Assembly: GCF_945873075.1 (NCBI RefSeq)
Contig: NZ_CAMCBS010000003.1
Span: 1 to 64,000, forward strand
DNA: 64,000 nt
Source of the DNA: an uncultured Moraxella sp.
GTDB lineage: Bacteria; Pseudomonadota; Gammaproteobacteria; Pseudomonadales; Moraxellaceae
Direction: 5' to 3'
The position numbers and the translations under genes are program-made. Of this stretch, positions 1 through 64,000 are shown in pieces. The notes below the pieces were generated by a model. It ran no database searches, had not been told where the DNA came from, and saw only the letters and a list, made by a program, of their open reading frames with translations. The number at the start of each line of letters is the position of its first letter. Position 1 is the stretch's first letter.

Positions 1-2
1 CT

Positions 3-2447
3 TTGTTATTTATCACTCGCCATATCGTCATTGATGATGTCAGCTTGATGTGGATTGCTTATATCAACCGCCATCTCCAAGGCAAAATGCCGACATTTGA
101 ACAAACCCAGGAGGCGTTGCAGGCCCTTCTGAAAATCAAGCAACCAAAGTCTCAACACTTTAATGCAATACAAAAGGGTTTGTATCTTGCCAGACAGACC
201 TTTAAAAATTCACAGCTGGATATGCAAATGTCTGCCATTGTCAGCGATCAGCAAAAACACACGAGCATCGGCAGTGATCAGTGGAACAAATACCACTCAC
301 CAAGCTTTAAACCACTGATATTAGCGCTATCCGATGAGCTGTTTACCACGACTTCGCCCATCAAAAAAGGTAAGGCAGAGCCAACCGATAAACCAGCTGT
401 ATATAAATCCGATCTAGTGCGTGAAATAAGAAATATCCTAAATCAAACTAACACCACAGCCATCGAATCGCTTAAGGGGCTTGCCAGTCAGACACAAATA
501 AGTGCCCAGCTGGGTCTGATTTATTGGATAAGCGATCTACTTAACGGCGTAAAATCTGCAGGTATCAAACGTCATCAATCTACAAGTGCCCAACGCTATT
601 TAAGCGAGGTTGGCGATTGGTTTTTACATTTTGTGCAAGATCAAGACATAACCACTTGGAATGCCGATGATTTTATCAATTTATATGAAAGTATCATTTA
701 TCAATCCAATAAGAAGAAGATAGGCTACACAGCAACTGTGCTCAGATCCTTACACCAATCTTTGCAAAGGCATTTTGTGAGCATTCCCGGTGTCGCAATT
801 GCAAGTAAAAGCGATGGCATGGTGGTTGAGCCTGTCCTTGTCGCACCTATTATGTATCAGCATATCCGCAATCTGATACAGTCATCAACATTGAGTGAGC
901 ATAATCAAAAAATATTGGACATCATCTTTATTCTTTTGTATCGCACAGGCATGCGGATCAATGAGCTTTTGGGGCTTAAACTTAGGGATTTTGAGTATGA
1001 TTACAAGCAAGAACAAACAGTCATCCTAAATATTTTGGTACGTCCCAATGGTTATCGTAGTATCAAATCTGATGATGGTCATCGTAGGCTTTGCCTGCAG
1101 CCACTGCTCAAACCATCCGAACTGCAATTGGTGCATGAGTGGTATTTGTTACGCAAACAAAGAAATGAGACTTTCTTTTTGACGCTAGAGCACAAATCGA
1201 GTGCGCTTGAATATCATGAAATCCAAAAACCAATCTCGGTGATATTGGATACTTTGCCTTATAAGGTAACCCCACACGGCTTTCGCCATAATGCCATCAG
1301 TGTGATGGCGATGATTTTGGGTGGTGCAGATGCGCTCTTGCCATATTTCAGTGACTATAGCAGTGATGAGATATTGGCGATTAAGCGCAAGTTTTTGGGT
1401 GAATGTCATCAGATATCGACAACAGCATGGAGCATCTTGGCAGAATTTGCCGGCCATTCATCGCCTGAAACGACATTTTCTAGCTACATTCATGTGGCTG
1501 ATTTGATTGCGTATAGTCAAATGGCTCATACGACGATTGAAATGCCTGCGACTTTGGTGGAGGCGCTGACAGGTCTTCGTCGCCAAAGTTTTAGCGACAA
1601 TGGGCGTCGTGCCTATGATAAAGATAGCGGCATGGTGAACCTAAATGATATTCGTACACTGATAATCAAGCAATTGGATGCCAATTGTTATCACAGACCT
1701 GCTCGTGTTACACTGCCTACCATCAAAATCGCGTCACACAAAGCATCAAGCAAAAATCAGATGCCTGATATCTTAAAGATTGATGTACATGCAGCCGTGA
1801 TGAAGTTTTTGAAGAAGCTGCAAGACAATTACTCATTTGAGCACGCCAAATCCGAAGGCTTGGATTCAATCAAGGCTGAGAAGATTAAGAATTATATTGA
1901 CACGCATCGTAAACAATTAACATCCTATTTTGGGGATAAAGGTAAAAAGAATCCAAATCAATATCTACCGATCGAACCCAAAATCAAGCAGGAAATCACT
2001 TTACTACACAATTTACTTGAAAAATTAGGTGATTTATATCAGGCAGATCGCAAAGCATTTGATGATTTTGTGGTGATTTTACGCGGTGCAAGCTTTGTAA
2101 GTGGTCAGATGCGAATGCCTTTTAAGGATCGGGAGCAAGTTTATCGATTTGCACAAATCGCCGTCAAGCTACTAGACAAAAAGTATTGGCAGATTGAAGT
2201 TGCCGCTAGGTCTGATGTTAAAAAGTCTATCAATCTAAACCAAGAATTGGCTCAATTAAAGCAAGAAACCACAATCATTGCCAAAAAATCAACTCGTGCA
2301 AATAGCTCTTATACGGGATTTTTGATATCAAATACCTATACCATCGATAAGAAGAAGCATAATGGCGTTGCCATATTGCAACATGTATGCTTTTTATTGG
2401 TGGTGGGGGTTGATGCTTTTTTGGATAAGCCTCAGAGTAATATATAG
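3..2447 (+). CDS. Large tyrosine recombinase/integrase, 5' end outside window
   Basis: The reading frame is open from the first bases, so the true start probably lies upstream; 814 residues are visible. The catalytic set of tyrosine recombinases can be read: the first Arg in GMRINELLGL (about residue 318), HGFRHN (about 425), AGHSSPETTF and the nucleophilic Tyr in SSYIHV (about 484-498). About 300 residues follow the catalytic core, more than in XerC/D or ordinary phage integrases, and they are of unknown function. By family it should cut and rejoin DNA at specific sites during integration or excision. It is the only recombinase seen near the catabolic array and may belong to the element carrying it (inference). 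The last 45 or so residues look poorly conserved, and a late frameshift cannot be excluded. Confidence 0.8.
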   Translation: MLFITRHIVIDDVSLMWIAYINRHLQGKMPTFEQTQEALQALLKIKQPKSQHFNAIQKGLYLARQTFKNSQLDMQMSAIVSDQQKHTSIGSDQWNKYHSPSFKPLILALSDELFTTTSPIKKGKAEPTDKPAVYKSDLVREIRNILNQTNTTAIESLKGLASQTQISAQLGLIYWISDLLNGVKSAGIKRHQSTSAQRYLSEVGDWFLHFVQDQDITTWNADDFINLYESIIYQSNKKKIGYTATVLRSLHQSLQRHFVSIPGVAIASKSDGMVVEPVLVAPIMYQHIRNLIQSSTLSEHNQKILDIIFILLYRTGMRINELLGLKLRDFEYDYKQEQTVILNILVRPNGYRSIKSDDGHRRLCLQPLLKPSELQLVHEWYLLRKQRNETFFLTLEHKSSALEYHEIQKPISVILDTLPYKVTPHGFRHNAISVMAMILGGADALLPYFSDYSSDEILAIKRKFLGECHQISTTAWSILAEFAGHSSPETTFSSYIHVADLIAYSQMAHTTIEMPATLVEALTGLRRQSFSDNGRRAYDKDSGMVNLNDIRTLIIKQLDANCYHRPARVTLPTIKIASHKASSKNQMPDILKIDVHAAVMKFLKKLQDNYSFEHAKSEGLDSIKAEKIKNYIDTHRKQLTSYFGDKGKKNPNQYLPIEPKIKQEITLLHNLLEKLGDLYQADRKAFDDFVVILRGASFVSGQMRMPFKDREQVYRFAQIAVKLLDKKYWQIEVAARSDVKKSINLNQELAQLKQETTIIAKKSTRANSSYTGFLISNTYTIDKKKHNGVAILQHVCFLLVVGVDAFLDKPQSNI

Positions 2448-2472
2448 GGCTTGATGGTATATTTATGTTATC

Positions 2473-2519
2473 AAAAACCAAAAAAACTCAAGGGCTGGAG
2501 TAAATACCCAACCCTTGAG
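2473..2519 (-). terminator. Rho-independent terminator after catD
   Basis: An 8-bp perfect stem (CTCAAGGG at 2487-2494 with CCCTTGAG at 2512-2519), extended inward by further pairs, is followed on the minus strand by a T-rich tract (TTTTTTT, then more T). It lies about 180 bp past the catD stop and is the likely end of the leftward catabolic transcript. Confidence 0.65.
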
Positions 2520-2535
2520 ACTTAATCAATCCTGC

Positions 2536-2661
2536 ACCGGTACAAATTTATGAATTTAGCGAAGCTTGCTATGACAATCAAATCAATCAAAAGTTTACCA
2601 ACCAACAGCAAAGCTGAACGAGTAATTAGAACCTTAATGCAAATATGTATACCGGTACAAA
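2536..2661. repeat. Two ACCGGTACAAA motifs
   Basis: The 11-mer ACCGGTACAAA occurs at 2536-2546 and 2651-2661. The same word is found inverted at 21522-21532 and with one mismatch at 21918-21928. The full form TTTGTACCGGTACAAA is palindromic. All copies lie in non-coding or decayed DNA at the two edges of the catabolic block. I see no gene in 2448-2697. Confidence 0.5.
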
Positions 2662-2697
2662 ACCCGAACCCAACCCCTATCTTTGAAAATCAAAAGT

Positions 2698-3477
2698 TTA
2701 GCCATCCACAAAACCTTCAATTATTTTATTAAAATCACTAGGGCGCTCTATATTTGCTATATGTGACGCTTGAATGGTTGCAAGAATAGCTCTCGATACA
2801 TTATCGACAATAAATTGGGCATCACTAACAGGGGTAACTGGATCCAGCTCTCCACCGATTGATAAAATAGGCAGCTTAATCTCTTTGAGCCCATCCCTCA
2901 CATCAGCTATAGCTAAAGCTTGACAACAAGCCGAATAACCTTCAGCGCTTTGATTGGACAAATTTTTAGTCAATCGATCAACAACATCCCCATTCTGGAC
3001 AACAAAACTCTCGCTAAACCAACGAGAAGGAGCTGAACTGGCAATACTTTCAAGTCCATGCTCAAGCACAAGCTTTGCCCTATCCTGCCAAGCGCTTTCT
3101 TGCCCAATTTTGGCGGCGGTATTGCTAACAATAATTTTATTAAAACGCTCAGAGTGATGAATGGCAAGCCACAGCCCTGTCAAGCCACCCATAGAAATGC
3201 CACAAAAGTTAGCTTTTTGTAAGGATAATTCATTTAATAAAGTGATGACATCCTCGCCCAACTCCTCAATAGTATAACTTCCTTTTGGCGCATCTGATTT
3301 TCCATGTCCACGAGTATCATAGGCAATAATAAAAAATTTATCTTGCAATGCATCAATTTGTGGCTGCCACATGGTATGGTCAGTGCCCAAAGAGTTTGAA
3401 AAAATCAAGGCAGGGTTGCTTTTATCCCCAAAGGTTTGATAAAAAATTTGTCCATCTTTGGTTTGACAATACGACAT
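2698..3477 (-). CDS. catD: 3-oxoadipate enol-lactonase
   Basis: Alpha/beta hydrolase of about 259 residues that hydrolyses beta-ketoadipate enol-lactone to beta-ketoadipate in the cytoplasm. The nucleophile elbow is GISMGG; the acid and His are expected in GGELDPVTP and ASHIANIERP near the C-terminus. The ATG at 3477 is chosen because AAGGA stands 6 nt before it, whereas an ATG two codons upstream abuts that site. It is the last gene of the leftward catabolic array, just after catF, the same relative order as in the Acinetobacter cat operon. The symbol pcaD would be equally valid biochemically; catD is used because no protocatechuate genes are present. Confidence 0.9.
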   Translation of the reverse strand: MSYCQTKDGQIFYQTFGDKSNPALIFSNSLGTDHTMWQPQIDALQDKFFIIAYDTRGHGKSDAPKGSYTIEELGEDVITLLNELSLQKANFCGISMGGLTGLWLAIHHSERFNKIIVSNTAAKIGQESAWQDRAKLVLEHGLESIASSAPSRWFSESFVVQNGDVVDRLTKNLSNQSAEGYSACCQALAIADVRDGLKEIKLPILSIGGELDPVTPVSDAQFIVDNVSRAILATIQASHIANIERPSDFNKIIEGFVDG

Positions 3478-3514
3478 AATCATTCCTTAATATAATAATT
3501 GTTTAATATAATAA

Positions 3515-4717
3515 TTAAACACGCTCAATAATTATCGCAATGCCTTGCCCCACACCAATGCACATACTGCACAGGGCGTACTTCCCATTGATGGTCTCAA
3601 GCTGATTTAGGGCGGTTGTGACAAGTCTTGCGCCAGAAGCACCAAGCGGATGTCCCAAAGCAATCGCACCGCCATTGGGATTGAGGCGTGGGTCGTCATC
3701 ATTAAGACCTAGCGCGCGAGTGCATGCGAGCGCTTGGGCAGCAAAGGCTTCGTTTAATTCAATCACATCCATGTCATTGAGTGTTAAGTCAGCTTTTGCC
3801 AATAATTTTTTGATTGCTGGCACAGGGGCAAATCCCATAATGCGTGGCTCAATACCCGCCGTGGCGCTGGCGACAATCTTGGCTCTGGGTGTCAGACCAA
3901 ATTTCTGCACCGCAAAATCAGAGGCGATTAAAACTGACCCTGCACCATCATTGATGCCCGAGGCATTACCCGCTGTAACTGTACCATCTGCTTTGACAAC
4001 AGGTTTTAGTTTTGCCAAGGCATCAAGGCTTGTTGCTCGTGGATGCTCATCTTTGTCTACCGCAATCAAGTCGCCTTTACGCTGTGGAATGGTCACAGCA
4101 ATGATTTCTTTATCAAAAAACCCCTTATCTTGGGCAAGCTTGGTCAAAGTTTGGCTACGCAGTGCAAATTTATCTTGATCCTCACGGCTGATATTAAACT
4201 GTTCAGCGACATTTTCGGCAGTTTGTGGCATGGTGTCCACGCCGTACAGCTCCTTGAGTGCAGGATTGATAAAGCGCCAACCCATAGTGGTGTCTTCAAT
4301 CTTTTGAGTGCGAGCAAAGGCAGTTTCCGCCTTGCCCATCACAAACGGAGCGCGACTCATACTCTCCACACCCCCTGCAATTATTAGGTGCGCTTCGCCT
4401 GATTTGATGGCGCGATTGGCATAAGCGAGTGCATCCATAGATGAGCCACACAAGCGATTGATGGTGGTGGCCGGCACTTCTACGGGCAAACCTGCCAATA
4501 GCGCTGACATGCGTGCCACATTGCGATTGTCCTCACCTGCTTGGTTGGCACAGCCAAAAATCACATCGTCAATTTGGGAAAAATCCACTTGGGGGTTGCG
4601 CTCCATCATTGCCTTTAAAACGATTGCCCCCAAATCATCGGCTCGCACATTGGCAAGCGACCCACCATACCGACCAAACGGCGTACGAATTGCATCAATA
4701 ATATAAGCAGTTTCCAT
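3515..4717 (-). CDS. catF: 3-oxoadipyl-CoA thiolase
   Basis: 400-residue thiolase that splits beta-ketoadipyl-CoA with CoA into acetyl-CoA and succinyl-CoA, the final step linking the pathway to the TCA cycle. Thiolase signatures are visible: the acyl-accepting Cys in NRLCGSSMDALAYA (about residue 90), NEAFAAQALA, GGAIALGHPLGASGARL with its His, and the C-terminal catalytic Cys in CSMCIGVGQG. AGGAAG stands before the ATG. It sits between catJ and catD in the same orientation, which supports the beta-ketoadipate assignment over a general acetyl-CoA acetyltransferase. Confidence 0.93.
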   Translation of the reverse strand: METAYIIDAIRTPFGRYGGSLANVRADDLGAIVLKAMMERNPQVDFSQIDDVIFGCANQAGEDNRNVARMSALLAGLPVEVPATTINRLCGSSMDALAYANRAIKSGEAHLIIAGGVESMSRAPFVMGKAETAFARTQKIEDTTMGWRFINPALKELYGVDTMPQTAENVAEQFNISREDQDKFALRSQTLTKLAQDKGFFDKEIIAVTIPQRKGDLIAVDKDEHPRATSLDALAKLKPVVKADGTVTAGNASGINDGAGSVLIASDFAVQKFGLTPRAKIVASATAGIEPRIMGFAPVPAIKKLLAKADLTLNDMDVIELNEAFAAQALACTRALGLNDDDPRLNPNGGAIALGHPLGASGARLVTTALNQLETINGKYALCSMCIGVGQGIAIIIERV

Positions 4718-4728
4718 GAGTATCTTCC

Positions 4729-5382
4729 TTAAATTTCACTGGTAGTATCAATTAAAGTCGCTTCTGTTAGGCTTTGTAATTCATCAAAGCTCAAACCCTC
4801 CACCATCTCAATTACCTTTAGACCGTCGGCAGTCACATCAATGACGCACAAATCGGTATAAATTCTATCCACGCAGGCTTTGCCTGTTACAGGATAGCTA
4901 AGCTCTTTGACGATTTTGGGGGCGCCTGTTTTGGTGGTATGCTCGGTGGTGACAAATACTTTTTTGGCACCGACTGCCAAATCCATCGCCCCACCAACTG
5001 CAGGTACGGCATCTTTGGCACCTGTATGCCAATTAGCAAGGTCACCATTTTGTGCTACTTGAAACGCCCCAAGCACACAAATATCCAAATGCCCGCCTCG
5101 CATCATCGCAAAGCTATCCCCATGATGAAAAAACGCTCCCCCTGTGAGCATGGTCACATATTCTTTGCCTGCATTAATCAGCTCGTCATCTTCCTCGCCT
5201 TTGGCGGGGGCTTCACCAAAGGCAAGCAAGCCATTTTCAGAATGTAAAAAGATTTCTTTGTCTTTGGGTAGAAAATTGGCGATTTTGGTGGGTAGCCCAA
5301 TCCCCAAATTGACATAAGCACCTTCTGGAATGTCTTTGGCAACGCGTTTGGCAATGTCATCTCTGCTTAATTTTTGGTACAT
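4729..5382 (-). CDS. catJ: 3-oxoadipate CoA-transferase subunit B
   Basis: 217-residue beta subunit of the succinyl-CoA:3-oxoadipate CoA-transferase, which activates beta-ketoadipate by moving CoA from succinyl-CoA. The catalytic Glu is in the LHSENGLLAFG motif (about residue 50), as in class I CoA-transferases, and GIGLPTKIANF marks the N-terminal fold. It starts one base after the end of catI, so the two subunits are probably translationally coupled. The start has only a weak ribosome site, which fits coupling. Confidence 0.92.
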   Translation of the reverse strand: MYQKLSRDDIAKRVAKDIPEGAYVNLGIGLPTKIANFLPKDKEIFLHSENGLLAFGEAPAKGEEDDELINAGKEYVTMLTGGAFFHHGDSFAMMRGGHLDICVLGAFQVAQNGDLANWHTGAKDAVPAVGGAMDLAVGAKKVFVTTEHTTKTGAPKIVKELSYPVTGKACVDRIYTDLCVIDVTADGLKVIEMVEGLSFDELQSLTEATLIDTTSEI

Positions 5383-5383
5383 A

Positions 5384-6070
5384 TTATATCTCTGTCTTAG
5401 TGGGTGATGAAGGAGTGGCTTCTACAACATATTGCACAAAAATACCAGGGGTGATGATATGCTCAGGGTCAAGCTTGCCAAGCTCTACCACCTCTGACAC
5501 TTGGGCAATGGTTGTGGTGGCTGCCATTGCCATGATAGGACCAAAATTGCGTGCTGATTTACGATACACCAGATTGCCCCAGCGGTCACCTTGATGCGCC
5601 TTAATCAGAGCAAAGTCAGCCCTGATGGGCATTTCAAGTACATAGTCTTTGCCATCAAGATGGCGAGTTTCTTTGCCTTCTGCTAGAAGCGTACCATAGC
5701 CTGTGGGTGTAAAAATCGCACCAAGCCCCATACCAGCTGCCTGAATGCGACACGCCAAGTTCCCTTGTGGTACAAGCTCAAGCTCAATCTTGCCTGATAA
5801 ATACAGCTCATCAAAGACCCAAGAATCAGCTTGGCGCGGGAAAGAGCAAATCACCTTATCCACCGCCCCTGTTTTTAGCAGTTTGGCAAGTCCATAGTCG
5901 CCATTACCTGCATTGTTGCTGACAATTGTTAGACCCTTGACGCCAAGCTCAATCAAGCCATCAATCAATTCAGCGGGCTGTCCTGCAGTGCCAAAGCCAC
6001 CAATCATAATGGTTGAGCCATCTTTGATATGGCTAATGGCGTCGCCAAGGCTTGTGTGTTTGTTTATCAT
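5384..6070 (-). CDS. catI: 3-oxoadipate CoA-transferase subunit A
   Basis: 228-residue alpha subunit partner of CatJ. The CoA-transferase signature GGFGTAGQPAELI is near residue 25. AAGGAG stands before the ATG, and the start overlaps the benE stop by four bases (ATGA), so benE, catI and catJ are tightly coupled. In Acinetobacter catI follows catC; here it follows the ben genes, so the operon has been rearranged. Confidence 0.92.
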   Translation of the reverse strand: MINKHTSLGDAISHIKDGSTIMIGGFGTAGQPAELIDGLIELGVKGLTIVSNNAGNGDYGLAKLLKTGAVDKVICSFPRQADSWVFDELYLSGKIELELVPQGNLACRIQAAGMGLGAIFTPTGYGTLLAEGKETRHLDGKDYVLEMPIRADFALIKAHQGDRWGNLVYRKSARNFGPIMAMAATTTIAQVSEVVELGKLDPEHIITPGIFVQYVVEATPSSPTKTEI

Positions 6071-7260
6071 CCAATTCTCCTTTTTAAGAATTTGCCATTC
6101 AAAACCAGGTAGCTAATCATACCGATTACCACTCCCCAGAATACCGAACTCAAACCAAGCAAGCTAATATCCGAGGCAGTTGTCAAAAAGGTAATCAAAG
6201 CCGCTTCTTTCTGCGCAGAAGTTTGCATAGCTATTGATAGATTATTCAGTAATGCGCCAAGTAAGGCTAAGCCGGCCAAAGCTCCAATCAATGCCGATGG
6301 GAGGATTTCGAACAAGCCCACCAAACTGCCTGCAAATAACGCCCCTAACAGATAAAATAAGCCGTTAGCAACTCCGCCAATATATCGTTGACTTGAGTGC
6401 TCATGGCATTCTTTACCCATGCATAAAGTTGCCGTCACCGCTGCCTGCACGATACTAATTCCACCAAATGGAGCGATTACCAAGGATGCCAAACTTGCGG
6501 TATTAATGACGGGCTTACTTGACATTTGATAATCATTCAATCGCAATAAAGCCATACCTGGCAAAAATTGCCCTGTAAAATTCAGAATAACCAGCGGTAC
6601 CGCCAGGTTTAATATCGCCTGCCATGAGAAATCTGGGGCAATAATCTGAGGCTTAGATATTGAAAATCGAATCTCAGAACCATCAAATCCCTCTAGAAAA
6701 TATGCGGCCAGAAGACCTGATAGCAAGACCCAAAAAATTACATACCGGGGGCTAACACTTCTACCAATCAAATACACGATCAACATAGTAAAAACCAGCA
6801 CAGGTGAATCAGTGGCAGAATTAAAGATCTGTAAGCCAAAATTCAGTAATATCCCCGCCATCATACCAGCTGCAACTCCCTGTGGAATCCAAGATAGTAA
6901 CCTATCAAAATATCCACTTATGCCTATCACTAGGCTAATAATCGCTGTTACAATGTAAGCACCAACCATTTCCGACAGGGTCATTTGTGGTAATAAATCA
7001 AGAAGCAATACCGTTCCAGGAATTGACCAAGCCAATAAAACTGGCATCTTGTAACGGAGAGATAGTGCAATACTAGTCAGAGCCGAACCTATCGATATCG
7101 CCCATATCCAAGAAATCATCATGCTATTATCTAGACCGGCTTGCTGTCCCGCTTGAAATACAATCACAAGTGGTCCAGCATAGGATATCGCTACCGCCAA
7201 AAACCCAGCAATGGTTGCAGATAACGACCAGTCTTTAAGCAACCCTTTTATCCAACTCAT
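6067..7260 (-). CDS. benE: Benzoate transporter BenE
   Basis: 397-residue inner-membrane protein of the BenE family (benzoate:H+ symport). It has about 12 hydrophobic segments, with family-like stretches such as LLAWSIPGTVLL and APFGGISIVQAAVTATLCMG. AAGGAG precedes the ATG. It lies between benD and catI, as expected for uptake of the substrate of BenABC. It is one of three transporter genes in the array, so substrate division among them (benzoate, hippurate, muconate) cannot be settled from sequence. Confidence 0.88.
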   Translation of the reverse strand: MSWIKGLLKDWSLSATIAGFLAVAISYAGPLVIVFQAGQQAGLDNSMMISWIWAISIGSALTSIALSLRYKMPVLLAWSIPGTVLLLDLLPQMTLSEMVGAYIVTAIISLVIGISGYFDRLLSWIPQGVAAGMMAGILLNFGLQIFNSATDSPVLVFTMLIVYLIGRSVSPRYVIFWVLLSGLLAAYFLEGFDGSEIRFSISKPQIIAPDFSWQAILNLAVPLVILNFTGQFLPGMALLRLNDYQMSSKPVINTASLASLVIAPFGGISIVQAAVTATLCMGKECHEHSSQRYIGGVANGLFYLLGALFAGSLVGLFEILPSALIGALAGLALLGALLNNLSIAMQTSAQKEAALITFLTTASDISLLGLSSVFWGVVIGMISYLVLNGKFLKRRIG

Positions 7261-7284
7261 AAGACACTCCTTGTCGGTCTTTGG

Positions 7285-8070
7285 TTAACCTTGATCACCC
7301 CCACCGACTGGTACCACAGCACCGGTTATATATGATGATTCATCAGATGCCAAGAATAAAATGGCATTTACCTGCTCATCAATTGTGCCGTATCTACCCA
7401 AAAAAGTGCGGTCAATTGTCTGCTCAACCACTTGTTGCATCCACACCTTTTCTTGCGCAGATTGCTCTTGTGAGTTTCTAGGTATTTTTCTAGGTGGTGC
7501 TTCTGTACCACCAGTTGCCACAGCATTCACGCGAATGCCGTCTTTAGCATGTTCAAAAGCCAAAGATGCTGTCAAAGCATTTACACCGCCCTTGGCGGCC
7601 GAATAAGGTATACGATTAATACCCCGTGTTGCAATCGATGAAATATTAACAATAACGCCAGCCTGCTGAGCAATCATTATTGGCAATATTGCACGACAAC
7701 ACCAAAGCGTGGGATAAAGCGAGCGGTTAATTTCCTTAACAATTTCATCCTCCGCAAACTCTTCAAATGGCTTCATCCAAATCGCACCGCCAACATTATT
7801 GATCAAAATGTCAACTTTTTTATACTTTTTCAAAGCATATTCAACCGCCTTGCTGGCACCCAGAAAAGTTTCAAGATCAACCTTAACAGCGACAGCCTTA
7901 CCCCCAAGGTCTTTAATCTCTTGAACCACATCATTCACATAATCAGAGCGATCTACTAGTACGACGCGCCCAGACTCTTTAGCGATTTGCAGAGCTACAC
8001 CTCTGCCAATGCCTTGCGCAGCCCCCGTTACAATGACTACTTTATCCTTAAATCGTTTATTACGTGACAT
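7285..8070 (-). CDS. benD: 1,6-dihydroxycyclohexa-2,4-diene-1-carboxylate dehydrogenase
   Basis: 261-residue short-chain dehydrogenase. It oxidises and decarboxylates the cis-diol made by BenABC to catechol, reducing NAD+. The nucleotide site TGAAQGIGRG is near residue 16, the NNVGG motif follows, and the catalytic Ser and YSAAKGG lie in the usual places. GGAG stands before the ATG. It is separated from benC by the M20 hydrolase and an MFS gene, whereas in Acinetobacter benABCD are contiguous; this suggests that the two extra genes were inserted into the ben operon. Confidence 0.92.
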   Translation of the reverse strand: MSRNKRFKDKVVIVTGAAQGIGRGVALQIAKESGRVVLVDRSDYVNDVVQEIKDLGGKAVAVKVDLETFLGASKAVEYALKKYKKVDILINNVGGAIWMKPFEEFAEDEIVKEINRSLYPTLWCCRAILPIMIAQQAGVIVNISSIATRGINRIPYSAAKGGVNALTASLAFEHAKDGIRVNAVATGGTEAPPRKIPRNSQEQSAQEKVWMQQVVEQTIDRTFLGRYGTIDEQVNAILFLASDESSYITGAVVPVGGGDQG

Positions 8071-8105
8071 AAGCCCACTCCTTGCTTAAATAAATCATAA
8101 ATCAT

Positions 8106-9515
8106 TTACACTTGTTCTGGCTTCGCAGAAGCCTTAGGGATAATAGCCAATACTGCAAGTGTTGCCAACACACCAAAAGTTACCATGGTTAATAAAGCAT
8201 ATTGTGCGGCAACATGAACATCAACACCCTTAAAGGCGCTAAAGATAGTTGCGCCAGTTGCAATACCAAATGAAGCACCCAGCGCACTTGCCATCTTAAA
8301 CACACCGGCTGCAACACCTGCTTTATCCATTGGGACATTAACCATGGCACAATCTGCAGCAGGTGTTGAGTAGCAACCCAGTCCAAATCCAAAGACAGCG
8401 AAAGATACAATTACCCACCACATATAAATCTCATGCGAAACGAATGTCATAGATAGACCCAAGGCACCCACAGCAGTGATCGCTGTACCAAGCCACATAG
8501 GTGTTTTGTAGCCAAATTTATGTAATAATTTTTCACTAATTCGAATCATGATCATTACCATTGCCACATAGCCTAATGATTTTACACCTGCCTCGAAGGC
8601 TGTTAGTCCATGCCCTTGTTGCAAATAAGTATTGATAATAATAATCGTGCCCGCCATGCAGTTTAGTAGGAAATTAGACAGGCAGGCACCGCTATACCCG
8701 CGACTTTTAAATAATGAAAAATCAAGAAATGCATTGGATCTTCTATGTATTTCGGTGCGAAAGAACACAATTCCCATAATAATTGCTCCCGCAAGCATCA
8801 TCAGAGTAAATTGGTGTGTCAAACCCAGTCGAAAACCCTTTGTTATCAATAGGTTTAATGCCAATAAACCTAGTACACAACTAAATAACCCAATATAATC
8901 GTAACGACTGGTACCAATTTCATTTGATTTGCTTTCCGGCGTTCCTTTAATTAGCAAGACACCAATGATAGAAATGGCAATAGATAGCAAGAAAATACTC
9001 TTCCAGCCTAGACTGGTTGCAATAGCCCCACCAACAAAAGATGACAATCCCGACCCGCCAAACGAACCGATAGACCAAAAACTATATGCCCTCTGTCTTG
9101 CAGCGCCCTGATAATAATTTTTGATAATAGATAAAGTTGCTGGCATAATACAGGCTGATGACAACCCTTGTAATACACGACCAATACCGAAAGTAAAAGC
9201 CGAACTACTAAAATACAATACCAGACAGGCAAGAATATTTAGGGCAAAACCGATATAAGTTAGGCGTACCCGACCAAAACGATCGGCAAGACCACCCATT
9301 AAAATAATAAAACATCCAGAAAACAGCGATCCCAAACTAATGACAGCATTCAGTGATGAGTCACTCATATTCAAATCTTGTTGAATGGATGGCACCACAT
9401 TGAACATGGATTGGTAAAATAGCCAAAATGTTAATACGCCTAGCACCATACCGATTAGCAGTCTGTCATTTCCGCGGAACTGCTTTGAGCCATATTCTTG
9501 ATAAGATGTAGTCAT
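8106..9515 (-). CDS. MFS transporter, DHA2-like, possible hippurate/aromatic permease
   Basis: 469-residue major facilitator protein with about 14 hydrophobic segments. It has the motif A-like loop GGLADRFGRVRL after TM2 and a long hydrophobic C-terminal half, which fits the 14-TM DHA2 group better than the aromatic-acid symporters. AAGGA precedes the ATG. It lies 18 bp downstream of the M20 hydrolase gene in the same orientation, so the two are probably co-transcribed. A role in uptake of the N-acyl amino acid substrate (such as hippurate) is inferred from position only; export of a toxic intermediate is an alternative. Confidence 0.75.
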   Translation of the reverse strand: MTTSYQEYGSKQFRGNDRLLIGMVLGVLTFWLFYQSMFNVVPSIQQDLNMSDSSLNAVISLGSLFSGCFIILMGGLADRFGRVRLTYIGFALNILACLVLYFSSSAFTFGIGRVLQGLSSACIMPATLSIIKNYYQGAARQRAYSFWSIGSFGGSGLSSFVGGAIATSLGWKSIFLLSIAISIIGVLLIKGTPESKSNEIGTSRYDYIGLFSCVLGLLALNLLITKGFRLGLTHQFTLMMLAGAIIMGIVFFRTEIHRRSNAFLDFSLFKSRGYSGACLSNFLLNCMAGTIIIINTYLQQGHGLTAFEAGVKSLGYVAMVMIMIRISEKLLHKFGYKTPMWLGTAITAVGALGLSMTFVSHEIYMWWVIVSFAVFGFGLGCYSTPAADCAMVNVPMDKAGVAAGVFKMASALGASFGIATGATIFSAFKGVDVHVAAQYALLTMVTFGVLATLAVLAIIPKASAKPEQV

Positions 9516-9533
9516 GTGACAAAGTCCTTTTTA

Positions 9534-10733
9534 TTAATCTTTTAAATAATTCTCAACCAATCCACAAAAGTAAGCGGCGGCAGGTGCAATAATTTCATCA
9601 TTGAAATCATAGGCGGGATTATGCACCATGCAGGCACCTTCTCCACCGCCATTCCCTACAAAACAGTAATTTCCATTTGGATTGGCTTCTAACATAAAAG
9701 CAAAATCCTCACTCCCCATTAGTGGTGCAATATCGGTATGTACCTTATCCACTCCCACCAAATTTTGAGCAACTTTAATGGCAAAAGCGGTAGCATCATC
9801 GCCGTTAACAGCAGGCGGACAGCCATTGACATGCTCTATTTCAGCAGTTGCACCAAAACTCTGAGCTTGGAAATTAACCACTTCCTCAATGCGTTTTAGC
9901 ACATTTTGGCGCACACTAGAGCTCAACGTTCTAACACTTAATTTTAATAAGGCACTGTCATTCACCACATTTGGTGCATTTCCCGATGTTAGCTGCCCCA
10001 CTGTAATGACCGCCTGATCCAACGGACTAACATTACGGGAGACAATACTTTGTAACGCAATCGCAATATGGCAAGCCACCAACGTTGCATCAATGCCATA
10101 TTCTGGCATAGCTCCGTGGCTTCCCACTCCCTTAATGTGGATATGGATGGTATCAGATGACGCCATTATTGCCCCAGTTTTAAAATAAAACTCTCCAGTA
10201 TTTAATCGTGGCATATTGTGCATTGCAAAAATTACATCACAAGGAAATTGATCAAACAGACCATCCTCGAGCATGATGCGCCCACCACACAATAATTCCT
10301 CAGCGGGCTGAAAAATCAAATTCACAGTACCGTTAAAATTTTTAGTTTTGGCAAGCTGCTTGGCGCATGCAAGCAAGATAGTACTATGGCCATCATGTCC
10401 ACATCCGTGAAACCTGCCATTAATGTGGCTCTGATATGATTTGCCAGTATTTTCAATAATTGGCAGGGCATCCATATCCGCACGCAAACCAATTGTTTTA
10501 CCACCATCACCTATTTTTAAAGTTGCGACAATGCCTGTTTTAGCCAATCCTTGATGAACAGTATAGCCCCATGTAGTAAGCAGCTCAGCAATCAACTTGC
10601 TAGTTTCAAACTCTTCAAACCCCAGCTCAGGAAGTTGGTGTATAGCATGGCGAATGTCGCAAAAAAACGACCACTCACTCATAATATCTCTCAAATTCTG
10701 AGAATTAATTGTGATTGGGTTGGAAAGGGACAT
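9534..10733 (-). CDS. M20 amidohydrolase, hippurate hydrolase-like
   Basis: 399-residue M20 family metal-dependent aminoacylase/hippurate hydrolase (HipO-like). Metal-binding motifs are visible: GCGHDGHS, the Glu pair in FQPAEE, MHNMPR, and a distal His in MVHNPAYDFND. The start at 10733 is preferred because AAAGGAG lies 6 nt before it; a longer frame opening at 10766 contains that ribosome site. HipO hydrolyses N-benzoylglycine to benzoate and glycine. Its place directly between benC and benD makes benzoate release the most economical role, but substrate preference within M20 cannot be read from sequence. Confidence 0.82.
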   Translation of the reverse strand: MSLSNPITINSQNLRDIMSEWSFFCDIRHAIHQLPELGFEEFETSKLIAELLTTWGYTVHQGLAKTGIVATLKIGDGGKTIGLRADMDALPIIENTGKSYQSHINGRFHGCGHDGHSTILLACAKQLAKTKNFNGTVNLIFQPAEELLCGGRIMLEDGLFDQFPCDVIFAMHNMPRLNTGEFYFKTGAIMASSDTIHIHIKGVGSHGAMPEYGIDATLVACHIAIALQSIVSRNVSPLDQAVITVGQLTSGNAPNVVNDSALLKLSVRTLSSSVRQNVLKRIEEVVNFQAQSFGATAEIEHVNGCPPAVNGDDATAFAIKVAQNLVGVDKVHTDIAPLMGSEDFAFMLEANPNGNYCFVGNGGGEGACMVHNPAYDFNDEIIAPAAAYFCGLVENYLKD

Positions 10734-10848
10734 ACTCACTCCTTTTATAACCATAGATGCAAACAAACTAATAAATATGCTATAAAAATATAATTGTAAT
10801 GCATTTTATGGAATTTGTAATCCATCTATTATGAATAAGCATTTGTTA

Positions 10849-11874
<1,026 letters not shown>

Positions 11875-11967
11875 CTATCTTGGTGATTTTAAGATTTGTA
11901 AAAGCGCTCGCCCATTCCAAAGGTAGAACAAGCGCATTAAATTAATAAAAAGTCAGGCTTGATTTAA

Positions 11968-12468
11968 TCAAATATGATAAATGTCAATCACCTGGTGGAT
12001 GTAATCATTTTTCAGTACGACATACTTACTCAAAATCTTGAATTCATCGCTAGAGATATCAATCACATATCGAGAGATACCAAAATATTGATACATGGTT
12101 TTATAGCGAAAACTTGATGTCTGCCAATTGAATCGTACAATAGCCCTACCGCCATCAACACTCTCAACCTCAATGTTGTGAATGTTGTGATTTGTGCGCG
12201 TATCTGGAATTGTCGCTGACGAACGCTCGGTTTTAATACGGAAAACGCGATCTTCAAGACCCTGTCGATCTGGATAATAAATCAAGGAAATTTCAGACAT
12301 TGGATCAGTGATTAGTGTATCATCGTCATCCCACGCAGGCATCCAAAAGGAAGCTTCAGGAGCGTAACACTCTAGCCAATCATCCCATTGTTCATCATCC
12401 AAAAATCTAGCCTCTTTGTACAAAAATTGACTAATCTTATGATGTAATTCTACAGACACTAAACTCAT
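11968..12468 (-). CDS. benB: Benzoate 1,2-dioxygenase small subunit
   Basis: 166-residue beta subunit of the ring-hydroxylating dioxygenase. The family-like segment [18 protein letters not shown] lies near the N-terminus, and the length matches BenB/XylY. It pairs with BenA to form the terminal oxygenase that makes the benzoate cis-diol. Its ATG overlaps the benA stop by four bases (ATGA), giving translational coupling. It has no catalytic metal site of its own; its role is structural. Confidence 0.92.
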
Positions 12469-13847
12469 GCAACACCTCCCGATTCCAATTCTCGCTCATT
12501 TTTAATAGCCCGCTTCATGACTTCCATCCAGTGCTCATGCTGAGCCAGATATAGACCTTCATCTTCAGTTTTAACACCGCTAAGCTTTGGCTTGAGACCA
12601 ATTTCTTTTGCGAATTCATCCGCGCCATACACCCAGTGATTGGCACCTCGGCACATATCATTCCACTCAACCTCAATGCCCGCATATCCAACTTGGCAAG
12701 AACGGAATTCCTCCAAGTCATCTGGAGTTGCCATACCAGATGCATTAAAGAAGTCTTCATACTGACGAATACGACGTTTACGATTTTCTACATCCTCCCC
12801 CTTAGGAGCAATGCAGTAAATTGTAACTTCGGTTTTATTAACAGATAATGGACGCAAAACACGGATTTGCGAACCAAACTGATCCATTAGATATACATTT
12901 GGATACAGACAGAGGTTGCGCGATCTCTCAATCATCCATTTTGCCATCGCTTCGCCATACAGCTCTTTATAAGAATCATACTGGGCATAATTTGGACGAT
13001 CCTCTGGATTTGCCCACTGAGTCCAAAGCAGCATGTGACCATGCTCAAAGCCATAAGAACCTCCGCCCTGCTTGCCCCAGCCACCTGCACTCATGGCGCG
13101 GATTTTATCTTCACCTGCCTGTTTTTCTTTGCGCTGTTGAGTGGTTGCCGCATAGTTCCAATGCACTGCCGTAACATGATATCCATCAGCACCATTTTCT
13201 GCGGTAAGCTTCCAATTGCCTTCGTAGGTATATGTTGACGAACCACGAAGCACCTCCAAACCATCTTTTGCTTGATCAACAATCATATCAATGATTTTGG
13301 TTGCCTCACCCAAATACTCCTGTAATGGCAATACATCAGGATTTAGGCTACCAAACAAGAATCCTTTATAGCTTTCAAAACGTGCGACCTTTTTTAGATC
13401 ATGGGAGCCATCTTTATTGAAGCTTTCTGGATAGCCAGCATCTTTCGGATCTTTTACCTTTAGCAGTTTGCCTGAATTATTAAATGTCCAACCATGAAAT
13501 GGGCAAGTATATGATGACTTATTGCCTTTTTTGTATCGACAAAGCTGAGCTCCTCGATGCGAACAAGCATTAATCATTGCGTTTAATTCGCCATCTTTAT
13601 TGCGTGCAATAATGATTGGCTGGCGTCCGATATGCGTCGTATAATAATCATTAATTTCGGGAATTTGGCTTTCATGCGCCAAATACACCCAATTTCCCTC
13701 AAAAATATATTTCATTTCAAGATCAAATAAGGTTTGATCGGTAAATACAGAGCGATGAACCTTATATTCACCCGTTTCTTTATTTTCAACCAAAAGCTCG
13801 TTGATTCGGTCAAGATGGCTTGTATTAATGACAGGAATGCGCGGCAT
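12465..13847 (-). CDS. benA: Benzoate 1,2-dioxygenase large subunit
   Basis: 460-residue catalytic subunit. The Rieske [2Fe-2S] ligands are visible as CSHRG and CPFHGW (about residues 92-115), followed by the mononuclear iron site with its His pair around [12 protein letters not shown] (about 220). CAAGGAG precedes the ATG. It is preceded by an intergenic hairpin after catA, and I see no separate BenM-type operator there. It may therefore depend on readthrough from the catB promoter or on an unrecognised promoter. Confidence 0.95.
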
Positions 13848-13883
13848 AATTATTTCTCCTTGTTAAGCTGACTGAACTTAGAT

Positions 13884-13920
13884 ATCATCAACCAGGCTAT
13901 CCGTCAGCCTAGCTGATGAT
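13884..13920. promoter_or_regulatory. Intergenic hairpin between catA and benA
   Basis: ATCATCA (13884-13890) pairs with TGATGAT (13914-13920), and AGGCT (13894-13898) with AGCCT (13906-13910), giving a two-part stem. No T-run follows on either strand, so it resembles an RNA-processing or stability element rather than a terminator. Confidence 0.45.
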
Positions 13921-13928
13921 AAAAGGCA

Positions 13929-14852
13929 TTAGCCTTGAGCGCGTCTGCGGTCAACTTCGGTGCTTGGGGCAGTTTGGGTGTCGCGTGTGAGTTTAAAATC
14001 AAAGCGAATGTGCTTAAAAGGTTTGTCCAGATTATTGGCTTTGATTTGTGCTTCATCAGTGACATCCACAGCGGTTGCAACCAAGCCTTCACGAGTACCA
14101 AAGGCAAAGTCATCCCAAAGATATTCATCACCCTCAATATTAAATTGTGTGGTGAGTTTACGATAGCCATCAGCAGTGATAAAGTAATGTACGTGTGATG
14201 GGCGTTGTCCGTGACGACCTAAAAGCGTCAATAAAGCTTGGGTTGGACCATTAGGCGGGCAGCCATAGCCAACAGGCATGGTAGTTTGGGCTTTGTAGCA
14301 GCCGTTTTCATCAGTATAAATGGTACGACGAAGGTTGAAATCAGACTGTGACTTATCAAAGAATGAGTAGTTACCTTTACCGTTGGCATGCCACATTTCA
14401 ACCTTAGCATTGGGGATGATATTACCGTCCACATCGGTGACTACGCCTTCAATGATAAGGGTGTCCACACTGTCAGATTCAGCACCATCATCCATGCGTG
14501 CAAAACCGACCGATTCTGGCGCACCCGCTACATACAGAGGTCCTTCAATGGTACGTGGTGTACCGCCCGTCTCCACACCCGCTTGTTGGTCTTTCTCGTC
14601 TTCCAACAAATCCATGAAGTGTTCAAGCCCCAAACCTGGCACAAGCAAACCCACTTCGTTAGCCTGCCCCAAATCGGCAATATACTCCATGCCTTTCCAA
14701 AGCTCGGTTTGGGTGATATTCAAATCCACAATGGCTTCAAATAGGTCGCCCAAAAGACGCACCACAATCTCTTGTACGCGCGCATCCACCTCGCCTGTGG
14801 CGGTATCCACATTCATTTTTTTGACCAATGCGTCAATTTGTTCGCGATTCAT
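13929..14852 (-). CDS. catA: Catechol 1,2-dioxygenase
   Basis: Intradiol ring-cleavage enzyme of about 307 residues converting catechol to cis,cis-muconate with non-haem Fe(III). The iron-binding His pair is in RPSHVHYF (about residue 220), and the Tyr ligands are expected near GNYSFFD and the following strand. The N-terminal helical dimerisation domain is present. The start at 14852 is chosen because GGAG lies 6 nt before it; an ATG four codons upstream overlaps that site. In Acinetobacter catA is unlinked from catB; here it joins the cat and ben blocks. Confidence 0.94.
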   Translation of the reverse strand: MNREQIDALVKKMNVDTATGEVDARVQEIVVRLLGDLFEAIVDLNITQTELWKGMEYIADLGQANEVGLLVPGLGLEHFMDLLEDEKDQQAGVETGGTPRTIEGPLYVAGAPESVGFARMDDGAESDSVDTLIIEGVVTDVDGNIIPNAKVEMWHANGKGNYSFFDKSQSDFNLRRTIYTDENGCYKAQTTMPVGYGCPPNGPTQALLTLLGRHGQRPSHVHYFITADGYRKLTTQFNIEGDEYLWDDFAFGTREGLVATAVDVTDEAQIKANNLDKPFKHIRFDFKLTRDTQTAPSTEVDRRRAQG

Positions 14853-14960
14853 AACATACTCCATATTACTGTTAAGTGATTTTTAATAGCTGGCAGAAGC
14901 TGGCTATCATTTCCTTGTTACCTTACTATGGTTTTAGCTGTGTCATAGCCCACAGTGTTT

Positions 14961-15251
14961 TTAGCTGTCGTCTTCTTTGATAGAAGAGGGGTGACGATTA
15001 AGCGGTGTAATTTCAAGACTCATATAAGGATATAGGGGCAGACCTTGTAAAATGGTGTGTAGCTCTTCGTTGCTCTCCACATCAAAAATACTGATATTGG
15101 CATACTGCCCTGAAATACGCCACAAATGTCGCCACTTACCTTGGCGTTGCAATTCTTGAGAGTAGGCTTTTTCGGTTGCCTTGATAACATCTGCAGTTTC
15201 TTTTGGCATATCCAGCGGGATTTTTACATCCATTTTTACATGATAAAGCAT
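14961..15251 (-). CDS. catC: Muconolactone delta-isomerase
   Basis: 96-residue cytoplasmic enzyme that isomerises muconolactone to beta-ketoadipate enol-lactone. The start MLYHVKMDVKIP, the segment RQGKWRHLWRISG and the ending LPLYPYMSLEITPLNRHPSS match the family, whose members are about 96 residues and form large oligomers. The ATG at 15251 follows GGAG by 6 nt. It lies 18 bp after catB. Confidence 0.93.
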   Translation of the reverse strand: MLYHVKMDVKIPLDMPKETADVIKATEKAYSQELQRQGKWRHLWRISGQYANISIFDVESNEELHTILQGLPLYPYMSLEITPLNRHPSSIKEDDS

Positions 15252-15272
15252 CACTTTCTCCTATTTGTAAAG

Positions 15273-16382
15273 CTATTTTCTTGTCAATTCCTTTACCTTG
15301 GTCTCATCAATCTCAATCCCAAGCCCCGCACCTTTGGGTACTTGTAACTCAAAATCGCTATACACCAAAGGCGTTGTCAAAATCTCTTTTGTTAGAAGTA
15401 ATGGCGCAAACAACTCTGTTGCATAAGGCAATGATTCAAAGGTGCTAAACACATGTGCAGATGCAATCGTGCCAACAACCCCCTCTAACATAGTGCCACC
15501 ATAAACATCAATCCCCGCCAAGCGTGCAATATTAGCTACTTCACAAGCCTCTAAAAGCCCACCAGACTGTTCAATTTTAACAGCAAACACATCTGCAGCA
15601 TGACACTTGGCAAGCTTGTATGCACTATCAGGGCCTGTTAACACTTCATCAGCCATAATTGCAATATCAAATCGTTTGGTCAATCTACTTAAAGTATCAA
15701 GTTGATGAATTGCACAAGGTTGCTCAATTAAATCAATGCCACCATCTTGAAGCTTGGCGATGCCATCAATGCACTCAAGCTCACTCCAAGCGCGATTGAC
15801 ATCCACGCGAATGCTAGCGCTGTCGCCTAGGGCTTTTTTGATAGCGATGACATGGGCAACATCTTCTTTGACGGATTTGGCACCTATTTTGAGTTTAAAA
15901 ATATTGTGGCGCTTTTTCTCAATCATTGCCTTAGCTTCAGCAATGTCCTTATCGGTATCACCTGATGCCAAGACCCACAAGACAGGTACGCTGTCACGCA
16001 AGCGACCTCCCAACACTTCGCTTAAAGGCAAGTTTAGCTGTTTTGCCCAAATGTCTAGCAGGGCTGTTTGTACAGCACATTTGGCAAAGCGGTTGCCATT
16101 GATAGACTGATTGATAAGTTTACGCAGTTGAGCGATGTTTTTAGCCTTACTGGCTAGCACCAAAGGGGCAAAATAAGTATCAATATTGGTTTTGATGCTT
16201 TCTGGGCTTTCTTCACCATAGCCAAGTCCGCCAATGGTTGTCGCCTCACCCCAACCCACTGTGCCATCAGCAGCTGTGATTTTGACAAGCACCAACGTTT
16301 GTACTTGCATGGTTGTCATAGACAGCTTGTGCGGTCTAATGGTTGGAATATCTAGGATAAACGTTTCTACAGATTGATACAT
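15273..16382 (-). CDS. catB: Muconate cycloisomerase
   Basis: 369-residue enolase-superfamily enzyme that cyclises cis,cis-muconate to muconolactone. The Lys pair in FKLKIG, the metal ligands in RVDVNRAW, IEQPC and MADEVLTG, and a later Lys in FAVKIEQSGG are all visible. It is the first gene of the long leftward transcript; the upstream gap carries a BenM/CatM-type operator pair and the terminator of the neighbouring transporter gene. AAGGA lies 10 nt before the ATG. Confidence 0.94.
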   Translation of the reverse strand: MYQSVETFILDIPTIRPHKLSMTTMQVQTLVLVKITAADGTVGWGEATTIGGLGYGEESPESIKTNIDTYFAPLVLASKAKNIAQLRKLINQSINGNRFAKCAVQTALLDIWAKQLNLPLSEVLGGRLRDSVPVLWVLASGDTDKDIAEAKAMIEKKRHNIFKLKIGAKSVKEDVAHVIAIKKALGDSASIRVDVNRAWSELECIDGIAKLQDGGIDLIEQPCAIHQLDTLSRLTKRFDIAIMADEVLTGPDSAYKLAKCHAADVFAVKIEQSGGLLEACEVANIARLAGIDVYGGTMLEGVVGTIASAHVFSTFESLPYATELFAPLLLTKEILTTPLVYSDFELQVPKGAGLGIEIDETKVKELTRK

Positions 16383-16449
16383 ATTTTATGAATCCTTGAG
16401 CGATAAACTGCTTGATATATACTTTAAATCACTATAAACTACTTGTCCA

Positions 16450-16485
16450 AGACTCTTTTTGTATTTTTTTATACCTAAAAGGTAT
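16450..16485 (-). promoter_or_regulatory. BenM/CatM-type operator pair upstream of catB
   Basis: On the minus strand ATAC-N7-GTAT (16485-16471) is followed by 6 bp and ATAC-N7-GTCT (16464-16450). This matches the site 1/site 2 layout known for BenM and CatM in Acinetobacter (ATAC-N7-GTAT, then ATAC-N7-GTGT). A possible promoter, TTGGAC with TAAAGT about 18 bp on, lies just downstream, and a GTAT half-site overlaps its -10 region. The regulator is expected to act with cis,cis-muconate. Confidence 0.75.
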
Positions 16486-16503
16486 ATTTGCTCAAATAAT
16501 TAG

Positions 16504-16536
16504 AAAAGCCGGATTTATTTCCAAATCCGGCTTTTT
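16504..16536. terminator. Bidirectional terminator between transporter gene and catB
   Basis: AAGCCGGATTT and AAATCCGGCTT form an 11-bp stem around a 6-base loop, with a T-tract on the plus side and a shorter one on the minus side. It separates the benK-like transcript from catB, so catB must have its own promoter. Confidence 0.75.
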
Positions 16537-16548
16537 GCTATCCAACTC

Positions 16549-17862
16549 TCAGTTTTGTTGAGCACTAGAGAGATTTACCATAAAAACAGCAATGGCCGCA
16601 ATGATGCCCGGTATGGCGATTGCCATAAAGTTCATTTGATGTGGCAATTGATACGCCAATAAAGCTCCTGTCAAAACAGGTCCCACAATGGCACCAACCC
16701 GGCCAATACCTGATGCCCAACCCATACCTGTTGAACGGACAGCAGAAGGATAGTATTGCGCAACAAAGGTGTATAATAAAATCTGAGACCCGATTGTTGC
16801 TGCGCCTGCGATAGCAATCAGCGTATACAATACAATCGGCGGGCTATTAAATCCAAGTAAAACAAGTGATCCAGCACCCATAACAAACATCGCAACTAAG
16901 ACCGGTTTCAGATGGAATTTATCAGCCAACATACCTCCACCAATAGCACCGATCATTCCGCCAATATTTAGCGCAAACAAGAACAACATACTTGCGCCCA
17001 ATGAATAACCCGCCTGAATCATTAATTTTGGTAGCCAATTGCCTAAAGCATATACCATTAATAGGCACATAAAGAATGCTATCCAAAACATGATAGTACT
17101 AGTGGCTCGATTTTTCTGGAATAATGCTTTTAATGGCGCAGCATCCCCTCCAGTCTCTTCAAGTGGCGCTACTACAAATTCCTTGCTCACCAATGAGGGT
17201 TCAAGCTTTTTAAGCATTACAGTAACTTCTTCATCTTTGTTCTTCTGTTTTAAATACAATAATGACTCTGGAAGCATTACCCACAAAATCGGCAATAACA
17301 AAATCGGAATACCAGCAATCATAAACATAATTTCCCAGCCAAATTGAGGCACTAAAACTTTCCCCAGTAATGCCGATGCCATACCGCCGATAGCATATCC
17401 ACTAAACATGATAGCCACCAAGGTACTTTTGATGCGCTTTGGAGCATATTCCGTCGTTAGAGATACAACATTAGGCATTACCCCACCAATTCCCAAACCT
17501 GCAATAAATCTCAAAATCGCAAATTGAATCGGAGAGTCTGCAAATGCACCTAAAAAGGTAAAGCCACTAAATAGCAATACACACAGCATGATTGTTAATT
17601 TGCGTCCAAGTTTGTCAGAGAGCGTTCCAAAAGCAATTGCCCCAAACATCATGCCAAATAAAGCGGAACTAGCCAACCAGCCAGCCTGCACGGAGGTTAA
17701 TTGCCATTGCTCCATTAATAACGGTAGAGCAACGCCATAAATTACTAAGTCATAGCCATCAAAGATAATAATTGCTAGGCACCAAAGCAAAACTTTCCAA
17801 TGAAACCCTGAAAATTTCGCTTGATCAATTACGGATTGAATATCCACTTTCTCCATCTGCAT
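16549..17862 (-). CDS. Aromatic acid:H+ symporter, BenK/MucK-like
   Basis: 437-residue MFS protein of the aromatic-acid:H+ symporter group. The family signature DGYDLVIYGVALPLL in TM1 (Asp residues needed for transport in relatives) and GTLSDKLGRK after TM2 are visible; about 12 TM segments are split by a cytoplasmic loop near residues 205-250. AAGGAG precedes the ATG at 7 nt. It is transcribed divergently from the LysR gene behind its own operator copy and ends in a strong terminator. Likely cargo is benzoate (BenK) or cis,cis-muconate (MucK); the sequence does not decide. Confidence 0.85.
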   Translation of the reverse strand: MQMEKVDIQSVIDQAKFSGFHWKVLLWCLAIIIFDGYDLVIYGVALPLLMEQWQLTSVQAGWLASSALFGMMFGAIAFGTLSDKLGRKLTIMLCVLLFSGFTFLGAFADSPIQFAILRFIAGLGIGGVMPNVVSLTTEYAPKRIKSTLVAIMFSGYAIGGMASALLGKVLVPQFGWEIMFMIAGIPILLLPILWVMLPESLLYLKQKNKDEEVTVMLKKLEPSLVSKEFVVAPLEETGGDAAPLKALFQKNRATSTIMFWIAFFMCLLMVYALGNWLPKLMIQAGYSLGASMLFLFALNIGGMIGAIGGGMLADKFHLKPVLVAMFVMGAGSLVLLGFNSPPIVLYTLIAIAGAATIGSQILLYTFVAQYYPSAVRSTGMGWASGIGRVGAIVGPVLTGALLAYQLPHQMNFMAIAIPGIIAAIAVFMVNLSSAQQN

Positions 17863-17929
17863 ATAACAGCTCCTTGCCTGTTTAAAAATACTATGGTGAT
17901 AAAATAACCTTTAAAGAGATTTAATTCAA

Positions 17930-17965
17930 AGACTTAATTTGTATATATTTATACCTTTTAAGTAT
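17930..17965 (-). promoter_or_regulatory. BenM/CatM-type operator pair in the divergent region
   Basis: On the minus strand ATAC-N7-GTAT (17965-17951), 6 bp, then ATAC-N7-GTCT (17944-17930). Spacing and half-sites are the same as before catB. It lies 68-103 bp upstream of the transporter start and about 100 bp from the regulator start, so it can serve both activation of the transporter and autoregulation. Confidence 0.75.
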
Positions 17966-18000
17966 CTCGCCTTTATTGTCATTCTCATTCAAGATTAAAA

Positions 18001-18029
18001 TTGCAAAACTTGCTACGCTGTGGTATTTT
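18001..18029 (+). promoter_or_regulatory. Candidate promoter of the LysR gene
   Basis: TTGCAA (18001-18006), 17 bp, TATTTT (18024-18029), about 33 bp before the regulator start. It lies some 36 bp from the operator pair, in line with negative autoregulation typical of LysR genes. Confidence 0.5.
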
Positions 18030-18062
18030 TAAACATACATATTTATAAAAGGTTCTGTTTAT

Positions 18063-19055
18063 ATGGACATAAGACATCTACGGTATTTTGTTGCAGTGGT
18101 TGAGGAACAAAGCTTCACCAAAGCCTCTGAGCGTTTATTTATCGCCCAACCCCCTCTTAGCAGACAAATCAATAACCTGGAAGATGAAATTGGAACTCCT
18201 TTACTTAACAGGAATAGCAGACCTATTGAACCCACTGATGCCGGTAAATTTTTTTATCAATACGCAAAGCGCATTCTGAATAATATTGACCAAATGGTTG
18301 CAATGACGCGACGCACGGGTATCTCGGCTCGCAAACTCAGAGTGGGTTTTACTGGATCGCTATTGCTAGGCCTTCTACCGCAAATTATTTATCAATTTCG
18401 TCAACTCGCACCTGATTTGCATATTGAATTTATTGAAATTAACACTTTTGAACAAGTGGAGGCTCTTAAAAAAGGCGATATTGATGTTGGTTTTGGTCGA
18501 TTGAGTTTTAGCGATCCCATTGTTAAACGCATTCTTCTTAGAAATGAACCATTGGTATTGGCTGTTCATAAGTCACATCCACTTGCGCAGAATGAAAATG
18601 GAGTATATTTGGCGGATATAGTTGATGAGTTGGTCTTGCTATTCCCTGATACACCTGGATATACATTCGCAACCCATATTAAGTCAATCTTTTATGAACA
18701 TGGCTTAACTATTGATAATACAGAATCAGTTTCAGGCATTCGCTTGGCTCTCGGTATTGCTGCGTCAGGCTCGGGCGTTTGCGTTGTGCCGCAAAACAGC
18801 CGTGCGATACATATGACAGACTTAAAATACATACCCATTTTGGATCCAGGAGCAGTGAGTCCTATCCATATCTCATTTCGAAGCATGGAGAATAATGAAT
18901 ATATACATCTTATGTTGACTACAATTGATTTAATTTACAAAAAACTTACATCCCAAGAAGGGTTAAGCATAACACCTTTGTTTAATGAGACTTGGGGTTA
19001 TGATGATGAGTCAAAAAAATGGAAACCAAAGCCAAAATCTCTTAATTTCAAATAA
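18063..19055 (+). CDS. LysR-type regulator of ben/cat genes, BenM/CatM-like
   Basis: 330-residue LysR regulator. The N-terminal winged HTH begins MDIRHLRYFVAVVEEQSFTK, followed by AQPPLSRQINNLE, nearly the BenM/CatM text. The effector domain includes VGFTGSLLLGLLP and a GFGR segment after ALKKGDIDV. It is longer than BenM by a charged tail of about 25 residues ending in a run of Lys/Pro. It is divergent from the transporter and next to ATAC-N7-GTAT sites, which it should bind with cis,cis-muconate and/or benzoate as effector. Acinetobacter has two paralogs, BenM and CatM; only one is present here, so it may do both jobs. Confidence 0.88.
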   Translation: MDIRHLRYFVAVVEEQSFTKASERLFIAQPPLSRQINNLEDEIGTPLLNRNSRPIEPTDAGKFFYQYAKRILNNIDQMVAMTRRTGISARKLRVGFTGSLLLGLLPQIIYQFRQLAPDLHIEFIEINTFEQVEALKKGDIDVGFGRLSFSDPIVKRILLRNEPLVLAVHKSHPLAQNENGVYLADIVDELVLLFPDTPGYTFATHIKSIFYEHGLTIDNTESVSGIRLALGIAASGSGVCVVPQNSRAIHMTDLKYIPILDPGAVSPIHISFRSMENNEYIHLMLTTIDLIYKKLTSQEGLSITPLFNETWGYDDESKKWKPKPKSLNFK

Positions 19056-19092
19056 CCTTAGAATCATCACAGCATAAAACAAGGAAACTCAT

Positions 19093-19305
19093 ATGGAGCA
19101 AGCAAGCACCCAAAAGCTGACACTTCAAGACTATGCACCCAAACACTACATCGAGTTATCAGAGTTAGAAGAGGATTTTGATTACTGGATGGAAGTTGTC
19201 GAAAAAGATGTGATTGCTATTATAAAAGATGGAGAACCTAAATTTTGCATGGTGCCTGAATTTATTTATGCTCAGATGACAGCCTATACATCTTTGGATG
19301 ATTGA
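19093..19305 (+). CDS. Small Phd/YefM-like antitoxin-type protein
   Basis: 70-residue acidic protein. The part ELEEDFDYWMEVVEKDVIA followed by IIKDGEPKFCMVPE resembles the Phd/YefM pattern in which a helix is followed by a strand ending in a G-P/K-P-V-type turn. AAGGAAAC precedes the ATG. The stop overlaps the start of the next gene by four bases (ATGA), so the two are coupled as in toxin-antitoxin pairs. The family match is by eye, and no known toxin follows. Confidence 0.5.
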   Translation: MEQASTQKLTLQDYAPKHYIELSELEEDFDYWMEVVEKDVIAIIKDGEPKFCMVPEFIYAQMTAYTSLDD

Positions 19306-19859
19306 TGGTTAATAGCAGTTATCATAAGCCAAAACCCATGAAAAACCTACCAACGCGTATCTTTGATGCCTTTTGTGAAGGGATATTAGATACTGCTGTG
19401 TTCTATAGCAGTGATGATGCGTATTTGTATCGATTGGATGAATATAGACAAGTCTTTGAAAGACTGGCTAAAGATGCTGATATTCATGTGATTTATTATG
19501 ACTTTGCTGATGTGCAAGCATCTATTTATCAGCATTTTATGTCGCATATGATTGCAGCTGTTTGCCCCAATCAAGCAGATAGCTGTTATTCTCTCAGAGT
19601 TGTATTTGAGCAAATTATCTCAGGTAGTCAGCGATACTTGTTAATACTGGATAATATTGAGTGTTTATATCAACCATCTAATCCCCAATCACCTGAAATC
19701 AAAGACTTCATCGGCTCATTACGCACCTGCCTAGATGTCTATCGAATAAATATCCGCACTGCTATGTTTTGTCGAGATACAGCAAACTTAAGAAAACTGT
19801 ATTATGATTACCGTGAGCCATTTTATTGTTTTGGGTATTTGCAGGATGTGGGGAGGTGA
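19302..19859 (+). CDS. Unrecognised protein with ATPase-like Walker B segment
   Basis: 185 residues, possibly starting at the ATG at 19338 (MKNLPTRIFD). It contains RYLLILDNIECLYQ, which looks like a Walker B strand of a STAND/AAA ATPase, and LRTAMFCRDTANLRKLYYDY-like text downstream. No Walker A (GxxxxGKS/T) is present, so it is either a degenerate ATPase or a truncated one. It is translationally coupled to the Phd-like gene before it. I do not recognise a function; a defence or toxin-antitoxin role is only suggested by position. Confidence 0.45.
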   Translation: MMVNSSYHKPKPMKNLPTRIFDAFCEGILDTAVFYSSDDAYLYRLDEYRQVFERLAKDADIHVIYYDFADVQASIYQHFMSHMIAAVCPNQADSCYSLRVVFEQIISGSQRYLLILDNIECLYQPSNPQSPEIKDFIGSLRTCLDVYRINIRTAMFCRDTANLRKLYYDYREPFYCFGYLQDVGR

Positions 19860-19960
19860 ACATCCTTTGAACAAAACGCTTAAAGGCAATATCAACCCCA
19901 CTTTACCAATCCATACCCCACATTTCCAGTTCCAATAAAGCGAGAGGTTTGGATGGCTTC

Positions 19961-20050
19961 ATCGTAATTTGCCATATTTTATCGTAATTTGCCATATTTT
20001 ATCGTAATTTGTCGTAGATTATCGTATTTTAGCGCAATTTATCATCAATT
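19961..20050. repeat. Tandem 20-bp repeats (iteron-like)
   Basis: Two perfect copies of a 20-bp unit (19961-19980 and 19981-20000, beginning ATCGTAATTT and ending GCCATATTTT) are followed by at least two decaying copies in the same phase, 20001-20020 and 20021-20040, and a trace at 20041. The period is close to two helical turns, so one face of the DNA carries ATCGTAATTT repeatedly. No ORF crosses the block. Confidence 0.8.
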
Positions 20051-20070
20051 TACTTTTAGGCAATTAGTTT

Positions 20071-20126
20071 ATACTTGAAACTTTTTTATTTATAGAAAAA
20101 GTTTCAAGTATAATTGAAACTTTTTC
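20071..20126. promoter_or_regulatory. Inverted repeat and third half-site before the ATPase gene
   Basis: ATACTTGAAACTTTTT (20071-20086) and AAAAAGTTTCAAGTAT (20096-20111) form a perfect 16-bp inverted repeat with a 9-bp spacer. TTGAAACTTTTT recurs in direct orientation at 20114-20125. A TATAAT at 20109-20114 lies between the second and third copies, so a bound protein would cover the -10 element. The ATPase start is 43 bp further on. Confidence 0.65.
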
Positions 20127-20168
20127 TATATCAAGGTAAAATATCAATTATAGTTTTAGGATTTTACC

Positions 20169-21380
20169 ATGAAAAAAGATTTAGTTTATCGCCAGAAATA
20201 CCTTGAAACGGTACACCCGTTTATCGGAAAACGTTTGATTAAAGTGTTCACAGGGCAGCGCCGTGTGGGCAAAAGCTATTTGCTGTTTCAGATTATGCAA
20301 GAGATTCAAACAGCGGATGAAAATGCCCACATTATTTATATCAACAAAGAAGACTTAGCATTTTCGCCCATTCAAACAGCACAAGAATTGGCAGAATTTG
20401 TCTTATCGGCAAAAAAGAGCGGTCAAAAAAATTACATCTTTATCGATGAAATTCAAGAAATTACAGATTTTGAACAAGCGTTACGTTCGCTTTTATTAGA
20501 TGACGAATTGGATTTGTATTGCACGGGCAGCAATGCTCATTTGCTTTCTCGGGATATTGCGGGTAGCTTAAGTGGGCGGGCGATTGAAATTAATGTTCAT
20601 TCCCTTTCCTATTTTGAATTTCTTGATTTTATGAAACTGGACGATAGTGATAAATCGATGTCGCTGTTTTTGAAATATGGCGGTTTGCCTTATTTAAAAG
20701 ACTTGCCGTTGCAAGACAATATCGTGTTTGAATATCTACGAAATATCTATTCCACCATTGCTATTCGGGATATTGTGAACCGCTATGCGTTACGAAATGT
20801 GCAATTTTTAGAGCAACTTACGCAATTTTTAGCAAGCAATATCGGCAATCTATTTTCCGCCAAAAAAATCTCTGATTTTTTAAAATCGCAGAAAATTACC
20901 ACATCAAGCATGCAGGTACAAAATTATGTGGAATATCTTGCCAACGCTTTTTTAATCCACAAAGTGCCACGCTATGACATTGAAGGTAAACGCATTTTTG
21001 AGATTGGCGAAAAATACTATTTTGAAGATTTAGGCTTACGAAACGCCCTGATTGGCTATCGGGTACAAGATCGTGGCAAATTGCTTGAAAACTGCATATT
21101 CAATCATCTTCAAATCGCAGGTTATGATGTCAAAATCGGCGGTTTAAATAGCCAAGAGATTGACTTCGTGGCAGAGAAAAATGGCGAACGTATTTATGTG
21201 CAGGCCGCGCTGACCATTAATGAAGAAAAAACGCTTGAGCGAGAATTTGGCAACCTGCTGAAAATTCAAGACAACTACCCCAAATATGTGGTGACGATGG
21301 ACGAATTTGACGGCAATACTTTTGAAGGGATACAATGTTTGAGTTTGAGAGCGTTTTTGAGAGAGATTTTGGGTGGATGA
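20169..21380 (+). CDS. AAA family ATPase with C-terminal DUF4143 domain
   Basis: 403 residues. Walker A is GQRRVGKSYL (about residue 30), Walker B is YIFIDEIQEI (about 95), and sensor text TGSNAHLLSRDIAGSLSGR follows. The DUF4143 half contains a PD-(D/E)XK-like pattern, EIDFVAEKNGERIYVQ (about 335-350). Such AAA_14-DUF4143 proteins are widespread, mobile and of unresolved function. It is a single gene behind a striking repeat region (19961-20126) and is followed by transposase and nuclease fragments, so it is probably acquired. Confidence 0.8.
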   Translation: MKKDLVYRQKYLETVHPFIGKRLIKVFTGQRRVGKSYLLFQIMQEIQTADENAHIIYINKEDLAFSPIQTAQELAEFVLSAKKSGQKNYIFIDEIQEITDFEQALRSLLLDDELDLYCTGSNAHLLSRDIAGSLSGRAIEINVHSLSYFEFLDFMKLDDSDKSMSLFLKYGGLPYLKDLPLQDNIVFEYLRNIYSTIAIRDIVNRYALRNVQFLEQLTQFLASNIGNLFSAKKISDFLKSQKITTSSMQVQNYVEYLANAFLIHKVPRYDIEGKRIFEIGEKYYFEDLGLRNALIGYRVQDRGKLLENCIFNHLQIAGYDVKIGGLNSQEIDFVAEKNGERIYVQAALTINEEKTLEREFGNLLKIQDNYPKYVVTMDEFDGNTFEGIQCLSLRAFLREILGG

Positions 21381-21444
21381 TGATCAGCCATACATTACTG
21401 ATGTGGCGCAGAATAAGCATATATAATGTTTTAGGAGCAATTTT

Positions 21445-21527
21445 ATGAAATTACGAACATCCATATTAAAAACTTCCGTTCTATTCATGATGTTGAAATA
21501 GAAGTTCATAACTATACGATGTTTGTA
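21445..21527 (+). pseudogene. N-terminal fragment of an OLD/RecF-like ATPase-nuclease gene
   Basis: With one extra A restored after ATGAAA, the text reads ITNIHIKNFRSIHDVEIEV and then HNYTMFV, the typical N-terminus of OLD/AAA_15 ATPases just before their Walker A loop. The reading frame is shifted after the second codon by a missing base, and the homology stops at 21527, where a GTACCGGTAC palindrome begins. AGGAG precedes the ATG. The rest of the gene is absent. Confidence 0.6.
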
Positions 21528-21617
21528 CCGGTACATACCAATGGATTTGCCCAAAGATAGTAAAACCATTATCTTTTCACGTTCATCTATGCTAAGATGT
21601 TTATAAGAAGTGTTCAT
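21528..21617 (-). pseudogene. IS30-family transposase N-terminal remnant
   Basis: Reading leftward from 21617 the protein starts MNTSYKHLSIDEREKIMVLL and continues SLGKSI, the conserved IS30-family N-terminus. The match then ends near 21541, next to the ACCGGTACA palindrome. The rest of the transposase is missing. Upstream, GAAGTGTTCATC (21607-21618) and GATGAACACTTC (21665-21676) form a 12-bp inverted repeat that may include the IS end. Confidence 0.7.
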
Positions 21618-21721
21618 CTGTTTAATGTCTTGTTTTGTGTGGTAACTTAATGATACATTAAATTGATGAACACTTCTTTTTTTATTTGGTGTTGCGGTTA
21701 GATTGTAAATTCAAGCACTTA

Positions 21722-21890
21722 AAATTAATCATTCCAAGAGTATTGTAGCTCTTGTAGCTGCCCGTATAAGCAATGACTGTCGGGTTTGATTCTACTGGTA
21801 ACGATAGATATTAATGTGTCGGCTTTGGTATCTTTTGCAGCAAACCGAACCAACCCATAAACCCTTGTTTTGTTGATATATCTCATCCAA
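21722..21890 (-). pseudogene. IS1595-like transposase fragment
   Basis: On the minus strand, frames can be joined to read VRFAAKDTKADTLISIVTSR then IKPDS, and after a frameshift VIAYTGSYKSYNTLGMIN. This resembles the DDE domain of ISXO2/IS1595 transposases (the VxPDS-xxxTDSxxSYxxL pattern). Both ends and the reading frame are lost. The stretch 21677-21955 holds nothing else except an ACCAGTACAAA motif at 21918. Confidence 0.5.
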
Positions 21891-21955
21891 ATGCTTAGCA
21901 ATCATTGTAATGATTGTACCAGTACAAAACACTCAAATACCGAGTCGGCTGATAG

Positions 21956-22234
21956 TTACTTATCATAAGCGAGCACCTCAGCGATGGTTTTGGGTTTGAT
22001 TGCTTTAGGTTTGGTTAATTTCATAAACCGAGCAATATCATCCAATATCATCCACAATAACAAAAAGTTCTTTAAAGAAATATGACCTGTATCCTCAAAC
22101 CGACGAATGGTTGGCTCTGGAATCAAGGATTTTTCAGCCAGTGCTCGGCGTGACAGCTTAGCATCTTTGCGTTTTTGTTTTAGATACGCTGCCAAAGCTA
22201 AGCGTGCATCAATATCGTCATACAGATGAAGCAT
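21956..22234 (-). CDS. XRE-family small DNA-binding protein
   Basis: 92-residue HTH protein. SRRALAEKSLIPEPTIRRFE (about residues 28-47) is a Cro/C1-type helix-turn-helix, followed by a C-terminal helix and a basic KPKAIKPKT segment. The ATG at 22234 has GAGG in front; the frame opens two codons earlier. It lies downstream of and co-directional with the Fic gene, with two TTTGATA-N6-TATCAAA palindromes in the 110-bp gap, its likely operators. Probably a regulator or antitoxin for the Fic protein. Confidence 0.7.
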   Translation of the reverse strand: MLHLYDDIDARLALAAYLKQKRKDAKLSRRALAEKSLIPEPTIRRFEDTGHISLKNFLLLWMILDDIARFMKLTKPKAIKPKTIAEVLAYDK

Positions 22235-22256
22235 AACCACCTCAACTTGGTTTAAT

Positions 22257-22317
22257 TTTGATATTATTTTATCAAATTTACGGGATTTTTGGTAGTTTTT
22301 GATAATATTTTATCAAA
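22257..22317. promoter_or_regulatory. Twin palindromic operators before the XRE gene
   Basis: TTTGATA-TTATTT-TATCAAA (22257-22276) and TTTGATA-ATATTT-TATCAAA (22298-22317) are two 7-bp inverted repeats with 6-bp spacers. Their centres are 41 bp apart, close to four helical turns, which suits cooperative binding by a dimeric HTH repressor. Confidence 0.65.
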
Positions 22318-22343
22318 TTCATGCATGAATATCTTTTTTGTAG

Positions 22344-23471
22344 CTACTCCACAAGACAGCTCAGCTCATAACTTTGACTGCGTCCAGAAGCTAGTGACTT
22401 CACCAAAATTCCTTTTTCAACCAAATCATTAATATCTCTTAGAGCGGTATCTGTGGATACTTTTGTGATACTCGCCCATTTTTTGGTGGTAAGCTTGCCA
22501 TAAAAATCACCCCAAAGCTTATTGATCATCACTACCTGCCGTGGATTGAGTGATGTGTGGCGATATATATGCCAAAATTGTGACTTGGCGACAACCTTTT
22601 GTGACTGAACAAGTGCTTGTATCAAAGCTGCTTCTAGATTGGTTAAAAACCAAATTAGCCATTCGGTGGCTGATGCCAAGCCCCTTTGAGTCTGTTCAAG
22701 TATGTGATAATACTCACGACGATTGGCAAGAATTTGTGCGGACATACTATAAAATCGCTGCGGACTGCCATCGCTTTTGGCGAGCATCCGCTCAGTGAGT
22801 GCACGAGTTAGGCGACCGTTACCATCATCAAACGGGTGTAGCGTGACAAACCACAGGTGTGCAAGCCCTGCCTTAATTGTCAAATCAAGTCCCGTATCAT
22901 CATCGTTATACCACTGAAAAAATCGCTCAAGCTCATCGGGCAATCTATCGGCCTTTGGTGCTTCAAAGTGTACTTTGGCTTTGCCATAAGCACCTGAGAC
23001 CACCTGCATCGGGCCATTGGCATCATCTCGTAATGCACCCACATTAATGTCATACATGCCACTTAGCCCTTGTGGGAATAGTGCATGATGCCAACGACAG
23101 ACTTCATCTAAGGTTAATGGCAAATCAAATCTTGAAGTTGCCTTAAGCATCATTTCAACAATCGCTTCCACTTCATAACTTGGCGTAACAAGCTGATGCT
23201 GATACAGTGCTTCAATACCTAAGTGCCGAGCAACCGAAGAGCGTACCTGTTCAGTGTTAAGATATTCACCCTCAATCTCCGATGTCTTAATCACCTCCAA
23301 TGTCAATGCCTCAAGACAAACTTCAAGTGGTAAATCAAACCCAAGGCTGCTCATCTGTCCCAACAAGCGCCCCTGAAGCAAACGAATGCGAGCAACAAGG
23401 GGAAGTAGCTGCCCCTCATCAAGCTGCCAATCTGTCCAATTTGGATATTCATGAATAAACGTATCAACCAT
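22344..23471 (-). CDS. Fic-family AMP transferase with DUF4172 N-terminus
   Basis: 375 residues from the ATG at 23471; the longer frame to 23525 is disfavoured because TATAAT (23508-23503, minus strand) lies inside it. The Fic motif HPFDDGNGRLTR (about residue 210) has all catalytic residues. The N-terminal part has the inhibitory-helix pattern TSEIEGE, which in class II Fic enzymes blocks the active site. The C-terminal part resembles a winged helix (RDINDLVEKGILVKS). By family it transfers AMP to a target protein; the target is unknown. It forms a unit with the XRE gene after it. Confidence 0.82.
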   Translation of the reverse strand: MVDTFIHEYPNWTDWQLDEGQLLPLVARIRLLQGRLLGQMSSLGFDLPLEVCLEALTLEVIKTSEIEGEYLNTEQVRSSVARHLGIEALYQHQLVTPSYEVEAIVEMMLKATSRFDLPLTLDEVCRWHHALFPQGLSGMYDINVGALRDDANGPMQVVSGAYGKAKVHFEAPKADRLPDELERFFQWYNDDDTGLDLTIKAGLAHLWFVTLHPFDDGNGRLTRALTERMLAKSDGSPQRFYSMSAQILANRREYYHILEQTQRGLASATEWLIWFLTNLEAALIQALVQSQKVVAKSQFWHIYRHTSLNPRQVVMINKLWGDFYGKLTTKKWASITKVSTDTALRDINDLVEKGILVKSLASGRSQSYELSCLVE

Positions 23472-23724
23472 CACTATTCTCAATTTCGCCTCATCTGCGG
23501 TAATTATACCACATATTCTCCGCAAAATATGCGGTGAATAACACCATCAATCACCGCAAAATTGGCATACCAAACCCCAAACCAAACTGACAAATTATAA
23601 GAATTTAATAAAAAAATTAATATTATTAAATAGAAAATATAAAATTAAAATAATTCAAATCCATCAATACCTGCAACTTTCATCAGCAAACACAAGAGCA
23701 AAAAATTCAAAATTATGATAAAAT

Positions 23725-23764
23725 ACGAAAAATGATGGGGTAAATTTACCCTATTGTTTTTCGT
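23725..23764. repeat. Compound hairpin in AT-rich gap
   Basis: ACGAAAAA (23725-23732) pairs with TTTTTCGT (23757-23764) around a perfect GGGTAAATTTACCC palindrome (23738-23751). It lies in an AT-rich, gene-free stretch between the Fic gene and the tRNA fragment. The T-run on the plus side could make it a terminator, but no gene on that strand ends nearby. Confidence 0.5.
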
Positions 23765-23892
23765 GCCAAAAAATAAAAAGTCATCAAAGCGTGTAATCAG
23801 CATCCACACTGATAATAACCATAAGATATTGATATATAAAGATATTATTTAAGGTAACATAAGGTTATTCGTCGAAAAATAGTCGCCCAAGA

Positions 23893-23937
23893 TTGCCAAG
23901 GTTGGGGTCGCGAGTTCGAATCTCGTTTCCCGCTCCA
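23893..23937 (+). pseudogene. 3' fragment of a tRNA-Gly(GCC) gene, probable att site
   Basis: The segment from the anticodon region to the CCA end is intact: TTGCCAAGGTTGGGG, then the T-arm GTCGCGAGTTCGAATC, then TTTCCCGCTCCA. The 5' half (acceptor strand GCGGGAA, D-arm, 5' anticodon stem) is absent; the sequence before 23891 does not fit. A hairpin terminator follows. Such 3' halves are the usual scar of an element integrated at the 3' part of a tRNA gene, with the intact copy at the far end. Confidence 0.75.
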
Positions 23938-23945
23938 AATTTTAA

Positions 23946-23980
23946 AAAGTCCAAATCGAACGGTTTGGGCTTTTTTGTTG
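23946..23980 (+). terminator. Terminator after the tRNA-Gly fragment
   Basis: GTCCAAA and TTTGGGC form a stem around a short loop, followed by TTTTTTG. It would have ended the original tRNA transcript, suggesting that the sequence right of the fragment is the ancestral flank. Confidence 0.6.
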
Positions 23981-24150
23981 TTTAAAATCAAGGGTTTGGG
24001 CGGTTGTTTATTTGTGCTGTTGTGTGACCACTTTTGATAAGTTGGGCACATGCAAATTTTTGTGTGCCCAAATTGTGCCTAAAATGTGCCCATTGATTCT
24101 TTTTCAATAAATCAAAATATTGGAAAAATTAACAACCCAGCTTAATTTTA

Positions 24151-24339
24151 GATAATGGGCAAATCAGTCCAAAAGAAGCCTTAATGGCAGCTATAGAGCG
24201 GCCCGCGAGCATGAGCCGTGATGGCTTGCTGATTGCGATATAGCTCATCACTCGGCTGAATGATGAAAAGACCCTATTTACCATCGCAGGCGAGATGGAG
24301 CGGGCAGGATATTTTGTTCAGACGCCGATAGATGGTTAA
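24151..24339 (+). pseudogene. Degenerate coding remnant, unknown family
   Basis: One frame reads DNGQISPKEALMAAIERPAS then MSRDGLLIAI, a TAG stop (24241-24243), and LITRLNDEKTLFTIAGEMER then AGYFVQTPIDG before a final stop. The text either side of the TAG looks like continuous protein, so this is probably the C-terminus of a gene inactivated by a point mutation. I do not recognise the family. A GGGCACA/TGTGCCC hairpin lies at 24044-24069; the rest of 23472-24469 is otherwise without genes. Confidence 0.4.
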
Positions 24340-24469
24340 CACATTATGCTGAATATCTTCAGCACCCGAAACAAGTCCATACTTTTGGGTACTGAAGATA
24401 GCTCAGCTAGATTGATTGCTCACCATAGAATTATTTGTTAATAAAAATAAATAATTTATCGCTTAGATA

Positions 24470-25174
24470 TTATTGGCTAGATAGCACATAACGCTCTACT
24501 TCAGCAAGTCGCTCCAGTGTACCGACATCCACCCAGTGCGCCGACATCAGCTCGCCACTCACTCGCCCTGCCATCATCGCCGACTTCAGTCGTGGTGCTA
24601 GCGGTGCAATTTCACCGACGCCCACATCAGCGACCAACTGCGGTGACATTACGCTGATACCTGCAAAGGTATGCGCCTGCTCCGCTTCAGTTTTGATGGA
24701 TGCTTGACCGTCATTAAGAACAAAATCTCCTGTTGGGTTATGCTCAGGGTTTTTGACTAGCACCAGATGCGCAAGCTGATCATTGAGCTTGTGGTGAACC
24801 AGTTGCCCAAAATCATATTCGGTCCAAACATCGCCATTGACCAAAATAAATGGCGCATCATCCAAAAGCTGCTGATCCAGCGCATACTTGATCCCGCCTG
24901 CCGTCTCCAAAGGCTCGCCAGATTCCACCGAGATTTTTAGGCGGATACCCAGTTGTGTTTCAAGGTCAAGCTTGGCAAGCCCATCGATCAGCACATCCGA
25001 CAGATAGCCTGCGTTAAGCGTAATATCACGAATACCAGCTGCCGCCAAGCGTTCAATATGCCACACGATCAGCGGCTTATTTGCTACAGGAATCAGTGGC
25101 TTGGGCGTTGTCAGCGTCAAAGGGCGCATGCGAGTGCCCTTGCCTGCCGCCAAAATCATCGCTTGAGTAATCAT
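24470..25174 (-). CDS. murU: N-acetylmuramate-1-phosphate uridylyltransferase
   Basis: 234-residue nucleotidyltransferase. The N-terminal AAGKGTRMRPLT is the sugar-nucleotide pyrophosphorylase signature and NGDVW (about residue 110) binds the metal. It makes UDP-MurNAc from MurNAc-1-phosphate in the fosfomycin-independent cell-wall recycling route known in Pseudomonas. Its start overlaps the stop of the upstream kinase gene by four bases (ATGA), and that AmgK partnership is what distinguishes it from mannose-1-phosphate guanylyltransferases. Confidence 0.85.
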   Translation of the reverse strand: MITQAMILAAGKGTRMRPLTLTTPKPLIPVANKPLIVWHIERLAAAGIRDITLNAGYLSDVLIDGLAKLDLETQLGIRLKISVESGEPLETAGGIKYALDQQLLDDAPFILVNGDVWTEYDFGQLVHHKLNDQLAHLVLVKNPEHNPTGDFVLNDGQASIKTEAEQAHTFAGISVMSPQLVADVGVGEIAPLAPRLKSAMMAGRVSGELMSAHWVDVGTLERLAEVERYVLSSQ

Positions 25175-26220
25175 GATTGTGCTGCCTGCAGTTGTTTTTG
25201 GAATTTCTTTTGATAAGACGGTAACACAAATGTCTCAAGCCATACCAAAAACTCTTGATACACGCCATCGATGTGATGATCCTTCAGCCAAGTCAGCTCG
25301 GTTAGCAAATCTTGCATGACTTTTGGAATATTATCCAAATAACGATGCTTACCATCTCGTTCAGATAGTCGAATAAAGATACCCAGTACTTTTAAGTGGC
25401 GCTGAATACCCATGATATTCGTCTGTGCAATAAAGCTACCCAAATCCACTGATGGCTCGATCATTTTATAAAATTCATGAATGCGCTTCTCAACCCATTG
25501 TTCATCATAATTAATATAAGCATCACGCACCAGACTGACCAAATCATAAGTATATGCACCGATGACAGCGTCTTGGAAATCAATCACACCAAGCGCATCG
25601 CTACCTTTATCCGCCATCAGATTGCGACTATGATAGTCACGATGCACGATGACTTGTGGCTGTGCATTGATATTATCAATTAAGGTTTGCTTCAATTTTT
25701 GCCAAAGCGTCTTCGCATTTGGACTCATTTTTACATCCAAATAAGGCAAGAACCATTCGTCAAACAAATCCATCTCTTGCTCAAGCTTCACATCGCTATA
25801 TGTCGGCAAATCAACTTGCGTATCGATGCTTTGTAGCTGCACTAAGGTTTGAAGCGCCTTGGTATAATAGCCATCTTTATGCTCGGCATCATCGGCGATC
25901 AAATGCGCAAACTCTGTCGTGCCAAAATCTTGCAACAACAAAAAGCCCTTCGGTACATCTCGTGCGATGATGTCAGGCACATTGACCGTCTCACTTAAGA
26001 TGTCACAAACATGAACAAACTGCTCAACGCTCTCTTTTTCAGGGGGTGCATCCATCAAAAGATAAGTCATCTGCACCTTACCTTCTTCGGCGACGACAGG
26101 CAGATGAATGCGATGGTATCGGCGAAAACTAGCATCTCCCGGCAGGCTTTCAACTTCAAAGCCTTTGGCAAGATTGGCATTCAAAAAATTCATCATCTCA
26201 TCATGGCGAGTGCTACTCAT
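25171..26220 (-). CDS. amgK: N-acetylmuramate/N-acetylglucosamine anomeric kinase
   Basis: 349-residue aminoglycoside-phosphotransferase-fold kinase. The catalytic loop VIVHRDYHSRNLM and the metal-binding VIDFQDAV are visible around residues 195-225. It phosphorylates recovered MurNAc at C1 for MurU. AAGGA precedes the ATG. It is divergent from lptD. Together with ampG at the window end, it shows that the cell recycles peptidoglycan. Confidence 0.85.
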   Translation of the reverse strand: MSSTRHDEMMNFLNANLAKGFEVESLPGDASFRRYHRIHLPVVAEEGKVQMTYLLMDAPPEKESVEQFVHVCDILSETVNVPDIIARDVPKGFLLLQDFGTTEFAHLIADDAEHKDGYYTKALQTLVQLQSIDTQVDLPTYSDVKLEQEMDLFDEWFLPYLDVKMSPNAKTLWQKLKQTLIDNINAQPQVIVHRDYHSRNLMADKGSDALGVIDFQDAVIGAYTYDLVSLVRDAYINYDEQWVEKRIHEFYKMIEPSVDLGSFIAQTNIMGIQRHLKVLGIFIRLSERDGKHRYLDNIPKVMQDLLTELTWLKDHHIDGVYQEFLVWLETFVLPSYQKKFQKQLQAAQS

Positions 26221-26476
26221 AGCGCATCCTTATTATGATATCAAATCAAGTGTCAATTATTAATGGTATGAAATCCGATGGTTTAAATCGGCTTAGTTTA
26301 GCTGATTTTGACAAATTTCACCAGTAAATTTGTATTGTATTGTTGTGAATTAAGCTTGGATTAACAGTTAGCAAGATTCGCTTAATTTTATTGAACAACT
26401 GTTAGCAAATCCTTAGCACTCCCCCTTAAAATAGTGTAAAATAAGCCAATTATTTTTGTGCACTTAGGGCAAAATT

Positions 26477-29359
26477 GTGAACGATTATCAATCTCAAACT
26501 CATACTTGTCATCCATCAACTAGGCAACAAAGCGCCAATCCACTGCATCTTGCCATCAAAAGCATCTTGTTTGGTGCTGTGCTTTTGCCAGTTGCACCCC
26601 TTGCCAATGCTGAGCTTGTGATTGATCAACGCATCAGCGACCCTAGCGTATCGGTAGATGCGGGTCATGGCACGCAAGCGATCACAGACACCAAAAATGC
26701 CTTTGATGGTGTGGATTTTGATGCTATCGAGCGCCAAAGTCAGCAAACAGTCGCAACCGAAAGCCGTGATGCGGCAAACGATGAGAAAGTTATTTCTCAT
26801 ACAGATTTTGATCAGCCTGTCATCAACACTAATTCTGATAGCACTGATAATGTAGCGGCTGAAGCGACAGTAACAGCAGAAAAGACCGAAAACGAACAAG
26901 CGCGCAAGATACAAAATGATGAGCCATCAATGGCTGATGCATTCATTAAGCGGCTCGGTTTTGAAGGCAATGGTGCAAAAAGCCAAAGCCTAGCTAAGCT
27001 TGCAGAACATTATCACACCAAACCTAATGATCAAGCACGCTGTCAAGGCACTTGGGTTCAACCAGAGCGACATAGCGCCCCAACCCAAACTCGCTATGAT
27101 GAGAATAGCAATCCACTACCTGCCGATACCATCTATGCTCAGTCTGACTATGGCTATTATGATGCCGAACAATATGCCGAACTGTCAGGTAATGTCATCG
27201 TCGAACAAAACGGACAGCAAGTCATCGCCGATAAAATTATGCTAAACACCCTAACAGGTGAAGCGATCGCTACCGGTCAAGTACAGTTCAGCGATGGTGG
27301 TATGCCAACAACTGAAGGCGGACTAACAGATAAAATCGGCGTCGGCATCATCGGTGTGGCTGACAGTCTTGAGTATTCAACTGATGGCAAAAATGCTGCC
27401 GCCAAAGATGTGGCATTTGCAAGTACCAGTATTAATGCTCATGGCTATGCTGGGCAAATGCAAAAGTTAAGTCAAAACGAATACCAGATGTCTGATGTGA
27501 TGTTCAGCACCTGTCCGCCGACAGAGCGAAAATGGTATTTAGATTCCCAAAAAATTGACATCAACAGCGATACAGGGCGAGCCATCGCACGCAATACCAC
27601 CTTGCGAATCAAAGATGTGCCAGTGCTATATCTGCCTTATTTCAATTTCCCTATTGATGATCGCCGAGCTTCTGGCTTTTTATTACCGACTGTCGGCTTT
27701 GGTTCATCAGACAGCTTTGAGATCAGCACGCCTTATTATCTGAATCTTGCGCCCAACTATGATGCCACCATCACGCCGACCATTTATACCAATCGAAACC
27801 CCATGGTTACCGGTGAATTTCGTTATCTGACCAAAAACTTCGGCTCAGGGGTTTTGACTGGTTCATATTTACCAAACGACCAAAAATACCACGATGAAGA
27901 TCGTAGCCGCATCCGCTATGATCACAATTGGCGCTCACAAACCCTTCCGCAACTTAGTGCATATGCACAGTATCAATATCTGTCTGATGCTCGCTATTTA
28001 TCTGATTTTGACTCGTTGGGACTTGAGACAGCCAAATTGAACCTACCACGCCGCATCGGTGTCAATTATTTCAATGAAAACATCGATGCTGATTTGCGCA
28101 TTGAAACATTCCAAAAGCTTGACGCCACTGACATCGGCGGTACACGCATCTTGGATAAAGATCGCCCTTATGCACGCTTACCACAGCTTTCGGTGAATTA
28201 TCGTCTACCAAAATCTTGGATCAACTTTAGCGAATCGCTTGAAATTTCAGGCATTCACAATTCCGCCTATTTTAAAAAATCCATCGAAGATAGCTCAGAT
28301 GCCGAAAAAAGCGGCGCACGCATGTACAATCAAATCAGTGCCAGCTATCCGATGCTACGCACTTGGGGCTATGTCACACCCAAGCTTAGCTTAACCCATT
28401 TATACACAAGCTATGACCAAGACAGCTTAACCGCGCAGAACTTAAGCGAAAAGGACGGCACCTATTCCATCTTCGCACCAACTGTCAGCATTGACAGCGG
28501 TCTGTTTTTCCAAAAAACCGGCAGTCCATTTGGGCTATATGACGATAGCCTGGGCGGTTATCAGACTTTGACCCCACGCCTACACTACACCTATACTCCA
28601 TACAAAAATCAGCAGAACCTGCCAAATTTTGACACGGGATTCTCACAGATCAGCTACGATCAATTACTTTCTGACAGTTGGTTCTTGGGTTATGATCGCA
28701 TTCAAGATCTTCACGCCATCACACCTGCAGTAAATTATCGCTATATCGACCGCACAGGTAAAGTGCGCTTTGATGGTAGTATCGCTGAGCAGATTTTACT
28801 GGATGATATGCGTGTCGGTATTGATAATAGTGAACGATACAGTGGTCATAGCTCTGGCATGGCTTGGCAAGCAAGTGTGCAGCCTCGTGATAATCTGTGG
28901 CTAGAAACCGCTGGCGCACTGACCAACAACTACGATCTAAATACACTGATTGCACAAGTGCGCTATCAGCCAAATGAAGGTCAGTTATTTAACTTTGGCG
29001 TCGTTGAACGCAAGGAAAATAAGGCTACCAATCAACAAGCGCTCTCTGCCTATACAGCATCTGCCGTATTCCCAATCAATAATCGCTGGCGTATGCTTGG
29101 ACAAGTACAATACGACTATAAAAATGATTTGTTGATGGATTCGCTTGTTGGTGTCAATTATGAAGATTGCTGCTACGGTCTATCAATCTACGCTCGTCGT
29201 TATCGTGACAGCATCAATCCACAAATTGAGCCAAATAATGCCATTATGGCAGAAGTTCGTCTAAACGGTATCACAAATGGTAGTAAGCTCAACCAGCTGA
29301 TGCGTGATAAAGTGCTTGGATTTGACGATGTTCAACATGCTTGGCAAAAAGCCTATTGA
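26477..29359 (+). CDS. lptD: LPS-assembly outer-membrane protein LptD
   Basis: 960 residues from a GTG start (AGGG lies 6 nt before). An N-terminal segment up to about residue 45 ends in PLANA, a likely signal peptide. A low-complexity acidic stretch of about 120 residues precedes the LptA-like jellyroll (YAELSGNVIVEQNGQQVIAD, about 235-255), then the LptD barrel (about 400-940). Four Cys fit the family disulfides: RCQGTW, STCPPTE and the CC pair in YEDCCYG. It inserts LPS or LOS into the outer leaflet with LptE. The acidic linker is longer than in E. coli LptD (784 residues). Confidence 0.95.
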   Translation: MNDYQSQTHTCHPSTRQQSANPLHLAIKSILFGAVLLPVAPLANAELVIDQRISDPSVSVDAGHGTQAITDTKNAFDGVDFDAIERQSQQTVATESRDAANDEKVISHTDFDQPVINTNSDSTDNVAAEATVTAEKTENEQARKIQNDEPSMADAFIKRLGFEGNGAKSQSLAKLAEHYHTKPNDQARCQGTWVQPERHSAPTQTRYDENSNPLPADTIYAQSDYGYYDAEQYAELSGNVIVEQNGQQVIADKIMLNTLTGEAIATGQVQFSDGGMPTTEGGLTDKIGVGIIGVADSLEYSTDGKNAAAKDVAFASTSINAHGYAGQMQKLSQNEYQMSDVMFSTCPPTERKWYLDSQKIDINSDTGRAIARNTTLRIKDVPVLYLPYFNFPIDDRRASGFLLPTVGFGSSDSFEISTPYYLNLAPNYDATITPTIYTNRNPMVTGEFRYLTKNFGSGVLTGSYLPNDQKYHDEDRSRIRYDHNWRSQTLPQLSAYAQYQYLSDARYLSDFDSLGLETAKLNLPRRIGVNYFNENIDADLRIETFQKLDATDIGGTRILDKDRPYARLPQLSVNYRLPKSWINFSESLEISGIHNSAYFKKSIEDSSDAEKSGARMYNQISASYPMLRTWGYVTPKLSLTHLYTSYDQDSLTAQNLSEKDGTYSIFAPTVSIDSGLFFQKTGSPFGLYDDSLGGYQTLTPRLHYTYTPYKNQQNLPNFDTGFSQISYDQLLSDSWFLGYDRIQDLHAITPAVNYRYIDRTGKVRFDGSIAEQILLDDMRVGIDNSERYSGHSSGMAWQASVQPRDNLWLETAGALTNNYDLNTLIAQVRYQPNEGQLFNFGVVERKENKATNQQALSAYTASAVFPINNRWRMLGQVQYDYKNDLLMDSLVGVNYEDCCYGLSIYARRYRDSINPQIEPNNAIMAEVRLNGITNGSKLNQLMRDKVLGFDDVQHAWQKAY

Positions 29360-29441
29360 TGTATTCGCCACCAAAAACTTGCTTGATATTAGCAGTTTTG
29401 TAACCATTGCTCGTTATTTTTATTCAGTGCAGGCGCAGCAT

Positions 29442-29470
29442 TTGACGATTTGGTTTGGTGGTGTTACACT
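29442..29470 (+). promoter_or_regulatory. Promoter of surA
   Basis: TTGACG (29442-29447), a 17-bp spacer and TACACT (29465-29470) lie about 60 bp before the surA start, so surA need not rely on lptD readthrough. Confidence 0.55.
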
Positions 29471-29531
29471 TACAAAAGTTTATTAATTGCTAGTGATTGG
29501 CGCTAGCACATCCAAATTAAAAGGAATCTTC

Positions 29532-30521
29532 ATGCAAAGCAAATTGCTCAATAAAGCTTTGATTATCGCATTGACCACCTGCCTATCTATCGGCACCGTT
29601 CATGCATCAATTAGCAGCAATAGCGCAGACGGCATCGTCGCACTAGTTAATGACGAAATCATCCTAAAAAGTGAGCTTAATAGCGCAGCACAGTACATCA
29701 AAGCACAGCTAAAACAAGCAGGTACTGATGCCAGCGACGAACAAATTCATCAATTGGCACTCAATGAGCTCATCACTCGCAAACTACAACTTGGCTTAAT
29801 CAATCGCTCTGGTATGGTGACAAACGAAACTGTTATCAATCAGCAACTGCTAAAAATCGCTCAATCACAAGGGCTAAACAGCCTAAGTGAACTACAAACC
29901 AAACTTGATGGCGAAAAAGCTGGTAGCTATGCTGCTATGCGCAAAAATCTCATCGAAGAAGCCGCCATTCAAGCCATGTGGCAAAATCAAGTGCAAGGCC
30001 GTGTTCATATCACTGATCAAGAAATTGCCACTTTTTTACGCTCGCCCGAAGGTGCGCAAATTGCAAGTAGCGATAAAGTGCTAATTCCAGAATGGCAAAC
30101 CAGCCATATTCTAGCTCGTATCGATGACACCCAAAATGCTGCCATCGCCGAACAAAAAATCAATGCGCTTTATGAAGAGATCCAAAAAGGTGCTGATTTT
30201 CGTACACTGGCAGCCACCTACTCAGATGACACTGGCTCAGCTCAGCAATACGGTAGCTTAGGCTGGGTCTCTGAAGGTCAAATGGTACCTGAGTTTGAAT
30301 CTGTGATGAAGACCACAGAAGCTGGCGACTATTCAACACCGTTTCGCTCGCAGTTTGGTTGGCATATTCTAAAAGTGGACAACACTCGTCAGCGTGATGT
30401 CACCGACCAATATCGAAAAAACGCCGCCAAAGAGTACCTATTTGCTCGCCAAGCACCACAAGCTGAAGAAGATTGGTTGCAAGAATTGCGCTCAAGTGCC
30501 TATATTAAGATTTTTGAGTAA
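29532..30521 (+). CDS. surA: Periplasmic chaperone/peptidyl-prolyl isomerase SurA
   Basis: 329 residues from the ATG at 29532 (AAAGGAAT before it); the signal peptide MQSKLLNKALIIALTTCLSI continues GTVHA. The N-terminal SurA chaperone domain runs to about residue 170, then one parvulin domain (WQTSHILARI through FGWHILKVD). E. coli SurA has two parvulin domains; here only one is present. It escorts outer-membrane proteins such as LptD, whose gene is directly upstream, the classic order. Confidence 0.9.
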   Translation: MQSKLLNKALIIALTTCLSIGTVHASISSNSADGIVALVNDEIILKSELNSAAQYIKAQLKQAGTDASDEQIHQLALNELITRKLQLGLINRSGMVTNETVINQQLLKIAQSQGLNSLSELQTKLDGEKAGSYAAMRKNLIEEAAIQAMWQNQVQGRVHITDQEIATFLRSPEGAQIASSDKVLIPEWQTSHILARIDDTQNAAIAEQKINALYEEIQKGADFRTLAATYSDDTGSAQQYGSLGWVSEGQMVPEFESVMKTTEAGDYSTPFRSQFGWHILKVDNTRQRDVTDQYRKNAAKEYLFARQAPQAEEDWLQELRSSAYIKIFE

Positions 30522-30540
30522 TCCGTGTAGATAAAAGTTA

Positions 30541-30570
30541 AAAGATTGGGATATAACCCAATCTTTTTTT
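30541..30570 (+). terminator. Terminator after surA
   Basis: AAAGATTGGG and CCCAATCTTT form a 10-bp stem with a 6-base loop followed by a T-run. It lies between convergent surA and the sensor kinase gene. Confidence 0.85.
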
Positions 30571-30572
30571 AT

Positions 30573-31925
30573 TCATGATGCCAACGGCAGATATATGGCT
30601 ACGGCAAGCCCTTTGCTATACTCACCTGTCGTAATGGACACATGCCCATGATGATGCTCAGCGATCTTTTGTACGATTGATAAGCCCAATCCTGAGCCTG
30701 TCTTTTTGCTGCCAAGCACTCGAAAAAACCGCTCGCCCAAGCGTGCCAAATCTGGCTGAGCCACCCCTACACCATCATCGGCCACCGTCAGCACAAGATT
30801 ATCGCCCTGCTTTTTTGCCATCAAATAGATTTGTAGATGCTCGCCACCATATTTTAAGGCATTATCAATCAAATTACGCAAGGCGATCAACATCAGCCGA
30901 CGATCCATCATCACTGTCATCTCTGTCACAGAGTCAGGCTCATGCACGCACATTATCTTGGCAGACTGATGTCTAATGTCACCATCAACAAGCACCATCA
31001 CATCATCAAACAATGCCTGCACGCTTACCGATTCGAAAGTACCGATCGTCGTATCATTTTCAAGTCGTGCTAGCGTCAAAAGACTCTCAACCAGATCTGT
31101 CGCTCGAAGGACATCTTGTCGCACACGACCCACTTCATCGACTAACATCGGCTGATCAGCAAACTTTCGCTGAAGTAGTTGCAGCTTCATCGACACTGCC
31201 GACAGTGGGGTGCGCAGCTCATGTGATGCATCTGCTGTAAATCGCTCTTGAGCATCTTTGGCTCGCATCAGTCGTGTAAACAACTCATTGATCGCCACAA
31301 TCAAAGGCTTGGTTTCACGAATCACCACAGGCGGTGTGATTAAGCTGAGATTTTGTAGGTTTTTTTGGTCGATTTCTTGGGTAAGTCTATTTAGCGGTAC
31401 TAAATTTTTTCGGATTGACCATGCGTTGCCAATGGCAAGTGCAATCAATAAAACAACCATCAGTCCAGCATAATTGGCAACAATCGGCCAAGCATATTCA
31501 AGTCGCTGTTTCCATGGCTGAGCGATCTGTACATAGCGGTTCAGCCCTTGATCATAGGCGGTATACACCCGCCAAAGCTCGCCATCTTGCCAGACATTAT
31601 CATAATAATCATGCTCAAATTGTGCAGTATAAGGCGCATCAGGCGCATGCATAGTCTTGGATAATAGCCGTCCTTGGTTATCATAAACTTGGTATTCGAT
31701 ATCCATTTCATCATTTAGATATTGTAAACTATGCTCAATATCTGGATAAGCTTGCTTATTATCACCGAGTAAAGCGTGCGCATTACTGTCAAGAAGCTCA
31801 TCAAATACTTCATCATTACTATGAATCACCGTGGCACAGATGACAATAAAGCCGATCAGGGCACATAGCAGGCTAATCACTACAGTGCTTTTGATCAGCT
31901 GTACTTTTAATGAGATGACTTTCAT
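30573..31925 (-). CDS. Two-component sensor histidine kinase, QseC/PmrB-like
   Basis: 450 residues from the ATG at 31925, chosen for GGGGGTG before it. Two TM helices (about residues 10-30 and 150-172) flank a periplasmic sensor; a HAMP-like segment follows. The H-box is ADASHELRTPLS (about 235), the N-box is LIDNALKYGG, and the G-boxes are DDGVGV and GSGLGLSIV. It should phosphorylate the regulator encoded 83 bp upstream. Candidate signals are cations or small molecules; LPS modification is a common output but is not shown by sequence. Confidence 0.88.
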   Translation of the reverse strand: MKVISLKVQLIKSTVVISLLCALIGFIVICATVIHSNDEVFDELLDSNAHALLGDNKQAYPDIEHSLQYLNDEMDIEYQVYDNQGRLLSKTMHAPDAPYTAQFEHDYYDNVWQDGELWRVYTAYDQGLNRYVQIAQPWKQRLEYAWPIVANYAGLMVVLLIALAIGNAWSIRKNLVPLNRLTQEIDQKNLQNLSLITPPVVIRETKPLIVAINELFTRLMRAKDAQERFTADASHELRTPLSAVSMKLQLLQRKFADQPMLVDEVGRVRQDVLRATDLVESLLTLARLENDTTIGTFESVSVQALFDDVMVLVDGDIRHQSAKIMCVHEPDSVTEMTVMMDRRLMLIALRNLIDNALKYGGEHLQIYLMAKKQGDNLVLTVADDGVGVAQPDLARLGERFFRVLGSKKTGSGLGLSIVQKIAEHHHGHVSITTGEYSKGLAVAIYLPLAS

Positions 31926-32008
31926 AATCACCCCCTGTTCTGGCTGCATGATGACCACCCAAGTACCAAATACAAAAAGCCATTCATGACAGATTCACCC
32001 AACAGCTG

Positions 32009-32692
32009 TTAAGCATCATCCTGCGACCCCATAATGTAGCCCTGCTTACGAATCGTCTTGATACTGGTGGCACCAAGTTTTTTTCGAAGGTGCGAGATAT
32101 ACACTTCGATGGCATTACTTTCGATCTCTTCACCCCAGCCATACAGCTCATCTTCGAGCTGCTCTTTTGAGATGATATAGTTTGGATTTCTTAGCAATCG
32201 ATGCAGGACAATGTATTCTTTGAGCGTCAGCGTTACGACTTGTTCATTATGCGTGACAAGCTTGGATGCAGGGTTGAGCGTGATTTGACCAGATGGCACA
32301 AGATGGCTTAAAATCGGCGTGCTTGGCTTATCACCATATTTGCGCACGGCAGCTCGGATGCGTGCTGACAGCTCTTCTAAGTCAAAAGGCTTGACCAAAT
32401 AATCATCTGCGCCCAAATCAAGTCCTGCGACTCGATCTTTGATACTGTCTTGGGCGGTGATCATCAATACAGCGACCGACATCTGATGGCTTCGAATAAA
32501 ACTCAGCACTTCATCACCGCTCATCTGTGGCAATCCACGATCCAGCAGTACACACGCATAGTCATAGCTCTTGAGCGCACCGATCGCCAACTGTCCTGAT
32601 TCTACCCAGTCCACTGTCAAGCCATCAAGCCCAAGCCAACTGCGGATGGTCTCGCCAAGTGATGCATCATCTTCAACCAATAACACTCTCAT
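32009..32692 (-). CDS. OmpR-family response regulator, QseB/PmrA-like
   Basis: 227 residues. The receiver domain has the acidic pair EDD at residues 8-10, phospho-acceptor Asp in VLLDRGLP (about 51), TA (about 79) and KPF (about 101). The winged helix shows SNAIEVYISHLRKKLG and the terminal RKQGYIM. The ATG at 32692 has GGAG before it. It is followed on the same strand by its kinase, so the two form one operon with thiE just upstream. Confidence 0.9.
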   Translation of the reverse strand: MRVLLVEDDASLGETIRSWLGLDGLTVDWVESGQLAIGALKSYDYACVLLDRGLPQMSGDEVLSFIRSHQMSVAVLMITAQDSIKDRVAGLDLGADDYLVKPFDLEELSARIRAAVRKYGDKPSTPILSHLVPSGQITLNPASKLVTHNEQVVTLTLKEYIVLHRLLRNPNYIISKEQLEDELYGWGEEIESNAIEVYISHLRKKLGATSIKTIRKQGYIMGSQDDA

Positions 32693-32704
32693 CAATCACT
32701 CCAT

Positions 32705-33385
32705 CTACCAAGCGGCTAGCTTTTGACCCCAAGCAAGGCATTTTTGTTCAATGGTATCGACCGAATGCCCCATGATGTCCGCGGTCACAGCGATATAGGA
32801 TACAGGCGCACCTTCAAGCTCATCTCTGAGCTGATAAATATTATCCAGTGCAATGCCGCCAATCACACAAAGCGGAAAATCAACCCCTGCCGCCTTTGCC
32901 AAAATCTGCCTTGGGACAATACTCGCTCTCGGCTTGGTGATGGATGCAAATGCGGTACCCATCGCACCATAAGTCGCCCCTTCGCGGCGAGCTTCTTTAA
33001 ACAGTGCAATGTCAGCATGACAAGTGCGCCCGATCACTACATCATCACCCAAAATCTCTCGAGCCACACGCACACTGCCATCACGCTGACCCAGATGTAG
33101 TCCCGTCCCAAAATGCGATGCCAATTCCAAATCATCATTCATGATAATATCAACATCATAATCATTAGCAAGACTGACGATCAACTCTGCTTCTTTATAG
33201 ACTGTCGCCAGATCATACTGCTTGAGTGTCGCTTTTCGGCGAATCTGTAGCAATGACACAACCCCCGTCGCCAAAACTCGCTCAAGCTTATCGATCAAAG
33301 TGGCGATATCATCATCGTTGGTGAGTAGATACAGTTTTGGTGGCTGTTTTTTCAAGTTGGGCGTTGTCATCTTTATCACTGGCAT
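32705..33385 (-). CDS. thiE: Thiamine phosphate synthase
   Basis: 226-residue TIM-barrel enzyme joining hydroxymethylpyrimidine pyrophosphate and thiazole phosphate. Family motifs: LLQIRRK (Q-x-R/K near residue 46), IIMNDDLELA, GLHLGQRD, IGRTCH, YGAMGTAFAS and CVIGGIALDN. The start is uncertain; an ATG five codons downstream (33370) is possible and neither has a strong ribosome site. It ends 13 bp before the response regulator start, so all three genes may be one transcript. Confidence 0.85.
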   Translation of the reverse strand: MPVIKMTTPNLKKQPPKLYLLTNDDDIATLIDKLERVLATGVVSLLQIRRKATLKQYDLATVYKEAELIVSLANDYDVDIIMNDDLELASHFGTGLHLGQRDGSVRVAREILGDDVVIGRTCHADIALFKEARREGATYGAMGTAFASITKPRASIVPRQILAKAAGVDFPLCVIGGIALDNIYQLRDELEGAPVSYIAVTADIMGHSVDTIEQKCLAWGQKLAAW

Positions 33386-33440
33386 TGGTTGATATGGTTA
33401 ATTCTGTAGCCGCATCAGCTTTGCATAATCTTGATATATG

Positions 33441-33470
33441 AAAAAAGCCTGAGCCATCGCCCAGACTTTT
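33441..33470 (-). terminator. Terminator after the PBP7-type gene
   Basis: On the minus strand AAAAGTCTGGGC pairs with GCTCAGGCTTTTTT, an imperfect stem followed by T residues, just past the stop of the upstream D,D-peptidase gene. Confidence 0.6.
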
Positions 33471-33484
33471 ATTATACTAGCAGA

Positions 33485-34615
33485 TTATTTGCGATATGCC
33501 AATTCGGTTAAGATGCTTTCTGCATCAGACCAGCGGTTTTCGCTGTTGCTTGCACCCAATTGCACGATGATTGCAGGGCGGTTATTGACATTGGTCTCCA
33601 TGACGACGCTGTAGCCTGCTTCACGGATAAAGCCAGTTTTTTGGACGCCGATTGGGTAGTTGCCTTCACGCACCAAACGGTTGGTATTATTGCCCTTATA
33701 AGTGCGGTTGCCCGAATCATAGTTGGCGATATAAAAATCGTATTGCGGGGCAGTTGAGAAGTTGCGGATACTTTGGTAGCGTGGGTCACTATTGACAACT
33801 TTCATCATCTTAACCAAATCATTGGCTGATGAGCGGTTGCGTGGATCAAGACCTGATGTGTCACTAAATGTTGTCTGATACATGCCAAGCTCCTGCGCCT
33901 TGCGATTCATCGCATCGACAAACACATCATAGCCGCCTGGATAGGTACGGGCCAACGCCTTGGCAGCTGGGTTTTCTGAGCGCATCAGCATCATCAAAGT
34001 GAACTCAGAGCGAGTCATACGATCGCCTGCTTTCAGACGAGTACTTGCCTGCTTAGCACCCACCAAATCTGATGGGATTAGGGTAATTTCTTCACGCATA
34101 TCAAGCTGTGCATCCAGAATAACCATCGCCGTCATCACTTTACTGATCGATGCGATCGAACGCTGTACATCGGCATTTTTTGAATACAACAGTTGATCTG
34201 ACTGCAAATCAAATACTGCTACCGCCGCTGAGCGTGGTGACAGCATCAGCTGATCTGTGCTACTGCCAAAATTCGCCGTACTATAATTTGTATTCATCAC
34301 TGGTGCTGCCGATGCGACAGGCACGCTACCTGCTGCTACGACGCTGACGGTCTGACTTTGGTTGAGCTGTGGACTTGGTGCAGGCGTGCTTGCATAGCTT
34401 GGAGTTGGCTCAAAATACGCAACTTCAGAGATTGCATAGTTTGCCGATGGCTGCACATAAACCTGTTGATTGCTTGAGAATTGTGCGCTTGGTACTGTGA
34501 CGGTTTTTGACTGGCTATTATCCACCACAAATGCCGATGCACTTGAGCTTGCCATAAGAGCCAATAGCATCGCATAATGCTTATTAGAACGCTTGCCAAG
34601 ATGGATGTTTTTCAT
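33485..34615 (-). CDS. pbpG: D-alanyl-D-alanine endopeptidase, PBP7/8-type
   Basis: 376 residues from the ATG at 34615 (AAGGAAAT before it). It has a signal peptide, then an alanine/serine/proline-rich linker to about residue 130. The S11 peptidase motifs follow: SISKVMTAMV (Ser-x-x-Lys; about 156), RSENPAAKALA (Ser-x-Asn variant region) and QKTGFIREAG (Lys-Thr-Gly). It cleaves D,D crosslinks in the periplasm during wall remodelling. The low-complexity linker before the catalytic domain is unusual for PbpG. Confidence 0.85.
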   Translation of the reverse strand: MKNIHLGKRSNKHYAMLLALMASSSASAFVVDNSQSKTVTVPSAQFSSNQQVYVQPSANYAISEVAYFEPTPSYASTPAPSPQLNQSQTVSVVAAGSVPVASAAPVMNTNYSTANFGSSTDQLMLSPRSAAVAVFDLQSDQLLYSKNADVQRSIASISKVMTAMVILDAQLDMREEITLIPSDLVGAKQASTRLKAGDRMTRSEFTLMMLMRSENPAAKALARTYPGGYDVFVDAMNRKAQELGMYQTTFSDTSGLDPRNRSSANDLVKMMKVVNSDPRYQSIRNFSTAPQYDFYIANYDSGNRTYKGNNTNRLVREGNYPIGVQKTGFIREAGYSVVMETNVNNRPAIIVQLGASNSENRWSDAESILTELAYRK

Positions 34616-35081
34616 GGTATTTCCTTCAAAAATGAACAAAAGCAACAAACGATACAAACGCATCACTTTGCAACTGCCCAAGTTAGACAGCAATATTAAC
34701 AATAAGATTAATAATGATGTCACCTAAAATCATGATTGCCATTGTGCCAATCAAAAACTATACTTATACTTCAGATGGTGACTGATTGTGTCTTTACAAG
34801 GTTTTTTCGGTCATCAGGCACGCCACCCTTACAGCTTTATTGTAGCATATTTTGCTAGCAGTGACTGCAAACTGTGTACAAAAAATGAGCAAATGTCACC
34901 AAAAACCTATGTTAAGTCCCATTTTTTATAAAAAATTCGCAATTAATAAAACAAAGGAAAGAATAACGCAACAAATCACCAATTGTGATAGTCACGCCAT
35001 CGGTATATTTGCCAAATTCATGGCAACTTTTGGGGAAATTTGCTAAAATGACTAGTCAATATTGAAAATAGGCAAATAAGA
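34616..35081. other. Intergenic gap without a recognisable gene
   Basis: 466 bp between divergently oriented pbpG and the gacA-like gene. The only open frame (34852-35046 plus) has no ribosome site and odd composition. The right end carries a TAAAAT box about 38 bp before the response regulator start, a possible promoter. Nothing else is evident. Confidence 0.5.
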
Positions 35082-35720
35082 ATGATAAAAGTATTGGTGG
35101 TGGATGACCACGATTTGGTGCGAATGGGCATCACTCGTATGCTCGATGACTCACCCGAAATTGAAGTTGTCGGCGAAGCGGACAATGGCGACGGTGCGGT
35201 GCTGCAAGCTAAAGCATTAAACCCCGATGTGATTTTGCTGGATGTCAATATGCCCAATATCGATGGTGTTGAAGCCACTCGTCGTATCAAACTGCATAAT
35301 GCCAATATCAAGATTCTTGCGGTATCCAGCCTATCAGCACAGCCTTATCCATCCATGTTACTAAAAGCAGGCGTCAATGGCTATATCACCAAAGGCACCC
35401 CACTTGACGAGATGATTCGTGCGATCAAAAAAGTGCACGCAGGCTCACGCTATTTTAGCCATGATGTCGCCGAACAGCTTGCCGAAACTGTGCTAGGTGA
35501 GCAAGCCGAATCGCCCTTTGATGCACTGTCAGAGCGTGAAAAACAAGTGGCGATGATGGTGGTCAATTGCCAAAGCACGCAACAAATCGCCGATCAGCTG
35601 TTTGTCAGCGCCAAGACGGTCAATACTTACCGCTATCGCATTTTTGAAAAATTAGGCATCGATAGTGATGTCAAGCTGACACACCTAGCCATCAGACATG
35701 GTCTTGTACAAACAAACTGA
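35082..35720 (+). CDS. LuxR-type response regulator, GacA/UvrY-like
   Basis: 212 residues. The receiver starts MIKVLVVDDHDLVRMGITRM, has the phospho-acceptor Asp in ILLDVNMP (about residue 54) and Lys in TKGTP. The LuxR HTH is LSEREKQVAMMVVNCQSTQQ to AKTVNTYRYRIFEKL (about 150-190). The text is close to the GacA/UvrY subgroup, which activates small RNAs that titrate CsrA. No kinase gene is adjacent, as is usual for gacA. Confidence 0.87.
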   Translation: MIKVLVVDDHDLVRMGITRMLDDSPEIEVVGEADNGDGAVLQAKALNPDVILLDVNMPNIDGVEATRRIKLHNANIKILAVSSLSAQPYPSMLLKAGVNGYITKGTPLDEMIRAIKKVHAGSRYFSHDVAEQLAETVLGEQAESPFDALSEREKQVAMMVVNCQSTQQIADQLFVSAKTVNTYRYRIFEKLGIDSDVKLTHLAIRHGLVQTN

Positions 35721-35754
35721 CCGTACAAGTCCATCCTTGATACGAAACATAATA

Positions 35755-35811
35755 AAACAAGCCGATTTAAGCAAGATAATCATCACTCAAATCAGCTTGT
35801 TTTTTAATTTA
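35755..35811. terminator. Bidirectional terminator between gacA-like gene and ctpA
   Basis: AAAACAAGCCGATTT and AAATCAGCTTGTTTT form a long, nearly perfect stem around a 20-base loop, with T-runs on both strands, between convergent genes. Confidence 0.75.
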
Positions 35812-35841
35812 AAAATAGTATTCTGATGGCTTATCGATGCG

Positions 35842-37245
35842 CTATTGCCCACCTGTGATAGACAGTCTGACACCTTCACCGTCTGGCAATCTGCCTTGCT
35901 GCATCAGATCAAGCGTCAGCTGCAACCAATCAGCATTGCTGACATCGGGCGTACTCTCAAAGCTAACATCAGGCACGACACCCACTTTATCAATCTTCAC
36001 CCCTTTGGGTGTCAGATAGTGTGCTGTGGTCAGCTTAATGCCTTGATTATTATCAATCGGCACAACAGACTGCACTGAGCCTTTGCCATAACTGGTCTCG
36101 CCCACCACTAGGGCACGACCATAATTCTGGAGTGCGCTGGCTAGCACTTCTGCAGCTGATGCTGAATAACGGTTTTGCAGAACGATGGTTGGTAGTGTCT
36201 CAAATAGTGCCGATCCTTGTGTCTCAAGCACTCGTTCGATGCCATTACGATTTTCAACTTGGGTGACGACCTTTTTTTTCATAAATAAAGACGCCACATC
36301 CACCGCCGCATCAAGTACACCCCCAGGATTATTACGCAGATCCAATATCACGCCATAGACAGGCGTGTTAATTTGACTGATGCGATCCAAGATGTCTTGA
36401 CGAGTGTTGTTTTGGAATACTGGCAGTTTGATTACGGCGATGCCATTATATAGCACAACTTCAATGTTGCTTTTTTGCATTTGGTTACGCATCAAGGTCA
36501 CAGTGCGCTTAGAGCGCCCTGCTTTAGAATAAGTCAGCTCGACATTCGTCCCTGCGATACCACTTAACAGCTGTGCGACATCATTTGCACTTTGGCTTTG
36601 GTTCAGTTTGACATCACCGATTTGGTGCAGGTAGTCACCGACGACGATACCTGCTTCTTTGGCAGGTGAATCAGCCACAACTTTTGTCACCACCCAATGC
36701 GCATCATTGGGCTGCCATATCGCTTCAACGCCAACGCTTGCTACATTACCACTGGCGAATGACTGTAGATTGGCAAATGCTTTGGCATCCAAAAATTCCG
36801 CATTACGATCAATGCGACTAATCATGCCGCTGATGGCATTTTGCATCAGCACTTCGTCATTGACAGGCTCAACATATTCACGGCGCATCAAATCCACCGC
36901 CTGCACAAAAGTCTTGAGTGTCGTTGGGCTAATCGCATCCAATGGCACACGCCCAGAATGCAACCCTTCGATGTTATGCAGTTGATTTGGCTGAGTATCA
37001 AGCACTTCTAGATTGGTCGCAGTGCCGTTATCAGCCGCAAGCTCATCCAAAGACGCAACATCGGTCGCCGCTGATTCGGTCGTTGCTACCTGTATTGGCG
37101 CAGGCAAAGCGGGATTTGGCTTGGACAAGCCCAATAATTGCCCAACCTTAACCAAAGAATCAAGCACCTGCGCTGATGATGACATCGGTACTGCCAATAC
37201 CATCATCATAGCCACACCAAGCGCTGTCAGTGAAGACGGTTTCAT
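35842..37245 (-). CDS. ctpA: C-terminal processing peptidase, S41 family
   Basis: 467 residues from the ATG at 37245 (AGGG 8 nt upstream). It has an N-terminal signal peptide, then a linker, a PDZ domain (about residues 160-250, VVADSPAKEAGIVVGDYL) and an S41 protease core with the nucleophile Ser in RYSASAAEVLASAL and Lys in TSYGKGSVQSV. It degrades or trims periplasmic proteins. The length suits the CtpA group rather than the larger Prc. Confidence 0.88.
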   Translation of the reverse strand: MKPSSLTALGVAMMMVLAVPMSSSAQVLDSLVKVGQLLGLSKPNPALPAPIQVATTESAATDVASLDELAADNGTATNLEVLDTQPNQLHNIEGLHSGRVPLDAISPTTLKTFVQAVDLMRREYVEPVNDEVLMQNAISGMISRIDRNAEFLDAKAFANLQSFASGNVASVGVEAIWQPNDAHWVVTKVVADSPAKEAGIVVGDYLHQIGDVKLNQSQSANDVAQLLSGIAGTNVELTYSKAGRSKRTVTLMRNQMQKSNIEVVLYNGIAVIKLPVFQNNTRQDILDRISQINTPVYGVILDLRNNPGGVLDAAVDVASLFMKKKVVTQVENRNGIERVLETQGSALFETLPTIVLQNRYSASAAEVLASALQNYGRALVVGETSYGKGSVQSVVPIDNNQGIKLTTAHYLTPKGVKIDKVGVVPDVSFESTPDVSNADWLQLTLDLMQQGRLPDGEGVRLSITGGQ

Positions 37246-37274
37246 AATCAATGCCCTATAAGGTCAAAGCCAAT

Positions 37275-38846
37275 TTATGCAGTTTCGACAAGCAGGCTTG
37301 AGCCTGTCATTTCGCTTGGCTTATCAATGCCCATCAAATGCAAGATGGTCGGTGACACATCACACAGCTTACCGCCATCACGCACGCTCACTGCCTTGTC
37401 GCCCACATAGATAAATGGTACAAGCTCAGTCGTATGCTGTGTATGCACCTGCCCGCTGTCATAGTCTTGCATTTGCTCACAGTTGCCATGATCGGCAGTA
37501 ATGAGTAAATGACCGCCCATCGCACGCACATGCTTGACGACTTCGCCAATGCAGGTATCCACCGCTTCAACCGCTTTGACCGCCGCATCAAAGACGCCTG
37601 AGTGCCCCACCATATCACCATTGGCATAGTTGATGATCAGCACATCATATTTACCCGAATCGATGGCGGCGTTGAGTTTCTCGGTGACTTCAAAGGCACT
37701 CATTTCAGGCTTAAGATCATAAGTCTTGACATCAGGGCTATTGACCAAGATGCGATCTTCACCAGTAAATAGCTCTTCACGACCACCACTAAAGAAGAAA
37801 GTCACATGGGCGTATTTCTCAGTCTCTGCGATGCGTAGCTGAGTTTTGCCAAGTTTTTCTAAATACTCACCCAGTGTATTGGCAAGGCTTGTCGGCTCAT
37901 AAGCAATGCTTGTCTTGGCATTATTTTCAAGTTCATCTGAATACTTGGTCAACATTACAAATGCCGATAGCTCAGGCACGATATGACGCTCAAAACCGCT
38001 AAATTCAGGATCAACGAAAGCTAGGCTAATTTCACGAGCACGGTCGGCGCGGAAATTCATAAAAATCACGCCGTCATTATCGCAGACCACGCCATCTTCT
38101 TCGATAAAGGTCGCTTGGACAAACTCATCGGTTTCGCCTGCTGCGTACGCCATTTCGATCGCTTGCAAGGCAGACTGTGCCGTACGCTCCGATTTGCCTT
38201 CGGTCAATAGCTCAAAGCAGGCTTCGACACGATCCCAACGCTTGTCACGATCCATCGCATAAAAACGACCGATGACACTAGCGATTTTAGCTTCACCATC
38301 ATACTCTTGGTTAAGAGTAGTTAAATAATTTTCAAGATCAATGACATAGCCTTCGGCGGATTTTGGTGGGGTATCACGGCCATCCAAGAACGCATGGACA
38401 AACACCTGCATCGCACCTTCAGCAAGGGCAAGCTTCGCCATCGCCTTGATATGATCGATATGCGCATGGACACCACCATCAGATAGCAGTCCCAAGATAT
38501 GTACCGCACCTTCATTCTCAATCGTCGCTTTGACCGCTTGAGTCAGTGCAGGATTTTTAAAAAATTCACCCGTGTCAATCTCATTCATAATACGGGTAGA
38601 ATCTTGGAACAAGATACGACCTGCGCCCAAGTTCATATGCCCCACTTCTGAGTTGCCAAATTGACCATCAGGCAAACCGACATCCATGCCAGAGCCTGAA
38701 ATCAAGCCATTTGGGCAAGTGGCAGTTAGCGCATCAAGATTTGGTGTATTGGCAGCCAAGACTGCATTGTCTCGTGGATCTTCACGGTGTCCAACACCAT
38801 CAAGAATCATCAGCACATGGGGGATTTTTTTGCTTTGGGTGGTCAT
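37275..38846 (-). CDS. gpmI: Cofactor-independent phosphoglycerate mutase
   Basis: 523-residue metal-dependent enzyme interconverting 3- and 2-phosphoglycerate. The phospho-Ser is in [13 protein letters not shown] (about residue 64); metal ligands in [23 protein letters not shown] and [11 protein letters not shown] are intact. The length matches the family (510-525). GGAG precedes the ATG. ctpA follows 30 bp downstream, a neighbour order common in gamma-proteobacteria. Confidence 0.95.
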
Positions 38847-38955
38847 GTATTGCTCCAGAGTGTATTTTTTCCATCTGATTATGATGGCTTACAGTGATTG
38901 CATTAGTATAGCACAAAAAGCCATTTGACAAAAATTTCGTCATAAAAGTCATAAA

Positions 38956-38983
38956 AAAAGCACTTGATGAACAAGTGCTTTTA
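38956..38983 (-). terminator. Terminator after purF
   Basis: AAAAGCACTTG and CAAGTGCTTTT make an 11-bp perfect stem with a 5-base loop; A/T tracts on both sides allow termination in either direction. It lies a few bases after the purF stop. Confidence 0.85.
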
Positions 38984-38989
38984 GAAAAA

Positions 38990-40519
38990 TTATACAGCTG
39001 ACACGCCTGTCATATCCACTGGGGTATCAACTAGGCTGATGCCTTTGTCTTTGGCGGCATCATTACGGCGATTTTGTAGCTCGGTCAAATACGCTTCGTC
39101 AATATTACCTGCGATGTATTTGCCATTAAACACCGAGCAATCAAAGCCATGCACACGGCTGTGCTTGGTGTCATTGACCGCTTCAATCAAATCATCTAAG
39201 TCTTGGAAAATCAAGCGATCAGCGCCGATAATCTCACGCACTTCTTCGACACTGCGACCTGCCGAAATCAGCTCGCTACGCACAGGCATATCGATGCCAT
39301 AGACATTTGGGTACATCACAGGTGGCGCAGCCGATGCAAAAAAGACATTCTTAGCACCTGCATCACGAGCCATTTGGATGATTTCATGGCAAGTCGTACC
39401 ACGCACGATTGAGTCATCGACCAGTAGGACATTTTTATTTTTAAATTCAAGCGATACAGCGTTCAGCTTTTGGCGGACGCTCTTTTTGCGCTGCTGCTGA
39501 CCCGGCATAATAAAGGTACGACCGATGTAGCGGTTCTTATTAAAGCCTTCACGATATTTAACATTCAAATGATGTGCAAGCTCAAGCGCTGAGTTGCGAG
39601 ATGTATCAGGAATCGGGATAACCACATCAATGCCGTGATCTTCGCCCCACTCACGCAAGATTTGCTCGGCTAGTTTTTCGCCCATACGCATACGAGCCTT
39701 ATGCACCGAGATATTATCGATGATCGAATCAGGACGAGCAAAATACACATATTCAAAAATACATGGCGTGTATTGACCTTCTGCCACTTCGACACACTGA
39801 TGTGTGTGCAAATTGTGATTAAGATCAATATACAACGCTTCGCCCGGTGCGATGTCACGAATCACTTCAAAGCCAAGCGCCTGTAGCGCTACTGACTCCG
39901 ATGCCACCATATATTCGACGCCTTTTTCGGTCAGGCGACGACCATAAATCAATGGGCGGATGCCGTTTGGATCACGAAACGCCACCAAGCCATGACCGGT
40001 GATAATCGCCACTACACCATAAGCACCATCACAGCGTTTATAGACTTTTTTGAGCGCATCAAAGATGTCTTGTGGCTCTAGTGCAGTTTTGGTGAATTTT
40101 TGTAATTCATGTGCAAAGATATTTAGCAATACTTCAGAATCTGACTGCGTATTTAGATGGCGGCGATCTTCTTCGTATAGCTCACGTGCCAATTTATCGG
40201 CATTGGTCAAATTGCCATTATGCGCTAGTGCAATACCGTATGGCGAGTTGACATACAAAGGCTGTGCTTCAGCGGTGCTAGATGTACCTGCCGTTGGGTA
40301 GCGGACATGACCGATACCGCAATTGCCCACCAGTCGTACCATATGCTTATTCATAAACACATCACGCACCATGCCGTTGTCTTTACGCAGATATAGGCGA
40401 TTGTCCTTTAGAGTGACAATCCCTGCTGCATCCTGACCACGATGTTGTAGCATGGTTAGACCATCATATAACATTTGGTTGACTGGTTCATGCGCCATGA
40501 TACCGATTACGCCACACAT
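38990..40519 (-). CDS. purF: Amidophosphoribosyltransferase
   Basis: 510 residues from the ATG at 40519, which puts the essential nucleophile at Cys2 ([12 protein letters not shown]); GGAG stands 5 nt before it. The N-terminal Ntn glutaminase is followed by the PRTase domain with the PRPP loop [13 protein letters not shown] (about 360). It makes phosphoribosylamine, the first committed purine step. The location after cvpA in the same orientation is the conserved cvpA-purF pairing. Confidence 0.95.
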
Positions 40520-40633
40520 AAGAGCTCCAATTTTAGTCAATGCAATGAATTGCAAATTATTTAATAAAAATAATCAATTTATCGTCAAAACAGGCAGTTA
40601 TATCATACTAACAGCCATACCAATTTTGATGAA

Positions 40634-41137
40634 CTATTTATAGGGATTTTCTAGCTGATTCCAAGTCTGACCCAACGTCTCTTGCAATAAAGTCTTGGCA
40701 ACTGGTGCATATGGCAATAGTGCAGGCACAAGTACCGAGCTTTGGACGCTTGGGACTTTTAGCAATAACGGTGCAATGATACTTAGTACAATCAGTACCT
40801 TGAGCACGCCCACGCCTGCGCCAAGCACACCGCCTGCCAAGCGATCAAGAAAGCCAAGCTTGAGCGCTGATACTGTCTTGGTCAGGGTACTAGCAATCAA
40901 TTGCACACCGACCACCACCGCAAGCATCACCGCCAAGAATGCCATAGCAATCTGTAGTACCTGACTGTCTGTGATACCAACAAACCAGTAAGCAAAATCA
41001 TCCGCCATCTTGGATGCGATAATCAGTGCAAGTAGCCATGATACCAATGCCGCTAAAGTCTTAATCATGCCTGCACGAAAGCCACGCCACAAACCCATAA
41101 ACACCACAAAAGTGATGATGATATCAAGCCACGCCAT
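40634..41137 (-). CDS. cvpA: CvpA family membrane protein
   Basis: 167-residue inner-membrane protein with four hydrophobic segments, typical of CvpA (N-terminal AWLDIIITFVVFMGLWRGFR). Originally linked to colicin V production and now tied to envelope integrity; exact role unclear. It is directly upstream of purF and 3 bp after pyrD. Confidence 0.88.
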   Translation of the reverse strand: MAWLDIIITFVVFMGLWRGFRAGMIKTLAALVSWLLALIIASKMADDFAYWFVGITDSQVLQIAMAFLAVMLAVVVGVQLIASTLTKTVSALKLGFLDRLAGGVLGAGVGVLKVLIVLSIIAPLLLKVPSVQSSVLVPALLPYAPVAKTLLQETLGQTWNQLENPYK

Positions 41138-41140
41138 CGC

Positions 41141-42175
41141 TTAGTTTGCCACAACAGGATATTGACCTGCGATGCTTTGGATGCAGTCAGCAATCAGCGA
41201 TGGCCCTTTATAAATCAGCCCAGAATACAACTGTACAGCGACTGCGCCAGCTTGTAGTTTTTTGACCGCCAGTTGCCCATCATCAATACCACCGACACCG
41301 ATCAAATCTACCTGCGTACCCAAGCGATTGGCAAATTCGGATAAAATCAGCGTACTTTGATGATTCACAGGGCGACCAGACAAACCACCTGTCTCATCAG
41401 CATGCGCATGCCCTTCGACACCTGTGCGTGACAACGTGGTATTGGTCGCAATCAAGCCATCAATATCAAAATCAATCACCGTCTTGGCGATGGCATCAAC
41501 TTGTTCAAGGTCTAAATCTGGGGCGATCTTTAGGGCGATCGGCACATAAAAGCCATAGCTATTAGCAAGCTGCATTTGACAGTTTTTGATACCATCCAAT
41601 AGATGCGCCAACGCATCGGCACTTTGTAGGTCACGCAGATTTTTGGTGTTTGGACTTGAGATATTAACCGTGATATAGCTGGCATAAGGATAAACACGCT
41701 CAAGACAGTAGATATAGTCATCGAGCGCATTTTCGACGGGGGTAATGGCATTTTTGCCGATATTAATACCAAGCACGCCATTATATTTGGCACGCTCAAT
41801 ATTGGCAATCATCTGATCAACGCCATCATTATTAAAGCCCATGCGGTTGATGATAGCGCCGTGTTCTTTTAGGCGAAATAGGCGTGGCTTGTCATTGCCT
41901 GCCTGTGGCATCGGTGTGACCGTGCCAATCTCCAAAAAACCAAAGCCAAGCTCAGACAGTGCGTCGATATAGGCGCCATTTTTGTCCAAGCCTGCTGCCA
42001 AGCCGACAGGGTTGAGTAGCTGTACGCCCATGCAAGAAGTTGGCAAGGCTTGCTTACTATACCCAAAGCCCAATAGATTCAAATCTTTGGCTTTTTCGAG
42101 CAGCTCTAGCGTCGTCTCGTGTGCCTGCTCTGGATCCATACTGAACAGAATTGGACGAAGCAACGCATAAGACAT
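41141..42175 (-). CDS. pyrD: Dihydroorotate dehydrogenase (quinone), class 2
   Basis: 344 residues from the ATG at 42175. It oxidises dihydroorotate to orotate at the membrane with ubiquinone. Family motifs include [59 protein letters not shown] (with the catalytic Ser region) and [10 protein letters not shown]. The N-terminal helices of class 2 enzymes are present. Confidence 0.95.
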
Positions 42176-42260
42176 AGACACACCCTTTTGATAAAATAAA
42201 AAATACTACTAATTATACCACAACACTATGAAAAATTAAGCATCATCTTATCAAAATTTA

Positions 42261-42800
42261 TCACTTAGCATCGTCTAAGGTTTTTGACTCAAGTCCCAAT
42301 AGCACTTTTTTGATGCCAATACCGCCTGTATAGCCACCAAGCCCACCATCTGAGGCTATCACTCGATGACACGGGATGATGAGACTAATCGGATTTTTGC
42401 CATTGGCATTGGCGCAAGCACGAAACGCTGTTGGCTTACCTATCCGCTCGGCAAGCTTAGCATAACTGATGGTCTGCCCATAAGGAATACTTAATAATGC
42501 TTGCCATACCTTTTGTTGAAACGCTGTACCACTGCTTAAATCCAATGCCACATCAAAGTGTGTACGCTTGCCATCAAAATACTCATCAAGCTCTTGAATG
42601 GCTTGGTATAGCACCTGTCCATTGGCGCTCTGTTTATCAAGCGCATCCATCTTTTGATACTCAAAGTCATCAGTGCTCATGCCAAGCAGTTTTTCGCTTT
42701 TTTGGGTAAACCAATCAAGCGCAATCAGCTTACCCTCTTTGGCAATCAGCGTGATGATAGGTAGCTCAAATGGTGGCTGGTAGTGGGTGATGGTAGGCAT
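42261..42800 (-). CDS. ogt: Methylated-DNA--protein-cysteine methyltransferase
   Basis: 179 residues from the ATG at 42800 (AAGGAT before it). The suicidal Cys lies in the intact PCHRVIASDG motif (about residue 147); the DNA-binding helix is around the ISYAKLAERIGKP stretch with the flipping Arg in FRACANANGKNP. It repairs O6-methylguanine and related lesions. It lacks an Ada-type N-terminal domain, so it is Ogt-like. Confidence 0.9.
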   Translation of the reverse strand: MPTITHYQPPFELPIITLIAKEGKLIALDWFTQKSEKLLGMSTDDFEYQKMDALDKQSANGQVLYQAIQELDEYFDGKRTHFDVALDLSSGTAFQQKVWQALLSIPYGQTISYAKLAERIGKPTAFRACANANGKNPISLIIPCHRVIASDGGLGGYTGGIGIKKVLLGLESKTLDDAK

Positions 42801-42816
42801 AATCATCCTTATTCAC

Positions 42817-43288
42817 TTATTGAGTTGGTTTGGCAAGCACCGCATCATTCGTCAGTGCCGTCAGTACATGGTCCTGCCATCGCCCTGCGATTTGTAGATA
42901 GGCTTTGGCGTAGCCTTCTTTGACAAAGCCAAGCCGTGCTAGCACTTTGGCGCTTTTGTGATTATCAGGCATTAAACGGCATCGGAATGATGTTCGAAAA
43001 ATTAATCACTCCAATCACTTGATGGCAATCCTTATCCCAAATCAGCCAATTCACCGAGCGACTCTCTGCCATCATCTGCGCCTGCTGTGCCAAGTGGCGA
43101 GTGACACCATCTAGCGTATAATAGCCATCATCCCGCAGCGGCTCAAACGGCGCCAAAAACTGCCGATTACGAAGACGAAAGGCAAGCACGGCATCATCAT
43201 CTGCCATACTTGCCAATGCTAATACAAAGCCCGTACCATCAAAGCTTACGCCTATGATACGGGGTGCGACTTTGTCCTTTGGGGTCAT
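42817..43288 (-). pseudogene. RimJ-like GNAT acetyltransferase gene with internal deletion
   Basis: The intact N-terminal part (from 43288) runs to [20 protein letters not shown], then loses frame and stops at 42965. In another frame immediately beyond, the text [20 protein letters not shown] then [20 protein letters not shown] is the typical RimJ/RimL C-terminus. The acetyl-CoA-binding middle part of the fold, some 60 residues, is missing at the joint. A deletion therefore removed the active core. The gene abuts ftsY (start next to its stop). Confidence 0.75.
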
Positions 43289-44229
43289 TATTCGTCTTTT
43301 TCAAGCAAGGCATCCACGAATTCTTTGGGCTCAAAGGGCTGTAAATCATCAATGCCTTCGCCCACACCAATAAAGCGAATCGGGATGTCGGTATTTTGGG
43401 CGATATTAAACACCACACCGCCTTTGGCTGTGCCGTCAAGCTTGGTGATACTAATACCGGTCAAATTCACCGCTTCAGAGAATACCTGCACTTGATTGAT
43501 GGCGTTTTGACCGGTGCCTGCATCAAGCACAATCATCGTCTCATGCGGGGCAGTTTCGTCAGCTTTTTTCATCACACGCACGACTTTTTCGAGCTCTGCC
43601 ATCAGATGCGTCTTATTTTGTAGGCGACCTGCGGTGTCAGCAATCAGTACATCAATACCCTTAGCACGAGCCGACTGCATCGCATCAAAAATCACCGACG
43701 CACTGTCCGAGCCATGACCTTGTGCCACCACAGGGATGTTGTTACGCTCACCCCAAATCTGTAGCTGTTCGGTCGCCGCCGCACGGAATGTATCGCCAGC
43801 AGCAAGCATCACCGATTTGCCTTCTTTTTGTAGGCGTTTGGCAAGCTTGCCGATGGTCGTGGTTTTGCCCACGCCATTGACACCGACCATCAAAATCACA
43901 TACGGTTTTTTGGTGGTGTCAATCTCAAGTGGCTTGACCTTTGGCGCAAGAATGTCGTGCAATTCGGACTTGAGCGCCTTATACAAAGAATGCGAATAAA
44001 TCAAATCGCCACGAGCGGTCTGCTCGGTGAGATTCTTAATAATGCGATTGGTGGCATTGACGCCGATATCAGCGACCAGTAGCTGATCTTCGACTTCTTC
44101 GAGTAGCTCATCGTCAATCTCTTTACCACCGACCAAGACATTCACCAAGCCTTCGGACAAATTTTTGCTAGACTTGGCAAGTCCTGCTTTCATACGGGCA
44201 AACCAGCCGCCTTGTTCGTTTTCGCTCAT
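43288..44229 (-). CDS. ftsY: Signal recognition particle receptor FtsY
   Basis: 313-residue SRP GTPase receptor. The P-loop GVNGVGKTTTIGKLAKRL (about residue 117), DTAGRLQNKTHLM, the TKLDGTAKGG G4 loop and GVGEGIDDLQPF at the C-terminus are intact. It is short because the acidic A domain of E. coli FtsY (497 residues) is nearly absent; membrane contact must rest on the small N-terminal amphipathic part (WFARMKAGLAKSSKNL). Confidence 0.95.
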   Translation of the reverse strand: MSENEQGGWFARMKAGLAKSSKNLSEGLVNVLVGGKEIDDELLEEVEDQLLVADIGVNATNRIIKNLTEQTARGDLIYSHSLYKALKSELHDILAPKVKPLEIDTTKKPYVILMVGVNGVGKTTTIGKLAKRLQKEGKSVMLAAGDTFRAAATEQLQIWGERNNIPVVAQGHGSDSASVIFDAMQSARAKGIDVLIADTAGRLQNKTHLMAELEKVVRVMKKADETAPHETMIVLDAGTGQNAINQVQVFSEAVNLTGISITKLDGTAKGGVVFNIAQNTDIPIRFIGVGEGIDDLQPFEPKEFVDALLEKDE

Positions 44230-44302
44230 AAGTCGCCTTTTTGATAAATTTTAAAAATATTGCCGTGATTGTAGCACAGTTTACCAAAGATTTCACCCAA
44301 CA

Positions 44303-44330
44303 AAAAAGCCCTGAAATTTTTCAGAGCTTT
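44303..44330 (-). terminator. Terminator between the phosphatase gene and ftsY
   Basis: AAAGCCCTGAAA and TTCAGAGCTTT form an imperfect stem with flanking A and T runs; on the minus strand it follows the PhoX-type gene by about 85 bp. Confidence 0.6.
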
Positions 44331-44415
44331 GGTTTGGCTGTTTTGGCTGATTTTAAGATAGCTTAAATGATGACTTAAAATGACGGCTTGACATGATGAC
44401 TTTTTTAAATATCAC

Positions 44416-46527
44416 TTAAAAAGACTCACCCAAAATCACACCGCCGTCATTTTTGGTAATCATCACCGTCGCTGAGCGTGGAATTTTGCCACCTGCGACC
44501 GCACCCCATGCCACATCGGGATGATCTTCACCCGGATGCTGGATATTGATAAACATCGTCTTAAGATCTGCTGTCATGGTGATGCCAGTCACTTCACAGC
44601 CCTTTGGCCCGACAAAGAATCGCTTAAGCGTATCTTCACTTGCCATCATGCCCACAGGGGTATTTTTGCCGGTGGTTGTAGTGACGATTTTGCCATCGCC
44701 GACACGATTTGGCAAGGCGGCGAGCAGCATACAGTTGGTGGTCTTGGTATAGGCACCGTCATCGGTCTGAATCCATAGCACACCGCGTGGATCAAAGTAC
44801 AGACCATCAGGTGATGATAGATCGTTATCGGCAGTCAGATTGGATAAGTTTTGGGTGGTCAAGTCATTTGGCGCAGCGAACAAATACACATCCCAATTAA
44901 ATCGTGTGGCGGTATGATCACCATTTTGTTCGTGCCAGCGGATGATATGCCCGTGCTGATTGCCCTTGTCATTATAGCTTCGTGGATTGGCGGCATCGGT
45001 GGCATCGACGCTGCGTTTTGAGTTATTGGTCAAGGTGACATACACTTCGCCTGTGATCGGACTCACCGACACCCATTCAGGGCGATCCATCTTGGTCGCA
45101 CCGAGCGCATCAGCGGCTAGGCGGGCATGGATGACGATGTCGGCTTGGTCTTTAAAATTATAGTCCTTATGCTTGACCGTATCCATCGCCAAACGCTTCC
45201 ACTCGCCTGTGCCATCGGCGTTGAACACCGCCACATACAGCGTGCCTTCGTTCATGTATTTATCGCCTGCTTTTAGGCCTTTGCCGATGTCTTTTGGCGA
45301 CCACAGCGCCTTTGAGACGAATTTATAAATATACTCACCACGGGCATCATCCCCCATATAAAATACCACAGGCTTACCTGCGACAGGTGGCGCAAAGGCG
45401 CAGTTTTCGTGAGCAAAACGACCCAAGCTTGTGCGTTTGACCGCTTTAGCTTGTGGGTTGAATGGGTCAATCTCAACGATATAACCAAAGGCATTAAACG
45501 CATTGCGGTAGTCATCATGCGCTGATTTGCCACGAGCACTGATGTCCCAGCGGCTAAATTCATCTGCCACCACGCCGTCTTTGTCATCAGCAGTATGCCA
45601 CAGATAGCCACCGCCTGTGCTGTTTTCTTTTAGGCCATAGCGAGCCAGTGCGATATCAGCTTGACTGCCGATGATGGCTTTGTCTTCACCACGAGCAAAG
45701 ACATTCAAAAAGTTCTCTTCGGTGGTCAAATAAGTCCCCCAAGGCGACATCCCTGCGCCGCATTGGTTGTTAATCCCCCAAATGGTCTTGCCCTTTTTAT
45801 CGTATTTGGTTTGTAGCTGTTCATTGCCACTTGCCACACCTGCGACATTGACCATCGTGCTACTTGTGTAGCGTTTATTAAAGCGAGAATTTTTGACCAA
45901 TTCAAATTGACCATTATCCTTGCGGACTAGCTCCACCACAGAAACGCCGTGAGCGTTAGCATCGCGACGCACATCCATAGCAAGGCGTTTTTTGCGATAA
46001 ATTGGTGCGGCATTGGCATCCTCCTGTGTGTACATCCCCATTGGGTGTAGGTTGTCATTGGTGTATTCGTGGTTCATGGCAAGTAGGCCACGATTGGACT
46101 GATTAGCGTCGTATTTACCATTAGTCATGCCAAAAAAGTGCATCCCGTCGTGGTTATCGCCCATGCGATACATGAATGACTCGCCCGAATGCTGGCGGTC
46201 ATCACGAAAAGCATCAATACCATCAACCAGCGGTTCACCCAAGTGCAAAAATGCTTTGGCAGTATAGCCTTCGGCGACCATCATCTCATTGCCAGTATAA
46301 TGCGGTACGGCTTTGAATTTTAGGCTGGTTGGACGAGCAAGATTGGTGGCAGATTTGGCAAAAGCGGTATTGCCAAGCAGTGGCAATGAGCCGAACATCG
46401 CTGCTGCCGTCAAGCCTGCACCGCCTTTGAGCACGGTGCGACGAGAGACCGCCTTGTCCAGAATATCGCTAAACGCTGGGTTGTCGCTTGGGTTAGAATC
46501 TTCAATATAATCATGCGGATGCATCAT
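44416..46527 (-). CDS. Tat-exported alkaline phosphatase, PhoX family
   Basis: 703 residues from the ATG at 46527 (AGGATAAC before it). The twin-arginine signal SRRTVLKGGAGLTAAAMFGS is near residue 35, so the folded enzyme leaves through Tat, consistent with PhoX enzymes that carry a Ca/Fe centre. The DUF839 body has characteristic text: MNHEYTNDN, INNQCGAGMSPWGTYLT, FAHENCAFAP and SPDGLYFDPRGVLWIQTDDG. It releases phosphate from organic esters in the periplasm. No Pho box was identified. Annotated elsewhere simply as a PhoX family protein. Confidence 0.87.
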   Translation of the reverse strand: MMHPHDYIEDSNPSDNPAFSDILDKAVSRRTVLKGGAGLTAAAMFGSLPLLGNTAFAKSATNLARPTSLKFKAVPHYTGNEMMVAEGYTAKAFLHLGEPLVDGIDAFRDDRQHSGESFMYRMGDNHDGMHFFGMTNGKYDANQSNRGLLAMNHEYTNDNLHPMGMYTQEDANAAPIYRKKRLAMDVRRDANAHGVSVVELVRKDNGQFELVKNSRFNKRYTSSTMVNVAGVASGNEQLQTKYDKKGKTIWGINNQCGAGMSPWGTYLTTEENFLNVFARGEDKAIIGSQADIALARYGLKENSTGGGYLWHTADDKDGVVADEFSRWDISARGKSAHDDYRNAFNAFGYIVEIDPFNPQAKAVKRTSLGRFAHENCAFAPPVAGKPVVFYMGDDARGEYIYKFVSKALWSPKDIGKGLKAGDKYMNEGTLYVAVFNADGTGEWKRLAMDTVKHKDYNFKDQADIVIHARLAADALGATKMDRPEWVSVSPITGEVYVTLTNNSKRSVDATDAANPRSYNDKGNQHGHIIRWHEQNGDHTATRFNWDVYLFAAPNDLTTQNLSNLTADNDLSSPDGLYFDPRGVLWIQTDDGAYTKTTNCMLLAALPNRVGDGKIVTTTTGKNTPVGMMASEDTLKRFFVGPKGCEVTGITMTADLKTMFINIQHPGEDHPDVAWGAVAGGKIPRSATVMITKNDGGVILGESF

Positions 46528-46809
46528 GGCTGTTATCCTTTTGTTTGATAATGGCTGTTTTTGATGGCAAAAATTGTAGCAAGCCATCATGACAGTTTTG
46601 CGATGATTTGATGACAGTTTGATGAAATTTTATACATATCAAAAATTCAAATCATGCACCAAAAGTCCCATAAAAACACCTTTCTCCCATGATTTTGCGT
46701 GCGTCATCTTACCCAACTGCAACATTTTGTAGAAAAATCTTAAAACCGCTACTTATGCCATCGATTTGCATTATAATAAGCACGGTCAATTCGACTGTAT
46801 TAGGATTTT

Positions 46810-46932
46810 ATGATGAAATTAATGAAATTATTAATCGCCACCGCCATCATCAGCACACTAACCGCTTGTTCTGTCGGTGCAGGATTTGGCATCAGCCCAA
46901 CAGGCACTGTGATGGTCGGTGTCGGCGGCTAA
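46810..46932 (+). CDS. Very small lipoprotein
   Basis: 40 residues. A short basic start, a hydrophobic run and the lipobox LTAC near residue 20 (MKLLIATAIISTLTAC) predict lipid attachment at Cys; the mature part is only about 20 residues and rich in glycine (SVGAGFGISPTGTVMVGVGG). TAGGA precedes the start and a strong terminator follows the stop, supporting a real transcription unit. The ending resembles Gly-rich tails of small entericidin-like or YgdI-type lipoproteins; function unknown. Confidence 0.65.
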   Translation: MMKLMKLLIATAIISTLTACSVGAGFGISPTGTVMVGVGG

Positions 46933-46944
46933 TATCACCGCCAC

Positions 46945-46976
46945 AAATCGCCAGTTGTATGATTGGCGATTTTTTG
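46945..46976 (+). terminator. Terminator after the small lipoprotein gene
   Basis: AAATCGCCA and TGGCGATTT form a 9-bp stem followed by TTTTTTG, 13 bp past the stop. Confidence 0.85.
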
Positions 46977-47068
46977 TTGCTGATTAAGCCATTCTGATTG
47001 TGTGCATTGCGTACTACTCATTTTTATTTTATACTTGATTTTTTAAGAATAAATTATAAGGAAATCTC

Positions 47069-48466
47069 ATGAAATTTGCCAAATTGCCACTCATCATTGC
47101 AAGTATGCTAAGTATCAGTGCTTGCCAAAGTATCAAGGCAACGCCAAACACACCAAGCCAAAGCACCGCCAAAACGCCCACAAGCACCGCCCATGAAGTA
47201 GGCGATGTCTTTAGCACGACTTTGGATAATGGCTTAAGAGTGATTATCAAAAAAGACACCAGAGCACCGATTGTCATGACGCAGATTTGGTATGATGTCG
47301 GCAGTAGTGATGAGCCCGTGGGCAAAGGGGGGATTTCGCACTTTTTGGAACATATGATGTTCAAGGATGCCAAAGGCATCAGCCATGATGATTATCAACG
47401 GCTCATCAGCCATTTTGGTGGTACGACCAACGCCTTTACCAGCAATGATTACACCGCTTATTATGAGAGCCTGCCTGCCAATCAGTTTCCGCTTGCGCTA
47501 CAAATCGAAGCCAACCGCATGGCAAATCTTATCCTAAAAGATAGCGAAGTCGCCACCGAAAAAGAAGTCATCAAAGAAGAGCGTCGTCTGCGTACCGATG
47601 ACAACCCTTTGGCAAAGGCTTATGAAGAATTTCTAAAAACCGCTATGCCAGATGTACCACAAGGTCGCCCGATTATCGGCAGTATGGCGGACATTGATGG
47701 CATCACGACAAGCGATTTGCAGGCGTGGTATCACAAGTGGTATGCGCCAAATAATGCCGTGCTTGTGCTGGTCGGTGATATCGAGCCTGCCGCCGCCATG
47801 CCATGGGTGCATAAATATTTTGATAAGCTCACCCCATCTGCCCTGCCACAGCGTGTCAGTCTCACTCAGCCAAGCCATCGTGGTTATACCCAAACCACGA
47901 GCCATCAATCCGTACAAGTACCAAGCTTGATTATGGGCTTTAATGTGCCAACGCTCGGTAGTGGCAAATCAGCACAAGATGCTTATGCACTGTCGCTGTT
48001 TTCGGATGTGGCAGACGGCGGGTTGTCGGCACGCTTTGAAAGCAATCTCATTCGTAAGAAAAACTTATTAAATAGCGTCGGTATCAGCTATAGCATGATT
48101 GGCAAAGGCGATGAGTTATTTGTCATCACCGCCACCCCAAAAGACGGGGTCAGCCTACAAGATGCCGAACAAGCCATCCTAGATGAAATCACGGCCATCT
48201 ATCAAGGACAAATCAGCGACAGCGAGCTGGCTCGTGGGCAAGCCAATCTGCTGTCGGGGCTGATTTTTGGTAATGATAGCGTCGCCAATCAAGCCATCAC
48301 GCTCGGCTCGCTCGCTAGCCAAAATCTGCCGATTGATACGCTAGACACCCTACCTGCCAAGCTTGCTACCATCAGTAAAGACGACATCAAACGAGTCGGC
48401 AAGCATTATCTGACTAAGGATAATCTGACCACCATGTATGTCCTGCCACAGACCAAATCGGACTAA
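47069..48466 (+). CDS. M16 zinc peptidase, lipoprotein
   Basis: 465 residues. The start MKFAKLPLIIASMLSISACQ is a lipoprotein signal with Cys at residue 19. The inverted zinc motif HFLEH (about 93) with the distal Glu in the KEVIKEERR stretch is intact, so this is the catalytic half. It is followed 66 bp on by an M16 gene lacking the motif; such pairs act as a heterodimer that degrades peptides in the periplasm. AAGGAAAT precedes the ATG. Confidence 0.88.
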   Translation: MKFAKLPLIIASMLSISACQSIKATPNTPSQSTAKTPTSTAHEVGDVFSTTLDNGLRVIIKKDTRAPIVMTQIWYDVGSSDEPVGKGGISHFLEHMMFKDAKGISHDDYQRLISHFGGTTNAFTSNDYTAYYESLPANQFPLALQIEANRMANLILKDSEVATEKEVIKEERRLRTDDNPLAKAYEEFLKTAMPDVPQGRPIIGSMADIDGITTSDLQAWYHKWYAPNNAVLVLVGDIEPAAAMPWVHKYFDKLTPSALPQRVSLTQPSHRGYTQTTSHQSVQVPSLIMGFNVPTLGSGKSAQDAYALSLFSDVADGGLSARFESNLIRKKNLLNSVGISYSMIGKGDELFVITATPKDGVSLQDAEQAILDEITAIYQGQISDSELARGQANLLSGLIFGNDSVANQAITLGSLASQNLPIDTLDTLPAKLATISKDDIKRVGKHYLTKDNLTTMYVLPQTKSD

Positions 48467-48532
48467 GATGATAAGCGATTGAGATTGTTTAACAAAGTTT
48501 TAGAATTATGCTAATCAATTTTTGGGAAAATT

Positions 48533-50017
48533 ATGAAATTATTAAATAAATACAATAAATTAGCACAAGCCATCGGTGCGACACTTGCCATCAGTATCAT
48601 CAGTGCCACACCTGCCATCGCCAACCAAAATCACAGCACAGCGATGAGTAGTGCCATACTACAGCTTTCTGATGACAGCATCATTGATAGCATTGACCAG
48701 CTTGGCAAGCTCGATTTTCGTGTACCGACGACGCACAGATTTAGCACGGATAATGGCGTTGCTGTGGTATTTACCGAACTACATCAGCTACCCATTGTCG
48801 ATGTCAGCGTGGATTTTTATGCAGGGTCGGCATTTGATAGCCAAATCCGCGCCGATGGTGATGGCATCGCCAATATGACCGCCACCATGCTTACCCAAGG
48901 CACAAGCACCCTCGATGAAGATGCCTTTATCGCCAAAAAAGAACAGCTTGGCATTGAGCTCGGTGGTGGAGTCTCAAAAGATGGCTTATCACTGTCTGTA
49001 CGCAGTCTATCCAAAGCACAGACACTACATGATGCCACAACCCTATTCATTGATGCACTCACAAAGCCTGTATTTGATGATAAAATCCTTGAGCGTAACA
49101 AAAGCCGATTGATTAGTAGTGTTAAACAACAAAAACAAAATCCTGCGTATGTCGCATCGCTTGCCTACACACAAGCCCTATACGGCGGACACCCTTATGG
49201 GCATCCTGCCACAGGCGATGAAGCGAGTATCAAGGCACTGCGTCGTGATGATTTGATGGCGTTTAAAAATCAATTTCTCACCAAAGATAACGCCAAAATC
49301 ACCATCACAGGCGACCTAAGCCTAGATGATGCCAAAGCGCTTGCCAATCGTATCAGTGCCGAGCTACCATCGGGCAAATCCTATCAAGGCAGTATCAGTA
49401 CGCCTGCCAAGCCTGCACCACGACACATCCACATCGACCATGACAGCAGCCAAACCCAAATCATCATCGGACATCTGACCGATGCCGAGCGTACCGACAT
49501 GGCGAGCCGTCAGCGATTTAGCGATTTGTCATTGGGTAATGAAATCTTGGCAGGGTCGGATTTTACTGCACGCCTGATGAAAACCATCCGCGAACAAAAA
49601 GGCTATACCTACGGCATCTATGGGGGTATTGAGCGGATGCAAGCAGCGGGTAGCTATGCTGTCCGCTTCTCCACCAATGGCGAGCAGGCGCGTGATGCTA
49701 TCTTTGATACTGTTGCTATTATTCAAGATACTCTAAACAATGGTGTCACCCATGATGAGCTTGAGCTTGTCCGCTTGGGCAACAAAAACAGCTTTCCTGA
49801 AATTTTTGCAAGCAATGCTTCCATCCACAAGATGACAGGCAGTTTGGCATTTGGCAATTATCCTGCTGATCATCTTGCCACACGCCTAGATCGGCTAGAT
49901 CGTGCGACCATCGCATCGGTCAATCAAGCACTCAAAGACACCATCCACCCTGATGACTTTATCATCATCACCGTGGGCAAATCCAAGCCTGATTTGAATG
50001 GGTTGTTTGAGAAATAA
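48533..50017 (+). CDS. M16 family protein, non-catalytic partner
   Basis: 494 residues with an N-terminal signal peptide (ending near TPAIAN). The region aligned with the zinc site reads ANMTATMLTQGT in place of HxxEH, so it cannot bind zinc in the usual way. The C-terminal half keeps the substrate-holding segment REQKGYTYGIYGG. It is the usual second subunit of bacterial M16B pairs and is probably co-transcribed with the gene before it. Confidence 0.87.
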   Translation: MKLLNKYNKLAQAIGATLAISIISATPAIANQNHSTAMSSAILQLSDDSIIDSIDQLGKLDFRVPTTHRFSTDNGVAVVFTELHQLPIVDVSVDFYAGSAFDSQIRADGDGIANMTATMLTQGTSTLDEDAFIAKKEQLGIELGGGVSKDGLSLSVRSLSKAQTLHDATTLFIDALTKPVFDDKILERNKSRLISSVKQQKQNPAYVASLAYTQALYGGHPYGHPATGDEASIKALRRDDLMAFKNQFLTKDNAKITITGDLSLDDAKALANRISAELPSGKSYQGSISTPAKPAPRHIHIDHDSSQTQIIIGHLTDAERTDMASRQRFSDLSLGNEILAGSDFTARLMKTIREQKGYTYGIYGGIERMQAAGSYAVRFSTNGEQARDAIFDTVAIIQDTLNNGVTHDELELVRLGNKNSFPEIFASNASIHKMTGSLAFGNYPADHLATRLDRLDRATIASVNQALKDTIHPDDFIIITVGKSKPDLNGLFEK

Positions 50018-50040
50018 CCACAATACCGACAATTAACCCA

Positions 50041-50070
50041 CGGCTTGACATGATGCACATTGTCAAGCCG
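50041..50070. terminator. Hairpin after the M16 pair
   Basis: CGGCTTGACA and TGTCAAGCCG form a perfect 10-bp stem with a 10-base loop, 24 bp after the stop. The following tract is TATTTA, so termination efficiency is uncertain. Confidence 0.5.
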
Positions 50071-50173
50071 TATTTACTTAACTGATGAGTCAATATTTTG
50101 ATAATAATGCTGTGTTATACTAAGCTTTTCATAAACACTGCACAAAATATCATTTAAGATTAGGGATGATCGC

Positions 50174-50656
50174 ATGAACGACTTTTGTACTGTCAATATT
50201 GCACCGACTGACTTGACCATGACCGTACTGATGACACCTGATATGGCGAATTTTTCGGGCAATGTGCATGGTGGCACGATCTTAAAGCTACTTGACCAAG
50301 TGGCGTATGCGTGTGCCAGTCGATACTCGGCAAGCTATGTGGTGACTTTGTCAGTGGATCAAGTGATTTTTAAAGAGCCGATTTATGTCGGTGAGCTAGT
50401 CACTTTTTTGGCGCGTGTCAATTATGTCGGGACAACATCGATGGAAGTCGGCATCCGTGTCGAAGCTGAAAATATCCAAACTCGCACCGTGCGCCATACC
50501 AACAGTTGCTATTTTAGTATGGTCGCTGTCGACGAACAGCGAAAACCAAAAGCTGTGCCACCGCTTGAACTGCTAGATAACACCGCAAAACAGCGCTTTG
50601 AGATGGCGAAAAAGCGCAAGCAGTTACGACTAGAACTCCAAGAGCATGACTGGTAA
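50174..50656 (+). CDS. Acyl-CoA thioesterase, hotdog fold
   Basis: 160 residues. The hotdog signature NFSGNVHGGTILKLLDQVAY (about residues 26-45) holds the catalytic Asp, followed by SVDQVIFKEPIYVGELV. It resembles the YciA/acyl-CoA hydrolase group, which releases free fatty acids from CoA thioesters in the cytoplasm. The basic C-terminal tail (KKRKQLRLELQEHDW) is an unusual extension. It is the last core gene before the toxin-antitoxin cluster. Confidence 0.85.
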   Translation: MNDFCTVNIAPTDLTMTVLMTPDMANFSGNVHGGTILKLLDQVAYACASRYSASYVVTLSVDQVIFKEPIYVGELVTFLARVNYVGTTSMEVGIRVEAENIQTRTVRHTNSCYFSMVAVDEQRKPKAVPPLELLDNTAKQRFEMAKKRKQLRLELQEHDW

Positions 50657-50786
50657 GGTAAGTATTACCAAAATACACAAACCATCAGCGACCATACGAC
50701 TGTTAGGCGTTGCCATAATTCATCCACTGTAATCTACTTTGGGTTAATAGTGCTTCGTGATAGCGTATGTGCTATCTCATCATTGT

Positions 50787-51005
50787 ATGAAAATTGTGTT
50801 AGATACCAATCTTCTTGTCAAGGCTTGCAAGGACTCATATCATGCCAATCGCCTATTAGCAGCTTGCCTACAAGGTAAATTCACCCCTTTAGTCAGTGTG
50901 ACATTGCTGGCAGAATATGAATATGTGTTGGCTCGTGAGTCGCTGTTTTATGATGACAAATTATCACTGGCAGAGCGCAACGAGCTACTGGAGGAATTAT
51001 CATGA
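50787..51005 (+). pseudogene. Truncated PIN-domain toxin gene
   Basis: 72 residues: MKIVLDTNLLVKACKDSYHA, then LVSVTLLAEYEYVLARESLF. The first PIN acidic residue (Asp in LDTNLL) and the Glu in LLAEYEYV are present. The family is about 130-140 residues and this frame stops where the next gene begins, so the C-terminal acidic residues of the active site are lost. The joint overlaps the RHH gene start (TCATGA), which suggests that a recombination brought in the following gene. Confidence 0.65.
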
Positions 51006-51205
51006 GCACCATTACCCTGCGCCTAAGTGATGACAAACACAGCCGTCTTAAATCTTTAGCCCAAGGCATCAGCGTCAATCGCCTGATGGATGAGCTTGCA
51101 AGCCTTGCTTTGGCAGAATTTGACGCCAAAACTCGCTTTGAAATTCGTGCCAAGCGTGGCGATATTAAGCGTGGTTTGGCATTGCTTGATAAGGCATTAC
51201 AATAA
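51002..51205 (+). CDS. RHH-type antitoxin
   Basis: 67 residues with the ribbon-helix-helix start MSTITLRLSDDKHSRLKSLA and a helix SVNRLMDELASLALAEFD, typical of CopG/HicB-like antitoxins partnered with PIN toxins. GAGGAATT lies before the ATG. It normally precedes its toxin; here it follows a truncated PIN gene, and no toxin lies downstream. Probably an orphan antitoxin. Confidence 0.7.
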   Translation: MSTITLRLSDDKHSRLKSLAQGISVNRLMDELASLALAEFDAKTRFEIRAKRGDIKRGLALLDKALQ

Positions 51206-51391
51206 CGCTTTGGCTATCACCGCCAGCATCACAGGGCTGACTCGCCACCCGTCCTGCGTGCGTGTGATGGCATTAAAACACCTCTCACTACAAAAATACT
51301 TATGCGGATGCAATCTTAGCTCTGCGATATGGCATTATGAGACAGGCAGGGCCAAGTGATTAGCCTTGCAGATACCTTGATAACTAGGAGT

Positions 51392-51805
51392 ATGATTGCG
51401 TTATATCCCATTGCGATCCTAAAGGGCGATGACAAAACCGCCCACGGCATCTTTTTCCCAGATGTGCTAAACCTTAGCACCGCCTGCGATGAGCTGAACG
51501 ATGCACACAAAATGGCTTTAGAGTGTCTTGATGTGCATTTTAGCGGATTGGTTGAAGATGGTGAAGAAATACCGCTACCCACCAATTTTGAAGCGCATAC
51601 CCAAAGCAGCCAATTTGATGGCATGATATGGGCATGGATTGATGTTGATTTATCCAAATGTGATGTAAAAAGCCATGAAATTAATGTCACTCCGCCAAAC
51701 TATTTAATCATCAAGATTGATAAGAAAGTATCTGCGCATAAGTCGCTTTATAAGAGTCGCAGTAATTATTTGGCACAGTTGGCGATGGCGGATTTATCTT
51801 TATAA
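51392..51805 (+). CDS. HicB-family antitoxin, no HicA found
   Basis: 137 residues from the ATG at 51392. The N-terminal MIALYPIAILKGDDKTAHGI then FFPDVLNLSTACDELNDA matches the HicB partial RNase-H-like fold, and the C-terminal PPNYLIIKIDKKVSAHKSLY then KSRSNYLAQLA matches its DNA-binding part. A 60-residue HicA toxin gene should adjoin it, but none is visible in 51205-51392 or just downstream. AGGAG is only one base from the ATG, so the start is uncertain. Confidence 0.7.
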   Translation: MIALYPIAILKGDDKTAHGIFFPDVLNLSTACDELNDAHKMALECLDVHFSGLVEDGEEIPLPTNFEAHTQSSQFDGMIWAWIDVDLSKCDVKSHEINVTPPNYLIIKIDKKVSAHKSLYKSRSNYLAQLAMADLSL

Positions 51806-51859
51806 TATCCATCAAAGAGTAATTTCAAGGTTGCCCAACCAAGAAAAAGAAATAAAAAC

Positions 51860-51887
51860 AAAATCCCACTTCTACAGTGGGATTTTT
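51860..51887 (+). terminator. Terminator, first of two identical copies
   Basis: AATCCCACT and AGTGGGATT form a 9-bp stem (11 bp counting flanking A-T pairs) with loop TCTAC and a T-run. The same 28 bases recur at 52620-52647; the two copies bracket the RelE/XRE module. Confidence 0.85.
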
Positions 51888-51965
51888 ATCGCAAACCAAA
51901 AATAGCAGATTGATTTTTATAATACATTGCATTATAATACTATGTATCCATTAAGAGCAATCACC

Positions 51966-52280
51966 ATGTACACCATTGCAGAGACCGACCAATTTATCCG
52001 ACAAGTTGCCGACATTTAGTCAGATGATGAACGCTTAGAGTTCTTTGACTATTTGGCGAACAATCCCACCAAAGGCGATGTCATCCCCAATGCCAAAGGC
52101 TTGCGCAAAATTCGTTATGCGGCAAAAGGTCATGGCAAGCGTGGTGGTGCGAGAGTGATTTATTATAATATGCTGGATGATGGCTTGATTATTGCAGTTG
52201 CCATCTACCCAAAAAACGAACGAGAAGACCTAAGTAACAGCCAAATGAAACAGTTGGTCAAACACAAGGAGTTGCTATGA
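51966..52280 (+). pseudogene. RelE/HigB-type toxin gene with in-frame amber codon
   Basis: The frame starts MYTIAETDQFIRQVADI, hits TAG at 52017-52019 (codon 18), and continues SDDERLEFFDYLANNPTKGD then LRKIRYAAKGHGKRGGARVI in the same frame. The second part is an intact RelE-type toxin body, and related proteins have Trp or a similar residue at the TAG site, so one G to A change would explain it. The stop overlaps the antitoxin start (ATGA). A shorter product from an internal start is possible but would lack the N-terminal helix. Confidence 0.8.
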
Positions 52281-52600
52281 CACTGCCAAATTTCAATGTT
52301 GATGAAGTCATGCAAGCCATCATTGCTGATGAGCCAGACCTTGCCATGCACCAAGATAGCCTGCATAGCGCATTAAGCCAATTGAAGAACAAAGAATTTG
52401 GGCGTATCACCACACCAGCCGCCCAAATCCGCCAAAAGGCAAACCTATCCCAAAGCCAGTTTGCCCGTGCCATCGGCATTTCGGTCAATACGCTCAAATC
52501 TTGGGAGCAAGGACAAAGACAGCCTAGTGGTTCTGCGCGTGTACTGCTTGACCTACTGAGCCGACGCCCTGAGCTGATCGGTGAAATCGCCGTTAGTTAA
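52277..52600 (+). CDS. XRE-type antitoxin (HigA/NadS-like)
   Basis: 107 residues. The helix-turn-helix is IRQKANLSQSQFARAIGISV then NTLKSWEQGQRQPSG (about residues 55-90), the typical C-terminal HTH of antitoxins that follow RelE-type toxins. It is intact while its toxin carries a nonsense codon, so it may now act only as a repressor. A terminator copy lies 20 bp after the stop. Confidence 0.8.
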   Translation: MTLPNFNVDEVMQAIIADEPDLAMHQDSLHSALSQLKNKEFGRITTPAAQIRQKANLSQSQFARAIGISVNTLKSWEQGQRQPSGSARVLLDLLSRRPELIGEIAVS

Positions 52601-52619
52601 TAGCCGCAGCCAACAAACA

Positions 52620-52647
52620 AAAATCCCACTTCTACAGTGGGATTTTT
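52620..52647 (+). terminator. Terminator, second identical copy
   Basis: Identical to 51860-51887 over 28 bases. It closes the XRE gene transcript and sits just before the Ibs-like locus promoter. Confidence 0.85.
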
Positions 52648-52660
52648 TTATGCTCAAAAC

Positions 52661-52689
52661 TTGACTGATATTATATACTAGTATATAAT
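52661..52689 (+). promoter_or_regulatory. Strong promoter overlapped by a 20-bp palindrome
   Basis: TTGACT (52661-52666), 17 bp, TATAAT (52684-52689): near-consensus sigma-70. The perfect palindrome ATTATATACTAGTATATAAT covers 52670-52689, including the -10 box. It drives the leader and the 21-codon peptide gene at 52762. Confidence 0.75.
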
Positions 52690-52739
52690 ATATCCTATCA
52701 ACACAATGCTGTGCTGATGAGCAGTAAGGCTTCAACCTT

Positions 52740-52895
52740 ACCGCAAACAAGGAGTAAAACGATGAAAGCCATTCTCAAAGTGCTTGCAATCATCGCTCTG
52801 CTGTTGCTAAGCTACCCAGCTTACTAACAGTAAACGCCTAAAGGTGGTAACGACACCCAAGGCAGGTTAGGTGGAAACGCCTAGCCACTCCTTAT
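52740..52895 (-). ncRNA. Candidate antisense RNA opposite the Ibs-like gene
   Basis: From the minus-strand promoter at 52928-52901 a transcript would start near 52894 and run across the whole peptide gene and its ribosome site, the Sib arrangement. The region contains repeated AAACGCCTA words and GGTG/CACC pairs that can fold. The 3' end is not visible: the GTAAGG/CCTTAC stem near 52723-52741 has no T-run behind it. Existence is inferred from promoter and gene layout. Confidence 0.45.
52762..52827 (+). CDS. 21-residue hydrophobic peptide, Ibs-like candidate type I toxin
   Basis: The peptide begins MKAILKVLAIIALLLLSY and ends PAY; GGAG stands 8 nt before the ATG. E. coli Ibs toxins are 18-19 residues with a hydrophobic core ending in text like LLLISFSAY, and the ending LLLLSYPAY here is close. 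Ibs peptides damage the inner membrane and are silenced by antisense Sib RNAs. A leader of about 65 nt with a GTAAGG/CCTTAC hairpin (52723-52741) precedes it, and an opposing promoter lies at 52901-52928. The gene is too short for ordinary gene finders; the resemblance was judged by eye. Confidence 0.65.
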   Translation: MKAILKVLAIIALLLLSYPAY

Positions 52896-52900
52896 TTATT

Positions 52901-52928
52901 ATCATACTAAGTTTTTAAAAAAAGTCAA
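52901..52928 (-). promoter_or_regulatory. Opposing promoter facing the Ibs-like gene
   Basis: On the minus strand TTGACT (52928-52923), 16 bp, TATGAT (52906-52901). The -35 element is as strong as the one for the sense transcript. No protein gene on the minus strand starts within 400 bp downstream, so it most likely makes an RNA. Confidence 0.55.
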
Positions 52929-52938
52929 GGAGAAGTAC

Positions 52939-53139
52939 ATGACCACTTATAGCCAAGCACACCAAAAAGCCACCAATAATTACCGAACCAAAGCACTAGC
53001 CAATATCGCCTTGGTCATCAGCCACACTGAGCCTGATGTCTTGGTGGCACTTGAGACCATCATGGCACATCATGACACATCCAAAGCAGGAGCGATTAAG
53101 ACAGCATTGGTTGAGTACGCCAAGACGCTCACCCGCTAA
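52939..53139 (+). CDS. Small helical protein, unknown
   Basis: 66 residues: an N-terminal polar segment, then helices ANIALVISHTEPDVLVALET and AGAIKTALVEYAKTLTR. The pattern of a second helix ending in a short basic tail is like small regulators of the RHH or partition type, but the family is not recognised. CAAGGAGAAG precedes the ATG. It ends against the first phage tail gene on the other strand. Confidence 0.5.
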   Translation: MTTYSQAHQKATNNYRTKALANIALVISHTEPDVLVALETIMAHHDTSKAGAIKTALVEYAKTLTR

Positions 53140-53438
53140 GCAGGCCCACTTGTCCGCTTGCCACCACTTTCCACGCCACCATGCGTATGCGTCGATAGGC
53201 TCACGCCTGCCCCTACAACATCGCCTACAGCGACCACTGTGCCAGTGACGCTCACATCACCATTGAGCGTGATGGATGGGGCATTGATCGTGACACTGCT
53301 TGCGCTGACAGTCACAGCACCACCGACAGCATTGCCGACCGCTTTATCACCACCGCCTTTGAATAGACTGGTAAAGCTATTCCACAGCTCGCTCGCTTTG
53401 GCTTTCCACCCTTCAATCTTAGCCAAAAGCCTTCCCAT
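53136..53438 (-). pseudogene. Phage baseplate/spike protein C-terminal fragment (gpV-like)
   Basis: 100-codon frame. Repeated beta-strand text (AVTVSASSVTINAPSITLNG, then DVSVTGTVVAVGDV) and the ending STHTHGGVESGGKRTSGPA are typical of the C-terminal needle and tip of P2 gpV-type spikes, where HxH binds metal. The N-terminal OB domain is missing, and the frame is fused to tape-measure sequence at its start. It is the downstream end of a decayed leftward tail operon. Confidence 0.7.
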
Positions 53439-53712
53439 GCCTTGCTAAAGCCTGCAAAATATCGCCAACGCTGATATTCATGCGTTTGACACTATCGCCA
53501 AGCTGATAGTATTGCCCAATCATCTTGCCCACGCCTTTTGAGCCATTACCCATCGCCGTATCGATGCTTCGACCAAGGCGCGCATGTTCAGCTTGTAGCA
53601 CATTACCCGCCTTTGATAGCGATTTGACCGTACCGCCCAGTTCGGATAATGCAGAAACCGCAGCCCCTGTGACTGCTGAGACCACTAAAGAGATTGAAAA
53701 TTCCGCTGCCAT
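53419..53712 (-). pseudogene. Tape-measure protein N-terminal fragment (gpT-like)
   Basis: 97 residues starting MAAEFSISLVVSAVTGAAVS, followed by helical text ALSELGGTVKSLSKAGNVLQ, characteristic of P2-like tape-measure N-termini. The normal protein has 700 or more residues; here it stops at once where it meets the gpV-like fragment, so a deletion removed most of gene T and the genes up to V. The first 19 bases around its start are repeated at 54251-54269. Confidence 0.7.
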
Positions 53713-53760
53713 TGGTTAAAATACCTTATAATGCTTTGAATTGGTTACAGGAGAATACGA

Positions 53761-53979
53761 GTGACGGACACTTTCATCGTCTGGTTTTTTATTTTGCTGT
53801 GCCTATCTCCCATTATCATATTGCTGACCAAACTTGTGATTGTCTTTATCTTTGTGCCCATCGGTACGATGTATAGCATCGCCAAGTATGGTGTAAACCT
53901 TGATGATAACGATGAAGAAGCCATCGATCCCAAGCTTGAAGCCGAACTCAAACACCGCTATCCCGATAGCCGTTGGTAG
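53761..53979 (+). CDS. Small membrane protein in tail operon, opposite strand
   Basis: 72 residues from a GTG start (CAGGAG before it). Two hydrophobic helices, IVWFFILLCLSPIIILLTKL and VIVFIFVPIGTMYSIA, are followed by an acidic cytoplasmic-like tail (DDNDEEAIDPKLEAELKHRY). TATAAT at 53727-53732 may be its -10 box. It is read against the surrounding phage genes and is followed 6 bp later by a second membrane-protein gene. Function unknown. Confidence 0.6.
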   Translation: MTDTFIVWFFILLCLSPIIILLTKLVIVFIFVPIGTMYSIAKYGVNLDDNDEEAIDPKLEAELKHRYPDSRW

Positions 53980-53985
53980 GCCATC

Positions 53986-54240
53986 ATGCCGAACACCTTT
54001 GAGAAAATCTTTAACTTCTTGCTTGATGCCAGCACTGGTTCTGCTTGGCTTGCATGGACGATTTTTGTTTTATCTGTCGGGGGCTTATGGCTCTTTACCG
54101 ATGCTAATTTCACGATCGCTCTGCTGTTTGGCATTCCTTTGAGCTTGATTTTAATCATCGTCTGTGTACTTGCCTTATTTGTCTGTTATTTGGTCATGAT
54201 GCTACTGTCTGAGTTTTATTGCATTTTCACCAGAAAGTGA
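53986..54240 (+). CDS. Small membrane protein, second gene of cassette
   Basis: 84 residues. An amphipathic start (MPNTFEKIFNFLLDA) is followed by two or three TM segments (AWLAWTIFVLSVGGLWLF; IALLFGIPLSLILIIVCVLA and on). It begins 6 bp after the previous stop, so the two are coupled. Family not recognised; the pattern is compatible with a superinfection-immunity or toxin-immunity membrane protein, but nothing in the sequence proves that. Confidence 0.6.
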   Translation: MPNTFEKIFNFLLDASTGSAWLAWTIFVLSVGGLWLFTDANFTIALLFGIPLSLILIIVCVLALFVCYLVMMLLSEFYCIFTRK

Positions 54241-54298
54241 TAAAAATGATCTGCCATTGGTTAAAATACTCTTAAAAGGGCTAAAACAGGACTAAGCA

Positions 54299-54469
54299 AT
54301 GATTGATTTTCTACTATGGGTGATTGCTGCTGTTTTTATCCTTGGAGCAATAGTAGCGGTCATTTACTTACTTGCCGCCATATCGGATGTGGCTTTGGCA
54401 TTATTTGAGCTGATTACAACCATCTTTGAGCCCATCATAGACAGGCTAACTACCGGCAAATCATCTTAA
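54299..54469 (+). CDS. 56-residue single/double TM protein
   Basis: The frame starts MIDFLLWVIAAVFILGAIVA, continues VIYLLAAISDVALALFELIT, and ends DRLTTGKSS; one long or two short membrane helices. The upstream 19-bp repeat matches the one before the first cassette gene, hinting at a shared regulatory or recombination sequence. No good ribosome site is seen, so the gene call is moderate. It ends 11 bp before the gpE' stop on the other strand. Confidence 0.5.
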   Translation: MIDFLLWVIAAVFILGAIVAVIYLLAAISDVALALFELITTIFEPIIDRLTTGKSS

Positions 54470-54479
54470 TGCCAGTCAC

Positions 54480-54734
54480 CTAAGCCCTAGCATATCCCGC
54501 CTTAGCTTGGCGGGATAATTGATTGAGCCATCGATCAAAGTCATCGATATCAAGCATATCAATCTCATCACTACTCCAGCCATACCACCACGCTAGGTCA
54601 GCGATGGCATCCAGTAGCTCATTGTACCAGTTGTCACTCGCCGTCTTGGTCTTTTTGTTCTGATAATTGGCGAAAAGAGCGTTGTAGTTTTTGATAATCC
54701 TGCCAGTCAAGCAAATCCAAGTCTTCCGGCACAA
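54480..54734 (-). CDS. Tail assembly E' extension (P2 gpE'-like), probably made by frameshifting
   Basis: The region from about residue 10 overlaps the gpE frame; the unique part NWYNELLDAIADLAWWYGWS then SDEIDMLDIDDFDRWLNQLS matches the P2 gpE' helical domain. No convincing start codon or ribosome site is present, so it is expected to be read from the gpE frame. The change needed is +1 or -2; A5 tracts at 54688-54692 and 54652-54656 lie in the overlap. In P2, lambda and Mu such fusions are tail chaperones. A frameshift mutation in decayed DNA is the alternative. Confidence 0.65.
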   Translation of the reverse strand: MCRKTWICLTGRIIKNYNALFANYQNKKTKTASDNWYNELLDAIADLAWWYGWSSDEIDMLDIDDFDRWLNQLSRQAKAGYARA

Positions 54735-54936
54735 GACCCGTCAGACGAGCAAACAAGCCAAGCTCCTGCTCCACTTCGTTCTTTAGACTGCCGACCGCTC
54801 GCATATCACCGACACGAGCACGGCGCATCTTGATGACGCTCACGGTTTCGCCCATGCCGTTTTTGATTGGATGATCCAGTGTCACACTGATATGACTGCC
54901 AAGCTGTTCTTGGATGGTTTGGGTTGGATTGGTCAT
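54634..54936 (-). CDS. Tail assembly protein (P2 gpE-like)
   Basis: 100 residues. The text ITVTLDHPI-like start (SHISVTLDHPIKNGMGETVS), VIKMRRARVGDMRAVG and LTGLVPEDLDLLDWQDYQKL is standard for phage tail assembly proteins that bind the tape measure. GGAGTATG lies before the ATG. The reading frame is complete, unlike its neighbours T, V and the sheath. It overlaps E' by 101 bp. Confidence 0.75.
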   Translation of the reverse strand: MTNPTQTIQEQLGSHISVTLDHPIKNGMGETVSVIKMRRARVGDMRAVGSLKNEVEQELGLFARLTGLVPEDLDLLDWQDYQKLQRSFRQLSEQKDQDGE

Positions 54937-55058
54937 AACATACTCCTATTTGGGATAACGATAAAAAAACACTTGTGATGGTCATATTGTAAATAGATTG
55001 GCGTTTCACCGTCTTTTAAAGTGGTTTAAAAATAAAGATTGACAGTTTGGCACGACTA

Positions 55059-55087
55059 TTGACATTTACTGGCCAAATCGCTACCAT
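55059..55087 (+). promoter_or_regulatory. Promoter of the second rightward cassette
   Basis: TTGACA (55059-55064), 17 bp, TACCAT (55082-55087). TTTGGC and GCCAAA half-sites flank the -35 box. It points away from the tail genes, into the three genes at 55134-56081. Confidence 0.6.
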
Positions 55088-55133
55088 AAAGGTATCCATG
55101 ACCACATAGGTCGCTTAAAAAATCGGAGTTTTT

Positions 55134-55349
55134 ATGTTGCAGCACCTTAAGGCGTTATGGCGATGGCTTGTCACCGACCGCTTTCATGCGTTCAAAGACC
55201 GCAACAATCCTGCCAAAAGCGAAAACGGCTTTTTGATGATTGATAAAGATGGTGTTGCTCGTGTCGATTACAGCAATCCACACGCTCGCCAAAAGCTTGC
55301 CGATCAAATCGCTTTTTTTGCCACCATCAAAGTCAATCAAAAGAGCTAA
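55134..55349 (+). CDS. Small basic protein, unknown
   Basis: 71 residues, beginning MLQHLKALWRWLVTDRFHAF; the rest is polar (DKDGVARVDYSNPHARQKLA then DQIAFFATIKVNQKS). GGAG lies 7 nt before the ATG and a good promoter 47 bp upstream. It is the first of three rightward genes inserted between tail genes E and FII. I do not recognise a family. Confidence 0.55.
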   Translation: MLQHLKALWRWLVTDRFHAFKDRNNPAKSENGFLMIDKDGVARVDYSNPHARQKLADQIAFFATIKVNQKS

Positions 55350-55402
55350 CTAGTGCTAGCTGTCTTAATTTATATCAATTTTTATGCAATCATGGTGATT
55401 TT

Positions 55403-55651
55403 ATGAATAAAACATTTTGGCAGGGCTTGCTGAATGCTTTATTTATTCAAAGCAATCCGCCTGCTCCAAAAACAACACATCAAACATTGGCACACTTTGA
55501 CGATGCGCTTGAACAATCCCTTGCACACGACTGGCAGGCTGTCGGTGGTGATATTCATCTTGCAAGCGTGCGTACCGCCAAAGCTCAAAGCCCAAGTTTT
55601 CAAGCATCTTTATTAGCCAAACTTTCATATCATGACCCAAAAACAGCGTAA
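55403..55651 (+). CDS. Hypothetical protein, 82 residues
   Basis: The first 15 residues (MNKTFWQGLLNALFI) may be a membrane-interacting helix; the rest is polar, with an acidic helix TLAHFDDALEQSLAHDWQAV. Its end overlaps the next start by 20 bp, so it is probably translated together with the DUF2335-like gene. Family unknown. Confidence 0.5.
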   Translation: MNKTFWQGLLNALFIQSNPPAPKTTHQTLAHFDDALEQSLAHDWQAVGGDIHLASVRTAKAQSPSFQASLLAKLSYHDPKTA

Positions 55652-56081
55652 AGGCACACGCCTACAAGCCAAACAGGATGAGCACGGCGTTCAAGCTCAG
55701 TTTGAGCATGTTGAAGAATACTCCATCTATCCACCTGCTGAGTTTTTACAACAACTGCATCAGATTGATTCAAAGTTGGTGCATCAAGTCATGGATATGG
55801 CACAAAAAGAGATGGAGCACCGTCAAGCTCTACAAAACCAACAACTGACAGAAATTCAGCGAGTAAACTCCGCCCATATACAATACGATCAAAATTCACT
55901 GGCTTTATTTCGCCGCGGTCAATGGTTTGGTTTGATTGTCGCTATTGGTTTAATGCTGGTAGCGATTGTTGCCATGTACTTAAATTTCCCTTTTGTTGCA
56001 GGCACAGCCATTACTGCAATCATTGGCATTTTAATCGTTTATGTTTTAAGACAATCTCCAAATCCCCCATCAGCACAATAA
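55632..56081 (+). CDS. DUF2335-like membrane protein
   Basis: 149 residues. A polar N-terminal half with EEYSIYPPAEFLQQLHQIDS and a helix rich in Glu/Gln (MAQKEMEHRQALQNQQLTEI) is followed by two TM helices (WFGLIVAIGLMLVAIVAMYL and GTAITAIIGILIVYVLR). This matches the DUF2335 pattern: a P-x-x-x-L motif, a coiled helix and two TM segments at the C-terminus. Such genes are common in prophages and islands; their role is unknown. A bidirectional terminator follows. Confidence 0.65.
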   Translation: MTQKQRKGTRLQAKQDEHGVQAQFEHVEEYSIYPPAEFLQQLHQIDSKLVHQVMDMAQKEMEHRQALQNQQLTEIQRVNSAHIQYDQNSLALFRRGQWFGLIVAIGLMLVAIVAMYLNFPFVAGTAITAIIGILIVYVLRQSPNPPSAQ

Positions 56082-56088
56082 ACACACT

Positions 56089-56120
56089 AAAAAAGACAGA
56101 CCGCTTAAGTCTGTCTTTTT
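56089..56120. terminator. Bidirectional terminator between cassette and tail tube gene
   Basis: AAAAAGACAGAC and GTCTGTCTTTTT form a 12-bp perfect stem with a 7-base loop. It can end both the rightward cassette and the leftward tube transcript, so gpE would need a separate promoter. Confidence 0.85.
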
Positions 56121-56132
56121 ATTTTGCCAACT

Positions 56133-56645
56133 TTACGCCCCAACCACTCGGCGGAAGTTTGCCAGCGCATCTGTGCCATTGACACGATACTCGTTCTTAA
56201 AGGCATTAAAATACAGCACTTCTTTACCATCGATCAGCTGACGCACTTCATGCGCCTGAAAGGTACTGGCAAATTCAGCACGCTCTTTAGGCTTATAGCT
56301 ACCCAGTGGGTTTTTGCTAAAATTACCCGTCAAAATGGTCACCAGTGGCACTTCTGCCGCCAAGCCTTGTGCGTCATGCTTTTGGATATCGGCACGCACC
56401 ATGATTTGCACCGCCTTGAACGGATGATACGCCATCTTAAACGCATCTTCATAAAAGCTGTTCCAAGTGATTTCCCCTTCGAGTGCTTCTACGCCTGATG
56501 GCAGTTTAATCGTGCCGACCAGACCAAGACCCTTGTACTCATCTTGGCTGATTTCCACTTCAGGCAGCTTGATTTCTTGGGCTTGACCCAACAGATTGTT
56601 GCCGTTGATATAGACATTGGCATTATAAATCACATTAACTTGCAT
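56133..56645 (-). CDS. Phage major tail tube protein (P2 gpFII-like)
   Basis: 170 residues. The start MQVNVIYNANVYINGNNLLG, the segment EIKLPEVEISQDEYKGLGLV and a C-terminal YFNAFKNEYRVNGTDALANF match contractile-tail tube subunits. The length matches P2 gpFII (172). It directly follows the sheath fragment on the minus strand (their end and start coordinates touch). It seems intact, although the particle genes around it are broken. Confidence 0.85.
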   Translation of the reverse strand: MQVNVIYNANVYINGNNLLGQAQEIKLPEVEISQDEYKGLGLVGTIKLPSGVEALEGEITWNSFYEDAFKMAYHPFKAVQIMVRADIQKHDAQGLAAEVPLVTILTGNFSKNPLGSYKPKERAEFASTFQAHEVRQLIDGKEVLYFNAFKNEYRVNGTDALANFRRVVGA

Positions 56646-56889
56646 CAGTTCGCTCCTTTAGCCAAGTTCACGAGATATTTACGCGTCATCACGCTTGTGT
56701 TGGTGATGCGTTCAGCAGGCAGTTTTGGGGTGTAGTCATAGACGATTGGCACTTGTCCCTTACTAAAGGCATCGACCAAGTCATAGTCATAATCTAGGCT
56801 CACCGAATAGCCGACGATGGATTTGAGCGTACCAAGATAGGTGCGGATGCCTTCGATTAGGCTGTCAATCAGTGCATCATCGATCTCAA
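56645..56889 (-). pseudogene. Tail sheath C-terminal fragment (P2 gpFI-like)
   Basis: About 80 codons are recognisable: ALIDSLIEGIRTYLGTLKSI, then QVPIVYDYTPKLPAERITNT and SVMTRKYLVNLAKG. This is the standard end of contractile-tail sheath proteins (about 390-400 residues). Upstream of 56889 the frame stays open but the text no longer fits a sheath; there the plus strand encodes the end of a different gene. The remaining 300 residues of sheath are missing. Confidence 0.75.
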
Positions 56890-57004
56890 AAAAGAAGGCA
56901 TCCCAGTCAAAACAAAGATGGTCACCGCCAAAAGCGGTAAACGCCACGCCATCTATTGGCTTGAGCCTGACTATATCCACAACCAAAAGGAGCAAGCGGT
57001 ATGA
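56888..57004 (+). pseudogene. 3' end of an unidentified rightward phage-type gene
   Basis: The frame reads KKEGIPVKTKMVTAKSGKRH then AIYWLEPDYIHNQKEQAV and stops in an ATGA overlap with the next gene. No start codon with a ribosome site precedes it, and it begins exactly where the sheath homology ends, so it is the truncated 3' part of a gene cut by the same junction. Family unknown. Confidence 0.5.
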
Positions 57005-57210
57005 CCAAAGCACACGCCCTAGCCCATAGCCTACTTGGTAAATGGCGCATCCCTGCAAGCGAAGTCGAAGGTAAGGTGAATAACACCCATCTTGTTGATG
57101 AGATTTTACGCAAACATGGCTATCGCAAAGTGTTTGATCGTACATCCACCAGCCATAAGGGCTGGGCAATCAGCGAACGCTTTACCAAGCATAATGAGTA
57201 TTTGGCATAA
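57001..57210 (+). CDS. Small basic protein, phage-type, unknown
   Basis: 69 residues: MTKAHALAHSLLGKWRIPAS, then HLVDEILRKHGYRKVFDRTS and a polar tail. A possible HTH-like helix pair but no clear signature. The ribosome site AAGGAGCAAGCGGT lies before the ATG, inside the preceding truncated gene, and the pair is coupled (ATGA). A terminator follows at 57229. Function unknown; expression or regulation genes of prophages often look like this. Confidence 0.5.
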   Translation: MTKAHALAHSLLGKWRIPASEVEGKVNNTHLVDEILRKHGYRKVFDRTSTSHKGWAISERFTKHNEYLA

Positions 57211-57228
57211 GGAAACACACCGCCAAAT

Positions 57229-57254
57229 AAAAGCCCATCACTGGGCTTTTTTTT
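57229..57254 (+). terminator. Terminator at right end of the phage remnant
   Basis: AAAAGCCCA and TGGGCTTTT form a 9-bp stem with loop TCAC, then a run of T. Confidence 0.85.
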
Positions 57255-57363
57255 CGTCCAACAAAAGACTATAATGCAACAAATCACATCATTCAAAAAC
57301 ATATCATCTCATCATTCTGTGTACATAATTGTGTACATAATTTTAAAATAAAGAAAAATATCA

Positions 57364-58755
57364 ATGATTAATACCAACAAAATCAACCATCTAACCACCA
57401 TTTCAGTGATTGGGCATACCAATGTCGGCAAGACATCGCTACTGCGTACACTGCTTAGAGATAGCCAATTTGGTGAAGTCAAAAACGCATCAGCGACCAC
57501 GCGCCATGTCGCCGCTGTGCAGATTTTGGCGCAAAACGGCTCGCCACTGGTTACTCTACATGACACTCCAGGGCTTGAAGATGCCACAGGCGTGATGGAT
57601 TTTATCCAAGATCATACCGATGGGCGCGCTGATGGTGTGGAGCGGTTGGCAGGGTTTTTGCAGGCGGTGGATGGTGGTGATGCTCGGCTGACGGATGATT
57701 TTAGCCAAGAAGCCAAAGTCATCAAAAGCCTGCTGGATGCCGACATCGCCATCTATGTCATCGATGCGCGTGAGCCCGTATTGTCCAAATACAAAGATGA
57801 GCTTGCGATTTTGGCAAGTTCGGGCACGCCAATTTTACCGGTGTTTAATTTTATTCATCAAGGGCAGGATAATATGCCGCTTTGGCGCGAGATGCTGTCT
57901 CGCCGTGCGCTGCATATCGCTTGTAGTTTTGATACGGTGGCGTTTGATTTTGAGAATGAAATGCAGCTGTGGGACAATCTTGAAACCCTATCCAATCACG
58001 ATACCAATATCCAAACGCTCAAAACTGAACGCCAAGACGCATGGCATGAGATGATGGAAACAGGCAGTCAGATGATTGGTGATTTTCTCATCAATATCGC
58101 TGCCTTTAGCCAAAAAATTGATCAAGACGACGACCCTACGCCGACACTGTCTCGGATGCAAAATGCCGTGCGACAAGGCGAGAGCATCCTACATGGACAG
58201 CTACTTGCACTGTATCGCTTTTATCATGCGAATGTCTCAAGCGATACGCTTGCCATCACAGGGGCAACCCAAGACATCTTTGATAGCGAGCTACTGAGCC
58301 ACTATGGTATCCGCACCGCAGGCGGTGGCATGGCAGGTATGCTGATTGGCGCAGGGATTGATGTGGCGACGCTTGGGGCAAGTCTTGGGCTAGGTACGGC
58401 GATTGGTGGTGTGCTCGGTGGCATTTTGCCAAATAGTGGCGCAATCAAGGATAAGGCGATGGGCGTACAGACCTTAACCATCGATTATGCGACCATCACC
58501 CTGCTTGCCGCTCGTGCGCAGACCCTGCATCACCATCTGCGCCATCGTGGGCACGCCAGCCTAGATGCGATACGCACTGATGGCAATCAGCTACCGTGGC
58601 AGACGGACAAAGTGCCATTCGCTATCAAAAAAGCACGCACACATCCGCATTATTGCAGTCTGACCGAAGCTTATCATGATAAGGCGACGCTTCGAGCCGA
58701 GCTTGCCGATCAAGTGGCAGATGTGCTGATTGGGCATTTGGAAGTGTTGGCATAG
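57364..58755 (+). CDS. GTPase with DUF3482 domain
   Basis: 463 residues. The Era/TrmE-like G domain has the P-loop GHTNVGKTSLL (about residue 18), DTPGLED and a hydrophobic strand IAIYVIDAREP. The C-terminal half is helical with a Gly/Ala-rich membrane hairpin (GMAGMLIGAGIDVATLGASL, then GLGTAIGGVLGGILP). Such proteins usually sit next to a DUF2868 gene. Here that neighbour is missing on the left, where the phage remnant ends; it may have been lost on insertion. Role unknown, perhaps at the membrane. Confidence 0.82.
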   Translation: MINTNKINHLTTISVIGHTNVGKTSLLRTLLRDSQFGEVKNASATTRHVAAVQILAQNGSPLVTLHDTPGLEDATGVMDFIQDHTDGRADGVERLAGFLQAVDGGDARLTDDFSQEAKVIKSLLDADIAIYVIDAREPVLSKYKDELAILASSGTPILPVFNFIHQGQDNMPLWREMLSRRALHIACSFDTVAFDFENEMQLWDNLETLSNHDTNIQTLKTERQDAWHEMMETGSQMIGDFLINIAAFSQKIDQDDDPTPTLSRMQNAVRQGESILHGQLLALYRFYHANVSSDTLAITGATQDIFDSELLSHYGIRTAGGGMAGMLIGAGIDVATLGASLGLGTAIGGVLGGILPNSGAIKDKAMGVQTLTIDYATITLLAARAQTLHHHLRHRGHASLDAIRTDGNQLPWQTDKVPFAIKKARTHPHYCSLTEAYHDKATLRAELADQVADVLIGHLEVLA

Positions 58756-58759
58756 GTTC

Positions 58760-58925
58760 TTAAGGGATGGTTGATGGATTGGGATGATATCTCAGCCACT
58801 GCCTGAGATGCATTTTGTCCAAAAGCAAAGCCAACCTCCCTTTGTAAATCAATCTCTTTTTGCGCCTTTTGTCTATCAAAGCCACAATCTCTAGCATCTA
58901 TGATGTTTGTTTTTTCAATCTCACT
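58760..58925 (-). pseudogene. CdiA/filamentous haemagglutinin fragment
   Basis: One frame reads KTNIIDARDCGFDRQKAQKE then IDLQREVGFAFGQNASQAVA, resembling the helical region near the C-terminal end of FHA/CdiA-type proteins that precedes variable toxin domains. Neither a start nor a toxin domain is present. It directly overlaps the stop of the immunity gene upstream, the order seen in arrays of orphan toxin/immunity modules. Confidence 0.6.
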
Positions 58926-59353
58926 CGCTCTTGCCATATTTCTTTGGGGATATAATATGGATCATCGAGTTCAGATTCGGTTAAGTCACTGATTCCACGC
59001 ATATATAAACCATTCCAAGAGTCTTCTTCAGGAATGTAAGCAAATTTAATTTTAAACCCACCTTTTTCATCAAGCGTTACTTGACATTGAGTCCAGGGAT
59101 CTTTATGAAATAGGGGGAGTTTTTGTAGATTTAATAATAAATCAATAATTTCATTGTCAATATGTTGAACAGGGTTATCCCACCCTTGGTAAAAGCTATA
59201 CTTTATATTGTTTTTATCAAACCAGCGAGAACCAGCTTGAGTTTTATTTTTGTAAAGCTGAGCCGAAAAAACTATTTTTATTGCTTCAAATGGCATAATA
59301 GACCATAGTAATTCACCAATTTTTTGATAGATAATTTGATCTTCTGTTAGCAT
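58898..59353 (-). CDS. DUF600/YezG-like immunity protein, orphan
   Basis: 151 residues. The start MLTEDQIIYQKIGELLWSIM and the C-terminal half with FKIKFAYIPEEDSWNG match the YezG/DUF600 immunity fold, which protects against EndoU- and related nuclease toxins. No toxin gene lies upstream (the next gene to the right belongs to the core). It is followed by a CdiA/FHA fragment, so it is probably left over from, or part of, a contact-dependent inhibition locus. A low-GC composition marks it as foreign to its neighbours. Confidence 0.7.
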   Translation of the reverse strand: MLTEDQIIYQKIGELLWSIMPFEAIKIVFSAQLYKNKTQAGSRWFDKNNIKYSFYQGWDNPVQHIDNEIIDLLLNLQKLPLFHKDPWTQCQVTLDEKGGFKIKFAYIPEEDSWNGLYMRGISDLTESELDDPYYIPKEIWQERVRLKKQTS

Positions 59354-59464
59354 ATTAATTTCCTGTTGATGTGTTTTTGATTTTATGTGTAGATTTTGGG
59401 GCTGATGTAGATTAGCACATATAGCTCGGTATTCTTGAGATTTGATAATTGAAAAAAGGATTAA

Positions 59465-60781
59465 TTAATTCAACTTCACCAAATCCAACCGCTCACCTTC
59501 AAACAGCTCCATATCAGGGGCAAGCGTCACCATAAAGCGATCAAAGTACAGCAGCTGCTTGACAAGTAGCGCAAAATCTCTTGGGAAATGGATGCCGTGC
59601 CTTTTGCCAATCTCCACCATCTCAAGCATCATGGCGTTTAGACTGTCGTTATTGGCATTTGCTTGCGAGTTTTGGGCTTGGTTTGGGACGACCTTACCAA
59701 GCATCTTACGCAGATCTTCTGCTAGGCAATCAATATCCATCTTATCACTGCTGTGCGTCATGCCGATATTCACCATCGCTTGTGCCATCCCCCGATAGTC
59801 ACTGATTTGCAGGCTCTGCACCAAGCTAAAACACGCCTGCAAACTGCTTGGCTGTATCCGCCCCATCAAGCCAAAATCCAAAAATGCAATACGCCCATCA
59901 TTGAGTAGCATCAGATTGCCTGCATGCAAATCAGCATGAAATTCACCCGTCATCATCAAAGATAAGAACCAAGTATCAAGCACATCACTCATGATTTGCT
60001 TACTGTCTCGCCCCGCTGTACCATCCCAAATTAGACTGTCATCAATGAGTGATTTGCCCATCAACAGATCCATGACCAGCACTCGCTTGGTGCTAATCTC
60101 ATGATGTACGGTCGGTGCGGTGACTTTGGTATTGCCGACTTGTTTTAGATGTGCCAAAAACTGCTCAATATGGCGACTTTCGGCGATAAAATCCGTCTCC
60201 GCCAGCATCCGAGTGCGTATCTCATCGACAATGGGGGCAAGATTGGCGGCTTTTAGGTTTGGCACGACTTTTTCAAGCGTCCAAAACACACTGTGCAGTA
60301 CGCTTAGATCCGTATGCATTACCGTGCCGACATCGGGTTTTTGCACCTTGAGCGCCACTTGTCGTCCATCGGTCAGCACTGCCTTATGCACCTGTGCGAT
60401 ACTTGCCGATGCCAATGGCACAGGGTCAATGTACGAAAAAATATCGCCCAAGCCACGACCATCAGTCTCAAGCTCTTCGATCAGCACCGAGCGTATCTTG
60501 GCAAATGGTACAGGCGTCGTCTGATCCAGACAGCCCTGAAACGCCAGCACATACTCACGGGGAAAAATCGATGGCGTACTGGCGATAAATTGCCCAAGCT
60601 TGATATAAGTCACGCCCATCTGCTCAAAAGCTTCACGCAATAGATGCGCATCCATCTTGTCGCCTTTTGCGACTCTTAGGGCAGATAGGCCTGCAACGCT
60701 GGCGGTTTTTTGGATACGGCTAAGCACCTGCACGCCTTGATGCAGACCTTTTTTGGCTAGGGAAAATGGATTTTTTGGCAT
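59465..60781 (-). CDS. ABC1/AarF/UbiB-family atypical kinase
   Basis: 438 residues from the ATG at 60781; a GTG three codons earlier is possible. Family motifs: KxGQ in YIKLGQFIAST (about residue 55), the Ala-rich loop PLASASIAQVHKAVL in place of a Gly-rich loop, the invariant Lys in VALKVQKP, EADFIAE-like TDFIAESRH, and the catalytic loop FHADLHAGNLMLL with metal-binding FLDFGLMG. UbiB proteins support ubiquinone synthesis or lipid handling. It lies outside any ubi operon, so the exact role is open. Confidence 0.85.
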   Translation of the reverse strand: MPKNPFSLAKKGLHQGVQVLSRIQKTASVAGLSALRVAKGDKMDAHLLREAFEQMGVTYIKLGQFIASTPSIFPREYVLAFQGCLDQTTPVPFAKIRSVLIEELETDGRGLGDIFSYIDPVPLASASIAQVHKAVLTDGRQVALKVQKPDVGTVMHTDLSVLHSVFWTLEKVVPNLKAANLAPIVDEIRTRMLAETDFIAESRHIEQFLAHLKQVGNTKVTAPTVHHEISTKRVLVMDLLMGKSLIDDSLIWDGTAGRDSKQIMSDVLDTWFLSLMMTGEFHADLHAGNLMLLNDGRIAFLDFGLMGRIQPSSLQACFSLVQSLQISDYRGMAQAMVNIGMTHSSDKMDIDCLAEDLRKMLGKVVPNQAQNSQANANNDSLNAMMLEMVEIGKRHGIHFPRDFALLVKQLLYFDRFMVTLAPDMELFEGERLDLVKLN

Positions 60782-60861
60782 TATTTTCACTTAATATTTA
60801 ATTCATAATAATATAACATTAGCTTGGCTAATCTCTGATGTGATGGCAAATCCGCCAAAAT

Positions 60862-61647
60862 TCAAGGCGAACCGCACACAGGGCAGGATTCATCACGCTC
60901 AAATATTCGATGCTTGAGCGTCATACTCTGCCCCTGCCAAGTGACAAGCGTATTTGCAATGGGATTACAAGCCTTACCCAAATATGTCAAAGCCACCTGC
61001 GATGCCATCGTCCCGATGACCGCCACCGTACTAGCGAGTACACCCGATGTCGCGCAGGTCATCTCATCACCCACATCATCGCCGAACACACAGCGATAAC
61101 ACCCTGTATCGGGCGTATATAGCGCCAATTGCCCCACTTCACCAATCGCCGATGTCGATAATAGGGGTAGCTGCTGATGACGGCAGGTTTGATTTAATAA
61201 ATCACGCACCGCAAAATTATCCGTACAATCAATCACCAAATCCGCACCATCAATCAGCTGATGTACATTATCCTGTGTCACTCGATCGGTCATCGCCGTG
61301 ATATGTGTCAGTGCATTGTGCTGATGTAGTGATGATTTGGCAATGACGGCTTTGGGCTTGCCGATGTCGGTATCAAAATATAGCGATTGTCTTTGTAAAT
61401 TACTCTCATCGATGACATCATCGTCAATGATGGTCAATCGCCCAATCCCTGCACGCACGAGCACCTGCGCCACAGGGCAGCCGAGTCCGCCCATGCCGAC
61501 GATGATGGCATGGCTGTGCTTAAGCCGTAGCTGTGCATCAATATCCCAGCCATCGAGCAGGATTTGGCGAGCATAACGCATCATTTCTGTATCGCTTAGG
61601 CTGTCGCCCAAGCTGTTTGCTTGGTTATCCACTGCGTGCTGTATCAT
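60862..61647 (-). CDS. moeB: MoeB/ThiF/HesA-family adenylyltransferase
   Basis: 261 residues from the ATG at 61647, which overlaps the prmC stop (ATGA). The nucleotide loop GMGGLGCPVAQVLVRAG, the catalytic Arg in NLQRQ, and zinc-binding Cys pairs CYRC and CPVC are visible. It adenylates the C-terminal Gly of a small sulphur carrier such as MoaD or ThiS. The name MoeB follows the prmC-moeB arrangement; ThiF activity is equally possible since thiE is in the window. Confidence 0.82.
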   Translation of the reverse strand: MIQHAVDNQANSLGDSLSDTEMMRYARQILLDGWDIDAQLRLKHSHAIIVGMGGLGCPVAQVLVRAGIGRLTIIDDDVIDESNLQRQSLYFDTDIGKPKAVIAKSSLHQHNALTHITAMTDRVTQDNVHQLIDGADLVIDCTDNFAVRDLLNQTCRHQQLPLLSTSAIGEVGQLALYTPDTGCYRCVFGDDVGDEMTCATSGVLASTVAVIGTMASQVALTYLGKACNPIANTLVTWQGQSMTLKHRIFERDESCPVCGSP

Positions 61648-62543
61648 GTTAAGCCACCAAACGATTTGCCATCGATTGAGCGACAAAAGCCAAGCGTGAT
61701 GCGGTCATTATTGCCATAATCCTTGACCGTGCGTACATCCACAAAGCCTGCCTTGGTCAGAATCTCACACACTGCCATTCCTTGATCATAGCCATGCTCA
61801 ATGACCAGTAGCCCGCCTGCTCGCAGATGCCAATGTGCACCATCGGCGATGGTGATGATATCTGCTAGTCCATCTTGGTCAGCAACCAAAGCACTGACAG
61901 GCTCATGGGTCAGTGCTGCCATATGGGCGTCATCTTTGGCGATATAAGGCGGATTGCTGACGATGATGTCAAATACGCCATCGATCGCACTGTACCAATC
62001 TGAGCGTATCAGCGTGCAATTCTCCGCACCAAGCCTGTCTGCGTTTTGGCTAGCCACCGCCAAAGCCTCATCCGAATAATCCACTGCCACCACCGATGAT
62101 GACGGCAATTCTAGTGCCAAAGTAATGCCAATACAGCCGCTACCTGTGCCTAGATCCAAAATGGCAGGCGATGCACTGATATCACTCTGCTTGACCATCC
62201 CAAGCACCGTCTCAATCAAAATCTCCGTATCCGCTCTGGGTATCAGCGTATGGGCATTGACCACAAACTCACGTCCCCAAAAGCCCTGCATCCCCGTCAA
62301 ATACGCCAACGGCTCGCCATCCATCATCCGAGCGATACCGATGCTTAGCCGAGTCATTTCATCATCACTAGGTACATAATCACCATCGGTAATCAAAAAC
62401 ACCGATGGCTGATTAATCACAGTAAGCAACCAACCATCAAGCCAATGACGGGGCAAATTCTGCGACTGCCAAGTAGCAAACACCTGCCGAATGCGTGCAA
62501 TCGACAGGTGTTGTAACTGATTATAAATAGTTAATTGATTCAT
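61644..62543 (-). CDS. prmC: Peptide chain release factor N5-glutamine methyltransferase
   Basis: 299-residue SAM-dependent methyltransferase that modifies the GGQ Gln of release factors. The SAM loop LDLGTGSGCIGITLA (about residue 130) and the substrate motif NPPYI (about 195) are intact; the N-terminal helical domain is present. It is coupled to moeB by an overlapping stop and start. It follows the ampG-like gene by 13 bp on the same strand. Confidence 0.94.
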   Translation of the reverse strand: MNQLTIYNQLQHLSIARIRQVFATWQSQNLPRHWLDGWLLTVINQPSVFLITDGDYVPSDDEMTRLSIGIARMMDGEPLAYLTGMQGFWGREFVVNAHTLIPRADTEILIETVLGMVKQSDISASPAILDLGTGSGCIGITLALELPSSSVVAVDYSDEALAVASQNADRLGAENCTLIRSDWYSAIDGVFDIIVSNPPYIAKDDAHMAALTHEPVSALVADQDGLADIITIADGAHWHLRAGGLLVIEHGYDQGMAVCEILTKAGFVDVRTVKDYGNNDRITLGFCRSIDGKSFGGLT

Positions 62544-62555
62544 TATAATATCGGA

Positions 62556-64000
62556 TTAATCACCAATCTGTGGCTCATTGATATCAATGTGCTTATTGAC
62601 TAGATAAATCAATAATAGCACAGGCACACCGACCAAGAAAGTAAAGCCAAAGAAAAACGCATAGCTCGTCGCATCGACAATCGCCCCCGAATAGCCACCA
62701 ATCAGCTTCGGCGCAAGGGTCATCAGCGATGAGAACAGCGCATATTGTACCGCCGTAAAGCGAATCGATGTCAAGGCCGACAAAAAGGCAATGAATACCG
62801 CACTGGCAAGGCCTGCCGCCAAGTTATCAGTAATCACCGCAAAGTACATCATCGGCACGGTCGGCGTCATAAATAGCAGGATAAATAGCAAATTGGTCAC
62901 ACACGCCAAAATCGCCCCGACGCTCATCGCCTTCATGATGTTCATCTTTTGGGCAAGCCAACCACCAATAAAGCCGCCACCGATACTTGCGACCACACCC
63001 ACCAGCTTGACCGCATTGGCGATTTGGGTCTTACTAAAGCCCAAATCTTGATAAAAGATATTTGAAATATTACCCGCAATCACATCGCTGATACGATATA
63101 GACCAATCAGCGCAAGCAGTAGCAGTGCTTTTTTGCCATAACGAGCAAAAAAATCCGCCACAGGCTCAACCCAAGTTTTCATCGCCACCGCTTGTGCGAC
63201 CACGCCTGCCTTGACCAAAGCATAGCCAATCAGCGCAAACGCCACCAAGCTTGAGATAAACTGCACACAGCCGTACAAAAAGCCCGCCAGCACGCTTTCG
63301 GTCTCAGGCAATGCACTACCGATTACACGGAAAGTGGCAATAAACCCTAGCACCGACAGCACGAACACCAGCACCAAACGCAGATAATCACGGGTCTCAT
63401 TGGTGATTGGCTTGATGGCGGCTTTTGGCTCACGGATAATGAGCGTCGTCGCCACACCGATGAGCATCACCGCAGCCATAATCAGATAAGTTTTTTGCCA
63501 AGCCAGATAATTATACGCCTCCATCGTCGAGCCAAAAAAGTCCGCCAAATACAACGCACCGGCACCCGAGACAATCAGCCCCACCCGATAGCCTGCCACA
63601 TAGGTCGCCGACAGTGCAGGCTGCATATCGGCAGGTGCTGACTCAATACGATAAGCATCAATCACGATGTCCTGCGATGCTGACGAAAAGCCAAGCAGTA
63701 CTGCCCCTGCCGCCATCACGCTCAGCATCTGTTCACTATTCTGCGGATTGGTCATCGCCATCAGTACCAATGATGCGATAATCATCACTTGGGTAAGTAG
63801 TAGCCAGCCACGACGACGACCCAGCAGGCGAGTCAAAATCGGCAATGGCAAAGCATCGACAAGCGGCGCCCAAATGAACTTAAACGAATAACCAAGCCCC
63901 GCCCAGCCAAACATCGTCACCGTCGCACGGTCAATCCCCGCTTCACGCAGCCAAAGCCCCAAGCTTGAAAACACAAGCAAAAATGGTATCCCTGCTGCAA
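62556..64000 (-). CDS. ampG: AmpG-type muropeptide permease, 5' end outside window
   Basis: At least 481 codons on the minus strand, open to the window edge: AAGIPFLLVFSSLGLWLREA is in frame beyond the first internal ATG, and AmpG proteins carry this text close to their N-terminus. It has MFS architecture with about 14 hydrophobic segments. It imports anhydro-muropeptides from the periplasm for recycling, which fits AmgK and MurU elsewhere in the window. In many bacteria ampG function also sets beta-lactamase induction, but no ampC or ampR is seen here. Confidence 0.85.
   Translation of the reverse strand, partial: AAGIPFLLVFSSLGLWLREAGIDRATVTMFGWAGLGYSFKFIWAPLVDALPLPILTRLLGRRRGWLLLTQVMIIASLVLMAMTNPQNSEQMLSVMAAGAVLLGFSSASQDIVIDAYRIESAPADMQPALSATYVAGYRVGLIVSGAGALYLADFFGSTMEAYNYLAWQKTYLIMAAVMLIGVATTLIIREPKAAIKPITNETRDYLRLVLVFVLSVLGFIATFRVIGSALPETESVLAGFLYGCVQFISSLVAFALIGYALVKAGVVAQAVAMKTWVEPVADFFARYGKKALLLLALIGLYRISDVIAGNISNIFYQDLGFSKTQIANAVKLVGVVASIGGGFIGGWLAQKMNIMKAMSVGAILACVTNLLFILLFMTPTVPMMYFAVITDNLAAGLASAVFIAFLSALTSIRFTAVQYALFSSLMTLAPKLIGGYSGAIVDATSYAFFFGFTFLVGVPVLLLIYLVNKHIDINEPQIGD

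Follow-up and report, generated by a model that had tools for sequence, protein, structure and literature searches.

Organization of the locus

Could a peptide of 21 codons, encoded beside a prophage remnant in Moraxella, be the toxin of a type I toxin-antitoxin module related to Ibs/Sib, and if so, by which means would it be kept silent? Ibs/Sib systems were described in E. coli (PMC4147584, available portion). In agreement with the original prediction, in which no Ibs-type toxin was known for Moraxellaceae, the literature search yielded no description of Ibs-type or type I systems in Moraxella among the matches listed. The words Moraxella, Acinetobacter and Psychrobacter are absent from the available text of PMC8309996, and the available portion of a prophage paper (PMC4619438) names HicB antitoxins and does not contain the term 'small RNA'.

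The stretch of DNA analysed, hereafter the window, is 64 kb long and comes from a genome of 2.09 Mb. Within a prophage remnant, the module spans 52661–52928 and comprises two promoters that face each other and, between them, a leader with two hairpins, a 21-codon ORF and a 3′ region with predicted structure. The order of its parts is promoter, leader, Shine-Dalgarno (SD) sequence AAGGAG, ORF MKAILKVLAIIALLLLSYPAY, two 3′ hairpins, the motif ACTCCTTA, convergent promoter and an ORF of 66 aa, with the following positions:

52661–52689 (−35 box 52661–52666, −10 box 52684–52689), plus strand: toxin promoter TTGACT-17-TATAAT, score 11/12
52668–52691, no strand: perfect 24-nt palindrome between and over the promoter boxes, from a palindrome scan of the window; proposed operator
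52697–52718, plus strand: leader hairpin 1, 5′-terminal (fold and relatives)
52722–52744, plus strand: leader hairpin 2 (fold)
52749–52755, plus strand: SD sequence AAGGAGT, 5′ half of the predicted long-range pairing (folding, co-variation)
52762–52827, plus strand: 21-codon ORF for an Ibs-like hydrophobic peptide, likely a membrane toxin (translation, Pfam, hhalign, alignment)
52808–52823, plus strand: palindromic ORF end TAAGCT-ACCC-AGCTTA (read from the sequence)
52836–52863, plus strand: 3′ hairpin A (compensated changes)
52865–52886, plus strand: 3′ hairpin B, which resembles a terminator but has no strong U-tract
52887–52893, plus strand: ACTCCTT, anti-SD, 3′ half of the predicted long-range pairing (folding, co-variation)
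52928–52901, minus strand: convergent antisense promoter TTGACT-16-TATGAT, score 10/12
52743–52893, minus strand: predicted Sib-like antisense RNA, its limit at 52743 being that of the Rfam match
52839–52873, no strand: protospacer identical to a 35-nt CRISPR spacer of another genome of the genus (genome G013, locus L014)
52939–53139, plus strand: 66-aa downstream ORF (phrog_9399), proposed cognate regulator (co-variation with the promoter spacer)

The near-consensus promoter with its translatable hydrophobic ORF, and the second promoter facing the gene from the opposite strand, are therefore present as predicted. The same holds for the prophage remnant, whose structural genes lie on the minus strand at 53136–57170 (tail, head-closure and tail-sheath-like ORFs; phrog_166, phrog_55, phrog_23) and flank the module on one side. 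On the other side lies an HTH antitoxin-like gene (52277–52600), which is open and belongs to a decayed type II pair adjoining the module (51966–52600). The RelE/HigB-like toxin ORF beside it is broken by an in-frame stop, with an open piece at 52053–52280 that matches PF06296 (E 6.9e-5) without reaching the curated cut-off. This pair is bracketed by two terminator-like hairpins of nearly the same sequence (AATCCCACTTCTACAGTGGGATTTTT), at 51861–51887 and 52621–52647.

Conservation of the peptide

The SD sequence AAGGAG ends 7 nt upstream of the ATG of the ORF, and the reading frame is conserved in relatives, a test on which the original prediction could have failed. Among 22 divergent copies of 21 aa, pN/pS is 0.45, and 0.40 for codons 11–21, a rough measure because of the many synonymous differences (pS 0.74); the pairwise difference at codon positions 1, 2 and 3 is 0.47, 0.23 and 0.60. 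In an alignment of 31 rows, the N-terminus is variable, the hydrophobic centre and the C-terminus are kept, S17 is nearly invariant, and most rows end in xAY. For IbsC, the accessible part of PMC8309996 reports that toxicity requires the centre and the C-terminus and tolerates most N-terminal deletion. One copy (L047) is frame-shifted, and two (L041, L042) carry a C-terminal Cys.

Probable relationship to Ibs/Sib

The resemblance to Ibs/Sib, proposed originally from the look of the locus, is supported by three comparisons. At the protein level, the Pfam model Ibs_toxin (PF13956) gives a weak score for the window peptide (14.7 bits, E 0.03); of 29 relatives scanned, 21 are matched at E ≤ 1, the best at 8.2e-6, and two rows of 18 aa are too short for the Pfam scan. 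Ibs_toxin alone recurs among the relatives, three further Pfam families matching one member each. At E ≤ 1 the model is unspecific, with matches in 62 of 199 genomes of the family and 9 of the 14 controls, so that an isolated weak match carries little weight; its curated cut-off (27 bits) is reached in none of the 199. Its high-scoring matches led to further modules. In the second comparison, hhalign aligned the peptides to E. coli IbsA–E over 15 C-terminal columns, with a probability of 96%.

At the RNA level, the Rfam model SIB_RNA aligns in full length (model positions 1–147) to the antisense strand, with 39.8 bits for L103 (E 1.2e-4), 39.1 for L037, 33.1 for L106 and 24.0 for L105. For the window, the match runs from 52928 to 52743 with 19.9 bits and E 0.13; L141 has no match at E ≤ 1. 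Among 22 genomes of the genus, 17 of the 25 matches at E ≤ 1, including all of the best 10, coincide with peptide modules, and the gathering cut-off of RF00113 (56 bits) is reached in none of these genomes. In the controls, E. coli scored above the cut-off, and the matches in Sulfolobus remained below it.

As both models match, yet below their curated cut-offs, a distant Ibs/Sib-like branch is the best-supported reading of these sequence comparisons; formal membership in Ibs/Sib is not claimed, since both cut-offs are missed. Blastn similarity to E. coli ibs loci amounted to one chance match in 5426 E. coli genomes. Alternatively, the module could be of independent origin and have converged on an Ibs-like peptide and layout, sharing no ancestor with ibs/sib. 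This would accord with the lack of blastn similarity and with scores below the cut-offs, as well as with the absence of bridge sequences in the samples of the class and the order, where profile A4 gave, besides the source genome, one marginal match in 369 and one in 293 genomes (G601, G723). We nevertheless consider convergence unlikely, because two unrelated models, one of a protein and one of an RNA on the opposite strand, pick identical loci, and because the palindrome at the ORF end, the hairpin after the stop, the complementarity between SD and 3′ end and the start of the antisense RNA resemble E. coli ibs.

Distribution in phages and genomes

In regard to its distribution, a stretch of 286 nt around the module matches 12 of 50,697 phage records, every one of them an M. 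catarrhalis phage, and it also has matches elsewhere in the genus, the best at E 3.4e-48. A pattern search for the 3′ motif retrieved 54 IMG/VR stretches and 7 genome contigs, 5 of them from Moraxella. Forty of the 43 distinct matches carry the peptide, the frame-shifted copy among them, and the three without it are L087, truncated where the locus ends, and two chance matches outside Moraxella. With these two chance matches set aside, 40 of 41 copies are followed by a downstream ORF. Peptide, leader hairpins and 3′ motif are kept among relatives, and mostly also the downstream ORF.

With peptide profile A2, 13 of 348 genomes of the family matched at E ≤ 0.02, namely 10 of the 22 genomes of the genus, including the source genome with its single copy, one g15 genome with five copies and two g7 genomes; one of the 30 places listed (L164) falls inside a long unrelated frame. 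Spread to a clearly separate genus is not claimed, and a search of plasmids gave no match. In M. cuniculi (L106, contig G003:C15), three Ibs-like modules stand in tandem, with near-identical leaders and 3′ ends and different peptides. The conservation in phages and in genomes of the genus places the module beyond chance, and it is likely spread by phages as a toxin-antitoxin unit.

In the five phage records that were opened, the peptide is unannotated and its relative sits, in the manner of a moron, amid phage genes encoded on the other strand. Such a position would also suit a small, non-toxic phage membrane peptide under the control of an antisense RNA, serving for example in superinfection exclusion or lysis timing. 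We regard this as improbable, given the similarity to Ibs and a predicted layered silencing of the kind typical of toxins; moreover, the frame-shifted copy and the copies ending in Cys are as could be expected of a decaying toxin.

A further alternative follows from the ORF of 50–100 aa that stands downstream in 34 of 38 variants, with the 3′ motif shortly upstream of it: the peptide could be a leader peptide, a regulatory upstream ORF that controls the downstream gene. However, the four M. cuniculi modules, three of them tandem, are without such an ORF, a leader would not be expected to come with a convergent promoter or a Sib-type antisense match, and the conserved part of the peptide is the hydrophobic core and C-terminus that the toxicity of IbsC requires (PMC8309996, accessible part). 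A leader peptide is thus very improbable, and the toxin of a phage-borne module remains the preferred reading.

Two observations concern phage immunity. Locus L014 (G013) holds a CRISPR array at 1068–3033 with 29 exact repeats of 32 nt, and one of its 35-nt spacers equals window positions 52839–52873 with zero mismatches; a host has thus sampled exactly this module. In a simple scan, the other spacers between exact repeats gave no match in the window within 5 mismatches, with one interval that contains an altered repeat left unsplit. Read on the minus strand, the protospacer follows TTC, the PAM of type I-C systems. In the second case, L141 (G004), matches to isrK and C4 antisense RNA above the gathering cut-off lie at 687–901, a few hundred bases from an Ibs-like module, and mark what is probably a phage immunity region.

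RNA folding and predicted pairing of the ribosome-binding site

The leader and trailer had been described as foldable, and both are so in the window, the two leader hairpins with a z-score of −2.6 and the 3′ region with −4.9, compared to means of −3.0 and −3.5 in 27 modules. RNAalifold found 0 pairs in a MAFFT alignment of 11 leaders, whose hairpins vary in length and register; hence the evidence for the leader consists of single-sequence folds. Of the 7 pairs predicted for 3′ hairpin A, 5 are changed with compensation in one or more of 18 sequences.

Beyond the original prediction, the analysis points to a pairing of the SD with the 3′ end of the mRNA, a palindrome in the promoter and a linked downstream gene. 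In E. coli ibsA–E, the ribosome-binding site is complementary to a sequence past the post-stop hairpin, where sib starts; the fraction of shuffles pairing as well as the native sequence is 0.050 for ibsC, 0.046 for ibsA, 0.030 for ibsB, 0.004 for ibsD and 0.004 for ibsE. In Moraxella, the partners are AAGGAGT and ACTCCTT, and variants changed on both sides occur: AGGAACAG/CTGTTCCT in L168, AAGGAA/TTCCTT in L158, TGGAGT/ACTCCA in L157 and TTAGGAGA/TCTCCTAA in L105. The DNA alignment A3 of 22 rows misplaces some of the SD sequences.

For the quantitative tests, the copies with sufficient flank, 53 of them distinct, were condensed to 38 by peptide and ribosome-binding site, and to 25 representatives. 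The duplex test was run on all 38 and on the 25, and the fold and antisense tests on the 25 together with two further tandem copies, that is, on 27 modules. For the representatives, the choice of which lowers relatedness and does not remove it, the mean duplex energy was −11.56. When the partners were swapped, it was −10.20, and 2 of 20,000 permutations did as well as the native pairs; shuffled tails gave −8.28 ± 0.41. In folds with a uniform 3′ end, the SD is paired with the 3′ region with a probability of at least 0.5 in 25 of the 27 modules (mean 0.89; the misses are L011:2390 and L067), to be read against shuffled 3′ regions, with which the SD also pairs easily (mean 0.38; 10 of 27 shuffled means at least 0.5). 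Once the 3′ end is removed, the predicted pairing of the SD falls from a mean of 0.95 to 0.41. In the fold before this removal, pairing with the 3′ end reaches at least 0.8 in 25 of 27 modules, the exceptions being L011:2390 and L157, the latter because the folded stretch ended before its motif.

The SD is therefore predicted by folding to pair with the 3′ end of the mRNA, both sides co-varying over relatives. Long-distance pairing between SD and anti-SD is known for type I toxins (PMC6733600 in its available part, citing Han et al. 2010); by itself it is thus a trait of this class of systems and no novelty.

Promoters and the predicted antisense RNA

Within the module, 2 promoter-like sites were found where shuffles led to an expectation of 1.3 ± 1.4, so that the promoters alone are not beyond chance. 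Across the 27 modules, a promoter-like site for the toxin is present in 25, and the best promoter score on the antisense strand is moderately better than in shuffled sequences (mean 9.4 vs 7.2, of 12). In 19 of these modules, 10–18 nt separate the end of the antisense −10 box from the end of the motif complement. In E. coli, the SIB_RNA match begins 35–36 nt ahead of the annotated sib RNAs; as the match in the window starts at the predicted −35 box, the antisense RNA would begin near 52893, with the predicted 5′ sequence AAGGAGTGG. For neither predicted RNA was an intrinsic terminator evident.

Promoter palindrome and downstream gene

The palindrome ATATTATATACTAGTATATAATAT in the toxin promoter is the sole gapless perfect palindrome with arms of at least 10 in the window. 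Over 28 modules, the dyad score at this place has a mean of 6.29, compared to 4.21 in shuffled sequences, and is individually significant (p < 0.05) in 10. The M. cuniculi loci L067 and L106, without a downstream ORF, score 3.0 and 5.0; low scores also occur in the presence of the ORF, as in L037 (3.25).

In 28 variants with both a promoter match and a downstream ORF, similarity of the promoter spacer tracks similarity of the downstream protein (r = 0.60, 0 of 2000 permutations) and does not track the toxin core (r = 0.07, 381/2000). A control segment of the leader tracks the downstream protein weakly (r = 0.17, 11/2000), and the flank upstream of the promoter does so more strongly (r = 0.35, 0/2000). 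Shared inheritance may thus account for part of the operator signal, although the spacer retains r = 0.55 with the protein (0/2000) once flank and core are controlled for. L105 and L168 have an identical spacer and related downstream proteins, while their toxins and leaders differ. Since the spacer tracks the downstream ORF and not the toxin, these correlations suggest that the product of the ORF is the cognate repressor of the toxin promoter.

As to the type of protein, the downstream family of L043 looks like a ribbon-helix-helix (RHH) family, judged by profile and fold comparison. RHH_1 is matched by 24 of its 27 members at E ≤ 1 (best 1.4e-4), sequence comparison with the PDB gave EndoAI and CopG at E 0.012–0.042, and Foldseek placed CopG and Arc first, with probabilities of 0.84 and 0.75 and E above 0.6. 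The source name of P0017 reads 'ribbon-helix-helix domain-containi...', and the neighbour of L037 matches phrog_3887, a transcriptional regulator. For the family of the window (phrog_9399), there was no RHH match in Pfam among 17 members and none in Foldseek; its sequence profile gave CopG at E 0.51 and a weak match to the RHH family, and the PDB sequence search with the window protein did not establish an RHH fold.

A model for the module

Taken together, the locus is quite probably a phage-borne Ibs/Sib-like type I module, whose toxin would be silenced by the pairing of the SD with the 3′ end, by a Sib-like antisense RNA and by the product of the downstream ORF. The function that we infer for it is the following. 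Transcription from the sense promoter would give an mRNA that opens with a hairpin. In the full-length mRNA, ACTCCTT past the 3′ hairpins is predicted, by fold and co-variation, to cover AAGGAGT upstream of the start codon, and loss of the 3′ end would free it. From the opposite strand, the antisense RNA would start at the 3′ motif with AAGGAGTGG, a copy of the ribosome-binding site, in the position that E. coli Sib has relative to ibs, and, by analogy with Ibs/Sib, run through the ORF and block translation. Judging by the co-variation, the palindrome in the promoter is likely the site to which a dimer of the downstream protein binds. If the prophage or the repression were lost, the peptide would be released and, as with IbsC, could damage the membrane.

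It is also conceivable, though we put this more specific scheme at somewhat less than an even chance, that phages carry a type I module with three layers of silencing for an Ibs-type toxin: its mRNA pairs with itself, a Sib-type antisense RNA acts on it, and a repressor of its own binds the DNA as a dimer. The toxin core would then recombine freely between an operator and a repressor that stay matched to each other. If so, each phage lineage would keep its own specificity of repression, like phage immunity. The dozens of diverged modules represent a natural set in which RNA switch, antisense RNA and operator could be read by co-variation, and the phage copies would link chromosomal Ibs-type toxins to phages.

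Comparison with known systems

With the RHH repressors and antitoxins CopG, Arc and EndoAI, the module shares a palindromic promoter and, for the downstream family of L043, likeness in sequence and fold. It differs from them in that the regulator gene adjoins a peptide gene of type I layout, and the window's own family is without confirmed RHH. As in aapA/IsoA of Helicobacter pylori and hok/Sok, the full-length toxin mRNA is predicted to be inactive through 5′–3′ pairing of SD and anti-SD (PMC6733600, available part); unlike in those systems, the only Pfam family matching more than one relative of the peptide is Ibs_toxin.

Compared to E. coli Ibs/Sib, the Moraxella module is phage-borne, its 5′ leader is longer and has a hairpin at the very 5′ end, its 3′ region is longer, and it possesses a promoter palindrome and, in 34 of the 38 variants, a downstream ORF. 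On the other hand, it shares with E. coli Ibs a hydrophobic peptide of 18–21 aa, with an end that is mostly S-x-x-A-Y (S-F-x-A/T-Y in E. coli), and with ibs a hairpin upstream of the SD, a hairpin after the stop and a 3′ motif complementary to the ribosome-binding site. The palindrome TAAGCT-ACCC-AGCTTA at the ORF end has its counterpart in TAAGC-TTCCCC-GCTTA of E. coli ibsB. The three tandem copies in M. cuniculi (L106) may parallel those of Ibs/Sib, the window's genome having a single copy, and, as with E. coli Sib, a convergent antisense RNA is predicted to begin at the 3′ motif.
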